Assembly (NCBI RefSeq): GCF_002875945.1
Contig: NZ_MCZK01000114.1
Span: 1-64,000, forward strand
Source: Vibrio lentus
GTDB lineage: Bacteria; Pseudomonadota; Gammaproteobacteria; Enterobacterales; Vibrionaceae
Length of the DNA: 64,000 nt
Direction of reading: 5' to 3'
A program made the position numbers and the translations under genes. The notes under the pieces are model-generated. The model was not told where the DNA came from and did no database searches. It saw only the letters and a program-made list of their open reading frames with translations. The stretch's first letter is position 1. Each line of letters opens with the position of its first letter. This document shows positions 1 to 64,000 of this stretch, piece after piece.

Positions 1-1
1 T

Positions 2-139
2 AAGCGGAGAAGAGCCCAAAACCTAATAGATAACAAAGACGAGAGTGACTGTTCTGTTGAACGCAACCACAGGTTCAGTGGCAGTCATTTCGATGAGCAC
101 ATAGGCGGTTGGGTTAGCGACCACTGGGGTAGCAAGTAG
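2..139 (+). CDS. possible 3' end of an unidentified upstream gene
   Basis: An open frame enters from the left edge and stops at TAG 137-139, ending in HIGGWVSDHWGSK. There are 45 codons without a stop, which is not strong evidence by itself. I recognise no family. A second frame also enters from the edge and stops at 24-26, so the true end of the upstream gene is undecided. Nothing else is recognisable before the next gene. Confidence 0.2.
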   Translation, partial: KRRRAQNLIDNKDESDCSVERNHRFSGSHFDEHIGGWVSDHWGSK

Positions 140-263
140 GCTATAAGCTCATAAGCCAGCATAACCGCTGTAGAATTTATCTCCGCATTAACCTATTATC
201 TGCAACAATTTCCCTTCATTGAGTAAGCAGAAAGTGTCTGAGTTAAAAAGAGAAAAAGAAGTG

Positions 264-566
264 ATGGTTGCCTTCCAAGTGATCCCTCGCGTTAAAGAAG
301 GCAACAATTTCGAAGTGGTTGATAAAGCGATTGAAGTAGTGAAAGCAGCCGATGTCCCTTTTCAAATTGGTGCGATGGAAACCACAATGAAAGGTGAGCT
401 CAACCAATTACTCGAGATCGTTAAAAATGCTGAGCAAGCTTGTTACGATGCAGGGGCTCTCGAAGTCATCACCAACATTAAGATTCATAGCAAAACCACC
501 GAGGCCGATGATACATTTTGCACGTACCATCGTGGTGTAACGAAAGCGAATCACATGTTTGTTTAG
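264..566 (+). CDS. thiamine-binding protein, MTH1187/YkoF-like family
   Basis: A small cytosolic protein of about 100 residues that reads MVAFQVIPRV, then a helix-rich middle with the pattern FQIGAMETTMKGELNQLLEIV and a C-terminal strand containing TNIKIHSK. This is the pattern of the MTH1187/YkoF ferredoxin-like fold family, members of which bind thiamine or hydroxymethylpyrimidine. The frame can be extended to a TTG at 219, but that start has no Shine-Dalgarno sequence and adds a charged tail not typical of the family. ATG 264 (or GTG 261) after a purine-rich AGAAAAAGAAG is preferred. The ynjBCDF transporter operon begins 1.5 kb downstream, but a functional link is only a guess. Confidence 0.75.
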   Translation: MVAFQVIPRVKEGNNFEVVDKAIEVVKAADVPFQIGAMETTMKGELNQLLEIVKNAEQACYDAGALEVITNIKIHSKTTEADDTFCTYHRGVTKANHMFV

Positions 567-638
567 AAGACGTTCGTTTAGAACCTGTTAGCTTGAGAAA
601 ATGTGACTATAGAGAAAGACTCTGATGAACCAGTGATG

Positions 639-806
639 TTATTGAAAAGGCATGTCTGAAAGGTGAGAAAGGATTTCCATTCGTTCTTCTTCTGACATCG
701 AATGCCAATCACGCGCACTCCCTTCAGGGTCATCTTTCGCCCCAATCGGTTTTCTGTCCAGTGCTTTGACTGGTTTTTTTTTGATTTTCACATCCTTTTT
801 ATTCAT
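639..806 (-). CDS. small conserved-looking hypothetical protein, 55 aa
   Basis: A 55-residue frame reading MNKKDVKIKKKPVKALDRKP at the start and ending HLSDMPFQ. The first third is very Lys-rich; the second half (about residues 33-52) is an amphipathic segment with DWHSMSEEERMEIL. The ATG is preceded by AGGAGTGGTGTCGGT, a good Shine-Dalgarno sequence 8-9 nt away, and codon use looks like real coding sequence. No known family is recognised. The WHSMSEEER segment resembles the WMSMTSAEQ segment of the DUF1289 protein encoded next door on the same strand, suggesting a related short motif or a shared partner. It may share a transcript with that gene. Confidence 0.6.
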   Translation of the reverse strand: MNKKDVKIKKKPVKALDRKPIGAKDDPEGSARDWHSMSEEERMEILSHLSDMPFQ

Positions 807-915
807 ACCGACACCACTCCTTCTGGTACAAAGGTACCTACCTTAATATTACACCCCAACCATTATGTAAAGTAATAGTTACTTCGGAGTTAAATAAAAA
901 CTCAATAGTTATTGT

Positions 916-1176
916 TTAGCCGAAAAGATCTCTTTGGGGACTTGTGTTTCCCTCTTCTTCTTCAGGCTTACCAACCAAGTTGTTTTGCTTCATTATTTTT
1001 CTTCTATAGCGCTGACGGCATAATTTTATGACATGTAACTGCTCCGCAGATGTCATCGACATCCAATTAAAGCGCTCCTCTCTTTTGCGCATACAGCCAT
1101 GGCAATAGCCTTTTTCATCGCTTGAGCAAACCCCAACACAAGGGCTTGGAACTTGGAAAAACTCTAACTGCTCCAC
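916..1176 (-). CDS. DUF1289 family cysteine-rich small protein
   Basis: An 86-residue protein with the DUF1289 signature PSPCVGVCSSDEKGYCHGC, i.e. four cysteines in residues 13-28 arranged as CxxxC...CxxC, followed by R..FNWMSMTSAEQ. The four-Cys arrangement suggests metal binding, but the function of the family is not established. The start is GTG 1174-1176 with AAGGAGA just upstream. The C-terminal third is basic and then acidic, with no membrane segment. It lies back-to-back with the META-domain lipoprotein gene. Confidence 0.85.
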   Translation of the reverse strand: MEQLEFFQVPSPCVGVCSSDEKGYCHGCMRKREERFNWMSMTSAEQLHVIKLCRQRYRRKIMKQNNLVGKPEEEEGNTSPQRDLFG

Positions 1177-1366
1177 CCTGTCTCCTTACACATCGAAATT
1201 AAGCTTACTAATTCAAAAATAAGCGATTAATTTGTCGCCAGACCGATTAAATCCATACTAAACTATGACCTTATACTGACACATATAGTGTTTTGTAAAC
1301 TATACTTTGAACCCATCAAGTTACATATATTCAGTAACTTCGTTCTTTCCTTTGGAGCCTTATAAT

Positions 1367-1813
1367 ATGAAGTTTAGTTCAAAAAAATTACTAGCAGTAG
1401 CCGCTTTACCTATGATGTTAGCAGCATGCACAACAACAGGTGATAACGCGATGCAAGTAACGCCAACCGATCTACAGCACCATAATTGGGAACTTGCGCA
1501 AATTGATGGCAAGGACATTGAGAAAAGCGAGCAACAAGCGACTCCTCGTCTAGAGATCGGTGAAAAGCTGACTGCAAACGGCATGGCTGGTTGTAACAAC
1601 TTCTTTGGTCAGGGCGAATTGAAAGACGGTCAATTCCGTATCAAGCAAATGGGCATGACAATGAAAATGTGTCACGGTTCAGCAATGGAAATCGAACAAT
1701 CGGTTTCAGCTACTCTAAGCGAGTGGAGCGACGTAACCCTAACAAACGATACGCTAGTACTTAAAAACGATGTACACACACTAACGTACACAATTCGTGA
1801 CTGGGTAAACTAA
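1367..1813 (+). CDS. META/HslJ-like outer-membrane lipoprotein
   Basis: A 148-residue lipoprotein. Residues 1-20 form a signal peptide ending in the lipobox LAAC, with Cys21 as the lipidation site. The rest is a META domain: W-LAQIDGKDI near residue 45, then the hallmark GMAGCNNFFGQGELKDGQF and a conserved Cys in KMCHG. HslJ-type proteins sit in the outer membrane and are linked to heat and novobiocin tolerance in E. coli; the role here is inferred only. ATG 1367 is chosen over the upstream in-frame start at 1307 because TTTGGAGCC lies at the right distance and the signal peptide begins there. A strong terminator follows. Confidence 0.88.
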   Translation: MKFSSKKLLAVAALPMMLAACTTTGDNAMQVTPTDLQHHNWELAQIDGKDIEKSEQQATPRLEIGEKLTANGMAGCNNFFGQGELKDGQFRIKQMGMTMKMCHGSAMEIEQSVSATLSEWSDVTLTNDTLVLKNDVHTLTYTIRDWVN

Positions 1814-1840
1814 TCCGTCATTGAAAACAGATATTGATTA

Positions 1841-1865
1841 AAGGAGCCTTAATGGCTCCTTTTTT
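1841..1865 (+). terminator. terminator of the META lipoprotein gene
   Basis: Hairpin AAGGAGCC (1841-1848), loop TTAAT, GGCTCCTT (1854-1861), followed by a run of T. Confidence 0.85.
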
Positions 1866-2127
1866 ATTGCTTGCTCGACAGCCTATTGCATTCAAAACAC
1901 CACTTATCGCCCGCTTTTCGTACCAACCTCCAATAAATATCAAAAAAACCTCATTTAGGTGCAATTAATTCACCGCTTTAACGGTCTGTTGCTAGGATGG
2001 CAGAGGCTCCTAGTAATTGATTGAATTTACTATTGAATTAGAAATTATTTCAGAAACAGATAGAATAACTGTTAGGGAGTTCGAAAATACAATGCTCTTG
2101 CCCGTTCACTACCAAATGGAAAAGTTT
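1866..2127 (+). other. intergenic leader of the ynj operon
   Basis: About 260 bases without a gene before ynjB. The only structure seen is an inverted repeat CTAGGA (1992-1997) / TCCTAG (2008-2013) with a 10-base loop. I looked for a thiamine-pyrophosphate riboswitch here and did not find its conserved CTGAGA and ACCTGA elements. Confidence 0.3.
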
Positions 2128-3294
2128 ATGAACAAGATAGTAAGTACGTTAGGAATCATGGCAACCGTTGCATACAGCGCAACCATTTATGCTGATGAAG
2201 CAACATCAACCGATAGCTGGAACCAAATTGAACAGCAGGCAGAGGGAGAAACTGTCTACTTTCACGCTTGGGGCGGAAGCCAAGAGATCAATCGTTACCT
2301 ACAATGGGCAGGCAAGAAGTTACAGAGTGACTACGGTGTTACCTTAAAGCATGTCAAAGTCACTGATATTGCCGAAACCACGACTCGATTACTCGCAGAA
2401 AAAGCGGCAGGCAAGAACACCGAAGGCAGTGTCGATATCGTTTGGATCAATGGCGAGAACTTCCGTTCGATGAAAGACAACGCTTTGCTGTTTGGTCCGT
2501 TTACAGAGTCACTTCCAAACTGGCAGTACGTTGATAAGTCTTTACCGATTGATGTCGACTTCTCTGAACCAACAGAAGGCCTTGAAGCACCTTGGGGCGT
2601 TGGACAACTTGTGTTCATCCATGACCAAGAGACGCTGCACAATCCGCCACAATCTTTCTCAGAGATGTTGAGCTACGCTCAAGCTTTCCCTAACCGCTTA
2701 AGCTATCCTCGCCCACCTGAATTTCACGGCACCAGCTTCGTCAAGTCTCTACTGATTGAGCTCACAGACAACAACCCTGCACTTGCTAAGCCGGTTTCAG
2801 AACACAACTTCCAAGAAGTTACGGCACCACTTTGGGCTTACTTAGATAAATTCCATAAAGTGGCATGGCGCGGCGGTAAACAATTCCCAGCAGGCACATC
2901 TGAAAGTATCCAACTTCTGGATGATGGTCAGCTCGATTTAGCGATTACATTCAATCCAAACTCTGTGTATTCAGCACAAGCAAGCGGCCGTTTAGCGGAA
3001 ACCACCAAAGCTTATGCATTAGAAAGCGGAGCTCTGTCTAACATCCACTTCCTTGCTATTCCTTGGAATGCTAATGCAAGTGCTGGCGCTCAAGTCACTA
3101 TCAACTTCTTATTGAGCCCTGAAGCACAATCGCATAAAGGCGACCTCAATGTTTGGGGCGATCCTTCAGTGTTGAGCAGCAAGTACTTAACCGGTAGCGC
3201 TAAGAATACTCAGCAATTTAAATCGATTGATGAACCACATCCAAGCTGGCAAAACGCGCTCGAGAAAGAGTGGCTTAAGCGATACGGTAACTAA
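2128..3294 (+). CDS. ynjB: ABC transporter periplasmic substrate-binding protein YnjB
   Basis: Solute-binding component of the YnjBCD importer; the substrate of this system is unknown. The mature protein contains the YnjB-type motif YFHAWGGSQEINRYLQWAG near the start and VDIVWINGENF about 110 residues in, typical of the thiamine/iron-type binding-protein fold. MNKIVSTLGIMATVAYSATI is a signal peptide cleaved near YADEA. ATG 2128 is preferred over the 37-codon longer frame from 2017 because GGAAAAG is spaced about 7 nt upstream and the signal peptide starts there. The stop lies 5 nt before ynjC. The gene order ynjB-C-D-F matches E. coli, except that the rhodanese gene ynjE is missing. Confidence 0.85.
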   Translation: MNKIVSTLGIMATVAYSATIYADEATSTDSWNQIEQQAEGETVYFHAWGGSQEINRYLQWAGKKLQSDYGVTLKHVKVTDIAETTTRLLAEKAAGKNTEGSVDIVWINGENFRSMKDNALLFGPFTESLPNWQYVDKSLPIDVDFSEPTEGLEAPWGVGQLVFIHDQETLHNPPQSFSEMLSYAQAFPNRLSYPRPPEFHGTSFVKSLLIELTDNNPALAKPVSEHNFQEVTAPLWAYLDKFHKVAWRGGKQFPAGTSESIQLLDDGQLDLAITFNPNSVYSAQASGRLAETTKAYALESGALSNIHFLAIPWNANASAGAQVTINFLLSPEAQSHKGDLNVWGDPSVLSSKYLTGSAKNTQQFKSIDEPHPSWQNALEKEWLKRYGN

Positions 3295-3299
3295 ACTTC

Positions 3300-5000
3300 A
3301 TGCTACGCGCTCTATATTTTGTTGTTATAGCTGTGTGCATTATCCCTATGATTCCTGGGGTAGCGGGAGTAGTGGCTTCGTCACTGAGTTTCATCCCGCC
3401 CCTGGGGTTAGAGGAGCCCTCACTCAACGGTTTTAGCCAAGTCTTCCAATGGGAAGGTGCTTGGCACTCGATTGGCTTAAGCCTAGGTTCAGCAATCGCA
3501 AGCAGCTACATCGCCTGCTTTCTTACCTTTTGTATTCTTCAAGCGTCTTGGGGAAACAAGTTTTGGAGAAAGATTGAGCTAACGTTATCGCCAATGCTTG
3601 CCATCCCACATGTCGCTTTCGCCATTGGCTTTGCTTTTCTATTTAGCCCGACAGGCCTTGGGGCCAGAGCCGTGCATCACTTACTTGGTGAATCGGCTAC
3701 GAGTTCTGAATTGGCTTTGTTGGTCAAAGACCCATACGCGTTCGGCCTCATCATTATGTTGGCGCTCAAAGAAGTCCCTTTCTTGTTGCTGATGAGCATA
3801 TCGATACTTCAACAAATCGATGTCGAACGTATCACTAAGGTGAGTGCTTCACTGGGCTACAGTCGTTCTCAGATCTGGTGGAAGTGTATTTTCCCACAAT
3901 GGTTTACCAAACTTCGCTTCCCTATGTTGGCGGTGCTTGCTTACAGCGTGTCGGTTGTCGATATTGCTTTGATCATTGGCCCAACCAATCCGCCGACCTT
4001 TGCCGTTTTGGTATGGCAATGGTTTAACGACCCAGACCTTAATCTATTACCACGAGCAGCAGCTGGAGCCATTGTTCTATTTGGCTTGGCTTCGTTGATC
4101 ATAGCCTTAGCGCGTTTAATCGAATGGGCAATTCTGAAGTACTTTAGAACTTGGCAATATTCAGGAAGAACAGGCGTTAACCTTCCAGGTAAAACGGTCT
4201 TCGCAGTGCTTGCGACATTGTCACTACTGATCATTCCACTAATGGGGATTTGGAGTGTAGCTCAGCGTTGGCGCTTCCCTGATTTACTTCCAAGTCGCTA
4301 TAGCATGCGTTTTTGGGAGTTTGAGTGGGATGGCATCATGAGCACCGTCGGGCAAAGCTTATGGATTGGGCTTATTGCCGCTTCCGTTGCTTTATTACTC
4401 GCGCTGGTGGCTCATGAATACCGAATCAAATACAAGTGGCAAGTTCCGGGCTTTATTATCGCGATTCCCATGTTGATACCTCAACTCTCAGTATTGTTTG
4501 GCATGCAAGTGACCACCCTATACATAGGCAGCAACGCCTATGAGTTTTGGGTAATTTGGGCACACGTATTCTTCGCCTTCCCGTTTGTGTACTTGTCTTT
4601 AGACGGCCCTTGGAAAAGCTTCAATGACGGCCTGATAAAAGCCTCACTCAGCCTAGGTAAATCACCATTCCAAAGTTGGTACTCCATTAAGCTGCCGATA
4701 TTGCTGCCTGCTATCGCCTTCGCTTGGGCAGTCGGGATCAGTGTGAGTTTGGCTCAGTACCTGCCGACATTAATGCTCGGTGCGGGTCGCATTAGCACGA
4801 TCACCACAGAAGCTGTTGCCCTAACCAGTGGTTTCGACCGCAGGGTAACGGCAATTTATGCTATCTGGCAGGCCTTATTGCCTCTGTTCTTTTTCTCTTT
4901 AGCGATATTGGTCAGCCGACTTCAACTCAGATATCGCCGTCTTACTTTTAAAGGTTTTCTAACGAATGAGTCTGCACCTCAACGACCTCGCCATCCATAA
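3300..5000 (+). CDS. ynjC: ABC transporter double-domain permease YnjC
   Basis: A 566-residue inner-membrane permease made of two homologous halves, each with about six membrane segments and a cytoplasmic EAA-type loop (around LGYSRSQIWWKCIFPQW in the first half and LGKSPFQSWYSIKLPILLP in the second). Fused double permeases are typical of thiamine/iron-type importers such as ThiP and FbpB. The start is 5 nt after ynjB and has little Shine-Dalgarno character, which suggests translational coupling. The 3' end overlaps ynjD by 35 nt. Confidence 0.85.
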   Translation: MLRALYFVVIAVCIIPMIPGVAGVVASSLSFIPPLGLEEPSLNGFSQVFQWEGAWHSIGLSLGSAIASSYIACFLTFCILQASWGNKFWRKIELTLSPMLAIPHVAFAIGFAFLFSPTGLGARAVHHLLGESATSSELALLVKDPYAFGLIIMLALKEVPFLLLMSISILQQIDVERITKVSASLGYSRSQIWWKCIFPQWFTKLRFPMLAVLAYSVSVVDIALIIGPTNPPTFAVLVWQWFNDPDLNLLPRAAAGAIVLFGLASLIIALARLIEWAILKYFRTWQYSGRTGVNLPGKTVFAVLATLSLLIIPLMGIWSVAQRWRFPDLLPSRYSMRFWEFEWDGIMSTVGQSLWIGLIAASVALLLALVAHEYRIKYKWQVPGFIIAIPMLIPQLSVLFGMQVTTLYIGSNAYEFWVIWAHVFFAFPFVYLSLDGPWKSFNDGLIKASLSLGKSPFQSWYSIKLPILLPAIAFAWAVGISVSLAQYLPTLMLGAGRISTITTEAVALTSGFDRRVTAIYAIWQALLPLFFFSLAILVSRLQLRYRRLTFKGFLTNESAPQRPRHP

Positions 5001-5616
5001 AAACGATGGTGTATCGCTGTTTTCAGCGCTAAACGTAACATTAGAATCAGGCCAAGTATTGGCTTTGATGGGGCCGAGTGGCTGCGGAAAATCGACTTTG
5101 TTGGACGCCGTAGCGGGTCACCTTAATGATGAGTTTTCGTATTCTGGCACCGTTGTTTTGAACGACATTCAGCTAGACAACTTGCCATCACATCAACGCG
5201 AAGTCGGTATTCTGTTTCAAGATGACTTGTTGTTCCCTCACCTCAAGGTATGGGAGAATTTGGCGTTCTCTCTGCCTAATTCAGTTAAGCGTTCGGCTCG
5301 CCAACAACAAGCGATGACCGCGTTAAAAGACATTGAACTGACTCACTTAGCAGAGTCATTCCCTGACCAAATATCCGGTGGCCAACGTGCAAGAATAAGC
5401 TTAACTCGTATGCTGTTAGCAAAGCCAAAACTAGCCCTGCTTGACGAACCATTCAGTAAGCTAGACCAAGAGTTAAGAGCACAATTTCGTGATTGGGTGT
5501 TTGAACAATTGACGAAAGCGAATATCCCAACGCTAATGGTGACGCACGACGAAGCTGACGTACCTCAAGGGGCGCAAGTACTGTCTTGGCCATGGAGAAA
5601 TCATCATGCTGGATAA
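4966..5616 (+). CDS. ynjD: ABC transporter ATP-binding protein YnjD
   Basis: A 216-residue ATPase that powers the YnjBC importer. Walker A is GPSGCGKS at residues 36-43, the Q-loop is LFQDDLLF, the signature ISGGQRARIS, Walker B LALLDEP and the H-loop MVTHDEAD. All catalytic motifs are intact and there is no extra C-terminal regulatory domain. The gene overlaps ynjC by 35 nt and ynjF by 11 nt, so the four genes are almost certainly one transcript. Confidence 0.88.
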   Translation: MSLHLNDLAIHKNDGVSLFSALNVTLESGQVLALMGPSGCGKSTLLDAVAGHLNDEFSYSGTVVLNDIQLDNLPSHQREVGILFQDDLLFPHLKVWENLAFSLPNSVKRSARQQQAMTALKDIELTHLAESFPDQISGGQRARISLTRMLLAKPKLALLDEPFSKLDQELRAQFRDWVFEQLTKANIPTLMVTHDEADVPQGAQVLSWPWRNHHAG

Positions 5617-6223
5617 GTACTCCATCAAGGTCATTAAATGGCCATTAAACCAATCAGCTAAGTTACTGAACCAATTTGGCATCACAGCGAATCAAACCAC
5701 CTTGTTTGGCTTTCTGGTCGGGTGTTTAGCATTTCCTGCGTTGGCATTTCAACAATACGAATGGGCTTTAGGGTTCATTGTATTTAACAGAGTATGTGAC
5801 GGACTGGATGGGGCTTTGGCTCGAATCCAAGGCATTAGCGACGCTGGCGGCTTTCTCGACATCAGCCTCGATTTCCTTTTCTACTCGTTAATCCCTTTTG
5901 GCTTTGTGATTGCAAACCCAGAGCACAACGCCATTGCTGGTGCATTTTTGATCTTCTCTTTTATCGGCACAGGCAGCAGCTTTTTAGCGTTTGCTGTGAT
6001 GGCAGGCAAACGAGGCATCGAGAACCCCGTTTATAAGCACAAGTCACTCTACTACATGTCTGGGCTAACCGAAGGCACAGAAACCATCGCTTGTTTCATT
6101 GCTTTTTGTATTTGGCCTCAACACTTTGCGGTTATCGCTTATACCTTTGGCGCGGCGTGTTGGTTGACTACGTTTATGCGAATTTATTTTGGGTTCCAGA
6201 CACTCAAGAATCAAACCAGCTAG
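5606..6223 (+). CDS. ynjF: CDP-alcohol phosphatidyltransferase family protein YnjF
   Basis: A 205-residue integral membrane enzyme with the family motif D-G-x2-A-R-x8-G-x3-D-x3-D: CDGLDGALARIQG... GGFLDISLD, all acidic residues present. Such enzymes join a CDP-activated lipid to an alcohol; which alcohol is unknown here. Five to six hydrophobic segments are visible. It overlaps the 3' end of ynjD by 11 nt. The conserved linkage of a phospholipid-type transferase with an importer hints that the importer supplies its substrate, but this is inference. Confidence 0.82.
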   Translation: MLDKYSIKVIKWPLNQSAKLLNQFGITANQTTLFGFLVGCLAFPALAFQQYEWALGFIVFNRVCDGLDGALARIQGISDAGGFLDISLDFLFYSLIPFGFVIANPEHNAIAGAFLIFSFIGTGSSFLAFAVMAGKRGIENPVYKHKSLYYMSGLTEGTETIACFIAFCIWPQHFAVIAYTFGAACWLTTFMRIYFGFQTLKNQTS

Positions 6224-6255
6224 TCTCCGTTTCTGTATTCCGTATTCCGCATAAA

Positions 6256-6290
6256 CAAAAACGCCGCTCAATGATGAGCGGCGTTTGTTT
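6256..6290. terminator. bidirectional terminator
   Basis: Perfect 11-bp stem AACGCCGCTCA (6260-6270) / TGAGCGGCGTT (6275-6285) with loop ATGA, an A-run before and T-rich bases after. It serves the ynj operon and the convergent methyltransferase gene. Confidence 0.85.
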
Positions 6291-6328
6291 TATAATTAAG
6301 TTTTAACTCAATTAGACATCTTTTGAAA

Positions 6329-7294
6329 TCAGGCTTCTGTAGAAGCTTTGATCTTAAATCTCAATACCTTCAGGCTTGAATCAAGATCGACATCAACAAA
6401 CTCAGGCGGATTATCTAAACGTTCGATAAATTCAACGCTTGGCGCTTCTTCTGCCATCGTCTCAATTAGGAAGTTTGGTGATACTGCTGGTGAGTTGACA
6501 CAAGCAATCACTTCGCCACCTTCTGTTAGGAGCTCAGGCAAACGACGTAAGATCTTTTTGTAATCTTTAGTTAAAGCAAAGCTGCCTTTTTGGAACGAAG
6601 GCGGATCGATGATCACTAGCTCGTAAGGGCCGCCTTTCTTGATTTTTCCCCACGACTTGAAGATATCGTAGCCAAGGAAATTAACCGAGCGCATGTCGTG
6701 CTCATTCAGACGGTGGTTATCACGACCTTTATTCAACGAACCGCGAGACATATCCACGTTCATGCATTGACGAGCGCCACCAGCGATAGCCGCGACGGAG
6801 AAACCACAAGTGTATGCGAACAAGTTAAGAACATTCTTATCCTTGGCATTATCTTGTACCCACTGACGGCCGTTACGCATGTCTAAGAACAAACCAAAGT
6901 TCTGATTACGGCCAATGTCTAATTGGTACTTAAGACCGTGCTCAACCACAACGGGTGAGTCATTGAGTTCGCCCCATAAAACCTCTGAAGGCGCGCCATC
7001 GGCATAGCGGTGTTGCAAAACAATACTCGTGCCCTGCTTTGCTTGCCAGATGTCTTTATTAGTCAAATCAACCAATCCAGCTTTCAGAGATGATAAGAAT
7101 TCGTCATCCACCTCTTTGAATACGTTAACCAATAACTGCCCATCAACCCAATCACATGTCAGTTGATCTAGGCCTGGCCAAAACTTACCACGACCGTGAA
7201 AAATACGGCGTAGTTCATTCGGCACTTCATTAAGTTGCTGTTCAATATGACTAAAAAACAGAGGTAAAGCTGATGCTTCCATTATTTCACTCAC
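6329..7294 (-). CDS. class I SAM-dependent methyltransferase, RlmI/RlmK-like
   Basis: A 321-residue Rossmann methyltransferase. SAM-binding motif I is VLNLFAYTCGFSVAA, preceded by FGLFLDMRNGR; the catalytic motif is DPPSFQKG, with the following SFALTKDYKKIL pattern of the RlmI/RlmK family of 23S rRNA cytosine-5/guanine methyltransferases. It lacks the N-terminal PUA or THUMP domain of those enzymes, so it is probably an RNA methyltransferase of unknown target. The start GTG 7292-7294 overlaps the stop of the pseudouridine synthase gene by 4 nt (GTGA); an in-frame ATG at 7282 is also possible. The overlap suggests coupled production of two RNA-modifying enzymes. Confidence 0.78.
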   Translation of the reverse strand: MSEIMEASALPLFFSHIEQQLNEVPNELRRIFHGRGKFWPGLDQLTCDWVDGQLLVNVFKEVDDEFLSSLKAGLVDLTNKDIWQAKQGTSIVLQHRYADGAPSEVLWGELNDSPVVVEHGLKYQLDIGRNQNFGLFLDMRNGRQWVQDNAKDKNVLNLFAYTCGFSVAAIAGGARQCMNVDMSRGSLNKGRDNHRLNEHDMRSVNFLGYDIFKSWGKIKKGGPYELVIIDPPSFQKGSFALTKDYKKILRRLPELLTEGGEVIACVNSPAVSPNFLIETMAEEAPSVEFIERLDNPPEFVDVDLDSSLKVLRFKIKASTEA

Positions 7295-7989
7295 TTAGTG
7301 TTTAGCTTTGGCCAAGTTAATGACCAAGGTTCAAGCCAACTGTCCAAACCGTTAGAGACGGTTTCTTGATGCCACTTCTCTCCTAAAGAGTCTAAGCTCC
7401 TTGGGTCACAGACATATTCGTAGGCTTGTGATTGATAGGTAAATCGAATCGCGAAGGCATGCAGATAGCCTCTATCAGCCTCACTCGATGGATTATAAAT
7501 AGGGTCACCAACAATGGCCGAGCCGATCGACTTCATCGCAACACGGATCTGATGCGTGCGTCCCGTATAAGGTTTGCATAACAGCAGACGCTCGCCGGGT
7601 TCAGCGGTTGCAGATAAAAACTGGGTAATCGCTGGATTTTCTTTGCTTGTCAGTAGTTTCCAGCTTGAACGTCGTGAACGCTCCATATCACCAGAGATCA
7701 ACCCCTGCTTTTTCTTTGGCTTCTTCGAACCAATCGCAAGGTAGTACTTCTCGACTTCACGCTTTGCGAACAGCTGTGAAAGCTCACTCGCTGCCGAGGC
7801 ATTCTTGGCTAACAGCAGAATACCAGAGGTCATTTTATCGAGGCGGTGAACGAGATATAACTTTGGCTCATTAAGCGCATTAGCGACTTCTTGCAGCAGC
7901 ATGGTGTCACCATCGTCTTTGTGGACGCTGACTCCAGGGTGCTTATTAATGAGTAAAAAATCTGAATGGTTCAGAAGAATGTCGAACAT
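7291..7989 (-). CDS. RluA-family RNA pseudouridine synthase (TIGR01621-like)
   Basis: A 232-residue enzyme converting uridine to pseudouridine in RNA. The catalytic motif LVHRLDKMTSGILLLAKN contains the active-site Asp; CKPYTGRTHQIRVAMKSIG is the second family motif. There is no S4 domain, so it belongs to the short TIGR01621-type members, whose target is not settled. ATG 7989 is chosen: TGGAGCT lies upstream, the family starts FDILLNHSDFLLINKHPG, and the longer frame from 8079 would begin inside the hairpin at 8056-8094. It overlaps the methyltransferase gene by 4 nt. Confidence 0.82.
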   Translation of the reverse strand: MFDILLNHSDFLLINKHPGVSVHKDDGDTMLLQEVANALNEPKLYLVHRLDKMTSGILLLAKNASAASELSQLFAKREVEKYYLAIGSKKPKKKQGLISGDMERSRRSSWKLLTSKENPAITQFLSATAEPGERLLLCKPYTGRTHQIRVAMKSIGSAIVGDPIYNPSSEADRGYLHAFAIRFTYQSQAYEYVCDPRSLDSLGEKWHQETVSNGLDSWLEPWSLTWPKLNTK

Positions 7990-8055
7990 GTAAAGGCTAG
8001 CTCCATTGTAGAGCGTGGAGTATACCGTGTCTGAACCCAGATTCCAGCTACGAAA

Positions 8056-8094
8056 AAGCCCAACTAACTCAATAAACATTGAATCATTGGGCTT
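8056..8094 (-). terminator. terminator of the chemotaxis receptor gene
   Basis: Stem AAGCCCAA (8056-8063) / TTGGGCTT (8087-8094) with a smaller inner hairpin TCAAT/ATTGA, followed on the minus strand by TTTTT. Confidence 0.7.
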
Positions 8095-8154
8095 CTTTTT
8101 AATTGTCCGCTTTCGGTAATGGATTTTTAGTCCCTATCGAATACGAACTAAGCA

Positions 8155-9771
8155 CTAAGCAAGTTTGAACTTACCAACCAGAGCTTCTAGCTCAGCAACC
8201 TTGGCGTTCAAGCCAAGCGTATTTTCAGAGCTGCGAGTCGCCAGTTGCAAAGATTGCTCAGAGATATCACTGATTGCCGTAATATCTGCAGCAATCTCTT
8301 TGGTTACCGCTGTCTGTTCTTCTGCCGCTGTCGCAATAGAGTTGACCATGCTTTGTACATTGCCAGCACCGCTAACAATTGCTTCTAGAGCCGATACCGC
8401 CCCTGTACTTTGCTCTACACCAATCTCAACTAAACGACAGTTATCTTGAGTGTAAGTCACGGCTTCTTGAGTACCAGACTGGATAGATTGGATGATGCCA
8501 GACACTTCTTGCGTTGCTTTAGTGGTTCTTTCAGCCAATGCTCTTACTTCGTCTGCTACCACGGCAAAACCTCGGCCAAACTCGCCGGCACGCGCCGCTT
8601 CAATCGCCGCATTCAAAGCCAACAGGTTGGTTTGCTCTGCAATGTCTTCGATCACTTTAATTACGCTACCTATTTGTTCACCATGCGAACCCAGCGTGTT
8701 CATCTGTACCGACATGTCACTCATTTGAGCAGAGACTTGTTGAATGCTTGCCACCATCTCTACAATCACATTACGGCCATCTTCTGCTGAAGACTCAGAA
8801 CGTCGAGCTTCTTCATAAGTAGAGGTACCCTGCTGCGCCACTTCAGAGATCGTAAGACTTAGCTCTTCCGCTGCTGTTGCAATCAGATTCGCTTTATCCG
8901 CTTGTGCCGATGCACCAGAAACGATGTCATGGCTAATCGACGACAGTTCGCCAGTAACCGATTGAACTTGGTTGGTAACAGAAGAGATAGAACCTAATAG
9001 ATCCACCAATGATTTCTGCATCTGGTTAATCGACTGAGCTAAGTCAGCCAGTTCGTCACCGGAATCATCAACGATATCTCCAGCCGTTAGGTCGCCATTT
9101 GCCACGCGTCGTGCTACTTGTTCAACACGAGTCAGACGGTTGGTGATCGAGCTAGACAATACATAGGCAATCACACAGCCAAACACAATCGCAATGGCAG
9201 ATAACACCATGATGGTGCGCTCAATCGTAGTAAACGACTCGGTCAATACAAGCAGCGATTGCTCGGTATCCGCACGCTCACTTGCCGATGCTTGGTCCAG
9301 TAAGTTTTCAACTGGGATTAGGGTCGTCTCATACAAAGAACGAAGCTGCTGAATATTCGATAACAGCGCAGACTCATCGTTAATCTTAGGTACAAGTTTC
9401 GATTCAAACTCTTGAGTGAAGCGTCCCATTAGCTCTTCGATTCGCTGAACACGACGGTGGTCTTCTGAACCTCGACTCTCTAGACGTTTCGCTTGTGCGA
9501 TGGCTTGAGCAAACTCGTTTTTATTCGAGCGATAATCATTAAGCGCATTGTCGACTTGAATAATCGCGCCTAAAGCATCTCGGTAGACATCCCCTGCTTC
9601 ATCTATCAGAACAAGGTAAGTAACGGTACCCGGTACATCGTCCATTCTAATTTCATCGGCGCTCTTGTGCGCTCCAATGACCTCTATCCATACAATACCG
9701 ACTAACGTGACAAGAACAGCCAATATAGAGCCAAAACCTGCATAGAGCTTCTTTCTCACTGACAATTTCAC
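8155..9771 (-). CDS. methyl-accepting chemotaxis protein
   Basis: A 538-residue inner-membrane receptor that signals to the CheA kinase. TM1 is at about residues 12-32, a helical periplasmic sensor domain spans about 33-188, TM2 about 189-209, then a HAMP domain and a cytoplasmic four-helix signalling hairpin. The hairpin tip reads [20 protein letters not shown] with the invariant Glu and the following [21 protein letters not shown]. No C-terminal NWETF-type CheR/CheB tether is present. The ligand cannot be told from sequence. The start is GTG 9771 with GTAGGTG upstream. Confidence 0.92.
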
Positions 9772-9895
9772 ACAACACCTACCTAAATAAAATACAGGCT
9801 AAATCAGCCTAACCGATAAATATATCGGCTATCACACGGATAACTTTAGTGAATGTAAGGTTTTTATTTTTCGATGATAATTAAGTTAATAGCAT

Positions 9896-9923
9896 AAAAA
9901 AACGGGAGCCATTGGCTCCCGTT
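9896..9923 (-). terminator. terminator of the sodium-coupled transporter gene
   Basis: Perfect 10-bp stem AACGGGAGCC (9901-9910) / GGCTCCCGTT (9914-9923), followed on the minus strand by a T run. Confidence 0.85.
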
Positions 9924-9978
9924 TCTTAACTTACTTTAACTCACGATTGTCGCTTCTTAGAGCTATGGTTTCTTAAAA

Positions 9979-11412
9979 CTATAACTTCTTAGAGATAAGC
10001 GCAGAGCCAGCAATGATACCAATACCTAGTAGCATGATTGCACCTTTACCGCTGTCGAAGCCAGAAGAGATACCCATGAACGCTACGATAGCGATAGCTA
10101 CTGGGATGATGTACTTAACGAGTGTGTACCATAGACCGAATAGTGGGAAAGATACTTCACCGTCGTTAGTGATTTCTTTCTCTAGGTCAGCACGGTTCAG
10201 TCTCCAACCAGCGAAGATACATACCAACATACCGCCAACTGCTAGGAAGATCTTATCAGTTAGTAGGTCGAAGATATCGAACGCACCAGTACCGAACAGT
10301 GTTGGACCGAAGCCACCAAGTGATAGAGAAGCGAAGATACATAGAATCGCCATTACGACACTTGCAGACAGTACTGCAGTCACACGCTTCATGCCTTTTT
10401 CATCGATTAGGTACGAAACCACAACTTCAAGTAGAGATACTGAAGAAGTAAGTGCCGCAACACTTAGACCAACGAAGAACATAAGAGCAAATAGAAGACC
10501 AACTACGCCGCCCATTTCAGCGAATAGCTGAGGAACAACAACGAATACTAGACCAGGACCAGCTGCAGGTTCCATACCGAATGCGAACATTGCAGGGAAC
10601 ATTGCAACACCAGCTAGGATAGCAACGCCTGTATCCATCGCTGTAACCATAGCTGTAGTTTGAACTAGGTTCTCTTTCTTCTTAAGGTAAGAACCGTAAG
10701 TCAACATACAACCCATACCAAGAGATAGTGAGAAGAATGCTTGACCTAGTGCAGCTAGGATTACACCGCTGTCTACTTTAGAGAAGTCAGGGCTGAATAG
10801 GAATTCAAGACCAGCCATAGCGCCCGGAAGCATTAGGCCTTTGATTGATACCACGATAAGGATGATGAAAAGAAGTGGCATCAGAATCTTACCCGCTTTC
10901 TCAATACCGCCAGAAATACCCTTCATAACGATGACAACGTTAAGTAGTAGGTATAGGCCCATCCACATAAGTGGTTGAACTGGGTTTGAGATAAAGCCAC
11001 CGAAGCTGTCGCCGATTGCTTCAGGTGCGTCTAGTAGACCACCAGCAATTTTACCGATGTATGCGATAGACCAGCCACCTACTACAGGGTAGAAACCCAT
11101 GATCAGTAGACCACTGACTACGCCGATAACACCAGCGAACGTCCAACGACGGTCAGTCGATTTAAATGCACCTACTGCTGATTTTTGCGTATGACGGCCA
11201 ATCGCAAATTCAGTCAGCATGACACTGAAACCAATGAAGATTACAAAAAACAGGTAAATTGCAACGAATGCACCGCCGCCACTTTCGCCTGCCGTGTATG
11301 GGAATTTCCAGATGTTACCTAAGCCAACAGCAGAACCTGCTGCAGCCATTACGAATCCTAACTTCGAACCCCAGGTATCGCGGGGTGTTGTGGTTGTATT
11401 ACTAGTAGCCAC
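9979..11412 (-). CDS. sodium-dependent transporter, neurotransmitter:sodium symporter (SNF) family
   Basis: A 477-residue inner-membrane symporter with the bacterial SNF fold. The N-terminal hallmark WGSKLGFVMAAAGSAVGLGN carries the residues that bind sodium in LeuT-type proteins, followed by IWKFPYTAGESGGGAF. Eleven to twelve membrane segments are visible. Members import amino acids such as tyrosine, tryptophan or leucine; the substrate is not predictable here. The start is GTG 11410-11412 with GGAG five nt upstream. Confidence 0.9.
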   Translation of the reverse strand: MATSNTTTTPRDTWGSKLGFVMAAAGSAVGLGNIWKFPYTAGESGGGAFVAIYLFFVIFIGFSVMLTEFAIGRHTQKSAVGAFKSTDRRWTFAGVIGVVSGLLIMGFYPVVGGWSIAYIGKIAGGLLDAPEAIGDSFGGFISNPVQPLMWMGLYLLLNVVIVMKGISGGIEKAGKILMPLLFIILIVVSIKGLMLPGAMAGLEFLFSPDFSKVDSGVILAALGQAFFSLSLGMGCMLTYGSYLKKKENLVQTTAMVTAMDTGVAILAGVAMFPAMFAFGMEPAAGPGLVFVVVPQLFAEMGGVVGLLFALMFFVGLSVAALTSSVSLLEVVVSYLIDEKGMKRVTAVLSASVVMAILCIFASLSLGGFGPTLFGTGAFDIFDLLTDKIFLAVGGMLVCIFAGWRLNRADLEKEITNDGEVSFPLFGLWYTLVKYIIPVAIAIVAFMGISSGFDSGKGAIMLLGIGIIAGSALISKKL

Positions 11413-11779
11413 GTGTACTCCAAACTTTTGTGTTATGTGATGTTGTGTTTTGCTTTGGGTGGCGTCTTTAAAAGATAAGGTGTATAAAAAAATTTACACA
11501 CCTAAAAGATTTGATTGACGCTCGTTATATAGCAAGTAAACCAGTTTAAGAATAAAATTGGAAGTGCGAACCGTACATATTTCGTTACCAATGTAAATTT
11601 TTATGGTTAAATGCCGACTTTTCGTACAAAACAATCGTTTTCGTCTTAAGTTAACTAAAACTTAACAACTTTCACCTGTTTACCGCTTTTACTCTATTTT
11701 GTAAATAGTTGATTCCGCAAATTCCCATATTGGCAAAATAGCATTACTATCTAAGTGTCTCTTTTTTCGAGTATTCAAT
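11413..11779. other. divergent promoter region between the SNF transporter and cls
   Basis: 367 bases without a gene. It holds an imperfect inverted repeat AGGTGT...ACACCT (11478-11503) and a 16-mer at 11629-11644 ending CGTTTTCGT that resembles one half of a PurR operator. No riboswitch pattern was recognised. Confidence 0.3.
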
Positions 11780-13234
11780 GTGGAAAAGCTCTACCATTTT
11801 TTAACTTTAGCTTCTGTCGCTTTGTACTGGGTTCTCGTAGCCGGTGTGACTTTCCGTGTCGTACTAAAACGACGCTCAGTGAGTGTTTCTCTCGCGTGGC
11901 TGATGGTTATCTACATTATCCCGATTGTTGGGGTCGCTTGTTACTTCCTTTTCGGTGAGCTAAACCTAGGTAAAAAAAGGGCTGAGCGCGCACATCGCAT
12001 GTTTACTCCCTTTGGTGATTGGTTCCGACAATTAAATGATTGTCAGCTCCACCTTCCTGGTAAAGTTGGCTCCCCTATCCACAAGATCGATGAGCTTTGT
12101 AACAACCGAATGGGCATTCCTGCGCTCAGTGGAAACACACTTTCATTACAATCTTCACCCAATGAGATCCTACACGCAATTATCGAAGATATAGAAAACG
12201 CCCAGACCAGCATCAAAATGGTTTTCTATATTTGGCACCCTGGCGGACTCACTGATTCAGTTGCATCGGCTTTAATACGAGCGGCGAAACGCGGTGTCGA
12301 TGTTAAGGTTTTACTCGATTCTGCAGGTAGCCCTCGCTTCTTCAAAAGCCATTGGCATTCAATGATGAAAGACGCTGGCGTTCACGTCGTACAAGCATTA
12401 GAAGTTAGCCCTTGGCGTATCTTTTTACGTCGCTTAGATTTAAGACAACACCGTAAAATCATCGTGATTGATGAGACCATTGCCTACACAGGTTCAATGA
12501 ATATGGTCGATCCTGCATATTTCAAACAGAGCTCAGGCGTAGGTCAGTGGATCGACGTCATGGTGCGCGTGACTGGGCCTACGGTTAACGTATTGTCTGC
12601 AATTCATGGTTGGGATTGGGAAGTGGAAACAGGTGTACGTATTCTGCCTGACCTACCGGAGTGTGCTGTCGAAGAAATAAAGACTCATCACCCGGTGCAA
12701 GTGGTTCCGTCTGGTCCGGGTATGCCGGAATATTTGATCCTCCAAGTTTTAACCATTGCGATTAATCAGGCAAATCACTCTGTTCGTATCACTACGCCCT
12801 ACTTCGTACCCAGTGCCGACTTACTAGAAACACTTAAAATGACCGCACAGCGTGGTGTGAGCGTAGAACTGATCATTCCACACAACAACGATTCATTGAT
12901 GGTCAAATGGGCTTCTCGTGCGTTTTATACCGAGTTGCTTGAAGCTGGCGTAAAGATCTATGAGTTTTACGGTGGCCTTCTTCATACCAAATCGGTAGTG
13001 ATCGATGAAGAGTTTTGCTTGATTGGGACGGTCAATATCGACATGCGCAGTTTGTGGCTTAACTTTGAAGTGACGCTTGCCGTGGATGATGTGCATTTCA
13101 CTCAGCAGCTATCTGAATTACAGCAGTCCTATATTGATTCTTCTCACCCTGTTGAATTGGAACAATGGGAAAAGAGGAATTTGAGAAACCGTTTCTTTGA
13201 AAGGCTGTTCTACTTATTTAACCCGCTGCTCTAA
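11780..13234 (+). CDS. cls: cardiolipin synthase (phospholipase D family)
   Basis: A 484-residue inner-membrane enzyme that condenses two phosphatidylglycerols into cardiolipin and glycerol. Two N-terminal membrane segments (about residues 5-25 and 38-58) are followed by two phospholipase-D domains with intact HKD motifs: HRKIIVIDETIAYTGSMN and HTKSVVIDEEFCLIGTVN. The length matches E. coli ClsA (486). The start is GTG 11780; the ATG at 11778 is in another frame. It is transcribed alone, divergently from the SNF transporter gene. Confidence 0.93.
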   Translation: MEKLYHFLTLASVALYWVLVAGVTFRVVLKRRSVSVSLAWLMVIYIIPIVGVACYFLFGELNLGKKRAERAHRMFTPFGDWFRQLNDCQLHLPGKVGSPIHKIDELCNNRMGIPALSGNTLSLQSSPNEILHAIIEDIENAQTSIKMVFYIWHPGGLTDSVASALIRAAKRGVDVKVLLDSAGSPRFFKSHWHSMMKDAGVHVVQALEVSPWRIFLRRLDLRQHRKIIVIDETIAYTGSMNMVDPAYFKQSSGVGQWIDVMVRVTGPTVNVLSAIHGWDWEVETGVRILPDLPECAVEEIKTHHPVQVVPSGPGMPEYLILQVLTIAINQANHSVRITTPYFVPSADLLETLKMTAQRGVSVELIIPHNNDSLMVKWASRAFYTELLEAGVKIYEFYGGLLHTKSVVIDEEFCLIGTVNIDMRSLWLNFEVTLAVDDVHFTQQLSELQQSYIDSSHPVELEQWEKRNLRNRFFERLFYLFNPLL

Positions 13235-13434
13235 CGTGAACAAAGTCGCGAATACATTAAGACGTTAAAATCTATCACGACTTTTATATCTATCGCTTTT
13301 TAGCCTTTCATTGAAAAACGCACTGAAAAGTTAAAAAGCGAAAGAAAACCGTAAAAACTCAACCTCTCCTCTTGCTTTGATGCCTCTTCGCATGTTTTAA
13401 ATAGGACATAACCGATCGATAAGGAATTCACAGC

Positions 13435-14619
13435 ATGTCCGAAAGTAAAACCACCAAACTCATCACTGCAGGTCGTGATAAGAAGTGGACCAATGGCGTC
13501 GTTAACCCACCCGTGCAACGCGCTTCAACTGTCGTATTCAATACAGTAGAAGAGAAACGCAAAGCGACCGTTAATCGCGCTAACAAGACACTTTTCTACG
13601 GGCGCCGTGGCACCACGACTCATTTCGCATTTCAAGATGCAATGGTTGAAGTTGAAGGCGGTGCAGGCTGTGCACTCTACCCTTGTGGTACCGCAGCAAT
13701 CTCTAACGCAATCTTATCGTTTGTTGAAACCGGTGATCACATCTTAATGGTCGATACCTGTTACGAGCCGACGCGTGATTTCTGTGACACCATCATGAAA
13801 AAGATGGGCGTAGAGACGACTTACTACGAACCAACAATTGGCGAAGGCATCCAAGACCTTATCAAGCCAAATACCAAGGTATTATTTACCGAGTCTCCGG
13901 GTTCAGTAACCATGGAAGTTCAAGACGTTCCGACTCTGGCTCGTATTGCTCACGAACATGACATCATCGTTATGCTTGATAATACTTGGGCGGCAGGTGT
14001 GAACTTCTCACCGTTTGATTTCGGTGTTGATATCTCGATTCAAGCAGCGACCAAATACATCGTGGGTCACTCAGATGTAATGCTAGGTACCGCTGTTGCC
14101 AACGAGAAATGCTGGGATCAATTGCGCGAGCAGAGTTACTTGATGGGACAATGCGTGTCTCCAGATGACGCTTATCTTGGTCTTCGCGGTATTCGAACTC
14201 TTGATGTTCGACTTCGCCAACACGCTGAAAGCAGCTTAAAAGTCGCGAAATGGTTAGAGACTCGCCCTGAAGTCGATCATGTTCGTCACCCTGCCCTTGA
14301 GTCTTGCCCTGGTCATGAATTCTTTAAGCGAGATTTTACTGGCGGTAATGGCCTGTTCTCGTTCGTTCTGAAAAATTCAAACCCACAAGCGACCACAGCT
14401 CTACTTGATGGTATGACACACTTCAGCATGGGTTACTCATGGGGTGGATTTGAGAGTTTGATTCTAGCCAATGAACCAAGCAGCTTTAACAGCTTGAGAA
14501 CAGTAGCAAATCCAAACTTCGAAGGAACCCTGATCCGAGTTCATATCGGCTTAGAAGACGTCGATGACTTGATTGCAGACCTAGAGGCTGGCTTAGAGCG
14601 TTACAACGCTCTGCTTTAA
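13435..14619 (+). CDS. metC: cystathionine beta-lyase
   Basis: A 394-residue PLP-dependent enzyme of the Cys/Met metabolism family, splitting cystathionine to homocysteine, pyruvate and ammonia in methionine synthesis. The cofactor lysine is in [19 protein letters not shown] (about residue 210); the N-terminal [20 protein letters not shown] and [13 protein letters not shown] match proteobacterial MetC. The start is ATG 13435 after GATAAGGAATTC. A weak MetJ-like octamer upstream was judged too poor to annotate. Confidence 0.93.
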
Positions 14620-14648
14620 TCTACGTTGATAATTCATCTAGAAACACA

Positions 14649-14671
14649 AAAGGCAGGTATATCCTGCCTTT
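14649..14671. terminator. bidirectional terminator between metC and the convergent gene
   Basis: Stem AAAGGCAGG / CCTGCCTTT around loop TATAT, with A and T runs on the two sides. Confidence 0.8.
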
Positions 14672-14709
14672 CATTTATTTGGCTTTGTATATAAGCGTCA
14701 TCAGCAATA

Positions 14710-15183
14710 CTATTTCTGAACCTTAAAGCACGCCCAGTTAAAGATTTCAGAACGGTGCTCATTGAACAAATACAGAGACTGATCCTTGGCCAAGATAGAG
14801 TAATCAATAGTCACCCCTTTGTACTCGCTGTATTCCTGATTAATGATTGGGTCATGGAAAGGTGTCGCGGTTCTCACATCAATAATACTCATCGATAAAT
14901 TATTCCCATCAAGACCGTAATATCCGGAATAAAGATTTTCCATTGTCCCTTCGCTTCCGTCCTTCTCTGTGATCGTCACAAACTCTCTCATACTAAATGT
15001 CTGATCCGACTGAAAAGTAAGACTCATGCGCTCATAAAGCGATTGATACGGTTGAAATGCATGAGATAAGAAGTCCGTTTTGAGCGTTTTACAATGCCAT
15101 CGAGTGCCCGCCAATGAGTTTTGTTCTAACAGAAAACTCGCCGCAGCAATTGCCAATAGAATGAGTAAGCCAATTAATCGCAA
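14710..15183 (-). CDS. small membrane-anchored periplasmic partner of the adjacent ToxR-type regulator (VtrC/ToxS-like)
   Basis: A 157-residue protein with one N-terminal hydrophobic segment (about residues 3-20) and a periplasmic domain rich in short beta strands (SLTFQSDQTFSMREFVTIT, NLYSGYYGLDGNNLSMSI). It opens with GTRWHC and closes with WACFK, placing Cys31 and Cys152 for a possible disulphide that closes a barrel. The start is TTG 15183 after GAGGAG, and the gene overlaps the 3' end of the regulator gene by 10 nt. This layout is that of ToxR-ToxS, TcpP-TcpH and above all VtrA-VtrC, where the second protein is a lipocalin-like partner forming the sensor. Sequence similarity to any of them is not obvious, so the assignment rests on context and topology. 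Confidence 0.6.
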   Translation of the reverse strand: MRLIGLLILLAIAAASFLLEQNSLAGTRWHCKTLKTDFLSHAFQPYQSLYERMSLTFQSDQTFSMREFVTITEKDGSEGTMENLYSGYYGLDGNNLSMSIIDVRTATPFHDPIINQEYSEYKGVTIDYSILAKDQSLYLFNEHRSEIFNWACFKVQK

Positions 15184-16163
15184 AAGTGACTCCTCTTTTC
15201 CATATGCTTTGCAAATGACTCAAAAGACGTCTCTACATTGAAAATCGTCGCGCCATAATTGAAAGCCTCACCATCCTTCCTTTGAACCAACATGTATAAC
15301 GCGTCATTCTCTGGCTGGTCAACCGATAGGTAAATACGAACAAACACATCCACATTACAATGGTTAGGTATTACATCTGTGAGCTTTTGAGTAATTGTAG
15401 GCAACGAATAGGCTTCATTGCGAACAATATGGAAGAAGTAGTGATTAGTATTGTCTGTGTAGCTATCTTTATATTCCGCCTTATCAACGAAATAAGGTGA
15501 TGGCTGATAGTAGATTTGGAAAAGGTTGAACGCCGTTACGGCTAAACAGAGTAAAGCGAGCAAATAACCCGCTCGAACGAAATACACATTACTTTTTGTT
15601 TTTGAAAGATCGAGCTCAGCGGAGTTTAATTCTTGGTTTGAGGCCGTGTTTGGTTCTGACTCAGTTATCTTGGACAAGTTTGCTTCGGTAGAGGTTTCTT
15701 TCGTCACTGACACTTGTTGGGTGACAGAAGTTTGTGACTTAAAGTTTAAGTCCTCAGACGGAGAAACTAAGTCTTCAGGCAAAGAGTTAGCTTCAAACTC
15801 CTCTGTCGTCACCTGAGAAAATGAAGCGTCAGTTGTCGCGGACTTTATCGACTCATCGATTTCCAGCGAGTAACCCGTCTTACTGACGGTACGAATCGTC
15901 GCGCAGCCACAAGTGACTCTAGACAACGTTTTTCTAACCTTGGATATCACATTGGTCAGCGCTTGTTCTGAGACAATCACATTGCCCCAACATCTATCAA
16001 ATATCAGACCTCGTTCAATGCATTCACCGGCGTTTTCTAACAAGAAAAGAAACACCTTCCCTTCTAGTGGTGCGATAGTTTCTACATGGCCATCTTCACG
16101 CACAAACTGCCTAAGTAAAGGATCGTAAGTAGCACCACATATTTGGTAGTTTTGTTGTTTCAC
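15174..16163 (-). CDS. ToxR/VtrA-type membrane-bound winged-helix transcriptional regulator
   Basis: A 329-residue one-component regulator. Residues 1-103 form an OmpR/ToxR winged helix: LEGKVFLFLLENAGECIERG, then WGNVIVSEQALTNVISKVRK and the wing IRTVSKTGYSLE. A Ser/Thr/Glu-rich linker (about 104-192) leads to a single membrane segment at about 195-217 and a 110-residue periplasmic domain. There is no phosphoacceptor domain, so the signal must come through the periplasmic part, presumably together with the small protein encoded next. The start is GTG 16161-16163. The target genes are unknown; ToxR relatives control outer-membrane proteins, bile responses or virulence. Confidence 0.85.
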   Translation of the reverse strand: MKQQNYQICGATYDPLLRQFVREDGHVETIAPLEGKVFLFLLENAGECIERGLIFDRCWGNVIVSEQALTNVISKVRKTLSRVTCGCATIRTVSKTGYSLEIDESIKSATTDASFSQVTTEEFEANSLPEDLVSPSEDLNFKSQTSVTQQVSVTKETSTEANLSKITESEPNTASNQELNSAELDLSKTKSNVYFVRAGYLLALLCLAVTAFNLFQIYYQPSPYFVDKAEYKDSYTDNTNHYFFHIVRNEAYSLPTITQKLTDVIPNHCNVDVFVRIYLSVDQPENDALYMLVQRKDGEAFNYGATIFNVETSFESFAKHMEKRSHFCD

Positions 16164-16272
16164 TATCGTTGTCTACATTTGAATTCGGTCGCATATAATA
16201 TGGAATAGTTTATAAATGGCCAGTGAATTTTCCAGTTTTCACTCAATTATTTCGCGACGATAAATAACACTT

Positions 16273-16839
16273 TTATTTATAAGGACAACCGACCACATGA
16301 TCGTTAACCATCCCGGTTGCCTGCATAAACGCATAACAGATTGTTTCTCCTACAAACTTGAAGCCTCTTTTTTTCAAAAACTTGCTCATCGCTTTTGATT
16401 GCTCTGTAGAAGCGGGAACTTGAGACATCTCTGTCCATTGATTCTCGACCACCTTGTTATCGACAAACTGCCATAACGCATTAGACAGAGAACCGAACTC
16501 CTTTTGAAGTTCAAGTGTTGCGCGGGCATTGTTATAGACAGAGGCGATCTTTCCCTTATGCCTAACCACATCAAAATTCTCAATGACATTTGGCACATCG
16601 TCTTCGTTCATCGATGAGAGCTTATTCAGATCATAATTATCGAAAGCAGCACGATACCCTTTTCGCTTCTTAAGTATCGTAATCCAGCTAAGGCCCGCTT
16701 GTGCGCCCTCTAAGGTAATGAACTCAAACAAGACTTGATCATCGTAAACCGGTACACCCCATTCCTTGTCGTGATATTCCCTTTCAAGCTCGTGCTTGAG
16801 TGCCCATGCACACGTTCGATCCGATGCATTTATTTCCAT
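16273..16839 (-). CDS. tag: DNA-3-methyladenine glycosylase I
   Basis: A 188-residue base-excision repair enzyme that removes 3-methyladenine from alkylated DNA. The Tag hallmark CAWALKHELEREYHDKEWG carries the zinc ligands Cys and His, and the C-terminal HVVGCPYK supplies the others; GAQAGLSWITILKKRKGYR is the helix-hairpin region with the catalytic acid. All expected residues are present. ATG 16839 follows AAGAGGCTTAAA. An 8-bp tandem repeat lies about 50 bases upstream, where its promoter would be expected. Confidence 0.93.
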   Translation of the reverse strand: MEINASDRTCAWALKHELEREYHDKEWGVPVYDDQVLFEFITLEGAQAGLSWITILKKRKGYRAAFDNYDLNKLSSMNEDDVPNVIENFDVVRHKGKIASVYNNARATLELQKEFGSLSNALWQFVDNKVVENQWTEMSQVPASTEQSKAMSKFLKKRGFKFVGETICYAFMQATGMVNDHVVGCPYK

Positions 16840-16887
16840 TTTAAGCCTCTTTCTTTAGGGTCTTTTGACTTTTGACCTTTAACCATT

Positions 16888-16932
16888 AGCAACTTAGCAA
16901 CTTAGCAACTTAGCAACTTAGCAACTTAGCAA
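16888..16932. repeat. 8-bp tandem repeat, unit AGCAACTT, 5.6 copies
   Basis: Five perfect copies of AGCAACTT (16888-16927) plus a partial sixth. It lies between the terminator of the RND operon and the tag start codon, about 50-95 bases upstream of tag. An identical array of this kind is prone to slippage. Confidence 0.95.
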
Positions 16933-16958
16933 AAAATAATGCCCCATTAAGGGGCATT
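16931..16958 (-). terminator. terminator of the RND efflux operon
   Basis: Stem AATGCCCC (16938-16945) / GGGGCATT (16951-16958), loop ATTAA, followed on the minus strand by a T run. Confidence 0.85.
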
Positions 16959-16978
16959 CATTCTTAGGGTAACTGATA

Positions 16979-19900
16979 TTACCTTACTTCAATTTTATGA
17001 AATAAACGGTAAAGCACAGGAACAACAATTAGTGTCAATACTGTAGCAAAGCCCAAACCAAACATAATGGTTACCGCCATTGGTTTGAAGAAAATATCAG
17101 GCAGTAGTGGGATCATACCAAGAATGGTCGTGATCGCCGCCATACATACCGGACGAACACGACTCAATGCCGCATCCACTACCGCTACATACGGATCTTT
17201 ACCTGATTTCATCTCAATCCCAATCTGATCGAGCAATACAATACCGTTCTTGAGTAGCATTCCCGATAGACTCAAGAAACCTAACAACGCCATGAAGCCA
17301 AAAGGCGTGTTCAAGGCTAATAGTCCCGTCGTCACCCCTATCAAGGCGAGTGGTACTGTTAGCCAAACAATCAGCGGCTCTTTCACTGAATTAAACAAGA
17401 ACACAGTGATCAAGAACATGAACAAGTAACCCAAAGGCATGGTCGTAAACAATGACGCTTGTGCATCTGCCGACGATTCATATTCACCACCCCACTCGAG
17501 TGAATAACCCGGTGGCATTTCGATCGCTTCGATTTGTGGCTGCAAACGCTTTTGAAGCGTTGAAGCTGTTTCTTCACCCAATAAGTCTGGGTCAGCCATA
17601 ACGGTTAGCATACGCTTACGGTTCTTACGGATGATCAACGGGTCTTCCCACTCTAGTTCGTAACCTAACGTCACTTGCTGTAGCGGAATGTACTCACTTA
17701 ATGCAGGGCTCCAAATCTTCATGCCTTCGATGTTACGAATGTCGATACGCTCATCTTCCGGCAAACGCGCCACGATAGGCATCAGCGTCGTACCATCGCG
17801 GTATACACCAATCGACTTACCTGAGAATGACATCGCTAGGAAATCATCAACATCAGACTTAGTGATACCGTAACGACGAGCTTGGCTTTCATTGAACTGA
17901 GGCTCTAACACCTTAGTTCTTTCACGCCAGTCATGACGAACGTTATAAGCACCTGAATCCGCACGCATGACATCCATCACCTGAGAGGCAATAGAACGAA
18001 GAACCGTTGGATCGGAGCCGACAATACGAGCTTCAATCTTCGCGCCGCCGCCTGGACCTAATTCAATCTGTTTGAGCTTGTAATCGATCTCAGGGAATTG
18101 TGTATCAACATGTTCGCGGAAACGAAGCATAAGCGCTTCAAGTACTTCATAGCTCTTCACACGAACCGTAATTTCGCCGTACGCGCTATAACTTTTCTCC
18201 GGTGAATAGGTCAACATAAAACGCTGTAAACCTTTACCCGCCGTGGTTGTAATATGCTCGGATTCCTCTTGTTCCGATAACCAGTTTTCCAGCACTTTAA
18301 GTTTCGTGTTGGTTGCTCGGATATCCGTCCCTTCCGGCATCCATACATCAACTTGGAACATCGGTGTTGTAGAAGATGGGAAGAAAGCTTGTTTTACAAA
18401 ACCAAAGCCGTAAACGCTCGCACCCAAGCCGATAACCAAAACGAACATGGTTAACCAAGCTCGTTTCATACAAAATTCTAGGAAGTTTTTGTAGATAACG
18501 AAAACCATCCCGTTGTATGGGTCTTTGCCTTCGCTATCAGGATCAACCTTCTGACCTTTGAAGAAAATATCCGCGAAAAACGGGGTAATCGAGATTGCAG
18601 TAAACCAGCTCAACATTAATGAGATAAGCAGAACTGTAAACAAGGTGCCACAGTATTCGCCCGTCGAGTCTTCAGATAGACCGATTGGAGCAAAAGCCGT
18701 AACCGCAATGACGGTCGCACCGAGTAGTGGCCATTTTGTTTGAGTGACGATATCAGTGGCGGCCTGCATCCGGGATCGTCCCTTTTGCGTGCCGATCAAT
18801 ATCCCTTCCACCACCACAATGGCGTTATCCACCAGCATCCCCAAGGCAATAACCAATGCGCCCAGTGAGATACGCTGTAGATCGATTTTGAAGTACTGCA
18901 TGAAAATGAAGGTACCGAAAACGGTCAACAACAGTATCAAACCAATCAACAAGCCGGAGCGAAGCCCCATGAAGAACAGAAGTACAATAATTACGATGGC
19001 AACCGCTTGTCCGAGGCTGACAACAAAACCACTGACTGACTTATCGACTTCTTTTGGTTGGTTATAAACCTCAGAAATATCTATCCCAACGGGCTGTTGA
19101 TACTTAAGCTCCGCCAAACGTCGGTCAAAAGCTTCACCTACCGCCACCACGTTCACGCCTTGAGCAAAGGACACCCCGAGGTTGAGGGCCAGTTTTCCGT
19201 TGTAACCGATGATATTGGTGGGCACTTCAACATAACCGCGTGTCACGTCGGCTACATCTTTTAAGTAGATAAGCCCTTGAGCGCCACCTTCCGTCAGAAT
19301 CAAATCGCCAAGTTGTTCAACGTTTTGAAACTCGCCCGTTGGATGGATACGTATATATTCATCTCCTATCCGAACTGCGCCAGCACTGGAAACAATATTT
19401 TGGGTGGATAGTAGGTTAAAGACGGTGCTTGGAGATATCCCAAGTGAGCTTATCCGCTTCATCGATATCTCAATGAAAACTTGCTCTTGCTGTTGACCGG
19501 AAACAGAGACTTTACTGACCCCATCAACCAGTTCTAGCTCTCGCCTTAGGTAATCAATGTAATCGAGTAACTCTTTATAACTGTAACCATCTCCCGTCAC
19601 GGCAAGCAAAATACCGTAAACGTCACCGAAGTCATCAATGACTTGAGGATCATTCACCCCTGGCGGTAATTCCACCTTGAGATCGTTGACCTTACGACGC
19701 AGTTCATCCCAGATCTGCGGAAGATCGTCTGGGCCGTAGTTGTTTTTCATGGTGACCGTAACCTGTGACAGGCCACGACTTGAAATAGAGTTAACTTCGT
19801 CCACATAAGTCAGCTGTTGTATCGCCTTCTCTAGTGGGTAGGTCACTTCCTCTTCCACTTGTTGTGGCGTAGCACCGGGATATGAGGTAACCACCATTGC

Positions 19901-20089
19901 ATCTTTAATGGTGAAAGCTGGGTCTTCTAAACGACCTAAGCCAAAGAACGCAGAAACACCACCAATCAGAAAGATCAGCGATAGCATCCAACTGATGACT
20001 TTGTTACGTATAAAGTAAGACGCGACACCTGTGATCTGGTCATCACCTTGTGGAGCGTCATTTTGAGGCTTGTTATTCACTTCACTCAT
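16979..20089 (-). CDS. RND-family efflux pump permease (VexK/VmeV-like)
   Basis: A 1036-residue trimeric inner-membrane proton/drug antiporter. It has twelve membrane segments in the 1+5+1+5 pattern with two large periplasmic loops; GALVIALGMLVDNAIVVVEG is TM4 with the proton-relay acidic residues, and GFLSLSGMLLKNGIVLLDQI is the matching segment of the second half. It is closer to the shorter MexK/TriC-like RND branch than to AcrB. The ATG overlaps the preceding adaptor gene by 8 nt and has AGGAGA upstream. Two adaptor genes followed by one pump gene and no outer-membrane gene is the arrangement of VexIJK in V. cholerae and VmeTUV in V. parahaemolyticus; the TolC-type channel must be encoded elsewhere. 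Confidence 0.88.
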   Translation of the reverse strand: MSEVNNKPQNDAPQGDDQITGVASYFIRNKVISWMLSLIFLIGGVSAFFGLGRLEDPAFTIKDAMVVTSYPGATPQQVEEEVTYPLEKAIQQLTYVDEVNSISSRGLSQVTVTMKNNYGPDDLPQIWDELRRKVNDLKVELPPGVNDPQVIDDFGDVYGILLAVTGDGYSYKELLDYIDYLRRELELVDGVSKVSVSGQQQEQVFIEISMKRISSLGISPSTVFNLLSTQNIVSSAGAVRIGDEYIRIHPTGEFQNVEQLGDLILTEGGAQGLIYLKDVADVTRGYVEVPTNIIGYNGKLALNLGVSFAQGVNVVAVGEAFDRRLAELKYQQPVGIDISEVYNQPKEVDKSVSGFVVSLGQAVAIVIIVLLFFMGLRSGLLIGLILLLTVFGTFIFMQYFKIDLQRISLGALVIALGMLVDNAIVVVEGILIGTQKGRSRMQAATDIVTQTKWPLLGATVIAVTAFAPIGLSEDSTGEYCGTLFTVLLISLMLSWFTAISITPFFADIFFKGQKVDPDSEGKDPYNGMVFVIYKNFLEFCMKRAWLTMFVLVIGLGASVYGFGFVKQAFFPSSTTPMFQVDVWMPEGTDIRATNTKLKVLENWLSEQEESEHITTTAGKGLQRFMLTYSPEKSYSAYGEITVRVKSYEVLEALMLRFREHVDTQFPEIDYKLKQIELGPGGGAKIEARIVGSDPTVLRSIASQVMDVMRADSGAYNVRHDWRERTKVLEPQFNESQARRYGITKSDVDDFLAMSFSGKSIGVYRDGTTLMPIVARLPEDERIDIRNIEGMKIWSPALSEYIPLQQVTLGYELEWEDPLIIRKNRKRMLTVMADPDLLGEETASTLQKRLQPQIEAIEMPPGYSLEWGGEYESSADAQASLFTTMPLGYLFMFLITVFLFNSVKEPLIVWLTVPLALIGVTTGLLALNTPFGFMALLGFLSLSGMLLKNGIVLLDQIGIEMKSGKDPYVAVVDAALSRVRPVCMAAITTILGMIPLLPDIFFKPMAVTIMFGLGFATVLTLIVVPVLYRLFHKIEVR

Positions 20090-21167
20090 TGTTCGTCTCC
20101 TGAGACAATACTTCCACTGTCATCCCATCACGCAATCGAGATACGCCCGCAACAACGACATGCTGCCCCATTTCTAATCCTTTGATAATCTGCAATGTTT
20201 TCTGATTTGCTTTGCCTAACACGACTTGCTGCTTAGAGACTGTATCGTCATCATTAAGCACCCATACGTAAGAATTTGTACGAGTGAGGTCATCCCCATC
20301 GGCATTGAACACCGCTTCAATTGGGATAAGCACGCCAGCTTTTAGCTCAAGGCCGATATCTCTACCGTGCGAAGTCACTTCAACCGCCATACCATCAAGA
20401 ATCAGATCATCTTTGGGCATCGGCAGTGCTAACGTTACGGTGAAGGTACCCGTGCTTGGATCGGGCTCAGTCGTAAACTCTTTGATTCCCGCAGAGTACT
20501 CATTACCGCTTGGTACCCTCACTAAAGCTTCAACGTTAGAAAGGATCGTCTCACTAGGTTGATTTACGTAGATTTGATCCGGCAGTTGGATAATAACTTC
20601 CACATCTTCAACGCTGTGAATATTTACGATTTGTTGGCCAACTTGAATGTTTTCATATTGGTCGACACTGACACGCGAAATAATCCCATCCACAGGGGCA
20701 CGAAGTTTAGTGAACGACAAACGCAGTTTTGCCAATTCAAGTTCGGCGTAAGCAATTTGGCGTTGAGCAGCAATTTCATCAAACTGAGACTTAGCCAATA
20801 AACCTTTTTTGACCAGTGGGCTCGAACGTCTGTATTGGCTATCAATTACGGTGTATCTCGCTTGAGCGTTATCCACATCTAATTGGTAATCAGTCGGGTC
20901 AAGCTCAGCAAGAATGTCGCCCTCTTTTACGCGCTCGCCTTCTTTAACATCCAGCTTAAATATCTCACCTGCCACTCGAAAGCTAAGATGAGCTTTTTCA
21001 GCAGCATTGGCGACGGCTGGGAAATAGAGTTTGTCATTAAAGTCGAGAACCGAAATTTCAATCGCTTTGACGAGAGGAAGCTTGTCTGATTCAGTGCTGC
21101 CCTTGTCTTTACAAGCAGTCAGCAAAGCTAGACAGGATAGGCCGAGAGCCATTTGAATTGTCTTCAT
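20082..21167 (-). CDS. RND efflux membrane-fusion lipoprotein (second adaptor)
   Basis: A 361-residue periplasmic adaptor linking the pump to an outer-membrane channel. The signal peptide ends in lipobox LTAC (Cys19). The lipoyl half-motifs RVAGEIFKLDVKEGERVKEGD and LRAPVDGIISRVSV flank a helical hairpin; beta-barrel and membrane-proximal domains follow. ATG 21167 is chosen over the frame start at 21230 because AAGGGGGC precedes it and the lipoprotein signal begins there. It starts 1 nt after the stop of the first adaptor and overlaps the pump gene by 8 nt. Confidence 0.88.
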   Translation of the reverse strand: MKTIQMALGLSCLALLTACKDKGSTESDKLPLVKAIEISVLDFNDKLYFPAVANAAEKAHLSFRVAGEIFKLDVKEGERVKEGDILAELDPTDYQLDVDNAQARYTVIDSQYRRSSPLVKKGLLAKSQFDEIAAQRQIAYAELELAKLRLSFTKLRAPVDGIISRVSVDQYENIQVGQQIVNIHSVEDVEVIIQLPDQIYVNQPSETILSNVEALVRVPSGNEYSAGIKEFTTEPDPSTGTFTVTLALPMPKDDLILDGMAVEVTSHGRDIGLELKAGVLIPIEAVFNADGDDLTRTNSYVWVLNDDDTVSKQQVVLGKANQKTLQIIKGLEMGQHVVVAGVSRLRDGMTVEVLSQETNNE

Positions 21168-21168
21168 G

Positions 21169-22203
21169 TTAAAGCCCCCTTTCCTTGATCCACTCGCGAA
21201 CCTTAACGCCAGATTCAAGTCCGTTAACACCAGAAGTCACCACGCGGTCACCATCATTTAAACCCGAAACAATATGACGCTTTTCGTCAATCACGATTGC
21301 AACTTGTTCAACAATACCGTCGTTATTCACACGCCATACAGAGACATCATCTCCATCAGTCATCATCGCTGAAGTTGGAATCTTGGTTGCCGCCGCTATT
21401 GCTGACACCAACTTCACCGTGCCAGACATACCCGGCAAGATCCCGATATCAGTCGGTCTCTCCATTATCATGGTGACTTTGTAAGAACCTGTTTTTGGAT
21501 CCGCTTCGGTATCGACCTCTTGAAAAGTCAGTTCGTAAAAATGTTCTGGAAAAGCATCGAATACCATGGTCGCGTCTGTTTCAAAACCTGAAGAAAAGCG
21601 AGTAATTAATTGGTCAGGTAATAGGAAGACGACTTTGAGGATTTGATTGGTTTGAATATTCATTACCCCTTGCTTTGCCGCAATATACTCGTGGTTTTCA
21701 GCAGGAATAATAGAAATGGTGCCTTCATAAGGCGCAATTAATGTGGTGTAGCGTAAGTTGGCTTTGGCTTGATTCAGTACAGCTCGAGCAGAGTTGTGGT
21801 TGGCTTTCGCTTGATCAAAATCTTGCTCTGAGACCACTCTATCTTTACGCAGTTTAATCGCACGCTGATATTGTACATCGGCAAGTTTGAAGTTAGCTCT
21901 GGCTTGTTTCTCTAGTAACTGATACTCATCAGGGTTGAGCATCGCGAGTTTTTCGCCTTTTGATACTTGTTGACCAGCAGTAACATCGAGCGTTTGCAGT
22001 AAACCTGGAACACGAAAGGCCAAGACAGCTTTATCGCCCGCTTCGGTGGTGGCGGGGAAATTTCGTTCAAAGGCATTGTTACCAACGGAGACAGTGAAAA
22101 GTTTAGCAGGTCTTGATTCGGGCTCTGGAACAGGAGGCAGCTCCTTACCACACCCAGATAACCCGGACAGGGTTACCAACAGGACTAGGGAGGCTTTGTA
22201 CAT
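21169..22203 (-). CDS. RND efflux membrane-fusion lipoprotein (first adaptor)
   Basis: A 344-residue adaptor paralogous to the next gene, with lipobox LSGC, lipoyl halves RVPGLLQTLDVTAGQQVSKG and LIAPYEGTISIIPA, and an intervening coiled-coil hairpin (ARANFKLADVQYQRAIKLRK). Having two different adaptors in one operon suggests a hetero-oligomeric adaptor ring, as shown for TriAB. ATG 22203 has GGAT 8 nt upstream; an in-frame ATG at 22212 cannot be excluded. This is the first gene of the efflux operon. No regulator gene is adjacent. Confidence 0.87.
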   Translation of the reverse strand: MYKASLVLLVTLSGLSGCGKELPPVPEPESRPAKLFTVSVGNNAFERNFPATTEAGDKAVLAFRVPGLLQTLDVTAGQQVSKGEKLAMLNPDEYQLLEKQARANFKLADVQYQRAIKLRKDRVVSEQDFDQAKANHNSARAVLNQAKANLRYTTLIAPYEGTISIIPAENHEYIAAKQGVMNIQTNQILKVVFLLPDQLITRFSSGFETDATMVFDAFPEHFYELTFQEVDTEADPKTGSYKVTMIMERPTDIGILPGMSGTVKLVSAIAAATKIPTSAMMTDGDDVSVWRVNNDGIVEQVAIVIDEKRHIVSGLNDGDRVVTSGVNGLESGVKVREWIKERGL

Positions 22204-22295
22204 GGTGATCATCCATATCTATAAGTATCTTATTAACATAGATTAATCACATGTAAGTTACCAGTTATCGTAATATTTATTTAGACAAAATTATT

Positions 22296-22335
22296 AAAAA
22301 AAATAACGGCTTGGGATAAATTTTCCTAAACCGTT
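22296..22335 (-). terminator. terminator of the psp operon
   Basis: Minus-strand RNA hairpin pairing 22305-22316 with 22324-22335 (12 pairs including two G-U), followed by an eight-base T run on that strand. Confidence 0.75.
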
Positions 22336-22359
22336 CTCTATTATTTTTAGGGTAACAAA

Positions 22360-22746
22360 CTACATGTTCTTAAATGCACGATCGACTTTAAAGGTGTCGG
22401 AAGTAACATAAGCTTCCATGTTGCGTACACTGGTCTCTAACGTCTGGAAATCACCCTCTAAAGTGTTCAGTAGCGACTCAGCCGTTTGCCCTTTTTCCCA
22501 AGGCTTTTGCTTTAGTGTGTGCTCTTGCTTGGCTTTCATTTCATCGACATACTTAGGTGGTTGTTTTTCAAGCATAAACGTTAAAGCTAAATACGCTAAT
22601 AGGACGAGAAAGCTACCACCAAGCAGCGCCGCAGAGATAACCAAGATGCGAACCAACCAAACTTCCAGGCCAAAATAGTTCGCTAACCCTGCGCACACTC
22701 CAGATAACTTACCGTTAATTGGGTCGCGATACAGTTCTCTACTCAT
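22360..22746 (-). CDS. pspC: phage shock protein C
   Basis: A 128-residue inner-membrane protein with the PspC domain ELYRDPINGKLSGVCAGLAN followed by FGLEVWLVRILVISA and a long hydrophobic stretch. PspC works with PspB to sense envelope stress and draw PspA away from PspF. ATG 22746 is chosen because GGAGACGAAACT precedes it and it matches the family start; the frame's upstream start at 22776 lies inside pspB. It overlaps pspB by 8 nt. Confidence 0.92.
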   Translation of the reverse strand: MSRELYRDPINGKLSGVCAGLANYFGLEVWLVRILVISAALLGGSFLVLLAYLALTFMLEKQPPKYVDEMKAKQEHTLKQKPWEKGQTAESLLNTLEGDFQTLETSVRNMEAYVTSDTFKVDRAFKNM

Positions 22747-22972
22747 AGTTTCGTCTCCAGCTTGGCGACTCCGCATCCAGTATTTTTTCCAGTGTTTTTA
22801 CACGATCTTGCATGGATTCAGCTTGTGCAGAAAGCTTATGCAGACGATCAAGATCCGTTTCTGAAAGACCATTACTGGATTTCTTCTTGCTACGGTAATG
22901 TAAGAACAACCATAGCGGTGCCACAAAGATTAAAAAGACAATCAGTGGACCTGCAATTAGAAATGTTGACAT
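22739..22972 (-). CDS. pspB: phage shock protein B
   Basis: A 77-residue protein with one N-terminal membrane segment (about residues 5-27, ending PLWLFLHYRSKKK) and a coiled-coil tail (LSAQAESMQDRVKTLEKIL), the PspB layout. ATG 22972 with AGGAG six nt upstream is preferred to the TTG at 22978. It partners PspC in stress sensing. It lies 15 nt downstream of pspA. Confidence 0.92.
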   Translation of the reverse strand: MSTFLIAGPLIVFLIFVAPLWLFLHYRSKKKSSNGLSETDLDRLHKLSAQAESMQDRVKTLEKILDAESPSWRRNYE

Positions 22973-22987
22973 AGACAACTCCTAAAA

Positions 22988-23659
22988 TTATTTATCGCGG
23001 TTTTCAACTTGTTGCTTCAGTTTCGCCAGCTCTTTTTCAATTTCATCTTGAGCTTGTAGATCTGCAAATTCTTGGTCTAACGATTTTGCGTTACCTGTTT
23101 TGGCGTAAACGTCGGCTTCAGCTTCTAATTCATCCACTTTACGCGAGAATTGCTCAAACTTCGCCATTGCTTCGTGGGTTTTGCTTGAATGCAGATGCTT
23201 TTGAACATCACGACGATTGCTTGCCGCATTATTACGAATCATTAATGCTTGCTGCTTCGCACGTGTTTCTGCGATTTTGGTTTCTAGCTTGCCAATCTCA
23301 CTTGTCAGCTTTTCGATGGTTTCATGAACCAAAGTTTGCTCTGTGTGAAGGCTCTTGATGATGTCTTCTAACTTTTGCTTTTCGATTAGAGCCGCTCTTG
23401 CTAGATCTTCACGTTGCTTAGTCAGCGCTAGTGTTGCTTTATTTTGCCAATCTAGAATCTGAGTTTCGATAGCTTCAACTTTGCGCGCTAGCTCTTTCTT
23501 GTCTGCGATTGCTTTTGCTGAGTTGGTGCGAACCTCAACCAGCGTGTCTTCCATTTCTTGGATAATCAGGCGAATCATCTTTTCAGGATCTTCAGCCTTA
23601 TCTAATAATGCACTGATGTTTGAATTTACAATGTCTGCAAAGCGAGAAAAAATACCCAT
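22988..23659 (-). CDS. pspA: phage shock protein A
   Basis: A 223-residue ESCRT-III-like coiled-coil protein. It begins [29 protein letters not shown], an amphipathic membrane-binding helix and linker typical of PspA, then long heptad-rich helices to about residue 185 and a C-terminal acidic helix. It supports damaged inner membranes and binds PspF to repress its own operon. ATG follows AAGGAGTTCCTC. Transcription is expected from the sigma-54 promoter at 23768-23784. Confidence 0.95.
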
Positions 23660-23767
23660 GAGGAACTCCTTAATTACAATGATGGCAAATGTGCTTTAAA
23701 TCGATGTTCGACTTCTCAGTCCACTTGCTCAAAAATTTACGTTTGTTGTTAAACCTACCATAAGTAA

Positions 23768-23784
23768 TCCAAGTAGCGTGCCAA
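23768..23784 (-). promoter_or_regulatory. sigma-54 promoter of pspABC
   Basis: The minus strand reads TTGGCACGCTACTTGGA, matching the -24/-12 consensus TTGGCACG-N4-TTGCW with one difference in the -12 element and correct spacing. It would start transcription about 100 nt before pspA, and the activator PspF is encoded divergently. Confidence 0.85.
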
Positions 23785-23957
23785 CTTTTAAGCCATTTAT
23801 TATCAATCACTTACAATAAAATGGTGATTAACTCGAACCATGCTATGATGAATTTAGCCAAGTATTGGTATTTTTCACCACTACTCTCTTAATTAAGCCA
23901 TTTAAATAAAGCACTTTAATAACATTCACCGGCGCTCAAACCTCACAAGGACCCGCT

Positions 23958-24980
23958 ATGCAGCAGAATCTTATTGGCGAATCCCCAAGCTTTCTCTCTG
24001 TTTTAGATAAAGTTTCTCAATTAGCACCAATCGAAAGACCCATTCTGATCATTGGGGAGCGTGGTACTGGTAAAGAGTTGATCGCTCAAAGGTTGCATTA
24101 CCTTTCAAGACGCTGGGATCAACCTTTGATCTCGCTGAACTGCTCAACACTCAGTGAAGGTTTGATTGACTCGGAGTTGTTTGGTCATGAGTCAGGATCA
24201 TTTACCGGCTCAAAAGGACGCCATCAAGGGCGTTTTGAAAGAGCAGAAGGTGGGACGCTGTTCTTGGATGAGTTGGCAACAACCCCTCTTTCGGTTCAAG
24301 AGAAACTATTACGCGTGATTGAATACGGCCAGTATGAGCGTGTAGGCGGACAGAAAGCATTAAGTGCCAATGTCAGGTTAGTCTGCGCGACTAATGCCAA
24401 CCTGCCCGCTATGGCACTCAAAAGTGAATTCAGGCCCGACTTGTTAGATAGACTGGCGTTTGATGTCATTACCATCCCTCCGCTTCGCGAAAGAAAAGAA
24501 GACATCACATTGCTCGCTGAGTATTACGCCATCAAGATGTGTCGAGAGCTCCAACTGGATCTTTTTGTCGGCTTTGCACCATCGGCTGTCGAGGCACTGC
24601 TAGATTACTCTTGGCCCGGAAACGTTCGAGAACTGAAAAACGTTGTAGAGCGCGCTATCTATCAGCACGGCAAGAACCCATATCCTATTGAATATCTGGT
24701 ATTTAACCCGTTTCAGCCAGCGTGGCAAAATGACCAAGATTCCACTCAGGAAATTGGCAATGAGCCAGCCAACGACCATACTTCATCAGAGGGCTCTTTT
24801 TCTTTGCCTCTCGATTACAAAGCATGGCAAGAGCAACAAGATATCAAACTACTCAATCAAGCCCTAAAGCAAAGCAAATACAATCAAAAACAAGCCGCCG
24901 AATTACTTGGGTTAACCTACAACCAATTACGTGGAATGGTGAGAAAGTACGCGATTGTCGGACAAGCGAACGATAAATAG
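23958..24980 (+). CDS. pspF: PspF, sigma-54-dependent activator of the psp operon
   Basis: A 340-residue AAA+ enhancer-binding protein with no N-terminal regulatory domain, as in E. coli PspF. Walker A is GERGTGKE (33-40), Walker B GGTLFLDELA, the arginine-finger region FRPDLLDRLAFDVITIPPLR, and the C-terminal helix-turn-helix KQAAELLGLTYNQLRGMV. The sigma-54-contact loop reads GSFTGS (80-85) in place of the usual GAFTGA. ATG 23958 follows AAGGACCCGCT. It is divergent from pspA and upstream of sapA. Confidence 0.93.
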   Translation: MQQNLIGESPSFLSVLDKVSQLAPIERPILIIGERGTGKELIAQRLHYLSRRWDQPLISLNCSTLSEGLIDSELFGHESGSFTGSKGRHQGRFERAEGGTLFLDELATTPLSVQEKLLRVIEYGQYERVGGQKALSANVRLVCATNANLPAMALKSEFRPDLLDRLAFDVITIPPLRERKEDITLLAEYYAIKMCRELQLDLFVGFAPSAVEALLDYSWPGNVRELKNVVERAIYQHGKNPYPIEYLVFNPFQPAWQNDQDSTQEIGNEPANDHTSSEGSFSLPLDYKAWQEQQDIKLLNQALKQSKYNQKQAAELLGLTYNQLRGMVRKYAIVGQANDK

Positions 24981-25082
24981 CTGTCCACGCTTGATTATTA
25001 TTTGGAGCCGAATAAATAAAATGTTAAATTGTCCGGATCTTGAGGCTCCTCTAACGCCTCGTTTCGAAAAGTATTTCTTTTT

Positions 25083-26705
25083 ATGAAAGCACTAATAAGA
25101 CTATCACTGAGCATCTGCACGCTTAGCTTTTTAGCTGGATGTGGTGAAAGTGTCGATCACGAGCAAATCCGTGAAAAAGGCTTCACTTATTGTGGCCAAG
25201 GTAACCCTAGTACGTTCAACCCACAACTGGTTGATAGTGGCATTACCTCTGAATCGTTGAGTCCTCAAATTTTCGACACGCTGCTCACTCTTGATCCAAT
25301 GACATATCGACCAAAACAGAACCTAGCAACCAGCTGGTCTGTCGATAAATCAGGTACAGAGTACACCTTCACATTGCGACCAAACGTTTCGTTCCAAACC
25401 ACCGATTGGTTTACACCGACTCGCAGCTTGAACGCACAAGATGTGGTCTTTAGTTTCGAACGTATTGTTGATAGCTCCAACCCATTCCATTATGTGGGTG
25501 GCGGTTTATATCCATGGTTCGCTGGCATCGATTTTCAGAATCTGATTGTTGATATCACAGCGGTCGATGACCTAACCGTAAAATTCCAATTAAGTCGCCC
25601 AGACAACTCATTTCTCAATAATATCGCCACCAGCTACGCCGTCATTCACTCCAAAGAATACGCCAACAAGCTTGTTGCCTCTGACGAGAAAAATGAACTC
25701 GACTCTAAGCCTGTCGGTACGGGACCTTTTTACCTAGACGAATACCAAATCAATGACCTAGTGCGCTTGAAAAAGAACAAGCACTACTGGAAGGGTGAAG
25801 TACAAATGGACCAAGTTGTGTTCGATACTTCCCAACGTGGTACCGGAACACTGGCCAAGCTTCTTCGCAGTGAATGTGATGTGTTGAATTCACCGATCTC
25901 TAGCCAAATCCCTATTATTCAGGCTCATGAAGAGTTAAAGATTTCCGCCACGCCTGCTGTGAATGTCTCTTTCATCGCACTAAACACAGAGCACCCTGCA
26001 CTGCGTGACTCTCGTGTAAGAAAGGCGTTGAATTTGGCCATAAACCGCCAAAACATTCTCGACTCGGTTTACTACGGCACGGGCACGAAAGCCTACACGC
26101 TGTTGCCACCTACCTCTTGGGCTTACCAAAAAGACAGTGTTCAAGTTCGCTATGACCGTAACTACGCCGTTGCTCTTCTTAAAGAAGCTGGCGTAGAACC
26201 AGGGCTAGAGCTGTCAATGTGGGTTCCTCTAGAACCAAGAGCTTACAATCCGAGCCCAAGGAAAACCGCAGAATTAATCCAAGCTAACTTGGCCGACATA
26301 GGCATCGAACTGAAGCTCTATACCGATGACAGATTCGACCGTACACAACTGTCTTCTATCGCCTCTACCGATTTGCTTCTGACTGGCTGGATTGGCAATA
26401 CGGGTGACCCAGATAACTTCTTACGTCCATTGCTCTCTTGCAGCTCTGAACGTGCCGGATTAAACGTTTCTATGTGGTGTAATTCAGACTTCGATTTCCT
26501 TCTGGATCTCGCTTTGGAAATTAATCAACAAAGGCACCGTGTGAACTTGTACCGACAAGCCCAAAACATTCTCAATGAAGAAGTTCCTGTGATCCCTCTG
26601 GCTCACGGTGTGCAATTTCGCGTGCACGACCGATCACTGACCGGCTTTAAACAGAGTCCGTTCAATGCCCAACCTTTTGATCAAGTCAGAAGAGAGGTGC
26701 GCTGA
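25083..26705 (+). CDS. sapA: SapA, peptide ABC transporter substrate-binding lipoprotein
   Basis: A 540-residue type-5 solute-binding protein (DppA/OppA fold). The signal peptide ends with lipobox LAGC, so it is lipid-anchored. FTYCGQGNPSTFNPQLVDSG near the start and the FVLRPNV-like and DSRVRKALNLAINRQNI motifs are typical. Sap systems protect against antimicrobial peptides and, in E. coli, SapBCDF exports putrescine. No Shine-Dalgarno sequence is visible at the ATG, so another start is possible, although the signal peptide fits this one. First gene of sapABCDF, overlapping sapB by 1 nt. Confidence 0.9.
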   Translation: MKALIRLSLSICTLSFLAGCGESVDHEQIREKGFTYCGQGNPSTFNPQLVDSGITSESLSPQIFDTLLTLDPMTYRPKQNLATSWSVDKSGTEYTFTLRPNVSFQTTDWFTPTRSLNAQDVVFSFERIVDSSNPFHYVGGGLYPWFAGIDFQNLIVDITAVDDLTVKFQLSRPDNSFLNNIATSYAVIHSKEYANKLVASDEKNELDSKPVGTGPFYLDEYQINDLVRLKKNKHYWKGEVQMDQVVFDTSQRGTGTLAKLLRSECDVLNSPISSQIPIIQAHEELKISATPAVNVSFIALNTEHPALRDSRVRKALNLAINRQNILDSVYYGTGTKAYTLLPPTSWAYQKDSVQVRYDRNYAVALLKEAGVEPGLELSMWVPLEPRAYNPSPRKTAELIQANLADIGIELKLYTDDRFDRTQLSSIASTDLLLTGWIGNTGDPDNFLRPLLSCSSERAGLNVSMWCNSDFDFLLDLALEINQQRHRVNLYRQAQNILNEEVPVIPLAHGVQFRVHDRSLTGFKQSPFNAQPFDQVRREVR

Positions 26706-27667
26706 TGTTTTGGTACACACTGAGACGCGTTAACTTATTCGTCATTACCCTCGCTATTCTTACGTTAGTGGGCTTTTCCCTACTTCGATTAGACCAAACT
26801 TCACCTTGGGCGATTCAAGATTTTTGGCCCGGTTGGATTAGCTATATCACCGAATTGTCGACGCTTAACTTTGGTTTGAGCAAGCATGGTGTCCCAATCA
26901 TTGATGAGCTGGTTGTGGTATTCCCTGCTACTCTAGAGCTGTGTTTCTTTGCCTTTATTCTCGCGCTATTTATCGGTATTCCTTTTGGTACGATTGCGGG
27001 TATGAGACAAGGCAAGTTTGTCGATACCACTATATCGTTTACCTCGATGGCAGGTTACTCGGCACCGATCTTTTGGGTCGCGTTGTTGATGATAATGGTG
27101 TTCTCATTACACTTCGAGATGTTCCCGGTAGGTGGTCGTTACGATCTTCTCTATGAAATTGAACATGTGACGGGCTTTGCAATGATCGATGCGTTCTTCG
27201 CCGAAGGTAAATATCGCGCGCACGCTCTGCAAAGTGTTATAGAGCATATGGCATTGCCTTGTCTGGTTTTAGCATTAGCGCCAACCACTCAGGTTATTCG
27301 ATTGATGCGTGCATCCGTAGCCGAAGTGATGACACAAAACTACATCCGTGCAGCACGAATTAAAGGTCTTTCAACACGAGAGATCGTCACCCAGCACGTG
27401 CTAAGAAATGCAATTCCACCGATCATTCCAAAGGTCGGAGTTCAACTATCAAGTATGTTAACGCTGGCTATCATCACCGAGTCTATCTTCAACTGGCCGG
27501 GCATTGGTCGCTGGCTACTCGATGCTCTGTCTAATCAAGATTACGTCTCAATTCAAGCGGGCGTGATTGTGGTTGCAACGTTGGTTCTGACTGCGAATAT
27601 TTTGTCAGACCTATTGGGTGCAATGGTCAATCCACTGGTAAGGAAGGAATGGTATGCTAACAAATAA
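26705..27667 (+). CDS. sapB: SapB, ABC transporter permease
   Basis: A 320-residue DppB-type permease with about six membrane segments. The cytoplasmic coupling loop is NYIRAARIKGLSTREIVTQH, followed by LRNAIPPIIPKVGVQLSSM. It starts within a TGATG shared with the sapA stop and runs 14 nt into sapC. It forms the translocation channel with SapC. Confidence 0.92.
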   Translation: MFWYTLRRVNLFVITLAILTLVGFSLLRLDQTSPWAIQDFWPGWISYITELSTLNFGLSKHGVPIIDELVVVFPATLELCFFAFILALFIGIPFGTIAGMRQGKFVDTTISFTSMAGYSAPIFWVALLMIMVFSLHFEMFPVGGRYDLLYEIEHVTGFAMIDAFFAEGKYRAHALQSVIEHMALPCLVLALAPTTQVIRLMRASVAEVMTQNYIRAARIKGLSTREIVTQHVLRNAIPPIIPKVGVQLSSMLTLAIITESIFNWPGIGRWLLDALSNQDYVSIQAGVIVVATLVLTANILSDLLGAMVNPLVRKEWYANK

Positions 27668-28541
27668 CGTCTACCAGGAAGAACAAATTCCAACCCAGTT
27701 TGAGCGTTTCTGGCGAAGCTTTCGTGCCAACAACCTAGCGATGTTTGGGTTGTGGTGTTTGGGGCTGATCATTTTAGTGACGATAACTTCACCTTGGTTG
27801 GCACCTCACGATTCTCAAGAACAAACGGGGCATTTGTTAACACCGCCTTCTTGGGACCCGGCTGGTACGGTAGAGTATTTCCTAGGTACTGATGACTTAG
27901 GTCGAGACATTCTTTCTCGTCTAATCATTGGTTCACAGCTAACCTTTGGCGCAGCGGTTATCATTACCTTCATTGCAGCGGTTATCGGCTGCCTGATTGG
28001 CGTTCTCGCGGGCATGACTCGTGGGTTGCTATCAAGCACGCTAAACCACCTACTTGATACCGTTATGTCGATTCCGTCTTTGCTACTCGCGATCATCTTC
28101 GTGGCTTTTCTCGGCTTTGGTGAATTTAATATCTTACTGGCGCTTTGCTTGGCTTTAATACCGCGCTTTATCCGCTCGGTGTACATTGCCGTGCATGCAG
28201 AGGTAGAGAAAGACTATATTCTGGCTTCGCGTCTTGATGGTGCGAACGACTTCTATTTATTATGGAACTCGATTGTTCCTAATATTCTGACCGTTGTTGC
28301 GCTTGAGATTACACTGGCACTGTCAGTCGCCATTCTCGACATCACCGCTTTGGGCTTCTTAGGTTTAGGTGCACAAGCACCGAGCACTGAGTGGGGATCA
28401 ATCTTGGGTGACTCAGTTGAATTGATTTACCTAGCACCATGGACAGTAACCCTACCCGGCTTAGCTATTATGTTTACCGTTATCGTTGTTAACCTCGTGG
28501 GTGAAGGTGTTCGCCAAGCGCTAAATGCAGGAATCGAATAA
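27654..28541 (+). CDS. sapC: SapC, ABC transporter permease
   Basis: A 295-residue DppC-type permease. The N-terminal cytoplasmic part [19 protein letters not shown] is followed by TM1, then [18 protein letters not shown], a signature of this permease class, and the coupling loop [22 protein letters not shown]. It overlaps sapB by 14 nt and sapD by 1 nt (TAATG). Confidence 0.92.
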
Positions 28542-29542
28542 TGCCACTACTTGATATTCGACACCTAACCATCGAAATTGAAACCCCGCAAGGGATGGTT
28601 AAAGCCGTTGATCGAATGAGTATTACCCTCAATGAAGGGGAAATTCGAGGTCTGGTGGGTGAATCTGGCTCTGGTAAAAGCTTGGTGGCAAAAGCGATCG
28701 TCGGCGTTTGTAAAGAGAACTGGAAAGTGTCTGCCGACCGAATGCGCCTTGGCAATATCGATTTGCTTCAGCTGACACCCAAAGAACGACGTCGTGTCAT
28801 AGCGCGCGATATCGCCATGATCTTCCAAGAACCATCGACCTGTCTTGATCCCTCGGAAAAAGTGGGTCACCAGTTGATTGAAGCGATTCCTTCATATTCT
28901 TTCGAAGGCCGATGGTGGCAACGATTCAAATGGCGTAAGAAGCAGGCCGTTGCTCTACTGCACAAAGTCGGTATTAAAGATCACTCTCGCCTGATGGACA
29001 GTTATTCGTATGAGCTGACTGACGGTGAATGTCAAAAAGTCATGATTGCGATGGCAATCGCGGCTAAGCCAAAGATCTTGATTGCCGATGAACCGACTAA
29101 CGATCTCGATCCAATCACACAATCGCAGATCTTGCGCTTGTTGAGCCGGATGAATCAACTTCACAACACGACGATTCTCCTCATTGGCCACGATTTAACG
29201 ACCATCACTCAATGGGCAACACGAATAACTGTGATGTATTGCGGTCAATCCGTCGAATCAGCGGATACAGCAAAACTGTTGGATGTGCCAAAGCACCCCT
29301 ATACGGTCGCACTGCTCAAAGCGATGCCTGACTTCAACGATTGGATTCCACACAAAGAAAAATTGCAGTCGCTGCCGGGATCAATCCCTCCATTGCAGCA
29401 TCTACCGATTGGTTGCCGACTTGGCCCACGCTGTCCTTACGCACAAAGACAGTGTGTTGAGATCCCTCATACCAAACGAATTAAAAGCCACAAATTTAAT
29501 TGCCATTTCCCTCTCAATATGGAGAAGAAAAAGAAATCATGA
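28541..29542 (+). CDS. sapD: SapD, ABC transporter ATP-binding protein
   Basis: A 333-residue ATPase of the oligopeptide-transporter class. Walker A is GESGSGKS, the Q-loop [12 protein letters not shown], Walker [13 protein letters not shown], and the C-terminal oligopeptide extension has the RCPYAQRQC cysteine pattern. The signature is [10 protein letters not shown] rather than LSGGQ, as I recall for SapD of E. coli. The C-terminus ends in a basic KKKKS. It overlaps sapF by 4 nt. Confidence 0.92.
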
Positions 29543-30321
29543 GTGCATTATTAGAAGTCAGTGATTTATCAAAAGACTTTACGACACGCTCTGGTCTTTT
29601 CCGTAAGAAGATCCATCAGGCAGTTAAACCTGTGAGCTTTAGTCTGGAAGCCGGCCAAACCATTGGTTTTATCGGCCAAAACGGCTCTGGTAAATCGACA
29701 TTGGCACGAATGCTTGCAGGTATGGTAGAACCCACTTCGGGCGAAATTCGAGTTAACGGTGAAAGGCTTGAGCACAAAGACTATTCGACGCGCTGTAAGC
29801 TGATTCGCATGATCTTCCAAGATCCCAATACCTCGCTTAACCCGCGTATACAGATCGGTCGAATCCTTGAAGGTCCTTTAAAGCGAAATACAGGCATGCC
29901 TCCAGAAGCGCGTATGAAGCGCGTGAAAGAGACTTTGCTGCGTGTTGGACTGTTACCAGAGCACGCTTACTTTTATCCGCAGATGTTAGCGGCTGGTCAA
30001 AAACAAAGGGTATGTTTGGCGCGCGCCTTAATTCTTCAACCATCAATCATTGTTGCGGACGAAGCGTTGAATGGTTTAGACATGGCGATGCGTTCTCAGA
30101 TCATCAACCTGTTCTTAGAGCTGCAAGAAGAGATGGGTGTATCGTTTGTTTACGTGTCTCAGCATATCGGTATCGTTAAGCACATCACCGATAAGATCAT
30201 TGTCATGCACGAAGGAAACGTCGTTGAGTCTGGGGAAACACATGAAGTGCTCACCAACCCAACCCACCAGATCACTCAAAGACTGGTAGAAAGCCACTTC
30301 TTCAAAGCGCCAAACCACTAA
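29539..30321 (+). CDS. sapF: SapF, ABC transporter ATP-binding protein
   Basis: A 260-residue ATPase pairing with SapD. Walker A is GQNGSGKS, the Q-loop [13 protein letters not shown], the signature region [15 protein letters not shown] (non-canonical, LAAGQ for LSGGQ) and Walker [16 protein letters not shown] 29539, within the ATGA shared with the sapD stop, is preferred over the 13-codon upstream extension to 29500. It lacks the C-terminal cysteine extension seen in SapD. Confidence 0.92.
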
Positions 30322-30398
30322 GCTATATTCTCTCTCCCATCACTAATTAGAACATAGAGATGGGAGGTTTCGATGTGGTTCTCAAGGAGGAGAAACAC

Positions 30399-31214
30399 TT
30401 GTTGATACCAATTCCAAATCTCAGACAAGCTCTCTTACTTGCATTTCCTTTATTAACGTTTCCTTTATTAACAATGCTTTCATTCAACGTTGCAAGCACT
30501 CCACTCACTTGGCTTGATAAAACGTTTGTCGAAAACGCATTTTATGATGTGGCGCTACGCCACGAATACGCTCAAGGCAACAAGCCGCTCGCCAAGTGGA
30601 AACAACCGATCAAGATATGGATCGATCACCGAGTCGGCGACGAAGAGCTTCATCAAGAACTCACTGAATTACACGTCCAACACCTAGCGCAAGTCACCCA
30701 ACATCCGATTAAAATCGTCACACGAGAATCGGATGCGAACGTAAAATGGATATACACGCGACAAAGCAAGTGGATAGCTGAAGCCAAAACTGTACTCAAA
30801 CTGAAATCCACACAGCATCTAAACAGCGCTATCTGTACTGCAGGCTATCGAACCAATTCCAAAGGGGAGATAGTATATGCGGGGATTGTTGTCCCAGTGG
30901 ATCAAGCGAGAGCAAGAGGAAAGCTGGTCGCATGTATTGTTGAAGAGATCACACAAGTACTGGGGTTACCCAATGACTCAGACAAAGCCTACCCTTCTAT
31001 CTTCAACGACTACACACCTGAAGACTTATTATCGCCACTAGATGTGGTACTGCTAAAGCTGTTGTATGAACCAGAGTTGAAGGTTGGAATGACCGAAGCA
31101 CAAGCAAAACCCATAGTTCGAAAGATATTGAAGAGATACAGCGAAACAAGCGTTCTACAACAAGCTTCTAAAGCAGCACAGCAGGCACCTTTGTACCAAC
31201 TTATTGGGTATTAA
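30399..31214 (+). CDS. DUF2927 domain protein
   Basis: About 271 residues with an N-terminal hydrophobic export signal (RQALLLAFPLLTFPLLTMLS) and the DUF2927 pattern near the C-terminus: CIVEEITQVLGLPNDSD then SIFNDYTPEDLLSPLDVVLL. The EE..Q signature and preceding Cys suggest a degenerate metallopeptidase-like fold, but function is unknown. TTG 30399 is preferred as start: AAGGAGGAG sits 8 nt upstream, while the ATG at 30360 lies inside a CTCCCATC/GATGGGAG hairpin (30334-30366). It follows sapF by under 80 nt on the same strand and may be co-transcribed. A 19-bp tandem repeat starts at its stop codon. Confidence 0.72.
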   Translation: MLIPIPNLRQALLLAFPLLTFPLLTMLSFNVASTPLTWLDKTFVENAFYDVALRHEYAQGNKPLAKWKQPIKIWIDHRVGDEELHQELTELHVQHLAQVTQHPIKIVTRESDANVKWIYTRQSKWIAEAKTVLKLKSTQHLNSAICTAGYRTNSKGEIVYAGIVVPVDQARARGKLVACIVEEITQVLGLPNDSDKAYPSIFNDYTPEDLLSPLDVVLLKLLYEPELKVGMTEAQAKPIVRKILKRYSETSVLQQASKAAQQAPLYQLIGY

Positions 31215-31324
31215 CGAAATGACCGAGCGTTAACGGAATGGCTGAATACTAACGGAATAACTGGTGACTAACGGAAGAATCGGTTACTAACGAAATAACT
31301 GGTTATTAACGGAAATCAGTTGAG
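31211..31324. repeat. 19-bp degenerate tandem repeat, about six units
   Basis: Six consecutive 19-base units begin at 31211, 31230, 31249, 31268, 31287 and 31306, with consensus YTAACGRAATRACTGRNTA; the last is the most diverged. The first unit contains the TAA stop of the DUF2927 gene. There is no gene and no obvious terminator in the array. A weaker hairpin AGCGCTGCC/GGCAACGCT follows at 31373-31396. Confidence 0.92.
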
Positions 31325-31434
31325 TGTTGCTTTGTTTTTTGGAAAGCAGCTTAGAAGGGATAATAGCAATGTAGCGCTGCCTAAAAAGGCAACGCTGAAT
31401 TACGATGTTGCAGTGTTACTGGAACAAAAAAGCA

Positions 31435-31824
31435 TTAGCGCTTAGCAGCCTGCTTCTTCAACTCGAAATCAAATTCGTCAGGGAACAAGATAACCCCTTC
31501 TTCTTGCTCGTTCGGGAATACCACAACGGCAAGTTCATCGTCTTCTAGACCATTCGTCCAGCGACTGTGCCACTTGTTCAAAGAGATAGACTCAGCTTTA
31601 CATTCAGACCAATCACCCGTCGCCCACGATTCTGCGAACTCTTGGTTTGGCCATACTGGAACACAATCTTCGTCTTCGGTGTTCAGCATCACACAACCGT
31701 GCTCATCGGTTAAGATCCATACTTCACGGTTCGCTACGATTTCTTTCACACAGTATTTCAGGCGTTGCTCACCCGTATACTTATTAATTTCAGCGATTTT
31801 TTTGTCGTCTAGCTGTGTAGTCAT
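31435..31824 (-). CDS. DUF2750 family protein
   Basis: A 129-residue soluble acidic protein. The DUF2750 pattern is clear: REVWILTDEHGCVMLNTEDED, PVWPNQEFAESWATGDWSECKAESISL and VVFPNEQEEGVILFPDEFDFEL. The function of the family is unknown. It is transcribed alone from the strand opposite the DUF2927 gene and sits upstream of a terminator shared with ppaC. Confidence 0.85.
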   Translation of the reverse strand: MTTQLDDKKIAEINKYTGEQRLKYCVKEIVANREVWILTDEHGCVMLNTEDEDCVPVWPNQEFAESWATGDWSECKAESISLNKWHSRWTNGLEDDELAVVVFPNEQEEGVILFPDEFDFELKKQAAKR

Positions 31825-31920
31825 CTTAATTTCCTACGTTAGTCAGTAACTTTGTTCATTTTATGCTGAGTAGCATTAACTTCAAATATTTCTATTGAGA
31901 AGAAAGTCTACTTCAAAGAA

Positions 31921-31947
31921 AAACGCCTGCTAAATTAGCAGGCGTTT
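31921..31947. terminator. terminator downstream of ppaC
   Basis: Near-perfect palindrome AAACGCCTGCTAA / TTAGCAGGCGTTT, with A-rich sequence on its left giving a U-rich tail on the minus strand. Confidence 0.75.
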
Positions 31948-31964
31948 ATAATTAAGCGACTTGG

Positions 31965-32870
31965 TTAAACAAGCTCGCCTTGAAGCCAAGGCCAACCTTG
32001 CTTCTTACGGCTAAGTGTATTTTCCATCATCAATACACCGTCTTTCTCGAATTTAACCAGCTTATCAGCCCACTCACCTTTGTATAGAAGACGAGTTTGA
32101 GCTGTAGTGATATCTGTCAGCATTACTGCAGCGAACGCTAGACCATCTTTCTCACAACGCGCTTCAAGATCAGCTTCTAGAGCTTCGATCATGCCGTCTA
32201 CTTGCTCAAGAGTAGCAAGCTCAACTTGACCAACAACAACATCGCGACCGTTGAATGGGTAGCCTTTAAGGTCTTTTTCTACTAGCTGTGCAGCAGATAG
32301 GCCTTCGATGTTTGTTTTAGCAATTAGAAGTGCTTTGATGAAAGCATCAACGTCTGTTACGCCAGCGATTTCAGCAAGCTCAGCAACAGCGTCTTTGTCT
32401 TTTTGAGTACATGTTGGAGAAGCAAAACCAACCGTGTCTGAAAGAATTGCAGACATCATCAGTTTAGCGATCTGTTGAGAGATAGCATGACCTTCAATCT
32501 TGAACATGTTGAAAAGTACAGTGTTTGTACAACCAACAGGCCAGATCCAAGCTTCCATAGGGTTAACTGTCATCACGTCACCTAGACGGTGGTGATCGAC
32601 AATGCCTACGATCTCTGCTTCAGCAACATCGTCTGGTGCTTGTGCTAGATCTGAGTAGTCTACTAGCCAGATTTTCTCACCAGCAACAGAAGTACGAAGC
32701 TCTGGCTTTTCAGCACCAGCGACTTCAAGAATGTGTTGAGTTTCGCGGTTGATCTCGCCTTGGCGAATTGGTGTCGCTTCCTCGCCACGAGCTTTAAGAA
32801 GCTCCGTTGCAACTAACGCACTACAAATACTGTCACTATCAGGGTTTTTGTGACCAACAACTAAAATCAT
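31965..32870 (-). CDS. ppaC: manganese-dependent inorganic pyrophosphatase (family II)
   Basis: A 301-residue DHH-family enzyme hydrolysing pyrophosphate, using Mn2+. Metal-binding motifs: VGHKNPDSDSICSA at residues 4-17, WLVDYSD near 70, GIVDHHRLGD near 97 (the DHH motif) and SDTVGFASP; the C-terminal DHHA2 domain ends SRKKQGWPWL. Family II enzymes are found in only part of the Gammaproteobacteria. It is divergent from a metal-exporter-like gene. Confidence 0.93.
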   Translation of the reverse strand: MILVVGHKNPDSDSICSALVATELLKARGEEATPIRQGEINRETQHILEVAGAEKPELRTSVAGEKIWLVDYSDLAQAPDDVAEAEIVGIVDHHRLGDVMTVNPMEAWIWPVGCTNTVLFNMFKIEGHAISQQIAKLMMSAILSDTVGFASPTCTQKDKDAVAELAEIAGVTDVDAFIKALLIAKTNIEGLSAAQLVEKDLKGYPFNGRDVVVGQVELATLEQVDGMIEALEADLEARCEKDGLAFAAVMLTDITTAQTRLLYKGEWADKLVKFEKDGVLMMENTLSRKKQGWPWLQGELV

Positions 32871-33013
32871 GTTTCTTCCTATTACACTAACAATTATGAC
32901 TCTACCTTTAGAGCCTCTCTTTATTAGCCATACTTTACCTCATTTTTTTAGATTGGTCATGTTTCCTAGGTTTAGCCAATGGTAACAATAGATAAAAAAA
33001 CAACAAATGCAAT

Positions 33014-33028
33014 TGATAATTATTATCA
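33014..33028. promoter_or_regulatory. Fur box
   Basis: TGATAATTATTATCA is a perfect 7-1-7 inverted repeat of the Fur core TGATAATNATTATCA. It lies 44 bases upstream of the ATG at 33072 and about 145 bases from ppaC, so it most probably controls the transporter-like gene. Confidence 0.88.
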
Positions 33029-33071
33029 TTCGTATATATTTATCTCAAGCCACTAATTTTGAGTAACACCT

Positions 33072-34292
33072 ATGGATCGACTAATCTCTTTTTTGCCAAG
33101 CAGTAGCGCTGCGAAAACAACTCAGTTTTCACTGTCTTTTAAGCGCCTGCTATTACCGATTTCACTTGCAGCATTGGTTGCGGCCCCTGCTACACGTGAT
33201 CTGACAGTAACGACCTTGTCAGACGCATTCTGGGCGGTATCTTGTTATGTCGCTTTAACATTAGCCATTTACCACTGGTTAAGCTTGTACATCAACAAAG
33301 ACAACGTCTTCAACAAGCTCGTGCATCAATCTCGATCTAACCAAGTCGTATTTGCTGCTCTGATGGGGGCATTGCCTGGTTGTGGTGGTGCTATAGTCGT
33401 TACCACGCAGTTTATTTCTGGGAAGTTGGGGTTTGGAGCCGTCGTGGCTGTACTGGTCTCCACCATGGGTGACGCAGCCTTCTTGTTGATTGCGAGCGAA
33501 CCTAAGACAGGCTTAGCCATGATGGCAATGGGCGTCATTGTCGGTACAGCGTCAGGTCGCATCATCAACCTATTTCACGCTGATGATTTTTTACGTCCGA
33601 AACAGACAGAGAAAAATGAAGCAGCGCGTAGCTGTTCATCTCAATCTCAAGAGGAAGACAAAGAAGCCGTTTCTAAAAAGGCAATCAACCTACAGGGCTA
33701 CTTATGGTCTGTCCTTATTATTCCTGGAGCTGCAGTTGCCCTACTTGGATCCTTTCAAGTCGACGTCAACGAGTTGCTTGCGTTACCTGAAATGTCGATG
33801 GAATGGACAGGAACGATCTTGTTGATTAGCTCGATGTTCCTATGGGGTCTGACTCGTGAAATTGAAGATTATAAATCGGCCGTCAGTGAAGATGAGAAGT
33901 GTGTAGGCTCACACTCGTTACAAAAAACGGCTCAAGATACTAACTTCGTGACCGCTTGGGTTGTGGTGGCGTTTCTTTTCTTTGAATTTGGTTCTGTGAT
34001 AGCAAATGTGGATTTTGCGACGCTATTCTCAAGTTGGGGCATCATGCTCCCCCTGGCTGGCGTGTTGATGGGGCTATTACCTGGCTGTGGTCCTCAGCTA
34101 TTGGTGACTAGTCTTTATCTGTCAGGTGCACTGCCACTCTCGGCTCAGGTTGGTAACGCTATTTCAAATGATGGTGACGCGCTATTCCCTGCGATTGCAA
34201 TGGCACCGAAAGCAGCGCTTGTCGCGACCTTGTATTCCAGTGTGCCAGCATTAATCTGTGCATACGGTTATTGGTTTATGTTCGAGCTGTAG
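33072..34292 (+). CDS. putative 10-TM heavy-metal (manganese) exporter, ArsP_2-like
   Basis: A 406-residue membrane protein with about ten hydrophobic segments in two halves joined by a charged linker (about residues 178-210). Each half has the same motif: LMGALPGCGGAIVVTTQFISG then STMGDAAFLLIA in the first, LMGLLPGCGPQLLVTSLYLSG then SNDGDALFPAIA in the second, so it is an internal duplication. This pattern belongs to the family annotated as putative manganese or heavy-metal transporters. The Fur box upstream means it should be made when iron is scarce. Its divergent neighbour is a Mn-dependent enzyme. Direction and metal are inferred. Confidence 0.8.
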   Translation: MDRLISFLPSSSAAKTTQFSLSFKRLLLPISLAALVAAPATRDLTVTTLSDAFWAVSCYVALTLAIYHWLSLYINKDNVFNKLVHQSRSNQVVFAALMGALPGCGGAIVVTTQFISGKLGFGAVVAVLVSTMGDAAFLLIASEPKTGLAMMAMGVIVGTASGRIINLFHADDFLRPKQTEKNEAARSCSSQSQEEDKEAVSKKAINLQGYLWSVLIIPGAAVALLGSFQVDVNELLALPEMSMEWTGTILLISSMFLWGLTREIEDYKSAVSEDEKCVGSHSLQKTAQDTNFVTAWVVVAFLFFEFGSVIANVDFATLFSSWGIMLPLAGVLMGLLPGCGPQLLVTSLYLSGALPLSAQVGNAISNDGDALFPAIAMAPKAALVATLYSSVPALICAYGYWFMFEL

Positions 34293-34355
34293 CTTGACGT
34301 TCCAGGCTTAGGTTTACCTTCAAGGTTTACGCTCAACTCCATAGGTTTCTATTAA

Positions 34356-34380
34356 GTCGGTACTTTGTATCGGCCTTTTT
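34356..34380 (+). terminator. probable terminator of the exporter-like gene
   Basis: GTCGGTAC (34356-34363) pairs over its whole length, with two G-U pairs, with GTATCGGC (34367-34374), followed by CTTTTT. The rest of the 335-base interval up to torA shows nothing more except the torA terminator. Confidence 0.65.
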
Positions 34381-34559
34381 GTTTCCAGTAATCTAAGTGT
34401 TTCCAATAACCTAAACTTCTCACAAGAGATTCTTTTGACTTACCCTCTCGGCTCAATTACTTAAGTCGCATCACATGATAGCGCTTCCCATATACGCCTC
34501 CATAAGCGTCGCTACAATGCTTAAGTAGAAATCCCAACACGTATACACCAGAAAAACAA

Positions 34560-34591
34560 AAAGCCCCTGTAAGAATCCTTACAGGGGCTTT
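34560..34591. terminator. terminator of torECA
   Basis: Perfect 14-bp stem AAAGCCCCTGTAAG (34560-34573) / CTTACAGGGGCTTT (34578-34591), flanked by A-rich sequence that gives a U tail on the minus strand. Confidence 0.88.
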
Positions 34592-34627
34592 AATTCAAGC
34601 TTTAATCTTGATTCTCAAGTACAAGTC

Positions 34628-37090
34628 TTAAGAAACTTCGATTGGACCACCGAATGAAGTTACTGGAGGCAATTTGCCTTGGAACTTCTCGAAATCAACC
34701 AAACAAGTGTTTGCTGAAGTCGCTTGAGCTAGCTCAGATGAGCCGATGTCTTGAGTTAGTGTGTTTGGATCACCGTAAGTATCTAGCGCGCCCACTTTCT
34801 CGTTGATCGGGCCGTACCAAGCACCTTCTTCGATACGAACAACACCAGGAGCATAGCTATCCATTAGAACAGCACCTGCTAGTAGTTGACCACGGTCGTT
34901 GAACACACGTACTACATCGCCGTCTTTGATGCCTTTCTTCTTAGCATCCGTTGGGTTGATGTAGATTGGCTCACGGCCTTGTACCGCGTATGTCGCACGC
35001 CACTCTTCAGATTCACACATCTGAGAGTGAAGACGCTTGTCCGGGTGACAAGATTGTAGCCAGTACGGGTGTTTGTCAGAGCCTGGACCACCGTGTGAAC
35101 GTTCAGATTTCTCGAACCACATTGGGTGTTCTTGACAGTGCTCGTAACCCATGTTGCCAACAGTACGGCTTGTGATTTCAATGAAACCAGAAGGAGTACC
35201 TAGTGCGTTGATCTCTGGATCTTCACGGAATGAAGCGTGACGAGTCCATGGCTTACCTTTACCGAAGTCTAGGAAACCTTTTTCCCAGAACTCAGCAAAC
35301 TCAGGCATTTCAATCGTGCCTTCGTTTGAAGCGCGGCAATCGTCATACAGAGATTTAACCCACTGCATTTCGTCCATACCACGTGTGTAGTCGTCGTAAC
35401 GACCCCAACGCTTAGTCAGGCTAGACATGATCTCGAAGTCAGTCTTAGACTGGAACAGAGGATCCACTAGCTTGTGCATTGCGATCAAACCACGACCAGA
35501 GTACGCACCGTAACCATCGATATCGTTACGTTCCCACTGAGTACAAGCTGGAAGAACAATATCAGAGTGACGACAAGTTGCAGTCCAAGCGAAATCAACA
35601 GCCACTACAGTTTGTAGGCTCTTGAATGCTTTACGCATCTTGTTGCGATCTTGGTGGTGGTGCCACGGGTTGTTACCACTGAAGACCATCATCTTGATGT
35701 CAGGCAATGTCACAGTAGAACCGTTCGCTTTGATCTTCTTACCAGGTTCAAGCAGGCTATCTACCCAACGAGCAACTGGGATTACGCGGCTGTAACCGTT
35801 GTAATCTGTGTTGGTGTGCTTAGGTGATTGACCTTGGTCGATGTTCAACGGGAAAGAGCCCGGAGCAGCGAAGCCAGTTGAAGATACACCGATACCTGAG
35901 TAGTGGTGACCGTAAGAGATACCGCCGCCAGGTAGACCGATTTGGCCAACCATTGCTGCGATAACCGCACACATCCAGTAAGGCTGTTCACCGTGCTCTT
36001 GACGCTGAATACTCCAGCCAACCAAGATTTGAGTGCGACCGTTAACCAGCATTTTCGCGAAATCACGGATCGAATCAGCACTTGCGCCACAGATTGGTGC
36101 AGCCCATTCAGGTGTCTTCTCAACTTTATCTTTCGTTTCACCTTGAACGTACTTGATGAAGTCTTCAAAACCTAGACAGTAAGTTTCGATGAACTTCTTG
36201 TCGTATAGGCCTTCGTTGTAAAGAACGTGAGCAACACCTAGCATGAACGCCACATCAGTTTGTGGGTTAATGTACATTTGCTCGTTTTCTAGGTAACGGC
36301 CTGTTTTGTTTTGAACAGGGTCAACAGAAACAACGTTGATCTCTTTCTTAGCAACTTTCTCTTTCAACTGCTCTAGGTAAGCGAATGATTCGTGAGTCTC
36401 ACACGTCCACCCTACTTGCAGGTTTTTCACTGGATCGTTACCCCAAAGAACAATGTTGTCACTGTTTTCTAGGATAAGTTCCCAAGATGTACCTTGAGCA
36501 TATACTTCAGTAGAACCTAGCACGTAAGGCATGATCGTTTGACCAGCACCTGTCGAGTAGTCACCGATTTTCTTCACAGAGTAACCGTGAAGTGCCATTG
36601 CGCGTTGCATGTGGTTAGTACAGCTGTGGAACTGACCTGTTTGTCTCCAACCTGTTTGACCAGTGTGAAGCGCCCATGGACCGTAATCTTTCTGTACACG
36701 TTCTAGTTCGCGGTAAACAAGGTCTAATGCCTCGTCCCAAGTCACACGAACAAAACGGTTGTTACCACGCGTGTCTGCGCTGTATTTGTGCTTCTTCAAC
36801 CAATCTAGGCGAACCATAGGGTAACGCACACGTGATGGGCTGTAGATAATGCCTTTGATACCTTTCAACATCTCTGTTGGATGCTGATCGATTTCTAGAG
36901 GCTTAATTTCTTGTACTTTACCCGCATAAACGCGAGCTCGGAATGCACCCCAGTGAGAACCAGAGACTTTCCACGTACCATCCGTTTCTGCAGCTGAAGC
37001 CGATGCCGACGCCAATAAGCTAGGACCGATAACCGATGCCGCACTTGTTGTAGCGACACCTTTCAGAAAACTTCTTCTTGTAATTGCCAT
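34628..37090 (-). CDS. torA: trimethylamine-N-oxide reductase, catalytic subunit
   Basis: An 820-residue periplasmic molybdopterin enzyme of the DMSO-reductase family that reduces TMAO to trimethylamine as terminal electron acceptor. A Tat signal TRRSFLKG is at residues 4-11, followed by a hydrophobic stretch. [10 protein letters not shown] contains the expected serine ligand to molybdenum; [15 protein letters not shown] and [17 protein letters not shown] are cofactor-binding regions. It is last in torECA. Its chaperone gene torD and the torSTR regulators are not in the window. Confidence 0.93.
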
Positions 37091-37114
37091 TGTGTTACTC
37101 CAATTGACGTCTTA

Positions 37115-38293
37115 TTAGTGGCCTTCAGAAAAATCTGATGAGTGCTTCTGTAGATACTTAAGAACAAGTGCTTCTGTATCTGTATCGAAGTTCACGAATG
37201 CGATCATACCATCTAGCATGCCTACCCAACCGTTAGCGCTGAAGTGGCCTTCATCTGGTTGTGAGTGACAAGTAGAACAGTTTGACTGGTAAGCCTGACC
37301 TGCTGCGCTCCAAATTGGATCGAAGTTATCAACCATAGACTCTTTCTTCATCCAAAGTGCTAGGTCAACTTTTTCCCATGGAAGGCCCGTTAGCTCATCT
37401 TCTTTCTTCTCACCAACAGTGATAACGTCACTTTGAGAGACTTCTTTCGTCAAGATTGCCGTTGAGATGTTCATACCGAAGTCTTCTTGGATTACACGTC
37501 CGAAGCCCTTCGCTTTACGCCAACCGTCGATTTGAATCTTGATCATGTCGCCTTTTTCTTCGATCACGGCAACTTGGCTTGCAGGGCTTAATAGACCCGC
37601 TTCAACTTCAGCTGTTTCATCCGTGTACATAGGTAGGTGACGGATTGAAATAACATTGTTACCTGATGCGTAAGACGTGCTACCCGCAACATTTTCTAGC
37701 TCACCAACAATACCGCTCGCTGATGCCATATCTAGAGGTAAGTTATGAGCAATACCTTTATGACAGTCAACACAGCTTTGATCGCGCTCTGCCGCGTTCT
37801 TCATTTGGATACGCGCTGTTGGGCGCATGTTCTCGAAGTCCATCGAGTCGTAGTTGTGACAGTTTTTACATTCAAGAGATTTGTTCGAAGAGAAACGATC
37901 CCATTCGTGTTTAGCCAGTTCGATACGACGAGCTTCAAATTTCTCTGGTGTGTCTAGGTCACCAAATACTTGAGCGAATACTTCTTTAGATGCTTGCATC
38001 TTACGAGCAATTTTTGCTGTCCATTCATGTGGAACGTGACAGTCAGGACAAGTTGCGCGTACACCAGATGTATTTTTCCAGTGAACCGTTTCTTGTAGTT
38101 CTACGTATACGTTGTCACGCATGGTGTGACAGCTTACACAAAATTCTTCTGTGTTGGTTGCTTCTAACGCAGTGTTAAAGCCGCCCCAGAAAATAACACC
38201 GGCGATAAAGCCACCCATGGTTAGTACACCAAGACTGATGTGTACTGCTGGGCGAGTCATTGTGCGCCATAATTTAACTAAAAATGATTTCAT
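37115..38293 (-). CDS. torC: pentahaem c-type cytochrome TorC
   Basis: A 392-residue NapC/NirT-type quinol dehydrogenase with one N-terminal membrane anchor (about residues 15-37). Four haem sites CxxCH lie in the first half (CVSCH, CPDCH, CKNCH, CVDCH) and a fifth, CSTCH, in the C-terminal domain, exactly the TorC pattern. It passes electrons from menaquinol to TorA. It is 24 nt upstream of torA. Confidence 0.93.
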   Translation of the reverse strand: MKSFLVKLWRTMTRPAVHISLGVLTMGGFIAGVIFWGGFNTALEATNTEEFCVSCHTMRDNVYVELQETVHWKNTSGVRATCPDCHVPHEWTAKIARKMQASKEVFAQVFGDLDTPEKFEARRIELAKHEWDRFSSNKSLECKNCHNYDSMDFENMRPTARIQMKNAAERDQSCVDCHKGIAHNLPLDMASASGIVGELENVAGSTSYASGNNVISIRHLPMYTDETAEVEAGLLSPASQVAVIEEKGDMIKIQIDGWRKAKGFGRVIQEDFGMNISTAILTKEVSQSDVITVGEKKEDELTGLPWEKVDLALWMKKESMVDNFDPIWSAAGQAYQSNCSTCHSQPDEGHFSANGWVGMLDGMIAFVNFDTDTEALVLKYLQKHSSDFSEGH

Positions 38294-38345
38294 GTTTAGC
38301 TCTCTTAAAAATTAGTTCTAATAAAAATGTGATAGCAAGAGGGCA

Positions 38346-38528
38346 TTACATGCCGCCGTGTGCACCTGGAGGACCTAATACAAACACTTGCAGTGCCCAA
38401 ACTAGAAAGCCGTAGCCTCCTACAAAAGCCACACTTAATATTGGAAAGAGAACCACCGCAATGAAGAGGAATGACTTCCACTCCAACGAGCGTTTTTCGC
38501 CAGTTTCAATTTTCTTAACATCACTCAT
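38346..38528 (-). CDS. torE: TorE, small membrane protein of the TMAO reductase operon
   Basis: A 60-residue protein with a short charged N-terminus (VKKIETGEKRSLEWKS), one long membrane segment (about residues 19-45) and the ending FVLGPPGAHGGM. This is TorE of torECA operons in Vibrio and Shewanella, an analogue of NapE with unproven function. It is the first gene of the operon. Confidence 0.85.
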   Translation of the reverse strand: MSDVKKIETGEKRSLEWKSFLFIAVVLFPILSVAFVGGYGFLVWALQVFVLGPPGAHGGM

Positions 38529-38966
38529 ACATTTTGCCTATTTTGTATTTAGTAATTTCGAGTAACCCATTCTATGGGGCTAAAGTTCTTGAGTATCTAA
38601 CGATGAATTTTAGACCATACACAAAGTAGGGTTCAATCAAATCTCCCGTTATAACCCTTGCTAATCAATACTTTTTTGAGCTCATCCAAAGTTGTTTTTA
38701 GTTAAACAAAGTTATTAAAAAGTATTAACAAATGTGAAGAATTAAGTATATTTCACAAATGTTAAAAACCAACACTTGAGAAACATTATTGTAACTAATT
38801 TTAACGTTTTACCTACTAAGTAGTAGCCAAAAAAGCCTCAAACAACCAATATTTTGTACTTTGATTGTTAATAAATTGAGTCGTTTTTGAAATCGACAGG
38901 TATGAAGCTGAAATGCATCATTTGGCACTTTCAGATATGATGGAGGCCTACTTAAAAGGAAGCACT
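38529..38966. other. divergent regulatory region between torECA and fetB
   Basis: About 440 bases, very AT-rich. It contains a 14-bp imperfect inverted repeat, TTAACAAATGTGAA (38725-38738) and TTCACAAATGTTAA (38752-38765), 12 of 14 positions matching, separated by 13 bases. I did not find a clear TorR box or FNR box. The repeat is a candidate operator for torECA, about 200 bases upstream of torE. Confidence 0.45.
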
Positions 38967-39761
38967 ATGCAAGACGTTATTGATATATCTTGGTGGCAAT
39001 TGCTGTTATTTAGCTCACTTCTCATACTGCCCATCGCCATCAACCACAAGCTCAAACTCAGCCTAGGTAAAGAAGCCTCTATTAGTATTGCTCGTATGGT
39101 GGTACAGCTATTCTTGGTCGGCCTTTATCTCGAATACCTGTTTACTTTGAACAGCTTGTGGATCAATTTGTTGTGGTTATTCGCAATGATTGTGGTGGGT
39201 GCGAGTTCGATTGTTGAAAAATCAAAGCTTCCGAAACAACTGCTATTAGCACCTGTAGCATTCAGCCTTGCGGTGACTTGCGTGCCCATCGTCTTATTTA
39301 TTTGCTTCTTTATTATCAAGCCTACCCCACTCTTCAACGCGCAGTACTTAATCCCTATTGCAGGGATGCTGTTAGGTAATAGCTTGAGCAGCAATATAGT
39401 GGCTCTACAGAATTTATTCGGATCTTTTGAAACCCAGAAGTCAGAGTACGAAGCGGCTATCGCTTTAGGCGCTTCTCCAACCTACGCAGCAGCGCCCTTT
39501 GTACGTAATGCGATACAGAAGGCGATGTCTCCGATCATGGCTTCCATGGCGACGACGGGCTTAGTGACACTTCCAGGGATGATGACAGGGCAAATTCTAG
39601 GGGGAGCTTCCCCAATGATCGCGATTAAGTATCAACTGATGATCATGCTGGCTATTTTCGTGATGATGAGTAGTTCATTGGCGCTCGCTCTTCACCTCTC
39701 TTTAAAGACATCTCTAACGAAAGAAGGTCGAGTCCTCGCCCGAATTAAACCCACAAACTAA
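38967..39761 (+). CDS. fetB: FetB-like ABC transporter permease (UPF0014 family)
   Basis: A 264-residue membrane protein with seven hydrophobic segments. Family motifs include GMLLGNSLSSNIVALQ, the coupling-loop region YEAAIALGASPTYAAAPFVR and ATTGLVTLPGMMTGQILGG. In E. coli FetAB exports iron and adds peroxide tolerance. ATG 38967 with AAAAGGAAG upstream is preferred to the 18-codon extension to 38913. No ATPase gene (fetA) is adjacent on either side, which is unusual. Confidence 0.82.
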   Translation: MQDVIDISWWQLLLFSSLLILPIAINHKLKLSLGKEASISIARMVVQLFLVGLYLEYLFTLNSLWINLLWLFAMIVVGASSIVEKSKLPKQLLLAPVAFSLAVTCVPIVLFICFFIIKPTPLFNAQYLIPIAGMLLGNSLSSNIVALQNLFGSFETQKSEYEAAIALGASPTYAAAPFVRNAIQKAMSPIMASMATTGLVTLPGMMTGQILGGASPMIAIKYQLMIMLAIFVMMSSSLALALHLSLKTSLTKEGRVLARIKPTN

Positions 39762-39806
39762 CCTCTTCCCTCCTTTATGATCTGGTTACACACTGACTTT
39801 GAGACA

Positions 39807-39833
39807 GGTTATCCACAGAAACTGTGGATAACC
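39807..39833. repeat. palindrome of two facing DnaA boxes
   Basis: GGTTATCCACAG (39807-39818) and CTGTGGATAACC (39822-39833) form a perfect 12-bp inverted repeat with loop AAA. Each arm contains the exact DnaA box TTATCCACA. It lies in the 300-base gap between fetB and focA. Confidence 0.9.
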
Positions 39834-39991
39834 AAAACAGTATCGATCCTTTTTTAGTCACTTTGACTCGAATAAGGATCATTTACATTGATCCTTACTT
39901 AATTTCAAAGGCCTATGCTGCGCTACTCGATCCTGCTATTGAGTTTTTTGATGATTATTTAAAAGAGAAACTAAAAGGTTTTCTACAATAA
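39824..39991 (+). pseudogene. possible gene remnant, C-terminal part only
   Basis: A frame open from 39803 to TAA 39989-39991 ends ALLDPAIEFFDDYLKEKLKG-FLQ, which has the amphipathic, Lys/Glu-rich look of a real C-terminal helix. The only candidate starts are GTG 39824, which lies in the DnaA-box palindrome, and TTG 39863; neither has a Shine-Dalgarno sequence. I do not recognise the family. It could be the tail of a lost gene or a chance frame. Confidence 0.25.
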
Positions 39992-39995
39992 AAAA

Positions 39996-40015
39996 ACGGC
40001 CTGCAATGCAGACCG
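39996..40015 (-). terminator. terminator of focA
   Basis: On the minus strand ACGGTCTGC ATT GCAGGCCGT followed by TTTTTTT. Confidence 0.8.
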
Positions 40016-40061
40016 TCTCTAAAAAGTAATACTTCACATCGATACGATGACCGAATCGTGG

Positions 40062-40904
40062 TTAATCTCGTAAGTAAATCAGCCAATACCACATGCCGAC
40101 AAAGATACCGCCGCCAATGATGTTGCCTAAAGTCACAGGCAATAGGTTGTTCGTTAAGAAATCCATCATGTTTAGGTCAATATAATCGGCAGGGTTAGCA
40201 CCCGTCATTGTCCAAAACTCAGCAGGAGCAAATGTTTTGATACCGATAGCGAGCGGAACTTGGAACATGTTTGCAATACAGTGCTCAAAACCCGACGACA
40301 CAAACATCGCTACAGGTAAAATCATAACCGCAATTTTGTCCGTTAGGGTACGCCCACTGAATGTCATCCACACCGCAATACACACCAACACGTTACACAT
40401 AATGCCGAGCGCAATCGCTTGAATAAAGTCGTGATGCATTTTGTGCTGAGAGATGGCCATCGCGTTGAGTCCGACTTGACCATTATCAAACATGTATTGT
40501 TTAGTCGCGAGCATGCACGCAACCAACAATAAAGCGCCGATAAGGTTGCCCACATAAACCGTCGCCCAGTTTTTAATCAAGGTCACCCAAGTGATCTTAC
40601 CGCTCGCTCTCGCCACTAACGTTAAAACAGAGCTGGTAAACAACTCGCCGCCAGTAACCACCACAAGGATCAAGCCTAAGCTAAATGCCAAACCGCCGAG
40701 TACGCGAGTAATGCCCCACGGTAAATCACCAGCGCCGGTCGTCACGATGGTGTAAAACACGAACGCAATGCCGATATGTATGCCCGCTGAAATCGCGAGA
40801 AGAAAGGATTTAATTGGATCTTTTGTTGCTTTACCTACGCCAATATCAGCAGCGCGCTCAGCCATTTGTGGCGGTAATAATGAGTCAAATTGGTTTAGAT
40901 TCAT
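40062..40904 (-). CDS. focA: formate channel FocA
   Basis: A 280-residue pentameric inner-membrane formate/nitrite channel. FNT family motifs: the N-terminal KATKDPIKSFLLAISAG, LGLILVVVTGGELFTSS, NWATVYVGNLIGA, and FVSSGFEHCIANMF with the pore-lining His. ATG 40904 (MNLNQFDSLLPPQM) is chosen because known FocA proteins begin there; the frame extends to 40958 without a Shine-Dalgarno sequence. It is transcribed alone and has no adjacent pfl gene. An FNR box upstream fits anaerobic induction. Confidence 0.9.
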   Translation of the reverse strand: MNLNQFDSLLPPQMAERAADIGVGKATKDPIKSFLLAISAGIHIGIAFVFYTIVTTGAGDLPWGITRVLGGLAFSLGLILVVVTGGELFTSSVLTLVARASGKITWVTLIKNWATVYVGNLIGALLLVACMLATKQYMFDNGQVGLNAMAISQHKMHHDFIQAIALGIMCNVLVCIAVWMTFSGRTLTDKIAVMILPVAMFVSSGFEHCIANMFQVPLAIGIKTFAPAEFWTMTGANPADYIDLNMMDFLTNNLLPVTLGNIIGGGIFVGMWYWLIYLRD

Positions 40905-41180
40905 GTGATTTACATTTTGAAACATGTCGTTGGGGAGCGCGATAATCCTCTCTTTCATTTCTTAATTCAAGAGCTATTTTGCGCTCAAATAACCTTCAAC
41001 AATCGAGAAAACACCAAACTTGCAATGATATTGAAAATTCATACGACTTTAGTAGTAAATACAAAACTCTGATGAATGAAAACTTATCAACAATAAAAAC
41101 GACACATCTATAAATATCAACAAGTTACGTTAAAACAAAAGGAATAGCGTACACTATTCAGCCCCTTCGTTCTCAAGATT

Positions 41181-41194
41181 TTGATATAGATCAA
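41181..41194. promoter_or_regulatory. FNR box upstream of focA
   Basis: TTGATATAGATCAA is a perfect match to the FNR consensus TTGAT-N4-ATCAA. It lies 277 bases upstream of the focA ATG, within a 353-base gene-free interval. The convergent side is the end of a lipoprotein gene and its terminator, so focA is the only plausible target. A TAGTGT hexamer about 30 bases downstream could be the -10 element. Confidence 0.8.
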
Positions 41195-41204
41195 CAGAAC
41201 GTAA

Positions 41205-41226
41205 AAAAGCGCCCTAAGGCGCTTTT
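41205..41226 (-). terminator. terminator of the coiled-coil lipoprotein gene
   Basis: Stem AAAAGCGCC (41205-41213) / GGCGCTTTT (41218-41226) with loop CTAA. Confidence 0.82.
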
Positions 41227-41257
41227 AAGTTAATCACAAATAAAGGAAATAGTTATG

Positions 41258-42562
41258 CTAAACCGAAGGTTCAATCACTTGTTCTGATGATTGCTCTAAA
41301 GCGGCATCTTCACGATTGGATTCAACGTTAGTCGGTGTCACGTCGGAGCGACTTTCGGTGGCAACTTTACCGCCTAAGCTTTTCAAACTATCCACCAGCT
41401 CTTCCAAGCTCTTTATATGTGCATCACCCTTAGTAAACTGCTCATCCAAAAACTCATTATGCTTATTTGTCTCAGCAAGCTGTTGGGCTTGTTTCTGATT
41501 TTCGAGTTCTAAATTAGCAAGTTGTTCTGAAAGTGCTTCAACCTCAGATTTCAGTTGCGTGGTCATATCAGAGCTTTTGAGCGTTTTAATACTCTCTACG
41601 ATCTTCTGAGCTTGAAGACGTAAAACCACATCACGGTAGTCTTGATCATTCAGGATCTGAGAAATACTCAAAAACTGGTTCTCGGCATTCAATACCGATT
41701 GCTCAAATCGATCACCCTTCACATTAGCAAGTAACTTGACCTCATGCGCGACACTGCGTACGTGGTTCAATTCGAATTCAGCGGCTTTGACGGCGTCTTC
41801 GATAATTGATTTCTCACGTGGACTCGCCTTAACCTGACTTTCCGCCAATGCAATTTGAGAACTGGCCTTAGCAAAGGTAAGCGGCACAACATCATCAAAG
41901 TCTTCATCTTCTAAGAACTCTAATTCGTTCTTTAGCGGTTCAATGTATTTCTTATGGGCGACTTTGACTTCTAATGAGCGAGCGTGGTTAAGAAACTCAA
42001 CCTGCGCTTCCTGAGCATCTTCAAGCTCATCAACCAATACGTATTCAAACAACTCACTGTATTCAGCGTAAAGTCTCTTATAGTTCGACGCGAACATCGT
42101 ATCAGCACCCAAGTATTTCAGATAATCCATCTGAACGATCGAATCCGCTAATACTCTATCGGCCTTTTTCTTTAACACCAGAATCGAATCATAGTTTGAT
42201 TTAACTAAAGCGATTTTTTCATCAAAAGCTTCAGCGTACGTTAGGCTCGAAAAAATTGAATAGCTTTTCGTTAGACGAGTTTCATCTTTCAGTAAATCGG
42301 CATAAATGCTTTCCGCATCATCCCAAGCATCTAGTAGTTCATTGTAATTTTCTGGCGCATAAAGAGACAATTGAGCATGGCTTTCAAGCTTACTTTCCCA
42401 TTCGAGATGAACACTTTGCACAGAATCAAACGTTCGGGCATTTGATGAAGACTCATTGCCATTCGTGCTTTGGTTCGCTTCTGTCTGTTCAGAGGGAGTG
42501 CTCTGACACCCTGCAATTGCAAATAGCATACTGATCATTAATGCTACTTTGTTGGCTCTCAC
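41258..42562 (-). CDS. coiled-coil lipoprotein of unknown function
   Basis: A protein of about 434 residues. The signal peptide ends ISMLFAIAGC, a lipobox, followed by a Ser/Asn/Thr-rich linker (about 20-45). Most of the remainder is helical with heptad-like patterns, strongest near the C-terminus (QLKSEVEALSEQLANLELEN and onward); the last 30 residues are low-complexity and acidic. The Asp after the Cys+2 position is absent, so sorting to the outer membrane is likely. GTG 42562 is preferred as start because AAGGA lies 9 nt upstream; the TTG at 42586 lacks one. I recognise no family. Confidence 0.7.
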   Translation of the reverse strand: MRANKVALMISMLFAIAGCQSTPSEQTEANQSTNGNESSSNARTFDSVQSVHLEWESKLESHAQLSLYAPENYNELLDAWDDAESIYADLLKDETRLTKSYSIFSSLTYAEAFDEKIALVKSNYDSILVLKKKADRVLADSIVQMDYLKYLGADTMFASNYKRLYAEYSELFEYVLVDELEDAQEAQVEFLNHARSLEVKVAHKKYIEPLKNELEFLEDEDFDDVVPLTFAKASSQIALAESQVKASPREKSIIEDAVKAAEFELNHVRSVAHEVKLLANVKGDRFEQSVLNAENQFLSISQILNDQDYRDVVLRLQAQKIVESIKTLKSSDMTTQLKSEVEALSEQLANLELENQKQAQQLAETNKHNEFLDEQFTKGDAHIKSLEELVDSLKSLGGKVATESRSDVTPTNVESNREDAALEQSSEQVIEPSV

Positions 42563-42822
42563 TGATGCATTTCCTTTTTTAAACAATATTTGCTCGATGC
42601 ATTATATTTCTAGTCTCACAATATATTACAACCACTTAGCAATAAACATCATTCATTAGTGAAGCGTGTGAAATTCGCCCAATTAAACAAAAAACAACCG
42701 CTCATACGCTGATTAATCATTCAATTTGGTATCACTTATCAATTCTCTTTATTTGCTATTGCCTGAGTTGTGAATGCGCACTAAGGTGAAGGTAGAGAAC
42801 GTTATGAATATATAGGTTAATT

Positions 42823-43053
42823 ATGAAGTACAACGCTGAAAACATTGCTGATTTAAACCTCCTTCTTCAATTTGATGTAAGTAGCGCAGCTACTGGAATT
42901 AAAGTTCATCAAGAGGCAGCTCAAGAAACTCAAGACGCTGTTAAGCGCCTATTCGAAAAGAACCTTTGTACTCAGCCAGACGGCGGTTACCTGACAGATG
43001 AAGGTATACAGATGGCAGAGCGCGCAGACAAACTACTTCGCGTACTAAACTAA
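42823..43053 (+). CDS. TIGR02647 family protein
   Basis: A 76-residue soluble protein starting NAENIADLNLLLQFDVSSAA and ending LTDEGIQMAERADKLLRVLN, the pattern of TIGR02647, a small protein family of Gammaproteobacteria. The C-terminal half (LFEKNLCTQPDGGYLTDEG) looks like a winged-helix wing, so DNA binding is possible but unproven. AGG lies upstream of the ATG. It is monocistronic with its own terminator. Confidence 0.82.
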   Translation: MKYNAENIADLNLLLQFDVSSAATGIKVHQEAAQETQDAVKRLFEKNLCTQPDGGYLTDEGIQMAERADKLLRVLN

Positions 43054-43072
43054 AGCTCCACTGTTCTAGTAA

Positions 43073-43105
43073 AAACTCCACTCGCCTAGGCCGTGGAGTT
43101 TTTTC
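43073..43105 (+). terminator. terminator of the TIGR02647 gene
   Basis: Stem AAACTCCAC (43073-43081) / GTGGAGTTT (43093-43101) followed by T residues. Confidence 0.8.
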
Positions 43106-43167
43106 ATTTTTGGGCAAAGGTTTGTTAGGCTTATTGTAAATTCGTCATTTGCAGTTGTGAGGAACAC

Positions 43168-44022
43168 ATGGCTTCTATATTTATTGTGGGTGCAGGCTGG
43201 GTCGGTGCGCCTTTATCTGAACATCTCGTCAAACATGGTAACCGGGTCGTCGTTACGAAGACTACCCAAGCAGGCGCTGACGCTATTGGCAACGAACGCA
43301 TTCCTTGTGAAGTATTCAGTTTTGATGCAATACAACCTGAACGCGCTATTGGCCAACTCTATTCACTCCTATTAGAAAACAACACCGAGATAGTTATTGG
43401 TAGCTTTCCTCCCGGCTTTAGAAAAGGCGCTGGTGTCGAGTACGCCGACTATTGGCAACAACTGACCAGCGCTTGCCAGAAGGCAAACGTGAAAAAACTC
43501 ATTATGGTCAGTTCGACGACGGTATACCCAACCAAGCCCGGAGTTCTGTACGAGCAAGACGCCTCACTCACCCTTTCTACCTCAGCAAACGAGCAAGCAT
43601 CTGCATTTTCGGACAATGCACGCGTGATGCTTCAGGCTGAACAATTGGTGATGGATTCCGGTATCGATTACACCATTCTTCGCTTCAGTGGGTTAATCGG
43701 CCCTAGTCGTCATCCATCTCGATTCGCAAGCAAGCTAAAGCAGGTCAGCTCTCAAGCACCAGCCAACATGCTTCACCTTGATGACGCGATTGGTGCGGTC
43801 GATTTCGCCATCAATCAACTGCACAATGAAATCGTAAATGTCACCACACCAAATACAGTGAGCAAGGCGGAGTTCTACGCAGCTGCACTAAAAAGTGCCA
43901 ATAGCAGCGAGCCACTCCCTCCTATTGTCGACACCCCTGACAAGCTGATCTCTTCTAAAAAGATCCTCGGTTTAGGTTACTCGTTTAAATTCGATTCCAC
44001 ATTGGATGCTCTTTATGATTAA
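43168..44022 (+). CDS. NAD(P)-binding epimerase/SDR-type protein, YeeZ-like
   Basis: A 284-residue protein with an N-terminal Rossmann motif VGAGWVGAPLSEHL (GxGxxG variant), then a substrate region with KKLIMVSSTTVYP, which holds the family's Ser/Thr-Tyr residues, and a C-terminal LGYSFKFDSTLDAL. This pattern fits the atypical SDR proteins related to YeeZ, whose substrate is unknown. ATG 43168 has GTGAGGAAC upstream. It overlaps the YdcF gene by 17 nt, so the two are co-translated. Confidence 0.78.
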   Translation: MASIFIVGAGWVGAPLSEHLVKHGNRVVVTKTTQAGADAIGNERIPCEVFSFDAIQPERAIGQLYSLLLENNTEIVIGSFPPGFRKGAGVEYADYWQQLTSACQKANVKKLIMVSSTTVYPTKPGVLYEQDASLTLSTSANEQASAFSDNARVMLQAEQLVMDSGIDYTILRFSGLIGPSRHPSRFASKLKQVSSQAPANMLHLDDAIGAVDFAINQLHNEIVNVTTPNTVSKAEFYAAALKSANSSEPLPPIVDTPDKLISSKKILGLGYSFKFDSTLDALYD

Positions 44023-44719
44023 TCAATCCATAACTAACCGATCCATAGCTAAGCAATCTGCAAAGAACTCAGGGACTAAGCTACATCGCTCGATCGACAC
44101 CCTTTGGAACTTCATGTCGATGGGTCACAAGGTTGCACCTTCAGACTGTATATTTGTGTTGTGCAGTAACGACACTCGCGTTGCTGAATACGCAGCTGAG
44201 CTCTACCACCAAGGTGTGGCGCCTTATATCGTCTTTTCTGGCGGTGTGGGACGCTTTACAGAAGGGTGCTTTACAGAAGGGAGCTTTGAACGTTCAGAAG
44301 CTGAAACATTCGCGGCGATCGCTCGAGACGCTGGCGTGCCAGACTCTGACATTATCATAGAGAAACACGCAACCAATACTGGGGAGAATGTACGATTCAC
44401 CCACAAATTGCTGACTGAGCGTGGGCTGTCACCGAAACGACTGACCTTAGTACAAAAACCCTTTATGGAGAAACGTACTTACGCCACCTTTACTAAACAG
44501 TGGCCTGATGAAGTCATCGAGATTCAAGTCACTTCACAATGGCAAGGCTGGGTTGATTACTTTAATGAAGAGTTACCACTAGACATGGTATTGGGTGCTT
44601 TAATTGCTGATTTCGAACGGATCAAGTCTTACCCTGCGCAAGGATTTCAGATTGAGATGCCGATTCCTGATGACGTTGACCATGCCTACCAAGCGTTGAA
44701 GAAACTGGGGTTCGAATAA
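44006..44719 (+). CDS. YdcF family protein (DUF218)
   Basis: A 237-residue soluble protein of the YdcF branch of DUF218. Motifs: IFVLCSNDTRVAEYAAELYHQG, PYIVFSGGVGR, SEAETFAAIARDAGVPDSDI, ATNTGENVRFTHKLL and KPFMEKRTYATF. E. coli YdcF binds SAM, but the activity is unknown. Residues 84-93 carry a duplicated FTEG unit produced by a 15-bp tandem duplication. It overlaps the preceding SDR-type gene by 17 nt. Confidence 0.82.
   Translation: MLFMINQSITNRSIAKQSAKNSGTKLHRSIDTLWNFMSMGHKVAPSDCIFVLCSNDTRVAEYAAELYHQGVAPYIVFSGGVGRFTEGCFTEGSFERSEAETFAAIARDAGVPDSDIIIEKHATNTGENVRFTHKLLTERGLSPKRLTLVQKPFMEKRTYATFTKQWPDEVIEIQVTSQWQGWVDYFNEELPLDMVLGALIADFERIKSYPAQGFQIEMPIPDDVDHAYQALKKLGFE
44253..44282 (+). repeat. 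15-bp in-frame tandem duplication inside the YdcF gene
   Basis: GCTTTACAGAAGGGT (44253-44267) is followed directly by GCTTTACAGAAGGGA (44268-44282), differing at one base, giving RFTEG-CFTEG in the protein. It falls in the loop after the SGG motif. Confidence 0.9.
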
Positions 44720-44757
44720 AGCTCTAAGTAACGTAATATTCCTTTTTAGAAAACAAA

Positions 44758-44780
44758 AACGGTGGCACTTGGCCACCGTT
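44758..44780. terminator. terminator between the YdcF gene and tdk
   Basis: Stem AACGGTGGC (44758-44766) / GCCACCGTT (44772-44780), loop ACTTG, A-rich before and T-rich after, usable in both directions. Confidence 0.75.
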
Positions 44781-44858
44781 TCTTATTCTTAGTTTTTACT
44801 TGAACTTGTCGATTTTGCTTAGCTTTATTCACTTAAGAAAAATCAACCAAAGAGCCGT

Positions 44859-45437
44859 TTATTTACCTAACGCTTCTTTATAGTGCAAACGGCAAGCTGA
44901 AACATATTGGTCATTACCACCAATAGCAACTTGGTCGCCTTCAGCAATCGCAACACCGTGCTCGTCAGTACGAATCACCATATTCGCTTTACGACCACAG
45001 TGACAAATCGTTTTCAGCTCAACTAATTTGTCAGCCCAAGATAACAAGTAACGGCTACCTTCAAACAGTTCACCCAAGAAGTCAGTGCGCAAACCGTAAC
45101 AAAGTACAGGAATATGCAGCTTATCCACCACTTCTGTTAGTTGGTAAACCTGCTCTTTCGACAAGAACTGACACTCATCGATCAAAACACAATGACGCTT
45201 TTCTTCTTCATTGAGCTTTTGGATCGCATCAAACATATTGGTGTCGCTTTTAAACAATTGAGCTTCAGATTGAAGACCAATTCGCGAGCTCACTTTACCG
45301 ATACCATAGCGATCATCTAGCGCTGCAGTAAAGATCACTGGAGTCATGCCACGCTCTTGGTAATTGAATGAAGATTGAAGAAGCGTTGTTGATTTACCCG
45401 CATTCATTGCCGAGTAATAAAAATACATCTGAGCCAC
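44859..45437 (-). CDS. tdk: thymidine kinase
   Basis: A 192-residue type II thymidine kinase that phosphorylates thymidine for salvage. The P-loop is [10 protein letters not shown] (residues 8-17), the catalytic/Mg region VLIDECQFL, the zinc-binding cysteines are in ICHCGRKA and CRLHY, and the thymidine-binding lasso follows the first pair. All are intact. It is transcribed alone. Confidence 0.94.
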
Positions 45438-45505
45438 AGAAATATTCCTGTTATTTAAAAGTTGAAGATAAAAGCAAAGGTGAAATTACAGAATTTTTGC
45501 TAGAA

Positions 45506-45530
45506 AAAAGGGCTGAAAATCAGCCCTTTT
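45506..45530 (-). terminator. terminator of cysS
   Basis: Stem AAAAGGGCTG (45506-45515) / CAGCCCTTTT (45521-45530), loop AAAAT. Confidence 0.82.
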
Positions 45531-45538
45531 TATAAGAT

Positions 45539-46924
45539 TTACTTACGACGCCAAGTCGTGCCTTCTGGACCATCTTCCAGAACAATGCCCAACTCATTTA
45601 GCTTATCACGTGCAAGGTCGGCGTTAGCCCAATCCTTAGAAGCGCGAGAGTCATTACGTAGCTTAATAAGGCCTTCGATTTCTGCTACTTCGTCGTCATT
45701 ACCCGCAGCATCACCTTTAAGGAAAGCTTCTGGGTCTTGATGAAGAATACCAATGATGTCAGCAAGTTCACGCATCAATGCACCTAGAGCACTTGCTTTT
45801 TCAATGCTTTCAGTCTTGATACGGTTGATTTCACGAGCCATTTCGAACAGCACTGAATAAGCTTCAGGTGTATTGAAATCATCGTTCATTGCCGTAGAGA
45901 AACGAGTTACATACTCTTGACCACCAGCCGGAGCTGCTGTTAGGTCTAGGCCACGAAGTGACGTGTATAAACGCTCTAGCGACGCTCGAGCTTGGTTTAG
46001 GTTATCTTCACTGTAGTTCAATTGGCTACGGTAGTGACCAGACATTAGGAAGTAACGCACGGTTTCTGCATCGTAATGCTGAAGTACGTCGCGGATAGTG
46101 AAGAAGTTACCTAGTGACTTAGACATTTTTTCTCTGTCTACCATCACCATGCCGCTGTGCATCCAAGTGTTTACATAGTCAGTACCATGTGCACAGCAAG
46201 ATTGCGCGATTTCGTTCTCGTGGTGCGGGAACTGTAGATCTGAGCCACCACCGTGAATATCGAAGTGGTTACCTAGGATAGACGAGTTCATTGCTGAACA
46301 TTCAATGTGCCAACCTGGACGACCTGGACCCCATGGCGATTCCCACGTAGGCTCACCTGGCTTAGACATCTTCCAAAGAACGAAATCTAACGGGCTACGT
46401 TTTGCAGAATCAACATCAACACGAGCACCAGCTTGAAGCTGATCAAGGTCTTGCTTAGAAAGCTTACCGTATTCGTCGAATTTCTTAACTTCGAACATCA
46501 CGTCGCCGTTGCTTGCAACATAAGCAAAACCACGGTCAATCAGCTTTTGAACAAGCTCAATGATTTCAGTGATGAATTCTGTCGCACGAGGCTCAACATC
46601 TGGACGCTTCATGTTCAATGCATCGAAGTCTGCGTGCATTTCACCGATAAGACGCTCAGTCAGAGAATCACAAGATTCGCCGTTTTCGTTAGCACGCTTG
46701 ATAATTTTGTCATCGATATCCGTGATGTTACGAACGAAGTTCAGATCGTAACCAAGGTAACGAAGGTAGCGAGTTACTACGTCGAAAGAAACGAACGTAC
46801 GACCATGACCAATGTGACAGAGATCGTATATGGTTACCCCACAGACATACATGCCGACTTTGCCAGCTGTAATTGGTTTGAATTCCTCTTTCTGTCTTGT
46901 GAGCGTGTTATATATCTTCAGCAT
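45539..46924 (-). CDS. cysS: cysteinyl-tRNA synthetase
   Basis: A 461-residue class I aminoacyl-tRNA synthetase. The zinc ligand Cys is in [17 protein letters not shown] with HIGH as HIGH at about residues 37-40; the second Zn site is in WHIECSAM and [14 protein letters not shown] is intact (EKMSKSLGN). The C-terminal tRNA-binding domain ends TTWRRK. Length equals E. coli CysS. It is divergent from ppiB. Confidence 0.96.
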
Positions 46925-47012
46925 GATCTCTATCTATTTTATGGATTAATCAAAAATAAGCTCGCAGTATAACAAGTCATACCTTAATAGGTAATCCCCA
47001 AAAGCAGGAATT

Positions 47013-47174
47013 ATACCAATCACAGTAAGTAGATGGTCATAAATAGCGCAGAAAAAATGCTTGAGAACAAGGAAGAAATTTTCGATAAGTAGTTATTCTA
47101 CACTCAAAATTTCTAACGACGTTATCAAGTGTTTTAACAAGCTAGGATGACCAGTTACTTACGACGATTGGTAT
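47013..47174. mobile_element. MITE-like intergenic element, 162 bp
   Basis: Terminal inverted repeats of 28 bp, ATACCAATC-N3-GTAAGTA-N2-TGGTCAT at 47013-47040 and its complement at 47147-47174, five mismatches all at the N positions. Inside is a second inverted repeat GAAATTTT (47075-47082) / AAAATTTC (47106-47113). No reading frame. The nested palindromic structure resembles dispersed intergenic repeats I have seen in Vibrio genomes. It fills most of the 353-base cysS-ppiB gap. Confidence 0.75.
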
Positions 47175-47277
47175 TATCTCAAACATCTGAGTTAAGTGAA
47201 TGATTTGATGATTTGAAAGTCCGCCAACATGCGCTAGAATTCGAACTTCATATTAAAAAGACAGTAAGGTAACAATC

Positions 47278-47772
47278 ATGATCATCCTTCACACAAATTT
47301 TGGTGACATCAAAGTTCAACTTAACGAAGAAAAAGCACCAGAAACAAGCGCAAACTTCCTACAGTATTGCCGTGACGGTTTTTACGACAACACGCTATTC
47401 CACCGTGTTATCGATGGTTTCATGGTTCAAGGCGGCGGCATGACTTCTGGCCTTAAAGAAAAAACAACTCGCGCGACGATCAAGAACGAAGCAAACAACG
47501 GCCTTGCGAACAAAGTGGGCACACTAGCAATGGCTCGTACTATGGAACCGCATTCAGCGAGCTCTCAGTTCTTCATCAACGTTAACGACAACTCTTTCCT
47601 AAACTTCCGTAGCGAAAGCCTAGACGGTTGGGGCTACTGTGTATTCGCAGAAGTTGTTGAAGGCATGGACATCGTAAACAAGATCAAAGGTGTTAGCACT
47701 GGTTCTATGGGTATGCACCAAGATGTACCTCTAGAAGAAGTGATCATCACTGGTACTACAATCGAAGCTTAA
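47278..47772 (+). CDS. ppiB: peptidyl-prolyl cis-trans isomerase B (cyclophilin)
   Basis: A 164-residue cytosolic cyclophilin. [14 protein letters not shown] carries the catalytic Arg and the proline-pocket residues, [18 protein letters not shown] the Gln/Phe of the active site. No signal peptide, which identifies PpiB rather than PpiA. ATG has TAAGGTAACA upstream. It precedes lpxH, as in E. coli. Confidence 0.94.
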
Positions 47773-47826
47773 TTACTCGCTTTCGATTAGTATTAATAAC
47801 TGATAAGCCGATAAAATCAGGATATA

Positions 47827-47850
47827 GGGAGCGAATCGCTCCCTTTTTTT
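47827..47850 (+). terminator. terminator between ppiB and lpxH
   Basis: Stem GGGAGC (47827-47832) / GCTCCC (47838-47843) with loop GAATC and seven T. It ends only about 7 bases before the lpxH start codon. Confidence 0.82.
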
Positions 47851-47856
47851 AGACCT

Positions 47857-48591
47857 ATGAAAACATATTTTATATCAGATCTGCACCTTGCTCCGTCACG
47901 ACCAGACATCACCGACTGCTTCCTTACTTTCATGAAGAGCGAAGCGGTAGAAGCGGATGCGCTCTACGTATTAGGTGACCTTTTCGAATTCTGGATTGGT
48001 GACGACGACACAAGTGAATTCGCAACTTCTATTCGCCAAGCGTTTATTGATCTAGTGAAAACAGGCGTACCTTGTTACTTCACGCAAGGCAATCGTGATT
48101 TCCTTGTCGGCAAAAAATTTGCCAAACAAACGGGCGTGCAACTTCTAGACGAAGTATCGACAATCGATATCTACGGACAAAAAGCGGTCGTGTTGCATGG
48201 TGATACCCTATGCACCGAAGATGTAAAATACCTCGCCTTTCGCGAAAAAGTGCATCAACCATGGCTGCAATGGATCTTCAACAGAATTCCATTTTTCATC
48301 AAGAAGAAAATTGTCTCGAAGGTTCAATCTGATATCAAAGATGACAAGCAGACGAAATCTCTCGACATCATGGATGTGACACAACAAGAAGTCGAAGATG
48401 TGATGGAGCGAAACAACGTCGACCTGATGATCCACGGCCATACTCATCGCCCTGACATCCACACCTTCAATGCTAACAATTGCACTAAAACACGTATCGT
48501 ATTAGGTGATTGGTATACTCAAGGTTCAGTGTTGGTGTTCACTCCGCAAAGTTTTGACCTACAGAATCGAGAGTTTAGCAATAGCTTTTAA
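47857..48591 (+). CDS. lpxH: UDP-2,3-diacylglucosamine diphosphatase LpxH
   Basis: A 244-residue peripheral inner-membrane Mn-dependent hydrolase that makes lipid X in lipid A synthesis. Calcineurin-type metal motifs: FISDLHLAP (6-14), [28 protein letters not shown] and [11 protein letters not shown]. The essential gene has no Shine-Dalgarno sequence; the only G-rich bases upstream lie in the terminator hairpin, so initiation or the transcript start is unusual. Confidence 0.94.
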
Positions 48592-48714
48592 CATCCGTCT
48601 TAAACTTTCACTTTGATTATTATTATCGGTCAGAGTTTCTTAGATTGTGTGTGGTAATTTCCACTGAATTAGCTATTATCTCTCTATCAGAAATAAACCG
48701 AACACAGTACCAAG

Positions 48715-49932
48715 TTGAAATATTCATACGTAGCGCGTCAACCAATACTCGACACAGGCAAGAAAACCATAGGTTACGAGTTGCTATTCAGGGATGGTCC
48801 TAAGAACACTTTCCCTGAAGTAGAGCCGGAGCTCGCTACTAGTCGTTTGCTTTCCGACCACTTTTTATCAACTCACTATAATACGTTGGGTGATAAGCTT
48901 GGGTTCGTGAACTTTCCTTATGCAAGCCTGATTAACTTGGTCCCTACCCTGTTCCCAAAAGAAAGCCTTGTTGTTGAGGTTCTTGAAGACTGCGAACCAA
49001 CCGACGAATTACTTGAAGCAATCAAAACCATCTACGATGCGGGTTATACCATCGCACTGGATGACTTTGTACCGAGCAAAGCGTGGAAGCGCTTCTTACC
49101 GTACGTTTCAATTATCAAGTTTGATATCCGTTTGATCTCAATCGCGAAAGCTTCGATGTTCATGAACTCTCTCAAAGGGTTGGACATTAAGTTCCTCGCT
49201 GAAAAAGTCGAGACTTACGATGAATATCAAGAAGCAAACCAAGCAGGCTTCACTTACTTCCAAGGCTATTTCTTTAGTAAGCCGGAAATGATTCAAACTC
49301 GCGCGCTCAACCCTGCGTTTTTGACGATTGTTCAGTTGTTGAAAGAGATCGCTAACGACCCTATCGACTTCGGTGAAGTCGAACGTCTGATTACATTAGA
49401 CGTCACGCTGTCTTACAAGTTACTTGCCTATGTGAACTCCGCAGGCGGATCAGCAACAACCATCCGCTCATTTCGCCAAGCACTTATTTTCCTTGGCGAG
49501 CAAAAGCTACGCAAGTTCGTTTCACTTGTGGCGATTGCCTCCGCGAAAGAAGACAAGCCTGATTCACTCTATGGTTTAGCGGTATTACGTGCTCGTGAGT
49601 GTGAACTGTTAGTCGAGAAGATGAATGTGAAAGTGGAACCCGGACAAGCCTTTTTGACCGGTATGTTCTCACTGCTCGACTCACTGTTTGACCAACCGTT
49701 GAAACAAGTACTGGACTCAGTACCGATTGATGAAGAGATAAAACAAGCTCTAATACAACGTAAAGGCGTATTAGGTGCGATCTTAGCGATGGTTATCGCT
49801 TATGAACAAGCTCGATGGGATGAAGCAACGCGCATTCGTAAACTGCTCAAGTTAAGCGAAGCAGAGCTCGGACAAGCTTATGACGAAGCAACGACTTGGG
49901 CTCAAGAGCTCTTGTCCCCGGCATTGAAATAG
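48715..49932 (+). CDS. EAL-HDOD domain protein with degenerate EAL (YuxH-like)
   Basis: A 405-residue signalling protein. The N-terminal half is an EAL domain starting YVARQPILDTGKKTIGYELLFRDG; the catalytic EAL is changed to ELL, DDFG is DDFVPS, the usual metal-binding Asn site is lost, and only FQGYFFSKPE remains canonical. It is therefore probably not an active c-di-GMP phosphodiesterase. Residues about 200-390 are an HDOD domain (YKLLAYVNSA, FLGEQKLRKFVSLVA). Relatives influence motility in V. cholerae. The start is TTG 48715 with no good ribosome site; no other start keeps the domain intact. Confidence 0.88.
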   Translation: MKYSYVARQPILDTGKKTIGYELLFRDGPKNTFPEVEPELATSRLLSDHFLSTHYNTLGDKLGFVNFPYASLINLVPTLFPKESLVVEVLEDCEPTDELLEAIKTIYDAGYTIALDDFVPSKAWKRFLPYVSIIKFDIRLISIAKASMFMNSLKGLDIKFLAEKVETYDEYQEANQAGFTYFQGYFFSKPEMIQTRALNPAFLTIVQLLKEIANDPIDFGEVERLITLDVTLSYKLLAYVNSAGGSATTIRSFRQALIFLGEQKLRKFVSLVAIASAKEDKPDSLYGLAVLRARECELLVEKMNVKVEPGQAFLTGMFSLLDSLFDQPLKQVLDSVPIDEEIKQALIQRKGVLGAILAMVIAYEQARWDEATRIRKLLKLSEAELGQAYDEATTWAQELLSPALK

Positions 49933-50049
49933 TTCTCTTGAGACAACCTCCCCAATAGAAACTAAGCTTTGGCGAGCGATCATTTCTTGGTAAACTCCAC
50001 GCATTCATTTATGGCCTCTTAATAGAGGCCATTTTTACAGGATTTGACT

Positions 50050-50574
50050 ATGTCTTCATGCCCATGCGGTAGCAAAAATACTTACCAACAATGCTGCGAA
50101 TCAGCGCACCTTAACCACAGTGCCGTCGAAACGCCCGAGCAATTGATGCGCTCACGCTATTCTGCACATGTGCTTGGTTTGGTGGATTATGTGGTTGCTA
50201 CTTATCACCCAAGCTGTAATGCAGAATCGCAGAGAGAAGGCATTGCTGAATCTATCGATAGTGATTGGGCGGGCTTAGAAGTTATAGATACAGCAGCAGG
50301 CTCAGACGAAAACGAAGGCTTTGTTGAGTTTAAAGCTTACTTCAATGAAGACGGCGCACAATACTGCATGCAAGAGCGCTCACGTTTCGTGCGTGAAGGA
50401 GGTCTTTGGTACTACATTGATGGCACCTTCCCCGCTCAAGAAAACGAGCAAGAAGAAGCTACACAACCAGAAATTGATCCTCGCTTAAATCAAACCGTTG
50501 AAAGCTTTAAGATAGGCCGTAACGACCCGTGTATATGTGGCAGTGGTAAGAAATATAAAAAGTGCTGCGGGTAA
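50050..50574 (+). CDS. YchJ family protein (UPF0225) with two SEC-C motifs
   Basis: A 174-residue protein. The N-terminus [15 protein letters not shown] and C-terminus [17 protein letters not shown] are zinc-binding SEC-C motifs; the middle is the YchJ NTF2-like domain ([24 protein letters not shown]). Function unknown. ATG 50050 follows AGGATTTGACT, so the TTG at 50044 is less likely. Other proteins with SEC-C tails, such as SecA, use them to bind partners. Confidence 0.9.
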
Positions 50575-50684
50575 CTCGTACATCTAGGAAGTCAGATTAA
50601 GAGAAGAGACTCCTGATGTCGCATAGGATCCTCGGAATGACGAGGCCTAAAGATGAAGAAATGTACTCAAGAATTGAACGCTAA

Positions 50685-50720
50685 AAAAGCCCCGTAAACA
50701 TGTTTGTTTACGGGGCTTTT
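50685..50720. terminator. bidirectional terminator between the YchJ gene and hisIE
   Basis: 15-bp stem AAAAGCCCCGTAAAC (50685-50699) / GTTTACGGGGCTTTT (50706-50720) with a 6-base loop. It ends the his operon on the minus strand and the YchJ gene on the plus strand. Confidence 0.88.
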
Positions 50721-50758
50721 GTTTATCTTTTGCGTGGTTCTATTAATCTAAAAAGGGC

Positions 50759-51405
50759 TTACTTATGGCGCTCTTTTAGTTTATTCACCACGTCGTTCAT
50801 CGATAAACCTTGGTCTTGAAGAAGAACCATCAAGTGGTAAATCAAATCCGCGGATTCACACACTAACTCCGCCTTATCGCCCGACGTCGCCGCAAGCGCG
50901 ACTTCAACGCCTTCTTCGCCCACTTTTTGCGAAATACGCTTGGTGCCACGGGCATATAGACTGGCAGTATAAGAAGACTCAGGGTCTGCGTCCTTGCGGG
51001 CAGCCAATAGCTGCTCAAGCTGATGAAGCCACACCATCTGAGACTCTTGTTGTTTGTCTCCATCCCAGCACGTTGTTGTACCTGTGTGACACGTTGGGCC
51101 AATGGGGTTAACCTTAACCAACAAGGTATCATTGTCACAATCCAAGGCGATGTTTTGCAGTTGCAAGACGTTGCCCGACGTTTCACCTTTCGTCCAAAGA
51201 CGCTCTTTTGTGCGAGAGAAAAACGTCACGTGACCCGTTTCACCGGTTTTTTCAAGTGCTGCTGGGTTCATGTATCCCATCATCAACACTTGGCTCGATT
51301 GGTAATCTTGAACAATAGCAGGCACTAGGCCATCTACTTTTTCCCAATTGATACGCTCTGATAATGCGCCTACTTCTGTTTTTGATAAGCTTACGGGTTC
51401 AAAAC

Positions 51406-51409
<4 letters not shown>
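50759..51409 (-). CDS. hisI: bifunctional phosphoribosyl-AMP cyclohydrolase / phosphoribosyl-ATP pyrophosphatase HisIE
   Basis: A 216-residue fusion catalysing steps 2 and 3 of histidine synthesis. Residues about 1-115 are the cyclohydrolase with metal ligands in DCDNDT and CHTGTTTCW; about 120-216 are the pyrophosphatase with the helical motif [29 protein letters not shown]. It is the last gene of the operon and overlaps hisF by 4 nt. Confidence 0.95.
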
Positions 51410-52898
<1,489 letters not shown>

Positions 52899-52941
52899 TT
52901 ACATTCCTTATATGGCAACGTTGGCCGCTGCCTAATCCTTA

Positions 52942-53556
52942 TTACAATTCCAAGAAGTTCTGAATCAGCTTAGAGCCTGCTTTTGAAGAACGCTCTGGGT
53001 GGAACTGAACACCATAATAATTGCCACTTTGCACTGCTGCTGTGAACGGATTGCCATAATCACATTGTGCGATGGTGTAGTCACCCACTGGCATTGCGAA
53101 GCTGTGGACAAAATAGAAGTACTCGCCTTCTTCGATGTCTTTGAATAGCGGGTGGTTAGGTGTCGCGGTAACTGTGTTCCAACCCATGTGTGGTAGCGGT
53201 AAATCACCTGTTTCAAGTAAACGAACTTCACCATCACACAAGCCTAGACATTCAACTAATGCGTCAGCCTTTTGGCCTTTCTCTTGAGACAGTTTGCCTA
53301 ACAGCTGCATACCTAAACAAATACCCAGCAGAGGCTTCTCTACTTGTTTCACAAGAGAAACAAGGTCGCGCTCTTGCAAGTTCTTCATTGCCTCACTCGC
53401 CGTGCCTACACCGGGTAGGAATAGCTTGTCGGCAGCAAGAACCACTTCTGGCTCTTTTGAAATTTCAACAGCATAGCCCAAACGTTCAATGGCAAATTTC
53501 ACCGAAGAAACGTTGGCACAACCAGTATCAATAATGACGACTTTTTGATCTTTCAT
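52942..53556 (-). CDS. hisH: imidazole glycerol phosphate synthase, glutaminase subunit HisH
   Basis: A 204-residue class I glutamine amidotransferase. The nucleophile Cys is in [11 protein letters not shown]; the His/Glu of the triad are in [14 protein letters not shown] 53556 ([20 protein letters not shown]) with AAGGA upstream is chosen; the 44-codon longer frame would overlap hisB. It feeds ammonia to HisF. Confidence 0.95.
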
Positions 53557-53581
53557 TGTTTTTTCCTTGCTAACGTTAGCC

Positions 53582-54670
53582 TTACAGGACGCCTTTGCTG
53601 CTTGGTAACTCGTTACCTTCAACTTTGATTGCTTGGCGAAGAGTACGACCAAACGCTTTAAACAGGCTCTCAATGATGTGGTGATCATTATTGCCAGCAG
53701 AAGAAAGGTGTAGCGTACAAGCCAGTGTGTCGGTTAGAGAACGGAAGAAGTGAACCACCATCTCAGTTGAAAGATCACCCACTTGCTCACGGCTGAACTT
53801 AGCATCGAACTTCAGGTATGGGCGACCAGAAAGGTCTAGCGCACACTGAGCTAAACACTCGTCCATTGGCAGGCTGAAACCAAAGCGGCCAATGCCACGT
53901 TTGTCGCCTAGCGCATCTTTCAATGCTTGGCCTAGCGCAAGCGCCGTGTCTTCTACTGTGTGGTGGTCATCAATGTGTAGATCGCCTTTCACAGTCAGGT
54001 TCATTTGGAAACCGCCGTGTGTCGCGATTTGATCAAGCATGTGATCGAAGAAACCCATGCCAGTATCGATCTTGTTACCACCGGTTTCATCAAGGTTTAC
54101 GGCTACCTTGATGTCGGTTTCTTTGGTCGTACGAACCACTTCTGCTACACGAGCATTAACCGTTAGATCTTTAACGATCTGTGGCCAGTTGAGTGTGCCT
54201 TCCGTTTGCGCATCTGGTCCGTATTGGATACCACGAATTGCCATGTTCTCAGCAAGTTGAAGATCCGTCATTCGGTCGCCAATTACGACTGACTTTTGGA
54301 AGTCGACTTTACCGCCTTGAAGGTATTCTTTAACCATACCTAGCTTTGGCTTACGGCAAGAACAGTTGTCTTCATCAAAGTGAGGGCAGATTAGAACATC
54401 ATCAAACTTAACGCCCTGAGATTCAAAGAACTCCATCATCATATTGTGCGGAGCATCGAACTCTTCTTGTGGGTAGCTATCGGTGCCTAAACCATCTTGG
54501 TTAGTAACCATGACTAAACTGTAACCAGCATCTTGCAGTGCAAGTAGGCTAGGAATCACTAACGGTTCGAATTTTAGTTTGTCTAAACGGTCTACTTGAA
54601 AGTCGACTGGCGGCTCAACAATTAAGGTGCCATCACGGTCTATAAAAAGTATTTTCTGTTGTTTACTCAC
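53582..54670 (-). CDS. hisB: bifunctional histidinol-phosphatase / IGP dehydratase HisB
   Basis: A 362-residue fusion. The N-terminal HAD phosphatase (about 1-166) has FIDRDGTLI as nucleophile motif and a zinc loop [15 protein letters not shown]; the C-terminal dehydratase (about 167-362) has the metal sites [24 protein letters not shown] and [14 protein letters not shown]. It catalyses steps 7 and 9. It is separated from hisC by 131 nt, the only large gap in the operon. Confidence 0.96.
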
Positions 54671-54738
54671 TTGAACTTCCTTTTAATTTTAAATCTGGTG
54701 GCCTAGCTAAAATCAAACGCTAACCCAAATAATGGTTT

Positions 54739-54780
54739 CATTTGTCAGTCGGTTATTAATCAACTCAAGACTGACAAATG
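54739..54780 (-). repeat. 12-bp perfect inverted repeat between hisC and hisB
   Basis: CATTTGTCAGTC (54739-54750) and GACTGACAAATG (54769-54780) with an 18-base loop. There is no U run, so it is not a standard terminator. It could stabilise, process or attenuate the his transcript. Confidence 0.85.
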
Positions 54781-54801
54781 TTATTACTGATAAGCCGTTC
54801 G

Positions 54802-55845
<1,044 letters not shown>

Positions 55846-55851
55846 CTACCC

Positions 55852-57165
55852 TTATTTCGCTTTATTTAGCTGTTCAAATCGATTTAATTTTTCAACTCGG
55901 ATGGTCACCGCACGTTTGTGCGCGTCCAAACCTTCGGCTTCCGCCATTGTTACTACTGTTGGCGCTAGGCCTTTTAAGCCATCCGCTGTTAACTCTTGTA
56001 CTGTCATACGCTTAGAGAAATCAGCCAAACCTAGGCTTGAATAGGTTTTGGTATAGCCGTAAGTCGGTAATACGTGGTTTGTACCGGAAGCGTAATCACC
56101 CGCAGACTCTGGAGACCAATCACCAAGGAAAATTGAACCCGCATTATCTAGCAATGGCAGCAGTTCGCGTGGGTTCTTGGTTTGAACAATCAAGTGTTCA
56201 GGACCGTAGAAATTCGAAATCGCAATGGCTTGAGTGATCGATTCTGCAATGATGATTAGGCTTGAAGCTAATGCTTGCTGAGCAATCGTAGCGCGAGACA
56301 GTTCTTTCAACTGCTTTTGCACGGCTTCGGTTACTTGGTCCGCCACAATTGGAGATGGCGTTACCAGTACCACTTGTGAATCAGGACTATGCTCGGCTTG
56401 GCTTAGTAAATCTGCCGCAATGAAATCCGCGTCTGCGGTTTCATCAGCAATCACCAACACTTCAGACGGACCAGCGGGCATATCAATCGCCGCGCCGCGG
56501 AAGTCATTACTTACTTGGCGTTTAGCTTCGGTCACGTAAGCGTTACCTGGGCCAAAGATTTTATCGACCTTTGCAACACTCTCTGTACCGTAAGCCATTG
56601 CTGCAACCGCTTGACCACCGCCTACATTGTAAACCTCATCGATTTTACAAAGCTTAGCGACATACAAGATTTCATCGGCAATTGGCGGAGGCGAACAAAG
56701 CACAACCTTACGACAACCAGCAATCTGAGCAGGAACACCCAACATAAGAACCGTTGATGGAAGTGGTGCGCTGCCGCCAGGGATGTACAAACCCACCGTA
56801 TTAATAGCACGAGTCACTTGCTCACAAACTACACCAGGTTGAGTTTCAACCTTAATTGGTTGAGGTTTTTGAGCTTCGTGGAACTTAGCAATATTACGAT
56901 AAGCTTGCTCAAGCGCTTGCTTCATCTCTGGTGTTAAACGCGCGCAGGCTTCTTCGATCTCTTCAGAACGTACTCGAATCGATTCAGGTGTCACACCATC
57001 AAACTTTTCGGTCAGTTCTTTGAGCGCTGCATCGCCTTCATTTCTTACTTTTGCAATTACACCAGACACAGTCGCTGTGATATTCGCACCTTCAGCAATC
57101 GCTGGGCGCTCTAATACTGAGTCTTGCTGTGATTCACTTAATGATTGCCAAACAACGGTTCTCAT
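55852..57165 (-). CDS. hisD: histidinol dehydrogenase HisD
   Basis: A 437-residue zinc enzyme that oxidises histidinol to histidine in two NAD steps. [28 protein letters not shown] and [14 protein letters not shown] are family signatures; the zinc/catalytic His residues are in QAEHSPDSQ and GPEHL. It starts 5 nt after hisG. Confidence 0.96.
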
Positions 57166-57170
57166 AGCAG

Positions 57171-58067
57171 TTACCCCATCATTTTTTCGATTGGTAGTAC
57201 TAGGATTGAGCTTGCACCCAACTCTTTCAATTGTTCCATTGTTTCCCAGAACAAGTTCTCTGTACTTACTAGGTGAACGGCAACTTTGTCTTTGTCTGTT
57301 GATAGAGGAAGAACCGTTGGATCTTCAGCGCCAGGCAGTAGTGCTTTGATTTGCTCTAGCTGAGAAGTTGGAGCGTGAAGCATGATGTACTTCGACTCTT
57401 TCGCTTGTTGAACACCCTGCATACGAGTCAGTAGTTTCTCAATCAATGCAGTTTTGTCAGCGTCGAACTCACCCACACGTTGAATCAGTGTTGCTTTAGA
57501 TTGGAAGATAGCTTCTGCTTCTTTTAGGCCGTTTGCTTCTAGCGTCGCACCCGTAGAAACTAAATCGGCGATAGCGTCTGCGAGGCCTGCGCGAGGAGCC
57601 ACTTCAACCGAGCCTGTTAGCATACAAGTGCTGAATTCAACACCCTGCTCGTCCATGTAGGCTTTTAGTAGTTGTGGGTAAGTGGTCGCAATACGTTTGC
57701 CCGCTAGATCTTGAGGGCCGTTGTATTCTTCGTCTTTGTTGATAGCGATAGAAAGGCGGCAACCACCGAAGTCTAAGCGACGTAGTGTGCGGAACTCTGA
57801 AGGCTCTTTAAGAGCAACACGGTCTAGGCGAACTTCTTCCAGTTCATTTTCACCGATGAAACCAAGGTCAACCACACCATCCATGATAAGACCTGGGATG
57901 TCATCGTCACGAACTAGTAACAAGTCGATTGGCATATTTAGTGAATGAACAACTAGGCGCTCACCCATGATGTTAAATTTAACACCACATTTTTTAAGTA
58001 GATCTTGGCACTCTTTACTTAAGCGACCTTTCTTTTGAATTGCGATTCTTAGGCGTTGTGTCTGCAT
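57171..58067 (-). CDS. hisG: ATP phosphoribosyltransferase HisG
   Basis: A 298-residue long-form enzyme, the first and feedback-inhibited step of histidine synthesis. [20 protein letters not shown] begins the catalytic domain, [14 protein letters not shown] binds PRPP, and the C-terminal about 75 residues form the histidine-binding ACT-like domain. ATG 58067 with CAGGGA seven nt upstream is preferred to 58085 and matches the E. coli length (299). Confidence 0.95.
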
Positions 58068-58124
58068 TGCTGTATCCCTGTGCAAATATTTGAATTTATT
58101 GATTATTTAAAAGCGTTAAAACTA

Positions 58125-58210
58125 AAAAACCCCCGGAAGACTTTGTCGTCCCGAGGGTTTAAATCTAAATTCTTTGACTTAACCTCCGGGAGAATTCTTG
58201 CTCCCGGGTA
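58125..58210 (-). promoter_or_regulatory. his operon attenuator
   Basis: In the minus-strand leader RNA, a GC-rich hairpin pairing 58129-58140 with 58145-58158 and followed by a T run (58125-58130) is the terminator. Upstream, CTCCCGG (58201-58207) pairs with CCGGGAG (58186-58192) as the competing hairpin. With the His-rich leader peptide just before, this is a classic translation-coupled attenuator. Confidence 0.88.
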
Positions 58211-58231
58211 TACGTAAATCTCCCCGAAAGA

Positions 58232-58279
58232 CTAGATAGGGTGATGATGGTGATGAATGTTCATTACTAGTTTACGCAT
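58232..58279 (-). CDS. hisL: his operon leader peptide
   Basis: A 15-residue peptide MRKLVMNIHHHHHPI with five consecutive His codons, ending TAG 58232-58234. An internal ATG at 58264 would give a 10-residue version. AAGAG lies 9 nt upstream of the first ATG. Ribosome stalling at the His codons would prevent the terminator hairpin from forming when charged tRNA-His is short. Confidence 0.9.
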   Translation of the reverse strand: MRKLVMNIHHHHHPI

Positions 58280-58400
58280 ACTTATCAGCTCTTAGGTTGT
58301 TTGCTGTCTTGTCTCCACACTAACTAAGGTCACATCCTTTTTCAACCATTTATTCGAACTTTTTTCACGAAATTTAAAATTAAATTAACAGGCACAAAAA

Positions 58401-58420
58401 AGGGAGGCTAATGCCTCCCT
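58401..58420 (-). terminator. terminator of the NhaC-family gene
   Basis: Stem AGGGAGGC (58401-58408) / GCCTCCCT (58413-58420), loop TAAT; the A run before it gives a U tail on the minus strand. Confidence 0.82.
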
Positions 58421-58446
58421 GATACTTTACTGATTAGCTTTCAATT

Positions 58447-60039
58447 TTAGCTTTTGCACGTCGCCATTTTGCAACGAGAGAAGTAAGCCAATGCAAAACA
58501 TACTGCAACAAACGTTAGAGACGCCGCACCAAATGCGATACCAATTGAAGACGTCATACCTAGCGTGATGAAACCAATGCACGATACGAACGCTACAGAC
58601 AACGCGTAAGGCAGTTGAGTCGATACGTGGTCAATGTGGTTACAACGAGCACCAGTAGAAGACAGAATCGTTGTGTCAGAGATTGGAGAACAGTGGTCAC
58701 CGAATACTGAACCAGCCAGAACCGCACTTAGCATAGGTAGAATCAGCGCGATGTCAGAAGCTGCAGCCATGTCACCCGCGATAGGAAGCATGATACCGAA
58801 CGTACCCCAAGATGTACCTGTCGAGAATGCCATTAGGCCAGCAAGAAGGAACAAGATAACAGGTAGCCAGTGGTAATCAATGTTGCCAGTCGCTAGAGAT
58901 GATAGGTACGAACCTGTCTTCATGTCACCGATAACAGAACCGATAGTCCATGCAAACACAAGGATAAGGATAGCGCCAAACATTGAGCTTGCACCGATCC
59001 ACATTGTTCTTGCGATATCAGCCATTGGTAGCTTTTGCTTAAATACTGTCGCTAGCGCAACAAGCAGACCTAGCACGCCACCGTAAACAAGAGATTTACC
59101 TACATCTGTATTTTCGAACGCACCAAGCAGGTTGAATGCTTGACCGTCAGCAGCAAGTGCTTGGCCACCCGTGTAAAGCATGGCAGCAACTGTTGCTACG
59201 ATTAGCGATACGATTGGCATAACAAGATCAGAGACAGAACCGTTTTCGCTCTCTTCAATGTCTAGCTCTTCGTTCAGGTCATGAGCTTGCTTTTGATCGT
59301 TGTCACCATCAAAGCCACGGCCTTGTGATGCTTCAATCTCATGCTCACGCATTTTACCAACGTCTAGACCAAACCACGCTACCGCAAATACCATAAGCAG
59401 TGCGAATACAGCGTAAAAGTTCATTGGGATAAGACGAACGTAAGCACCCAGTGCAGAATACTCTGTCACACCGTGTGTTACTAAGATGCCACCAATAATA
59501 GTAATGATGTAAGCACCCCAGCTAGAAGCAGGCATGATCACACACATAGGAGCAGCAGTAGAATCTAGGATATAAGCTAGCTTAGCGCGAGATACATAGA
59601 AACGGTCTGTTACAGGGCGAGAGATAGCACCTACCGCTAAGCTGTTGAAGTAATCATCAACAAAGATGAATACGCCTAAGAAGGCAGCAAGTAGTTTTGA
59701 ACCACGTTTGCTCTTCACACGAGACTGTGCCCATTCAGCGAATGCACGAGTACCGCCAGAAAGTGTTAATAGAGCAGTCATCATTCCAAGGATAAGTAGG
59801 AATGCGATAATGCTCATGTTCCAAGTGTTGATACCACCATCTTCGATGAAAACACCAGATGCTTTAGTAAACACGTAGCTAGCTGCGTTACCTACTGAAT
59901 AATCAGCAAGTAGAATCGCACCCATGACGATACCGACACCCAAAGAAACCAATACACGGCGGGTAACAATAGCAAGAGTCAATGCAACCAAAGGAGGAAG
60001 CAGCGATAAAGGCGATGTTGCAAAATCTATTAAATTCAT
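58447..60039 (-). CDS. nhaC: NhaC-family antiporter, probably a lysine transporter (LysW-type)
   Basis: A 530-residue inner-membrane protein with about twelve membrane segments and a charged cytoplasmic loop (about residues 235-270). NhaC-family motifs include LAAFLGVFIFVDDYFNSLAVGAISRPVTDRF, STAAPMCVIMPASSWGAYI and GSVFGDHCSPISDTTILSSTGA. ATG 60039 is preferred to the TTG at 60048. The gene sits behind a lysine riboswitch, so it is likely to import lysine rather than exchange sodium for protons. This link between the L-box and NhaC-like genes has been proposed before for Vibrio and Pasteurellaceae. Confidence 0.87.
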   Translation of the reverse strand: MNLIDFATSPLSLLPPLVALTLAIVTRRVLVSLGVGIVMGAILLADYSVGNAASYVFTKASGVFIEDGGINTWNMSIIAFLLILGMMTALLTLSGGTRAFAEWAQSRVKSKRGSKLLAAFLGVFIFVDDYFNSLAVGAISRPVTDRFYVSRAKLAYILDSTAAPMCVIMPASSWGAYIITIIGGILVTHGVTEYSALGAYVRLIPMNFYAVFALLMVFAVAWFGLDVGKMREHEIEASQGRGFDGDNDQKQAHDLNEELDIEESENGSVSDLVMPIVSLIVATVAAMLYTGGQALAADGQAFNLLGAFENTDVGKSLVYGGVLGLLVALATVFKQKLPMADIARTMWIGASSMFGAILILVFAWTIGSVIGDMKTGSYLSSLATGNIDYHWLPVILFLLAGLMAFSTGTSWGTFGIMLPIAGDMAAASDIALILPMLSAVLAGSVFGDHCSPISDTTILSSTGARCNHIDHVSTQLPYALSVAFVSCIGFITLGMTSSIGIAFGAASLTFVAVCFALAYFSRCKMATCKS

Positions 60040-60153
60040 GATCTTCAAAAACCAGTTTTTTATTTGGCTAGAGATCTACTGCAGACAAACTTGATACGAC
60101 TTATCAAGCTCATGTTGAACTAAGCGAAAGGGAAGTGAACACTTCACCCAACC

Positions 60154-60326
60154 CTACAGTAGCGCTCCATAGTTTAAAATTAAGACTATGGCAGTGTTGT
60201 ACCTATTGAGCACAACCCCAGCAAATTGCTTAGATATACAATTTACTTCGGCAATTAGACCTTTCATTCCCGTTCATTGGCATCACCCCAACGAAAACTA
60301 CTTTTTATAATTGCACCTCTACGTGC
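60154..60326 (-). promoter_or_regulatory. lysine riboswitch (L-box)
   Basis: The minus strand has the conserved lysine-aptamer elements in order: GTAGAGGTGC (60313-60322), AGTAG (60298-60302), GGGAATGAAAGG (60260-60271), GCCGAAG (60246-60252), GCTGGGG (60216-60222), ACAACACTGCC (60190-60200) and CTATGGAGCGCTAC (60159-60172). Helix CCATAGT/ACTATGG closes P5. Downstream at 60130-60149 is a hairpin GGGTGAAGTG/CACTTCCC with a short U run, a plausible terminator-type expression platform, about 90 nt before the ATG. Confidence 0.92.
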
Positions 60327-60693
60327 GATAACATTATTAACCGTGTAAACCAGAGTTTAACAACAAATTAACCAAAGCATCGCATCAGGTAGCCGCAATT
60401 GTACTCATCAAGAGCAACAATGCAACATATCATTCCGAGAAAAATAGCTTTTTGTTAATGAACTAATCAATACAAAAATAGTCTACAGAAAGCAATTACT
60501 CCACCAGTCACATATCGATTTTTAAGAGATTCTTAATAATTATTATAAATTCATCAAAAGTGAGCCGTTTCTTTTTCAACTATTCATCTCACTTTTATAT
60601 TTAAATAACCAATACGAGAAATACTATTTGTTTTATTCCTAGGCTCTGTTTATTATTAGGAAGATTATTTAGTTTACCTTGATGGAAAATATC

Positions 60694-61104
60694 ATGTCTG
60701 AATTAACAAAAACTTTATTGAATATCCGTAGCCTTCGCGCATTCTCACGTGAATTAACTCTTGAACAACTTGAAGAAGCGCTAGACAAGCTAACTATTGT
60801 TGTACAAGAGCGTCAAGAGTCTGAAGCTGAAGAACAAGCTGCTAAAGCTGAGCAAGAAGCTAAGCTTTCTGCTATTGCTGAACAAATTGCAAAAGACGGC
60901 ATCGATGTTGCTGATCTTATTGCTGCGCTTTCTGGTGAAGCAAAAACAAAAACAGCAAAAGCTAAACGTGCTCCTCGTCCAGCTAAATACAAATATGTAG
61001 ATGGCAATGGCGATGAGAAAACTTGGACAGGTCAAGGTCGTACACCTTCAGCTATCCAAGAACAACTAGATGCTGGTAAATCTCTAGAAGAGTTTGCTAT
61101 CTAA
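60694..61104 (+). CDS. hns: H-NS family nucleoid protein
   Basis: A 136-residue nucleoid-associated protein that silences AT-rich DNA. The N-terminal oligomerisation region begins SELTKTLLNIRSLRAFSREL; a charged Ala/Glu coiled coil follows to about residue 70; the C-terminal DNA-binding domain has KYVDGNGDEKTWTGQGRTP with the AT-hook-like QGRTP motif. ATG 60694 with GATGGAAAA upstream is preferred to ATG 60682 or TTG 60679. V. cholerae VicH lies at the same place next to gsk. The 300 bases upstream are AT-rich and probably contain its promoter. Confidence 0.93.
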   Translation: MSELTKTLLNIRSLRAFSRELTLEQLEEALDKLTIVVQERQESEAEEQAAKAEQEAKLSAIAEQIAKDGIDVADLIAALSGEAKTKTAKAKRAPRPAKYKYVDGNGDEKTWTGQGRTPSAIQEQLDAGKSLEEFAI

Positions 61105-61206
61105 ACATTTAGTTTACTTAGTGAGTAATCAATTACACGCTAAGCAATAGAATTAATATTAAAGTCGACTAAAGTATTATTTACGGCTTCAATATGTTCA
61201 GAAACA

Positions 61207-61232
61207 AAAAAGGCTCCTTTCGGAGCCTTTTT
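61207..61232. terminator. bidirectional terminator between hns and gsk
   Basis: 11-bp stem AAAAAGGCTCC (61207-61217) / GGAGCCTTTTT (61222-61232), loop TTTC. Confidence 0.88.
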
Positions 61233-61276
61233 TATATTTCGCTATTAGAAATATAAATGAAAACGATAAAAATATC

Positions 61277-62581
61277 TTATCTTTCCCAGTATGCTTCTTC
61301 TAGGCTGTCTTCTCTTTCAGGAAGGCCGCGAGACAAACGTGGAGAGTGCTGAACCAACACTTCATAACTTGCACGGTTTGAATATTTACATACTTGCGAG
61401 AAAGATGAATACGTTAAGAATGCATGTTGATGCTTGCTAGAGTTCGGCACATTTTCTTTATGATATTTATTTGCTGCCATATCATGTAATAAAGCCGACA
61501 ACGCCGCATCCCCTGCACCATTGGTATTTTTGATCTTTTCTGGGCCACCCATGTAAGGTGCGATATGCGAATAGATTTTCGTTGGGTTGTCACATAACTC
61601 TTTATGCGCAGGACGGCTAAATTCATAGCGGTTAAATTCAGCAATTGAGCCTGGTAACAACGGCAATGACGTTTCACGCTTCACAGCATCTTCCGTGTAA
61701 CCCGCCATAAACAAGCCAACAGGGCCTGCTGTACATAGAACCAAGTCTACCCACTCTAATGCTTTGTCTGAAGCCGCAAGAGGATCGCTTTCACCGGTTA
61801 AGGCTTCTGCTTCGTCTTCATTCATTGCAACAACGGTTACGTGCTGCTCAAGGAAGTCTTTCCAAAACTCTGGATCATCTTGAATAACGAATTTAGTACC
61901 AAGTGTTAAAACAACAGGCACATCGTATTTCTTCGCGTATTCGATCGCTTTCATTGTTGCTTCAGGCATAGGGTCACCTGGTTTACAACGAACTAAATAC
62001 GCCGTTAATACTAAAGCAGAAGCACTTTTGAAAATTTTCTCAGGGATGCTTTCTGGTTTTAATTGGTTCATTTGTCCTTCGCTAATTGCGAAAGTACGCT
62101 CACCATCTTCTGTAATTAATGCAAAGCAGCGACCGATTGCGCCATCTACCCCTTGTAAATGGTTCAGATCCATTCTGCTTGATGTATTACATAAATAGCG
62201 GTAACCGTAGCTACCAATTTTAATATCTTGGCTCATTACACCTAACAGTGTTGAACGGTCATCCGCCAATACTGAGTAATTGTGTAATGTGTTACCGATC
62301 GTACCACCAGCGTATTCATTGGTGATCAGGCACTGTTCTTTTAATTCTTGATATAAGGATTCAGCAGCTTCATCACCGATAACCAGTGAGTGTCCCTTAC
62401 TTAGGCCGTATTTTTCGATTAGCGCAGAACTCACTTTCGCTTCAATATCCACCAAAGTTTGGTCAATACCGATAATATGAGTACGTGACATTCTTTTGCT
62501 AGTTTGAGCTTGGCTTACTAAAGGGTCACGAGCGTGAACCGGAAAATAGTGCTTTGATTTACGTTGTCCAGGGAATTTCAT
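61277..62581 (-). CDS. gsk: inosine/guanosine kinase
   Basis: A 434-residue PfkB-family kinase that phosphorylates guanosine and inosine for purine salvage; the same length as E. coli Gsk. It begins KFPGQRKSKHYFPVHARDPL. The ATP/catalytic motif is NTNGAGDAALSALLHD with the catalytic Asp; the nucleoside-binding part includes GIDQTLVDIEAKV and NEYAGGTIGNTLHN. A PurR box lies 77-92 bases upstream. Confidence 0.94.
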   Translation of the reverse strand: MKFPGQRKSKHYFPVHARDPLVSQAQTSKRMSRTHIIGIDQTLVDIEAKVSSALIEKYGLSKGHSLVIGDEAAESLYQELKEQCLITNEYAGGTIGNTLHNYSVLADDRSTLLGVMSQDIKIGSYGYRYLCNTSSRMDLNHLQGVDGAIGRCFALITEDGERTFAISEGQMNQLKPESIPEKIFKSASALVLTAYLVRCKPGDPMPEATMKAIEYAKKYDVPVVLTLGTKFVIQDDPEFWKDFLEQHVTVVAMNEDEAEALTGESDPLAASDKALEWVDLVLCTAGPVGLFMAGYTEDAVKRETSLPLLPGSIAEFNRYEFSRPAHKELCDNPTKIYSHIAPYMGGPEKIKNTNGAGDAALSALLHDMAANKYHKENVPNSSKHQHAFLTYSSFSQVCKYSNRASYEVLVQHSPRLSRGLPEREDSLEEAYWER

Positions 62582-62657
62582 AAGGCTAGTCTAAGTCAAG
62601 GGGAAATAGGTGGCGGATTCTACCGCGCTATATTTAACGCGGCAATCTTTCAAACTA

Positions 62658-62673
62658 TAGCAAACGTTTGCGA
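62658..62673 (-). promoter_or_regulatory. PurR operator upstream of gsk
   Basis: The minus strand reads TCGCAAACGTTTGCTA, matching the PurR consensus ACGCAAACGTTTNCNT in the whole core; GCAAACGTTTGC is a perfect 12-bp palindrome (62660-62671). It lies between the upstream small gene and gsk, about 80 bases before the gsk ATG. Confidence 0.8.
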
Positions 62674-62683
62674 GGCTATTTTT

Positions 62684-62953
62684 TTATTCGCCTTCCATAA
62701 AGCTTAAATCAGGCAGCATGCCCAAATGCTCAGCGTAACGTTTTTGATTAAACTCAGCGCCGTTTTTCATCACGTCAAATACTTCAATTGCCAATGCACA
62801 TGCCATCGCAGCAATTGCCTCTTCACGAGGAGTACCTGTCATCATTAAACGCATCAGCGTCTCTTTCACTTTCACAGGTTGGCCATCTTCCAGTTGGTTC
62901 TCGATAATCTCGATCAACTGTTCTTCTTGCATAAACTCATTTTGTTCAGACAT
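62684..62953 (-). CDS. conserved hypothetical protein, 89 aa
   Basis: A small acidic all-helical soluble protein: EEQLIEIIENQLEDGQPVKVKETLMRLMM, then TGTPREEAIAAMACALAIEVFDVMKNG and a C-terminal RYAEHLGMLPDLSFMEGE. I recognise no named domain. Lying between gsk and mnmA, it is transcribed towards gsk, with the PurR box in between. TGAGA lies upstream of the ATG. Confidence 0.75.
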   Translation of the reverse strand: MSEQNEFMQEEQLIEIIENQLEDGQPVKVKETLMRLMMTGTPREEAIAAMACALAIEVFDVMKNGAEFNQKRYAEHLGMLPDLSFMEGE

Positions 62954-63145
62954 TTTTTTATCTCAGGTCTTGGATTTCGAGCGACTATGCCACATATAGA
63001 TCTGACATCCTAGCGAGTCTCCTCGCGTTCATGCGATTCTCTAACGAAGTCAGCGCAATATTTGTGCAAATGAAACTGTGATTCCGGTCTCGGATCTGTC
63101 ACGGTGTTTCTCTTTCTGTTAGAATCTGCGACCAAGTAATAGTAA

Positions 63146-64000
<855 letters not shown>

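Follow-up and report, generated by a model that had tools for sequence, protein, structure and literature searches.

What does a transporter carry when its domain is named after Na+/H+ antiport and its gene lies under a lysine riboswitch? A locus of this kind is found in Vibrio lentus (assembly GCF_002875945.1, contig NZ_MCZK01000114.1, positions 1-64,000 of the forward strand; this 64-kb stretch, the whole of the DNA analyzed, is called the window below). NhaC-superfamily transporters controlled by a lysine riboswitch were reportedly predicted by Rodionov in 2003 and named LysW. The original prediction for the present locus stated that this idea already exists in comparative genomics, and it does: the survey of Mukherjee (2017), in its passages on this class, describes NhaC-superfamily proteins (COG1757) whose genes directly follow a lysine riboswitch, with the Alteromonadales, Aeromonadales, Vibrionales and Pasteurellales as the gammaproteobacterial orders named, and it goes no further for the genes of V. 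splendidus, V. parahaemolyticus and V. campbellii than to list them as putative transporters whose class is unconfirmed (PMC5584792). A review of 2024, in the part that deals with this gene, describes the function as unknown and mentions lysine transport and pH as the two readings (PMC11477304). The link between the riboswitch and the superfamily is old, and its survey in 2017 included V. splendidus; what is new within the literature searched is a model of the leader and the equation of Tet(35) with the transporter gene.

The lysine riboswitch and the transporter gene

A cmscan search of the whole window against Rfam 15 placed the lysine riboswitch (RF00168) on the minus strand, at 60329-60152; the match spans the full model, positions 1-182, and its 136.6 bits (E 1.5e-36) compare with a gathering score of 30. 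The original prediction had read this riboswitch upstream of the gene on the minus strand and had proposed a covariance-model search of 60120-60330; the match falls inside that stretch, and by computation the riboswitch upstream of the transporter gene is certain. The only other match above the gathering score in the window was a histidine operon leader (RF00514; 58121-58256, minus strand, 78.3 bits), which stands before hisG (57171-58085, minus strand) directly downstream of the transporter gene. Beside the riboswitch lies a divergent H-NS/StpA-like gene (60679-61104, plus strand).

The transporter gene occupies 60039-58447 on the minus strand, with 530 codons plus a stop. Its reading frame is open from 60048 to 58447, and the ATG at 60039, separated from the end of the aptamer by 112 nt, is the start common to all 81 sequences compared, whose open reading frames encode 524-533 residues. 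The product matches PF03553 with 317 bits and is LysW-like. A terminator-like hairpin with a T run follows the gene at 58401-58420 on the same strand, a weak sign when taken alone given that the scan found two such sites in the region against 2.1 expected by shuffling. The gene is probably transcribed alone.

Alternative pairings in the leader

Three leader blocks outside the aptamer are nearly invariant: one is made up of the 3' P1 strand and its flank, and the other two are CUGCAGUAGAUCUC and GGUUUUUGAAGAUCAUG. The first two of these pair as an anti-P1 helix, through GGAG:CUCY and CUACUGUAG:CUGCAGUAG; in V. lentus its 5' arm, GGAG..CUACUGUAG, lies at 60154-60168 according to the folding ensembles, and its 3' arm, CUGCAGUAG..CUCU, lies at 60070-60084 according to alignment and folding (both on the minus strand). 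The last two blocks pair as a hairpin through GAUCU:AGAUC and ARCC:GGUU (AGCC:GGUU in V. lentus), which covers 60040-60076 on the minus strand, its final base directly before the AUG, so that it would sequester the start site.

We calculated folding ensembles for 77 distinct leaders, each extended by 20 coding bases, both free and with the P1 strand held. In the free ensemble the mean probability was 1.00 for the core of the anti-P1 helix and 0.96 for GGAG:CUCY, and that of the sequestering hairpin rose from 0.00 to 0.85 when P1 was held, the increase exceeding 0.3 in 77/77 leaders. With 60 coding bases, the corresponding means were 0.86 for the free anti-P1 core and, for the hairpin, 0.22 free and 0.75 held. 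The energy required to open positions -15 to +3 was likewise higher with P1 held, at 7.9 against 4.1 kcal/mol with 12 coding bases (77/77 leaders), 8.1 against 6.3 with 20 (72/77), 8.3 against 6.9 with 40 (63/79, reversed in four) and 8.3 against 7.2 with 60 (55/80, reversed in three). Shuffling of either arm reduced the mean opening difference from 3.5 to 1.0 and 1.2 (26 leaders, 156 shuffles). Shuffling of the spacer largely left the switch in place (sequestering hairpin 0.03 to 0.59, 68 leaders), and the switch therefore rests on the conserved blocks.

The effect is visible in the opening energy only, and it shrinks as the coding part of the folded sequence is lengthened. For the six bases preceding the ATG the unpaired fraction was 0.11 in the free state and 0.17 with P1 held, falling by more than 0.1 in six of the 77 leaders and rising in 25, and the unpaired fraction of -10 to +3 with 60 coding bases was 0.42 and 0.43, respectively; in the free state a local hairpin occupies the start site. 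The Shine-Dalgarno sequence of the gene looks weak.

A covariation tool counted no two-sided pair changes in the platform in a MAFFT alignment of 59 leaders. Since three rows of this alignment were shifted by one column, we counted the pairs by hand in 81 rows. The second pair of ARCC:GGUU was standard in 76 rows and broken in five; in three rows, which belong to three related species, A-U was exchanged for U-A, and the position next to it gained a C-G pair in three rows. Covariation in the platform is thus slight, and support for the leader model rests on the invariance of the blocks and on the mutual exclusion of their pairings.

The original prediction regarded a hairpin downstream of the aptamer as the expression platform. 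The one that was probably meant, at 60149-60130 on the minus strand, does occur in the predicted folds, but it is followed by no T run and is not the element found by the comparative analysis; as a candidate switch it was rejected, since it sits between the two strands that form the anti-P1 helix and belongs to neither competing structure. A transcription terminator was also considered as the platform, and the terminator scan found no terminator-like site between the aptamer and the ATG.

The pairings suggest the following mechanism. When lysine is scarce, the 3' strand of P1 would pair with the part of the leader that immediately precedes the gene, and with the anti-P1 helix thus formed the start site would stay easier to open. 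When lysine is bound, P1 would form and the anti-P1 helix would break, and the freed strand would pair with the AGAUC directly before the AUG, by which translation would be lowered. On the basis of these folding predictions, the riboswitch is likely to be an OFF switch that acts at the level of translation. The lysine riboswitches of Bacillus subtilis and Escherichia coli are described as OFF switches in a part of the 2024 review (PMC11477304), and the riboswitch of lysC, a known system, belongs to the same aptamer class as the transporter leader, although it precedes a different gene. The predicted OFF sign favors import.

Distribution of the riboswitch among relatives

A scan of named genomes yielded 277 relatives, of which the best 80 were kept; all are Vibrionaceae with 76-98% identity, so that the sample leans towards near relatives, with the V. 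splendidus clade nearest to the V. lentus gene. Rfam found the riboswitch upstream in 80/80 of these orthologues, with 100-139 bits, and the histidine leader was found downstream of the transporter gene at 74/80 of the same loci. In Vibrio mytili (L034, 2042-2380) an insert of about 150 bases in the P5 loop interrupts the aptamer, and for this reason its RF00168 match ends early; the conserved 3' part resumes near position 2355. The P5 loops of two other loci (L072 and L078) are also longer.

For an order-wide comparison of 247 genomes, we took the 150 best matches to the protein and the 150 best to the riboswitch, and paired them at an upstream distance of less than 600 nt. Among these matches, a riboswitch stood upstream of 14/14 homologues with at least 75% identity, of 5/21 with 66-74%, of 83/88 with 48-65%, of 3/16 with 39-47% and of 0/11 below 39%. 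The dip at 66-74% is made up of one family, f12 (15/16 genomes), and one genome of f17. Of the 16 f12 genomes that gave a match, 15 carry a closely related gene, 68-72% identical, without the riboswitch, and these 15 genomes are absent from those with any lysine riboswitch among the matches listed under strict filters. When 12 f12 loci were searched with Rfam under lenient settings, only one (L118) had the riboswitch, and a lenient search found none at 19 further loci that had no riboswitch among the listed matches. Further members that lack a riboswitch include rows of f21, a single row each of f9 and f17, and second copies in f6. The pattern in f12 looks like a loss of the whole of lysine regulation, and it shows that lysine control is separable from the transporter gene.

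By eye, a G+C-rich terminator-like hairpin lies shortly before the ATG at five f12 loci (L113, L114, L115, L119 and L122), and such a hairpin lies further upstream at two more (L111 and L121). It might be another attenuation device, or merely the terminator of the upstream gene. The locus L118 keeps its lysine riboswitch (1113-1291) and also has a terminator-like hairpin before position 1501, so that it is a possible intermediate.

We also built a tree of 55 proteins of our own choosing, with four distant paralogues left out and a midpoint root, the long branches of which make its details unsure. All 29 rows with a riboswitch fall inside one group of 45 rows (support 100/99), and none of the remaining 10 rows, which include the nearest paralogue from the same genome, has one. 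This paralogue (L087, G000:C166:74121-75050) scored 145 bits against the Tet(35) model discussed below. The riboswitch label requires six changes on the tree against 18.5 for shuffled labels, a comparison in which related rows would cluster anyway. A gain at the base followed by several losses is the simplest reading, and we put it forward as such.

Apart from Met1, five positions (376, 404, 418, 421 and 470) set the riboswitch clade apart, being conserved in all or all but one of its 29 rows and in at most two of the 10 others; as candidate determinants of the substrate they were set aside, the rows being too few. The charged residues D129, D145, R151 and D159, which lie in the 164 residues ahead of the part that corresponds to the Tet(35) model, are kept in at least 28 of the 29 riboswitch rows and in 10/10 rows of the other group.

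Relation to NhaC, ArcD and LysW

The domain database gives PF03553 the name Na+/H+ antiporter, and the V. lentus product has this domain in common with NhaC. However, against the NhaC equivalog model (TIGR00931) it scored 43 bits, far below the cut-off of 370, while two paralogues in the same genome passed with 537.9 and 532.8 bits; for this gene, therefore, 'NhaC' is the label of a superfamily and not an identity. Neither of these true NhaC paralogues is preceded by a lysine riboswitch. The two lysine riboswitches of the genome precede only the transporter gene and lysC, the product of which matched the model of the lysine-sensitive aspartokinase 3 with 700.5 bits (cut-off 455).

The Halobacterium protein ArcD, formerly nhaC3, is described as an arginine/ornithine antiporter; it belongs to the wider NhaC family and received its new name once its transport of a cationic amino acid had been shown (parts of PMC5300872 and PMC7193027, in which no riboswitch is mentioned). 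The Vibrio gene likewise belongs to the wider family, but ArcD is archaeal and exchanges arginine and ornithine in the arginine deiminase pathway, and the V. lentus product scored only 25.9 bits against the ArcD model NF052307 (cut-off 650). What defines LysW, a PF03553-type transporter of the NhaC superfamily directly under a lysine riboswitch, is found at this locus, and in the tree the V. lentus gene shares one clade with riboswitch-bearing homologues of other families.

A sequence search for relatives in the PDB found none, and the AlphaFold2 model (mean pLDDT 53.8, pTM 0.53) was too poor for a fold search. PADLOC reported nothing, and a search for the LysE family gave 18 places over the cut-off in this genome.

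Relation to Tet(35)

The original cloning of tet(35) was reportedly that of Teo et al. in 2002. The product is described as a tetracycline pump. Its model, NF000013, is 369 residues long and so takes in just the C-terminal two thirds of a protein of 533 residues. The V. lentus product scored 707.9 bits against this model (cut-off 750), the matching part being 59547-58447 on the minus strand, which begins at the internal Met165. Of five orthologues scanned, those of the V. harveyi type strain (L018) and V. owensii exceeded the cut-off with 835.5 and 834.3 bits, and those of V. anguillarum (689.4), V. mimicus (645.9) and Aliivibrio fischeri (622.7) lay under it. The V. harveyi orthologue, whose own lysine riboswitch scored 131.1 bits, matches through residues 165-531 of 533, corresponding to positions 1-367 of the model's 369.

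The first residue of the model is thus the internal Met165, which lies inside the invariant motif DSTAAPMCV. No ribosome-binding site was seen within 25 bases ahead of this Met. The reading frame stays open through the preceding 164 codons in 81/81 sequences, and 84 of these 164 residues are invariant in 45 rows. Within these codons, V. lentus and V. harveyi differ at 27 first, nine second and 87 third positions. Judging from these sequence comparisons, we conclude that the Tet(35) entry represents the C-terminal part of the transporter; on this reading, Tet(35) of V. harveyi (NF000013; AF353562) is the same gene under the same riboswitch. The original prediction warned that the role of the gene would be concealed by the name nhaC; the more misleading label, which it did not notice, is tet(35).

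A phylum-wide search with the Tet(35) model matched 24/200 genomes, none over the cut-off. Among 72,556 plasmid records, 61 had a match and none of these exceeded 60% identity, in a set from which records very close to the V. lentus genome may be left out.

The other widespread tetracycline gene of Vibrio, tet34, presumably resembles a purine phosphoribosyltransferase. The reports on tet35 and resistance, in their sections on these genes, point in different directions. In a sea otter survey, tet35 was found in all Vibrio species, and the 62 isolates tested were all susceptible to tetracycline (PMC11921324); in another survey, 116/116 isolates were susceptible and tet35 was reported for every sequenced V. 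alginolyticus among a total of 18 isolates with sequences (PMC7520990). The same mismatch of genotype and phenotype is seen there for tet34 (PMC11921324, PMC7520990). On the other side, tet34 and tet35 were taken to agree with multidrug resistance in V. parahaemolyticus N10-18 (PMC9741282), and the tetracycline-resistant V. campbellii LMB29 carries tet(A) on a plasmid and tet35 on chromosome 1 (PMC5660062). Among open-licence papers, in which the spelling tet(35) is not reliably searchable, we found none linking Tet(35) to LysW or to a lysine riboswitch, and the words tet35 and tetracycline are absent from the main texts of PMC5584792 and PMC11477304.

Discussion

Our preferred reading, to which we assign a probability of about three in four, is that the gene encodes a LysW-type lysine importer, a secondary transporter. 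The original prediction held that this NhaC-family gene is probably a lysine transporter; the aptamer on which it drew is confirmed and the predicted sign, with lysine as the off signal, would suit an importer, but the transport itself, that is the substrate, its direction and the coupling ion (Na+ or H+), we infer. An argument from auxotrophy proved uninformative: lysA is kept in 35/35 genomes tested that have the transporter gene, so that none of them must import lysine. No lysine gene was seen among the neighbors examined.

The name of the domain would also fit a Na+/H+ antiporter serving pH homeostasis, made at low lysine, when lysine decarboxylase cannot consume protons. A proposal of this kind is in print for NhaC, with the decarboxylase taking over at high lysine (a passage of PMC11477304), and a role in cellular pH is also mentioned in part of the 2017 survey (PMC5584792); the original argument, which held a response to lysine to be unexpected in a Na+/H+ antiporter, was therefore too strong. 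However, the gene falls far short of the NhaC equivalog cut-off in a genome with two genes above it, and the only two lysine riboswitches of that genome serve this gene and lysC. True NhaC was found at 22 places in 18 of the 35 genomes that have the transporter gene, and 0/22 lay less than 2 kb from a riboswitch among the best 150 matches, a set that does not include the place in G054 and others ranked beyond it. The pH antiport reading is weakened by these results, and we regard it as unlikely.

If the gene were instead switched on by lysine, it could encode a lysine exporter, or an antiporter of lysine and a product, and exchangers such as ArcD do exist in the wider family. The predicted sign is nevertheless OFF, in 77/77 leaders with 12 coding bases and in 55/80 with 60 (reversed in three), and a lysine-induced gene of V. 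natriegens is, in the relevant part of its report, a LysE homologue (PMC12925634), which makes export improbable. In that RNA-seq study of V. natriegens with lysine four genes passed the threshold, and lysC1 is named besides the LysE homologue. Slightly more improbable still is a tetracycline efflux pump that stands under a lysine riboswitch by chance. The V. harveyi orthologue does exceed the curated Tet(35) cut-off, and tet35 has been counted as matching a resistant phenotype (parts of PMC9741282 and of PMC5660062, where the strain also has tet(A)), but the model starts at an internal methionine with no visible ribosome-binding site and with an open, conserved reading frame before it, isolates of species that carry tet35 are reported as tetracycline-susceptible (parts of PMC11921324 and PMC7520990), and the plasmid records contain no close relative above 60% identity among the 61 that match.

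Returning to the lysine importer, we lean towards the wider view that the intrinsic tet(35) of Vibrio is this importer under a translational lysine riboswitch, that the reference entry is its C-terminal part, and that the presence of tet35 in a Vibrio genome would be of no use in judging tetracycline resistance. Surveys find tet35 widely in Vibrio and must then explain susceptible strains, as the reports cited illustrate in their sections on this gene (PMC11921324, PMC7520990). If the gene is indeed a housekeeping lysine transporter and only an incomplete part of its frame was registered, tet35 ought to be removed from resistance databases or marked there. The present results also make the LysW prediction of 2003 easy to test in a laboratory strain, and they offer a concrete model of its switch.
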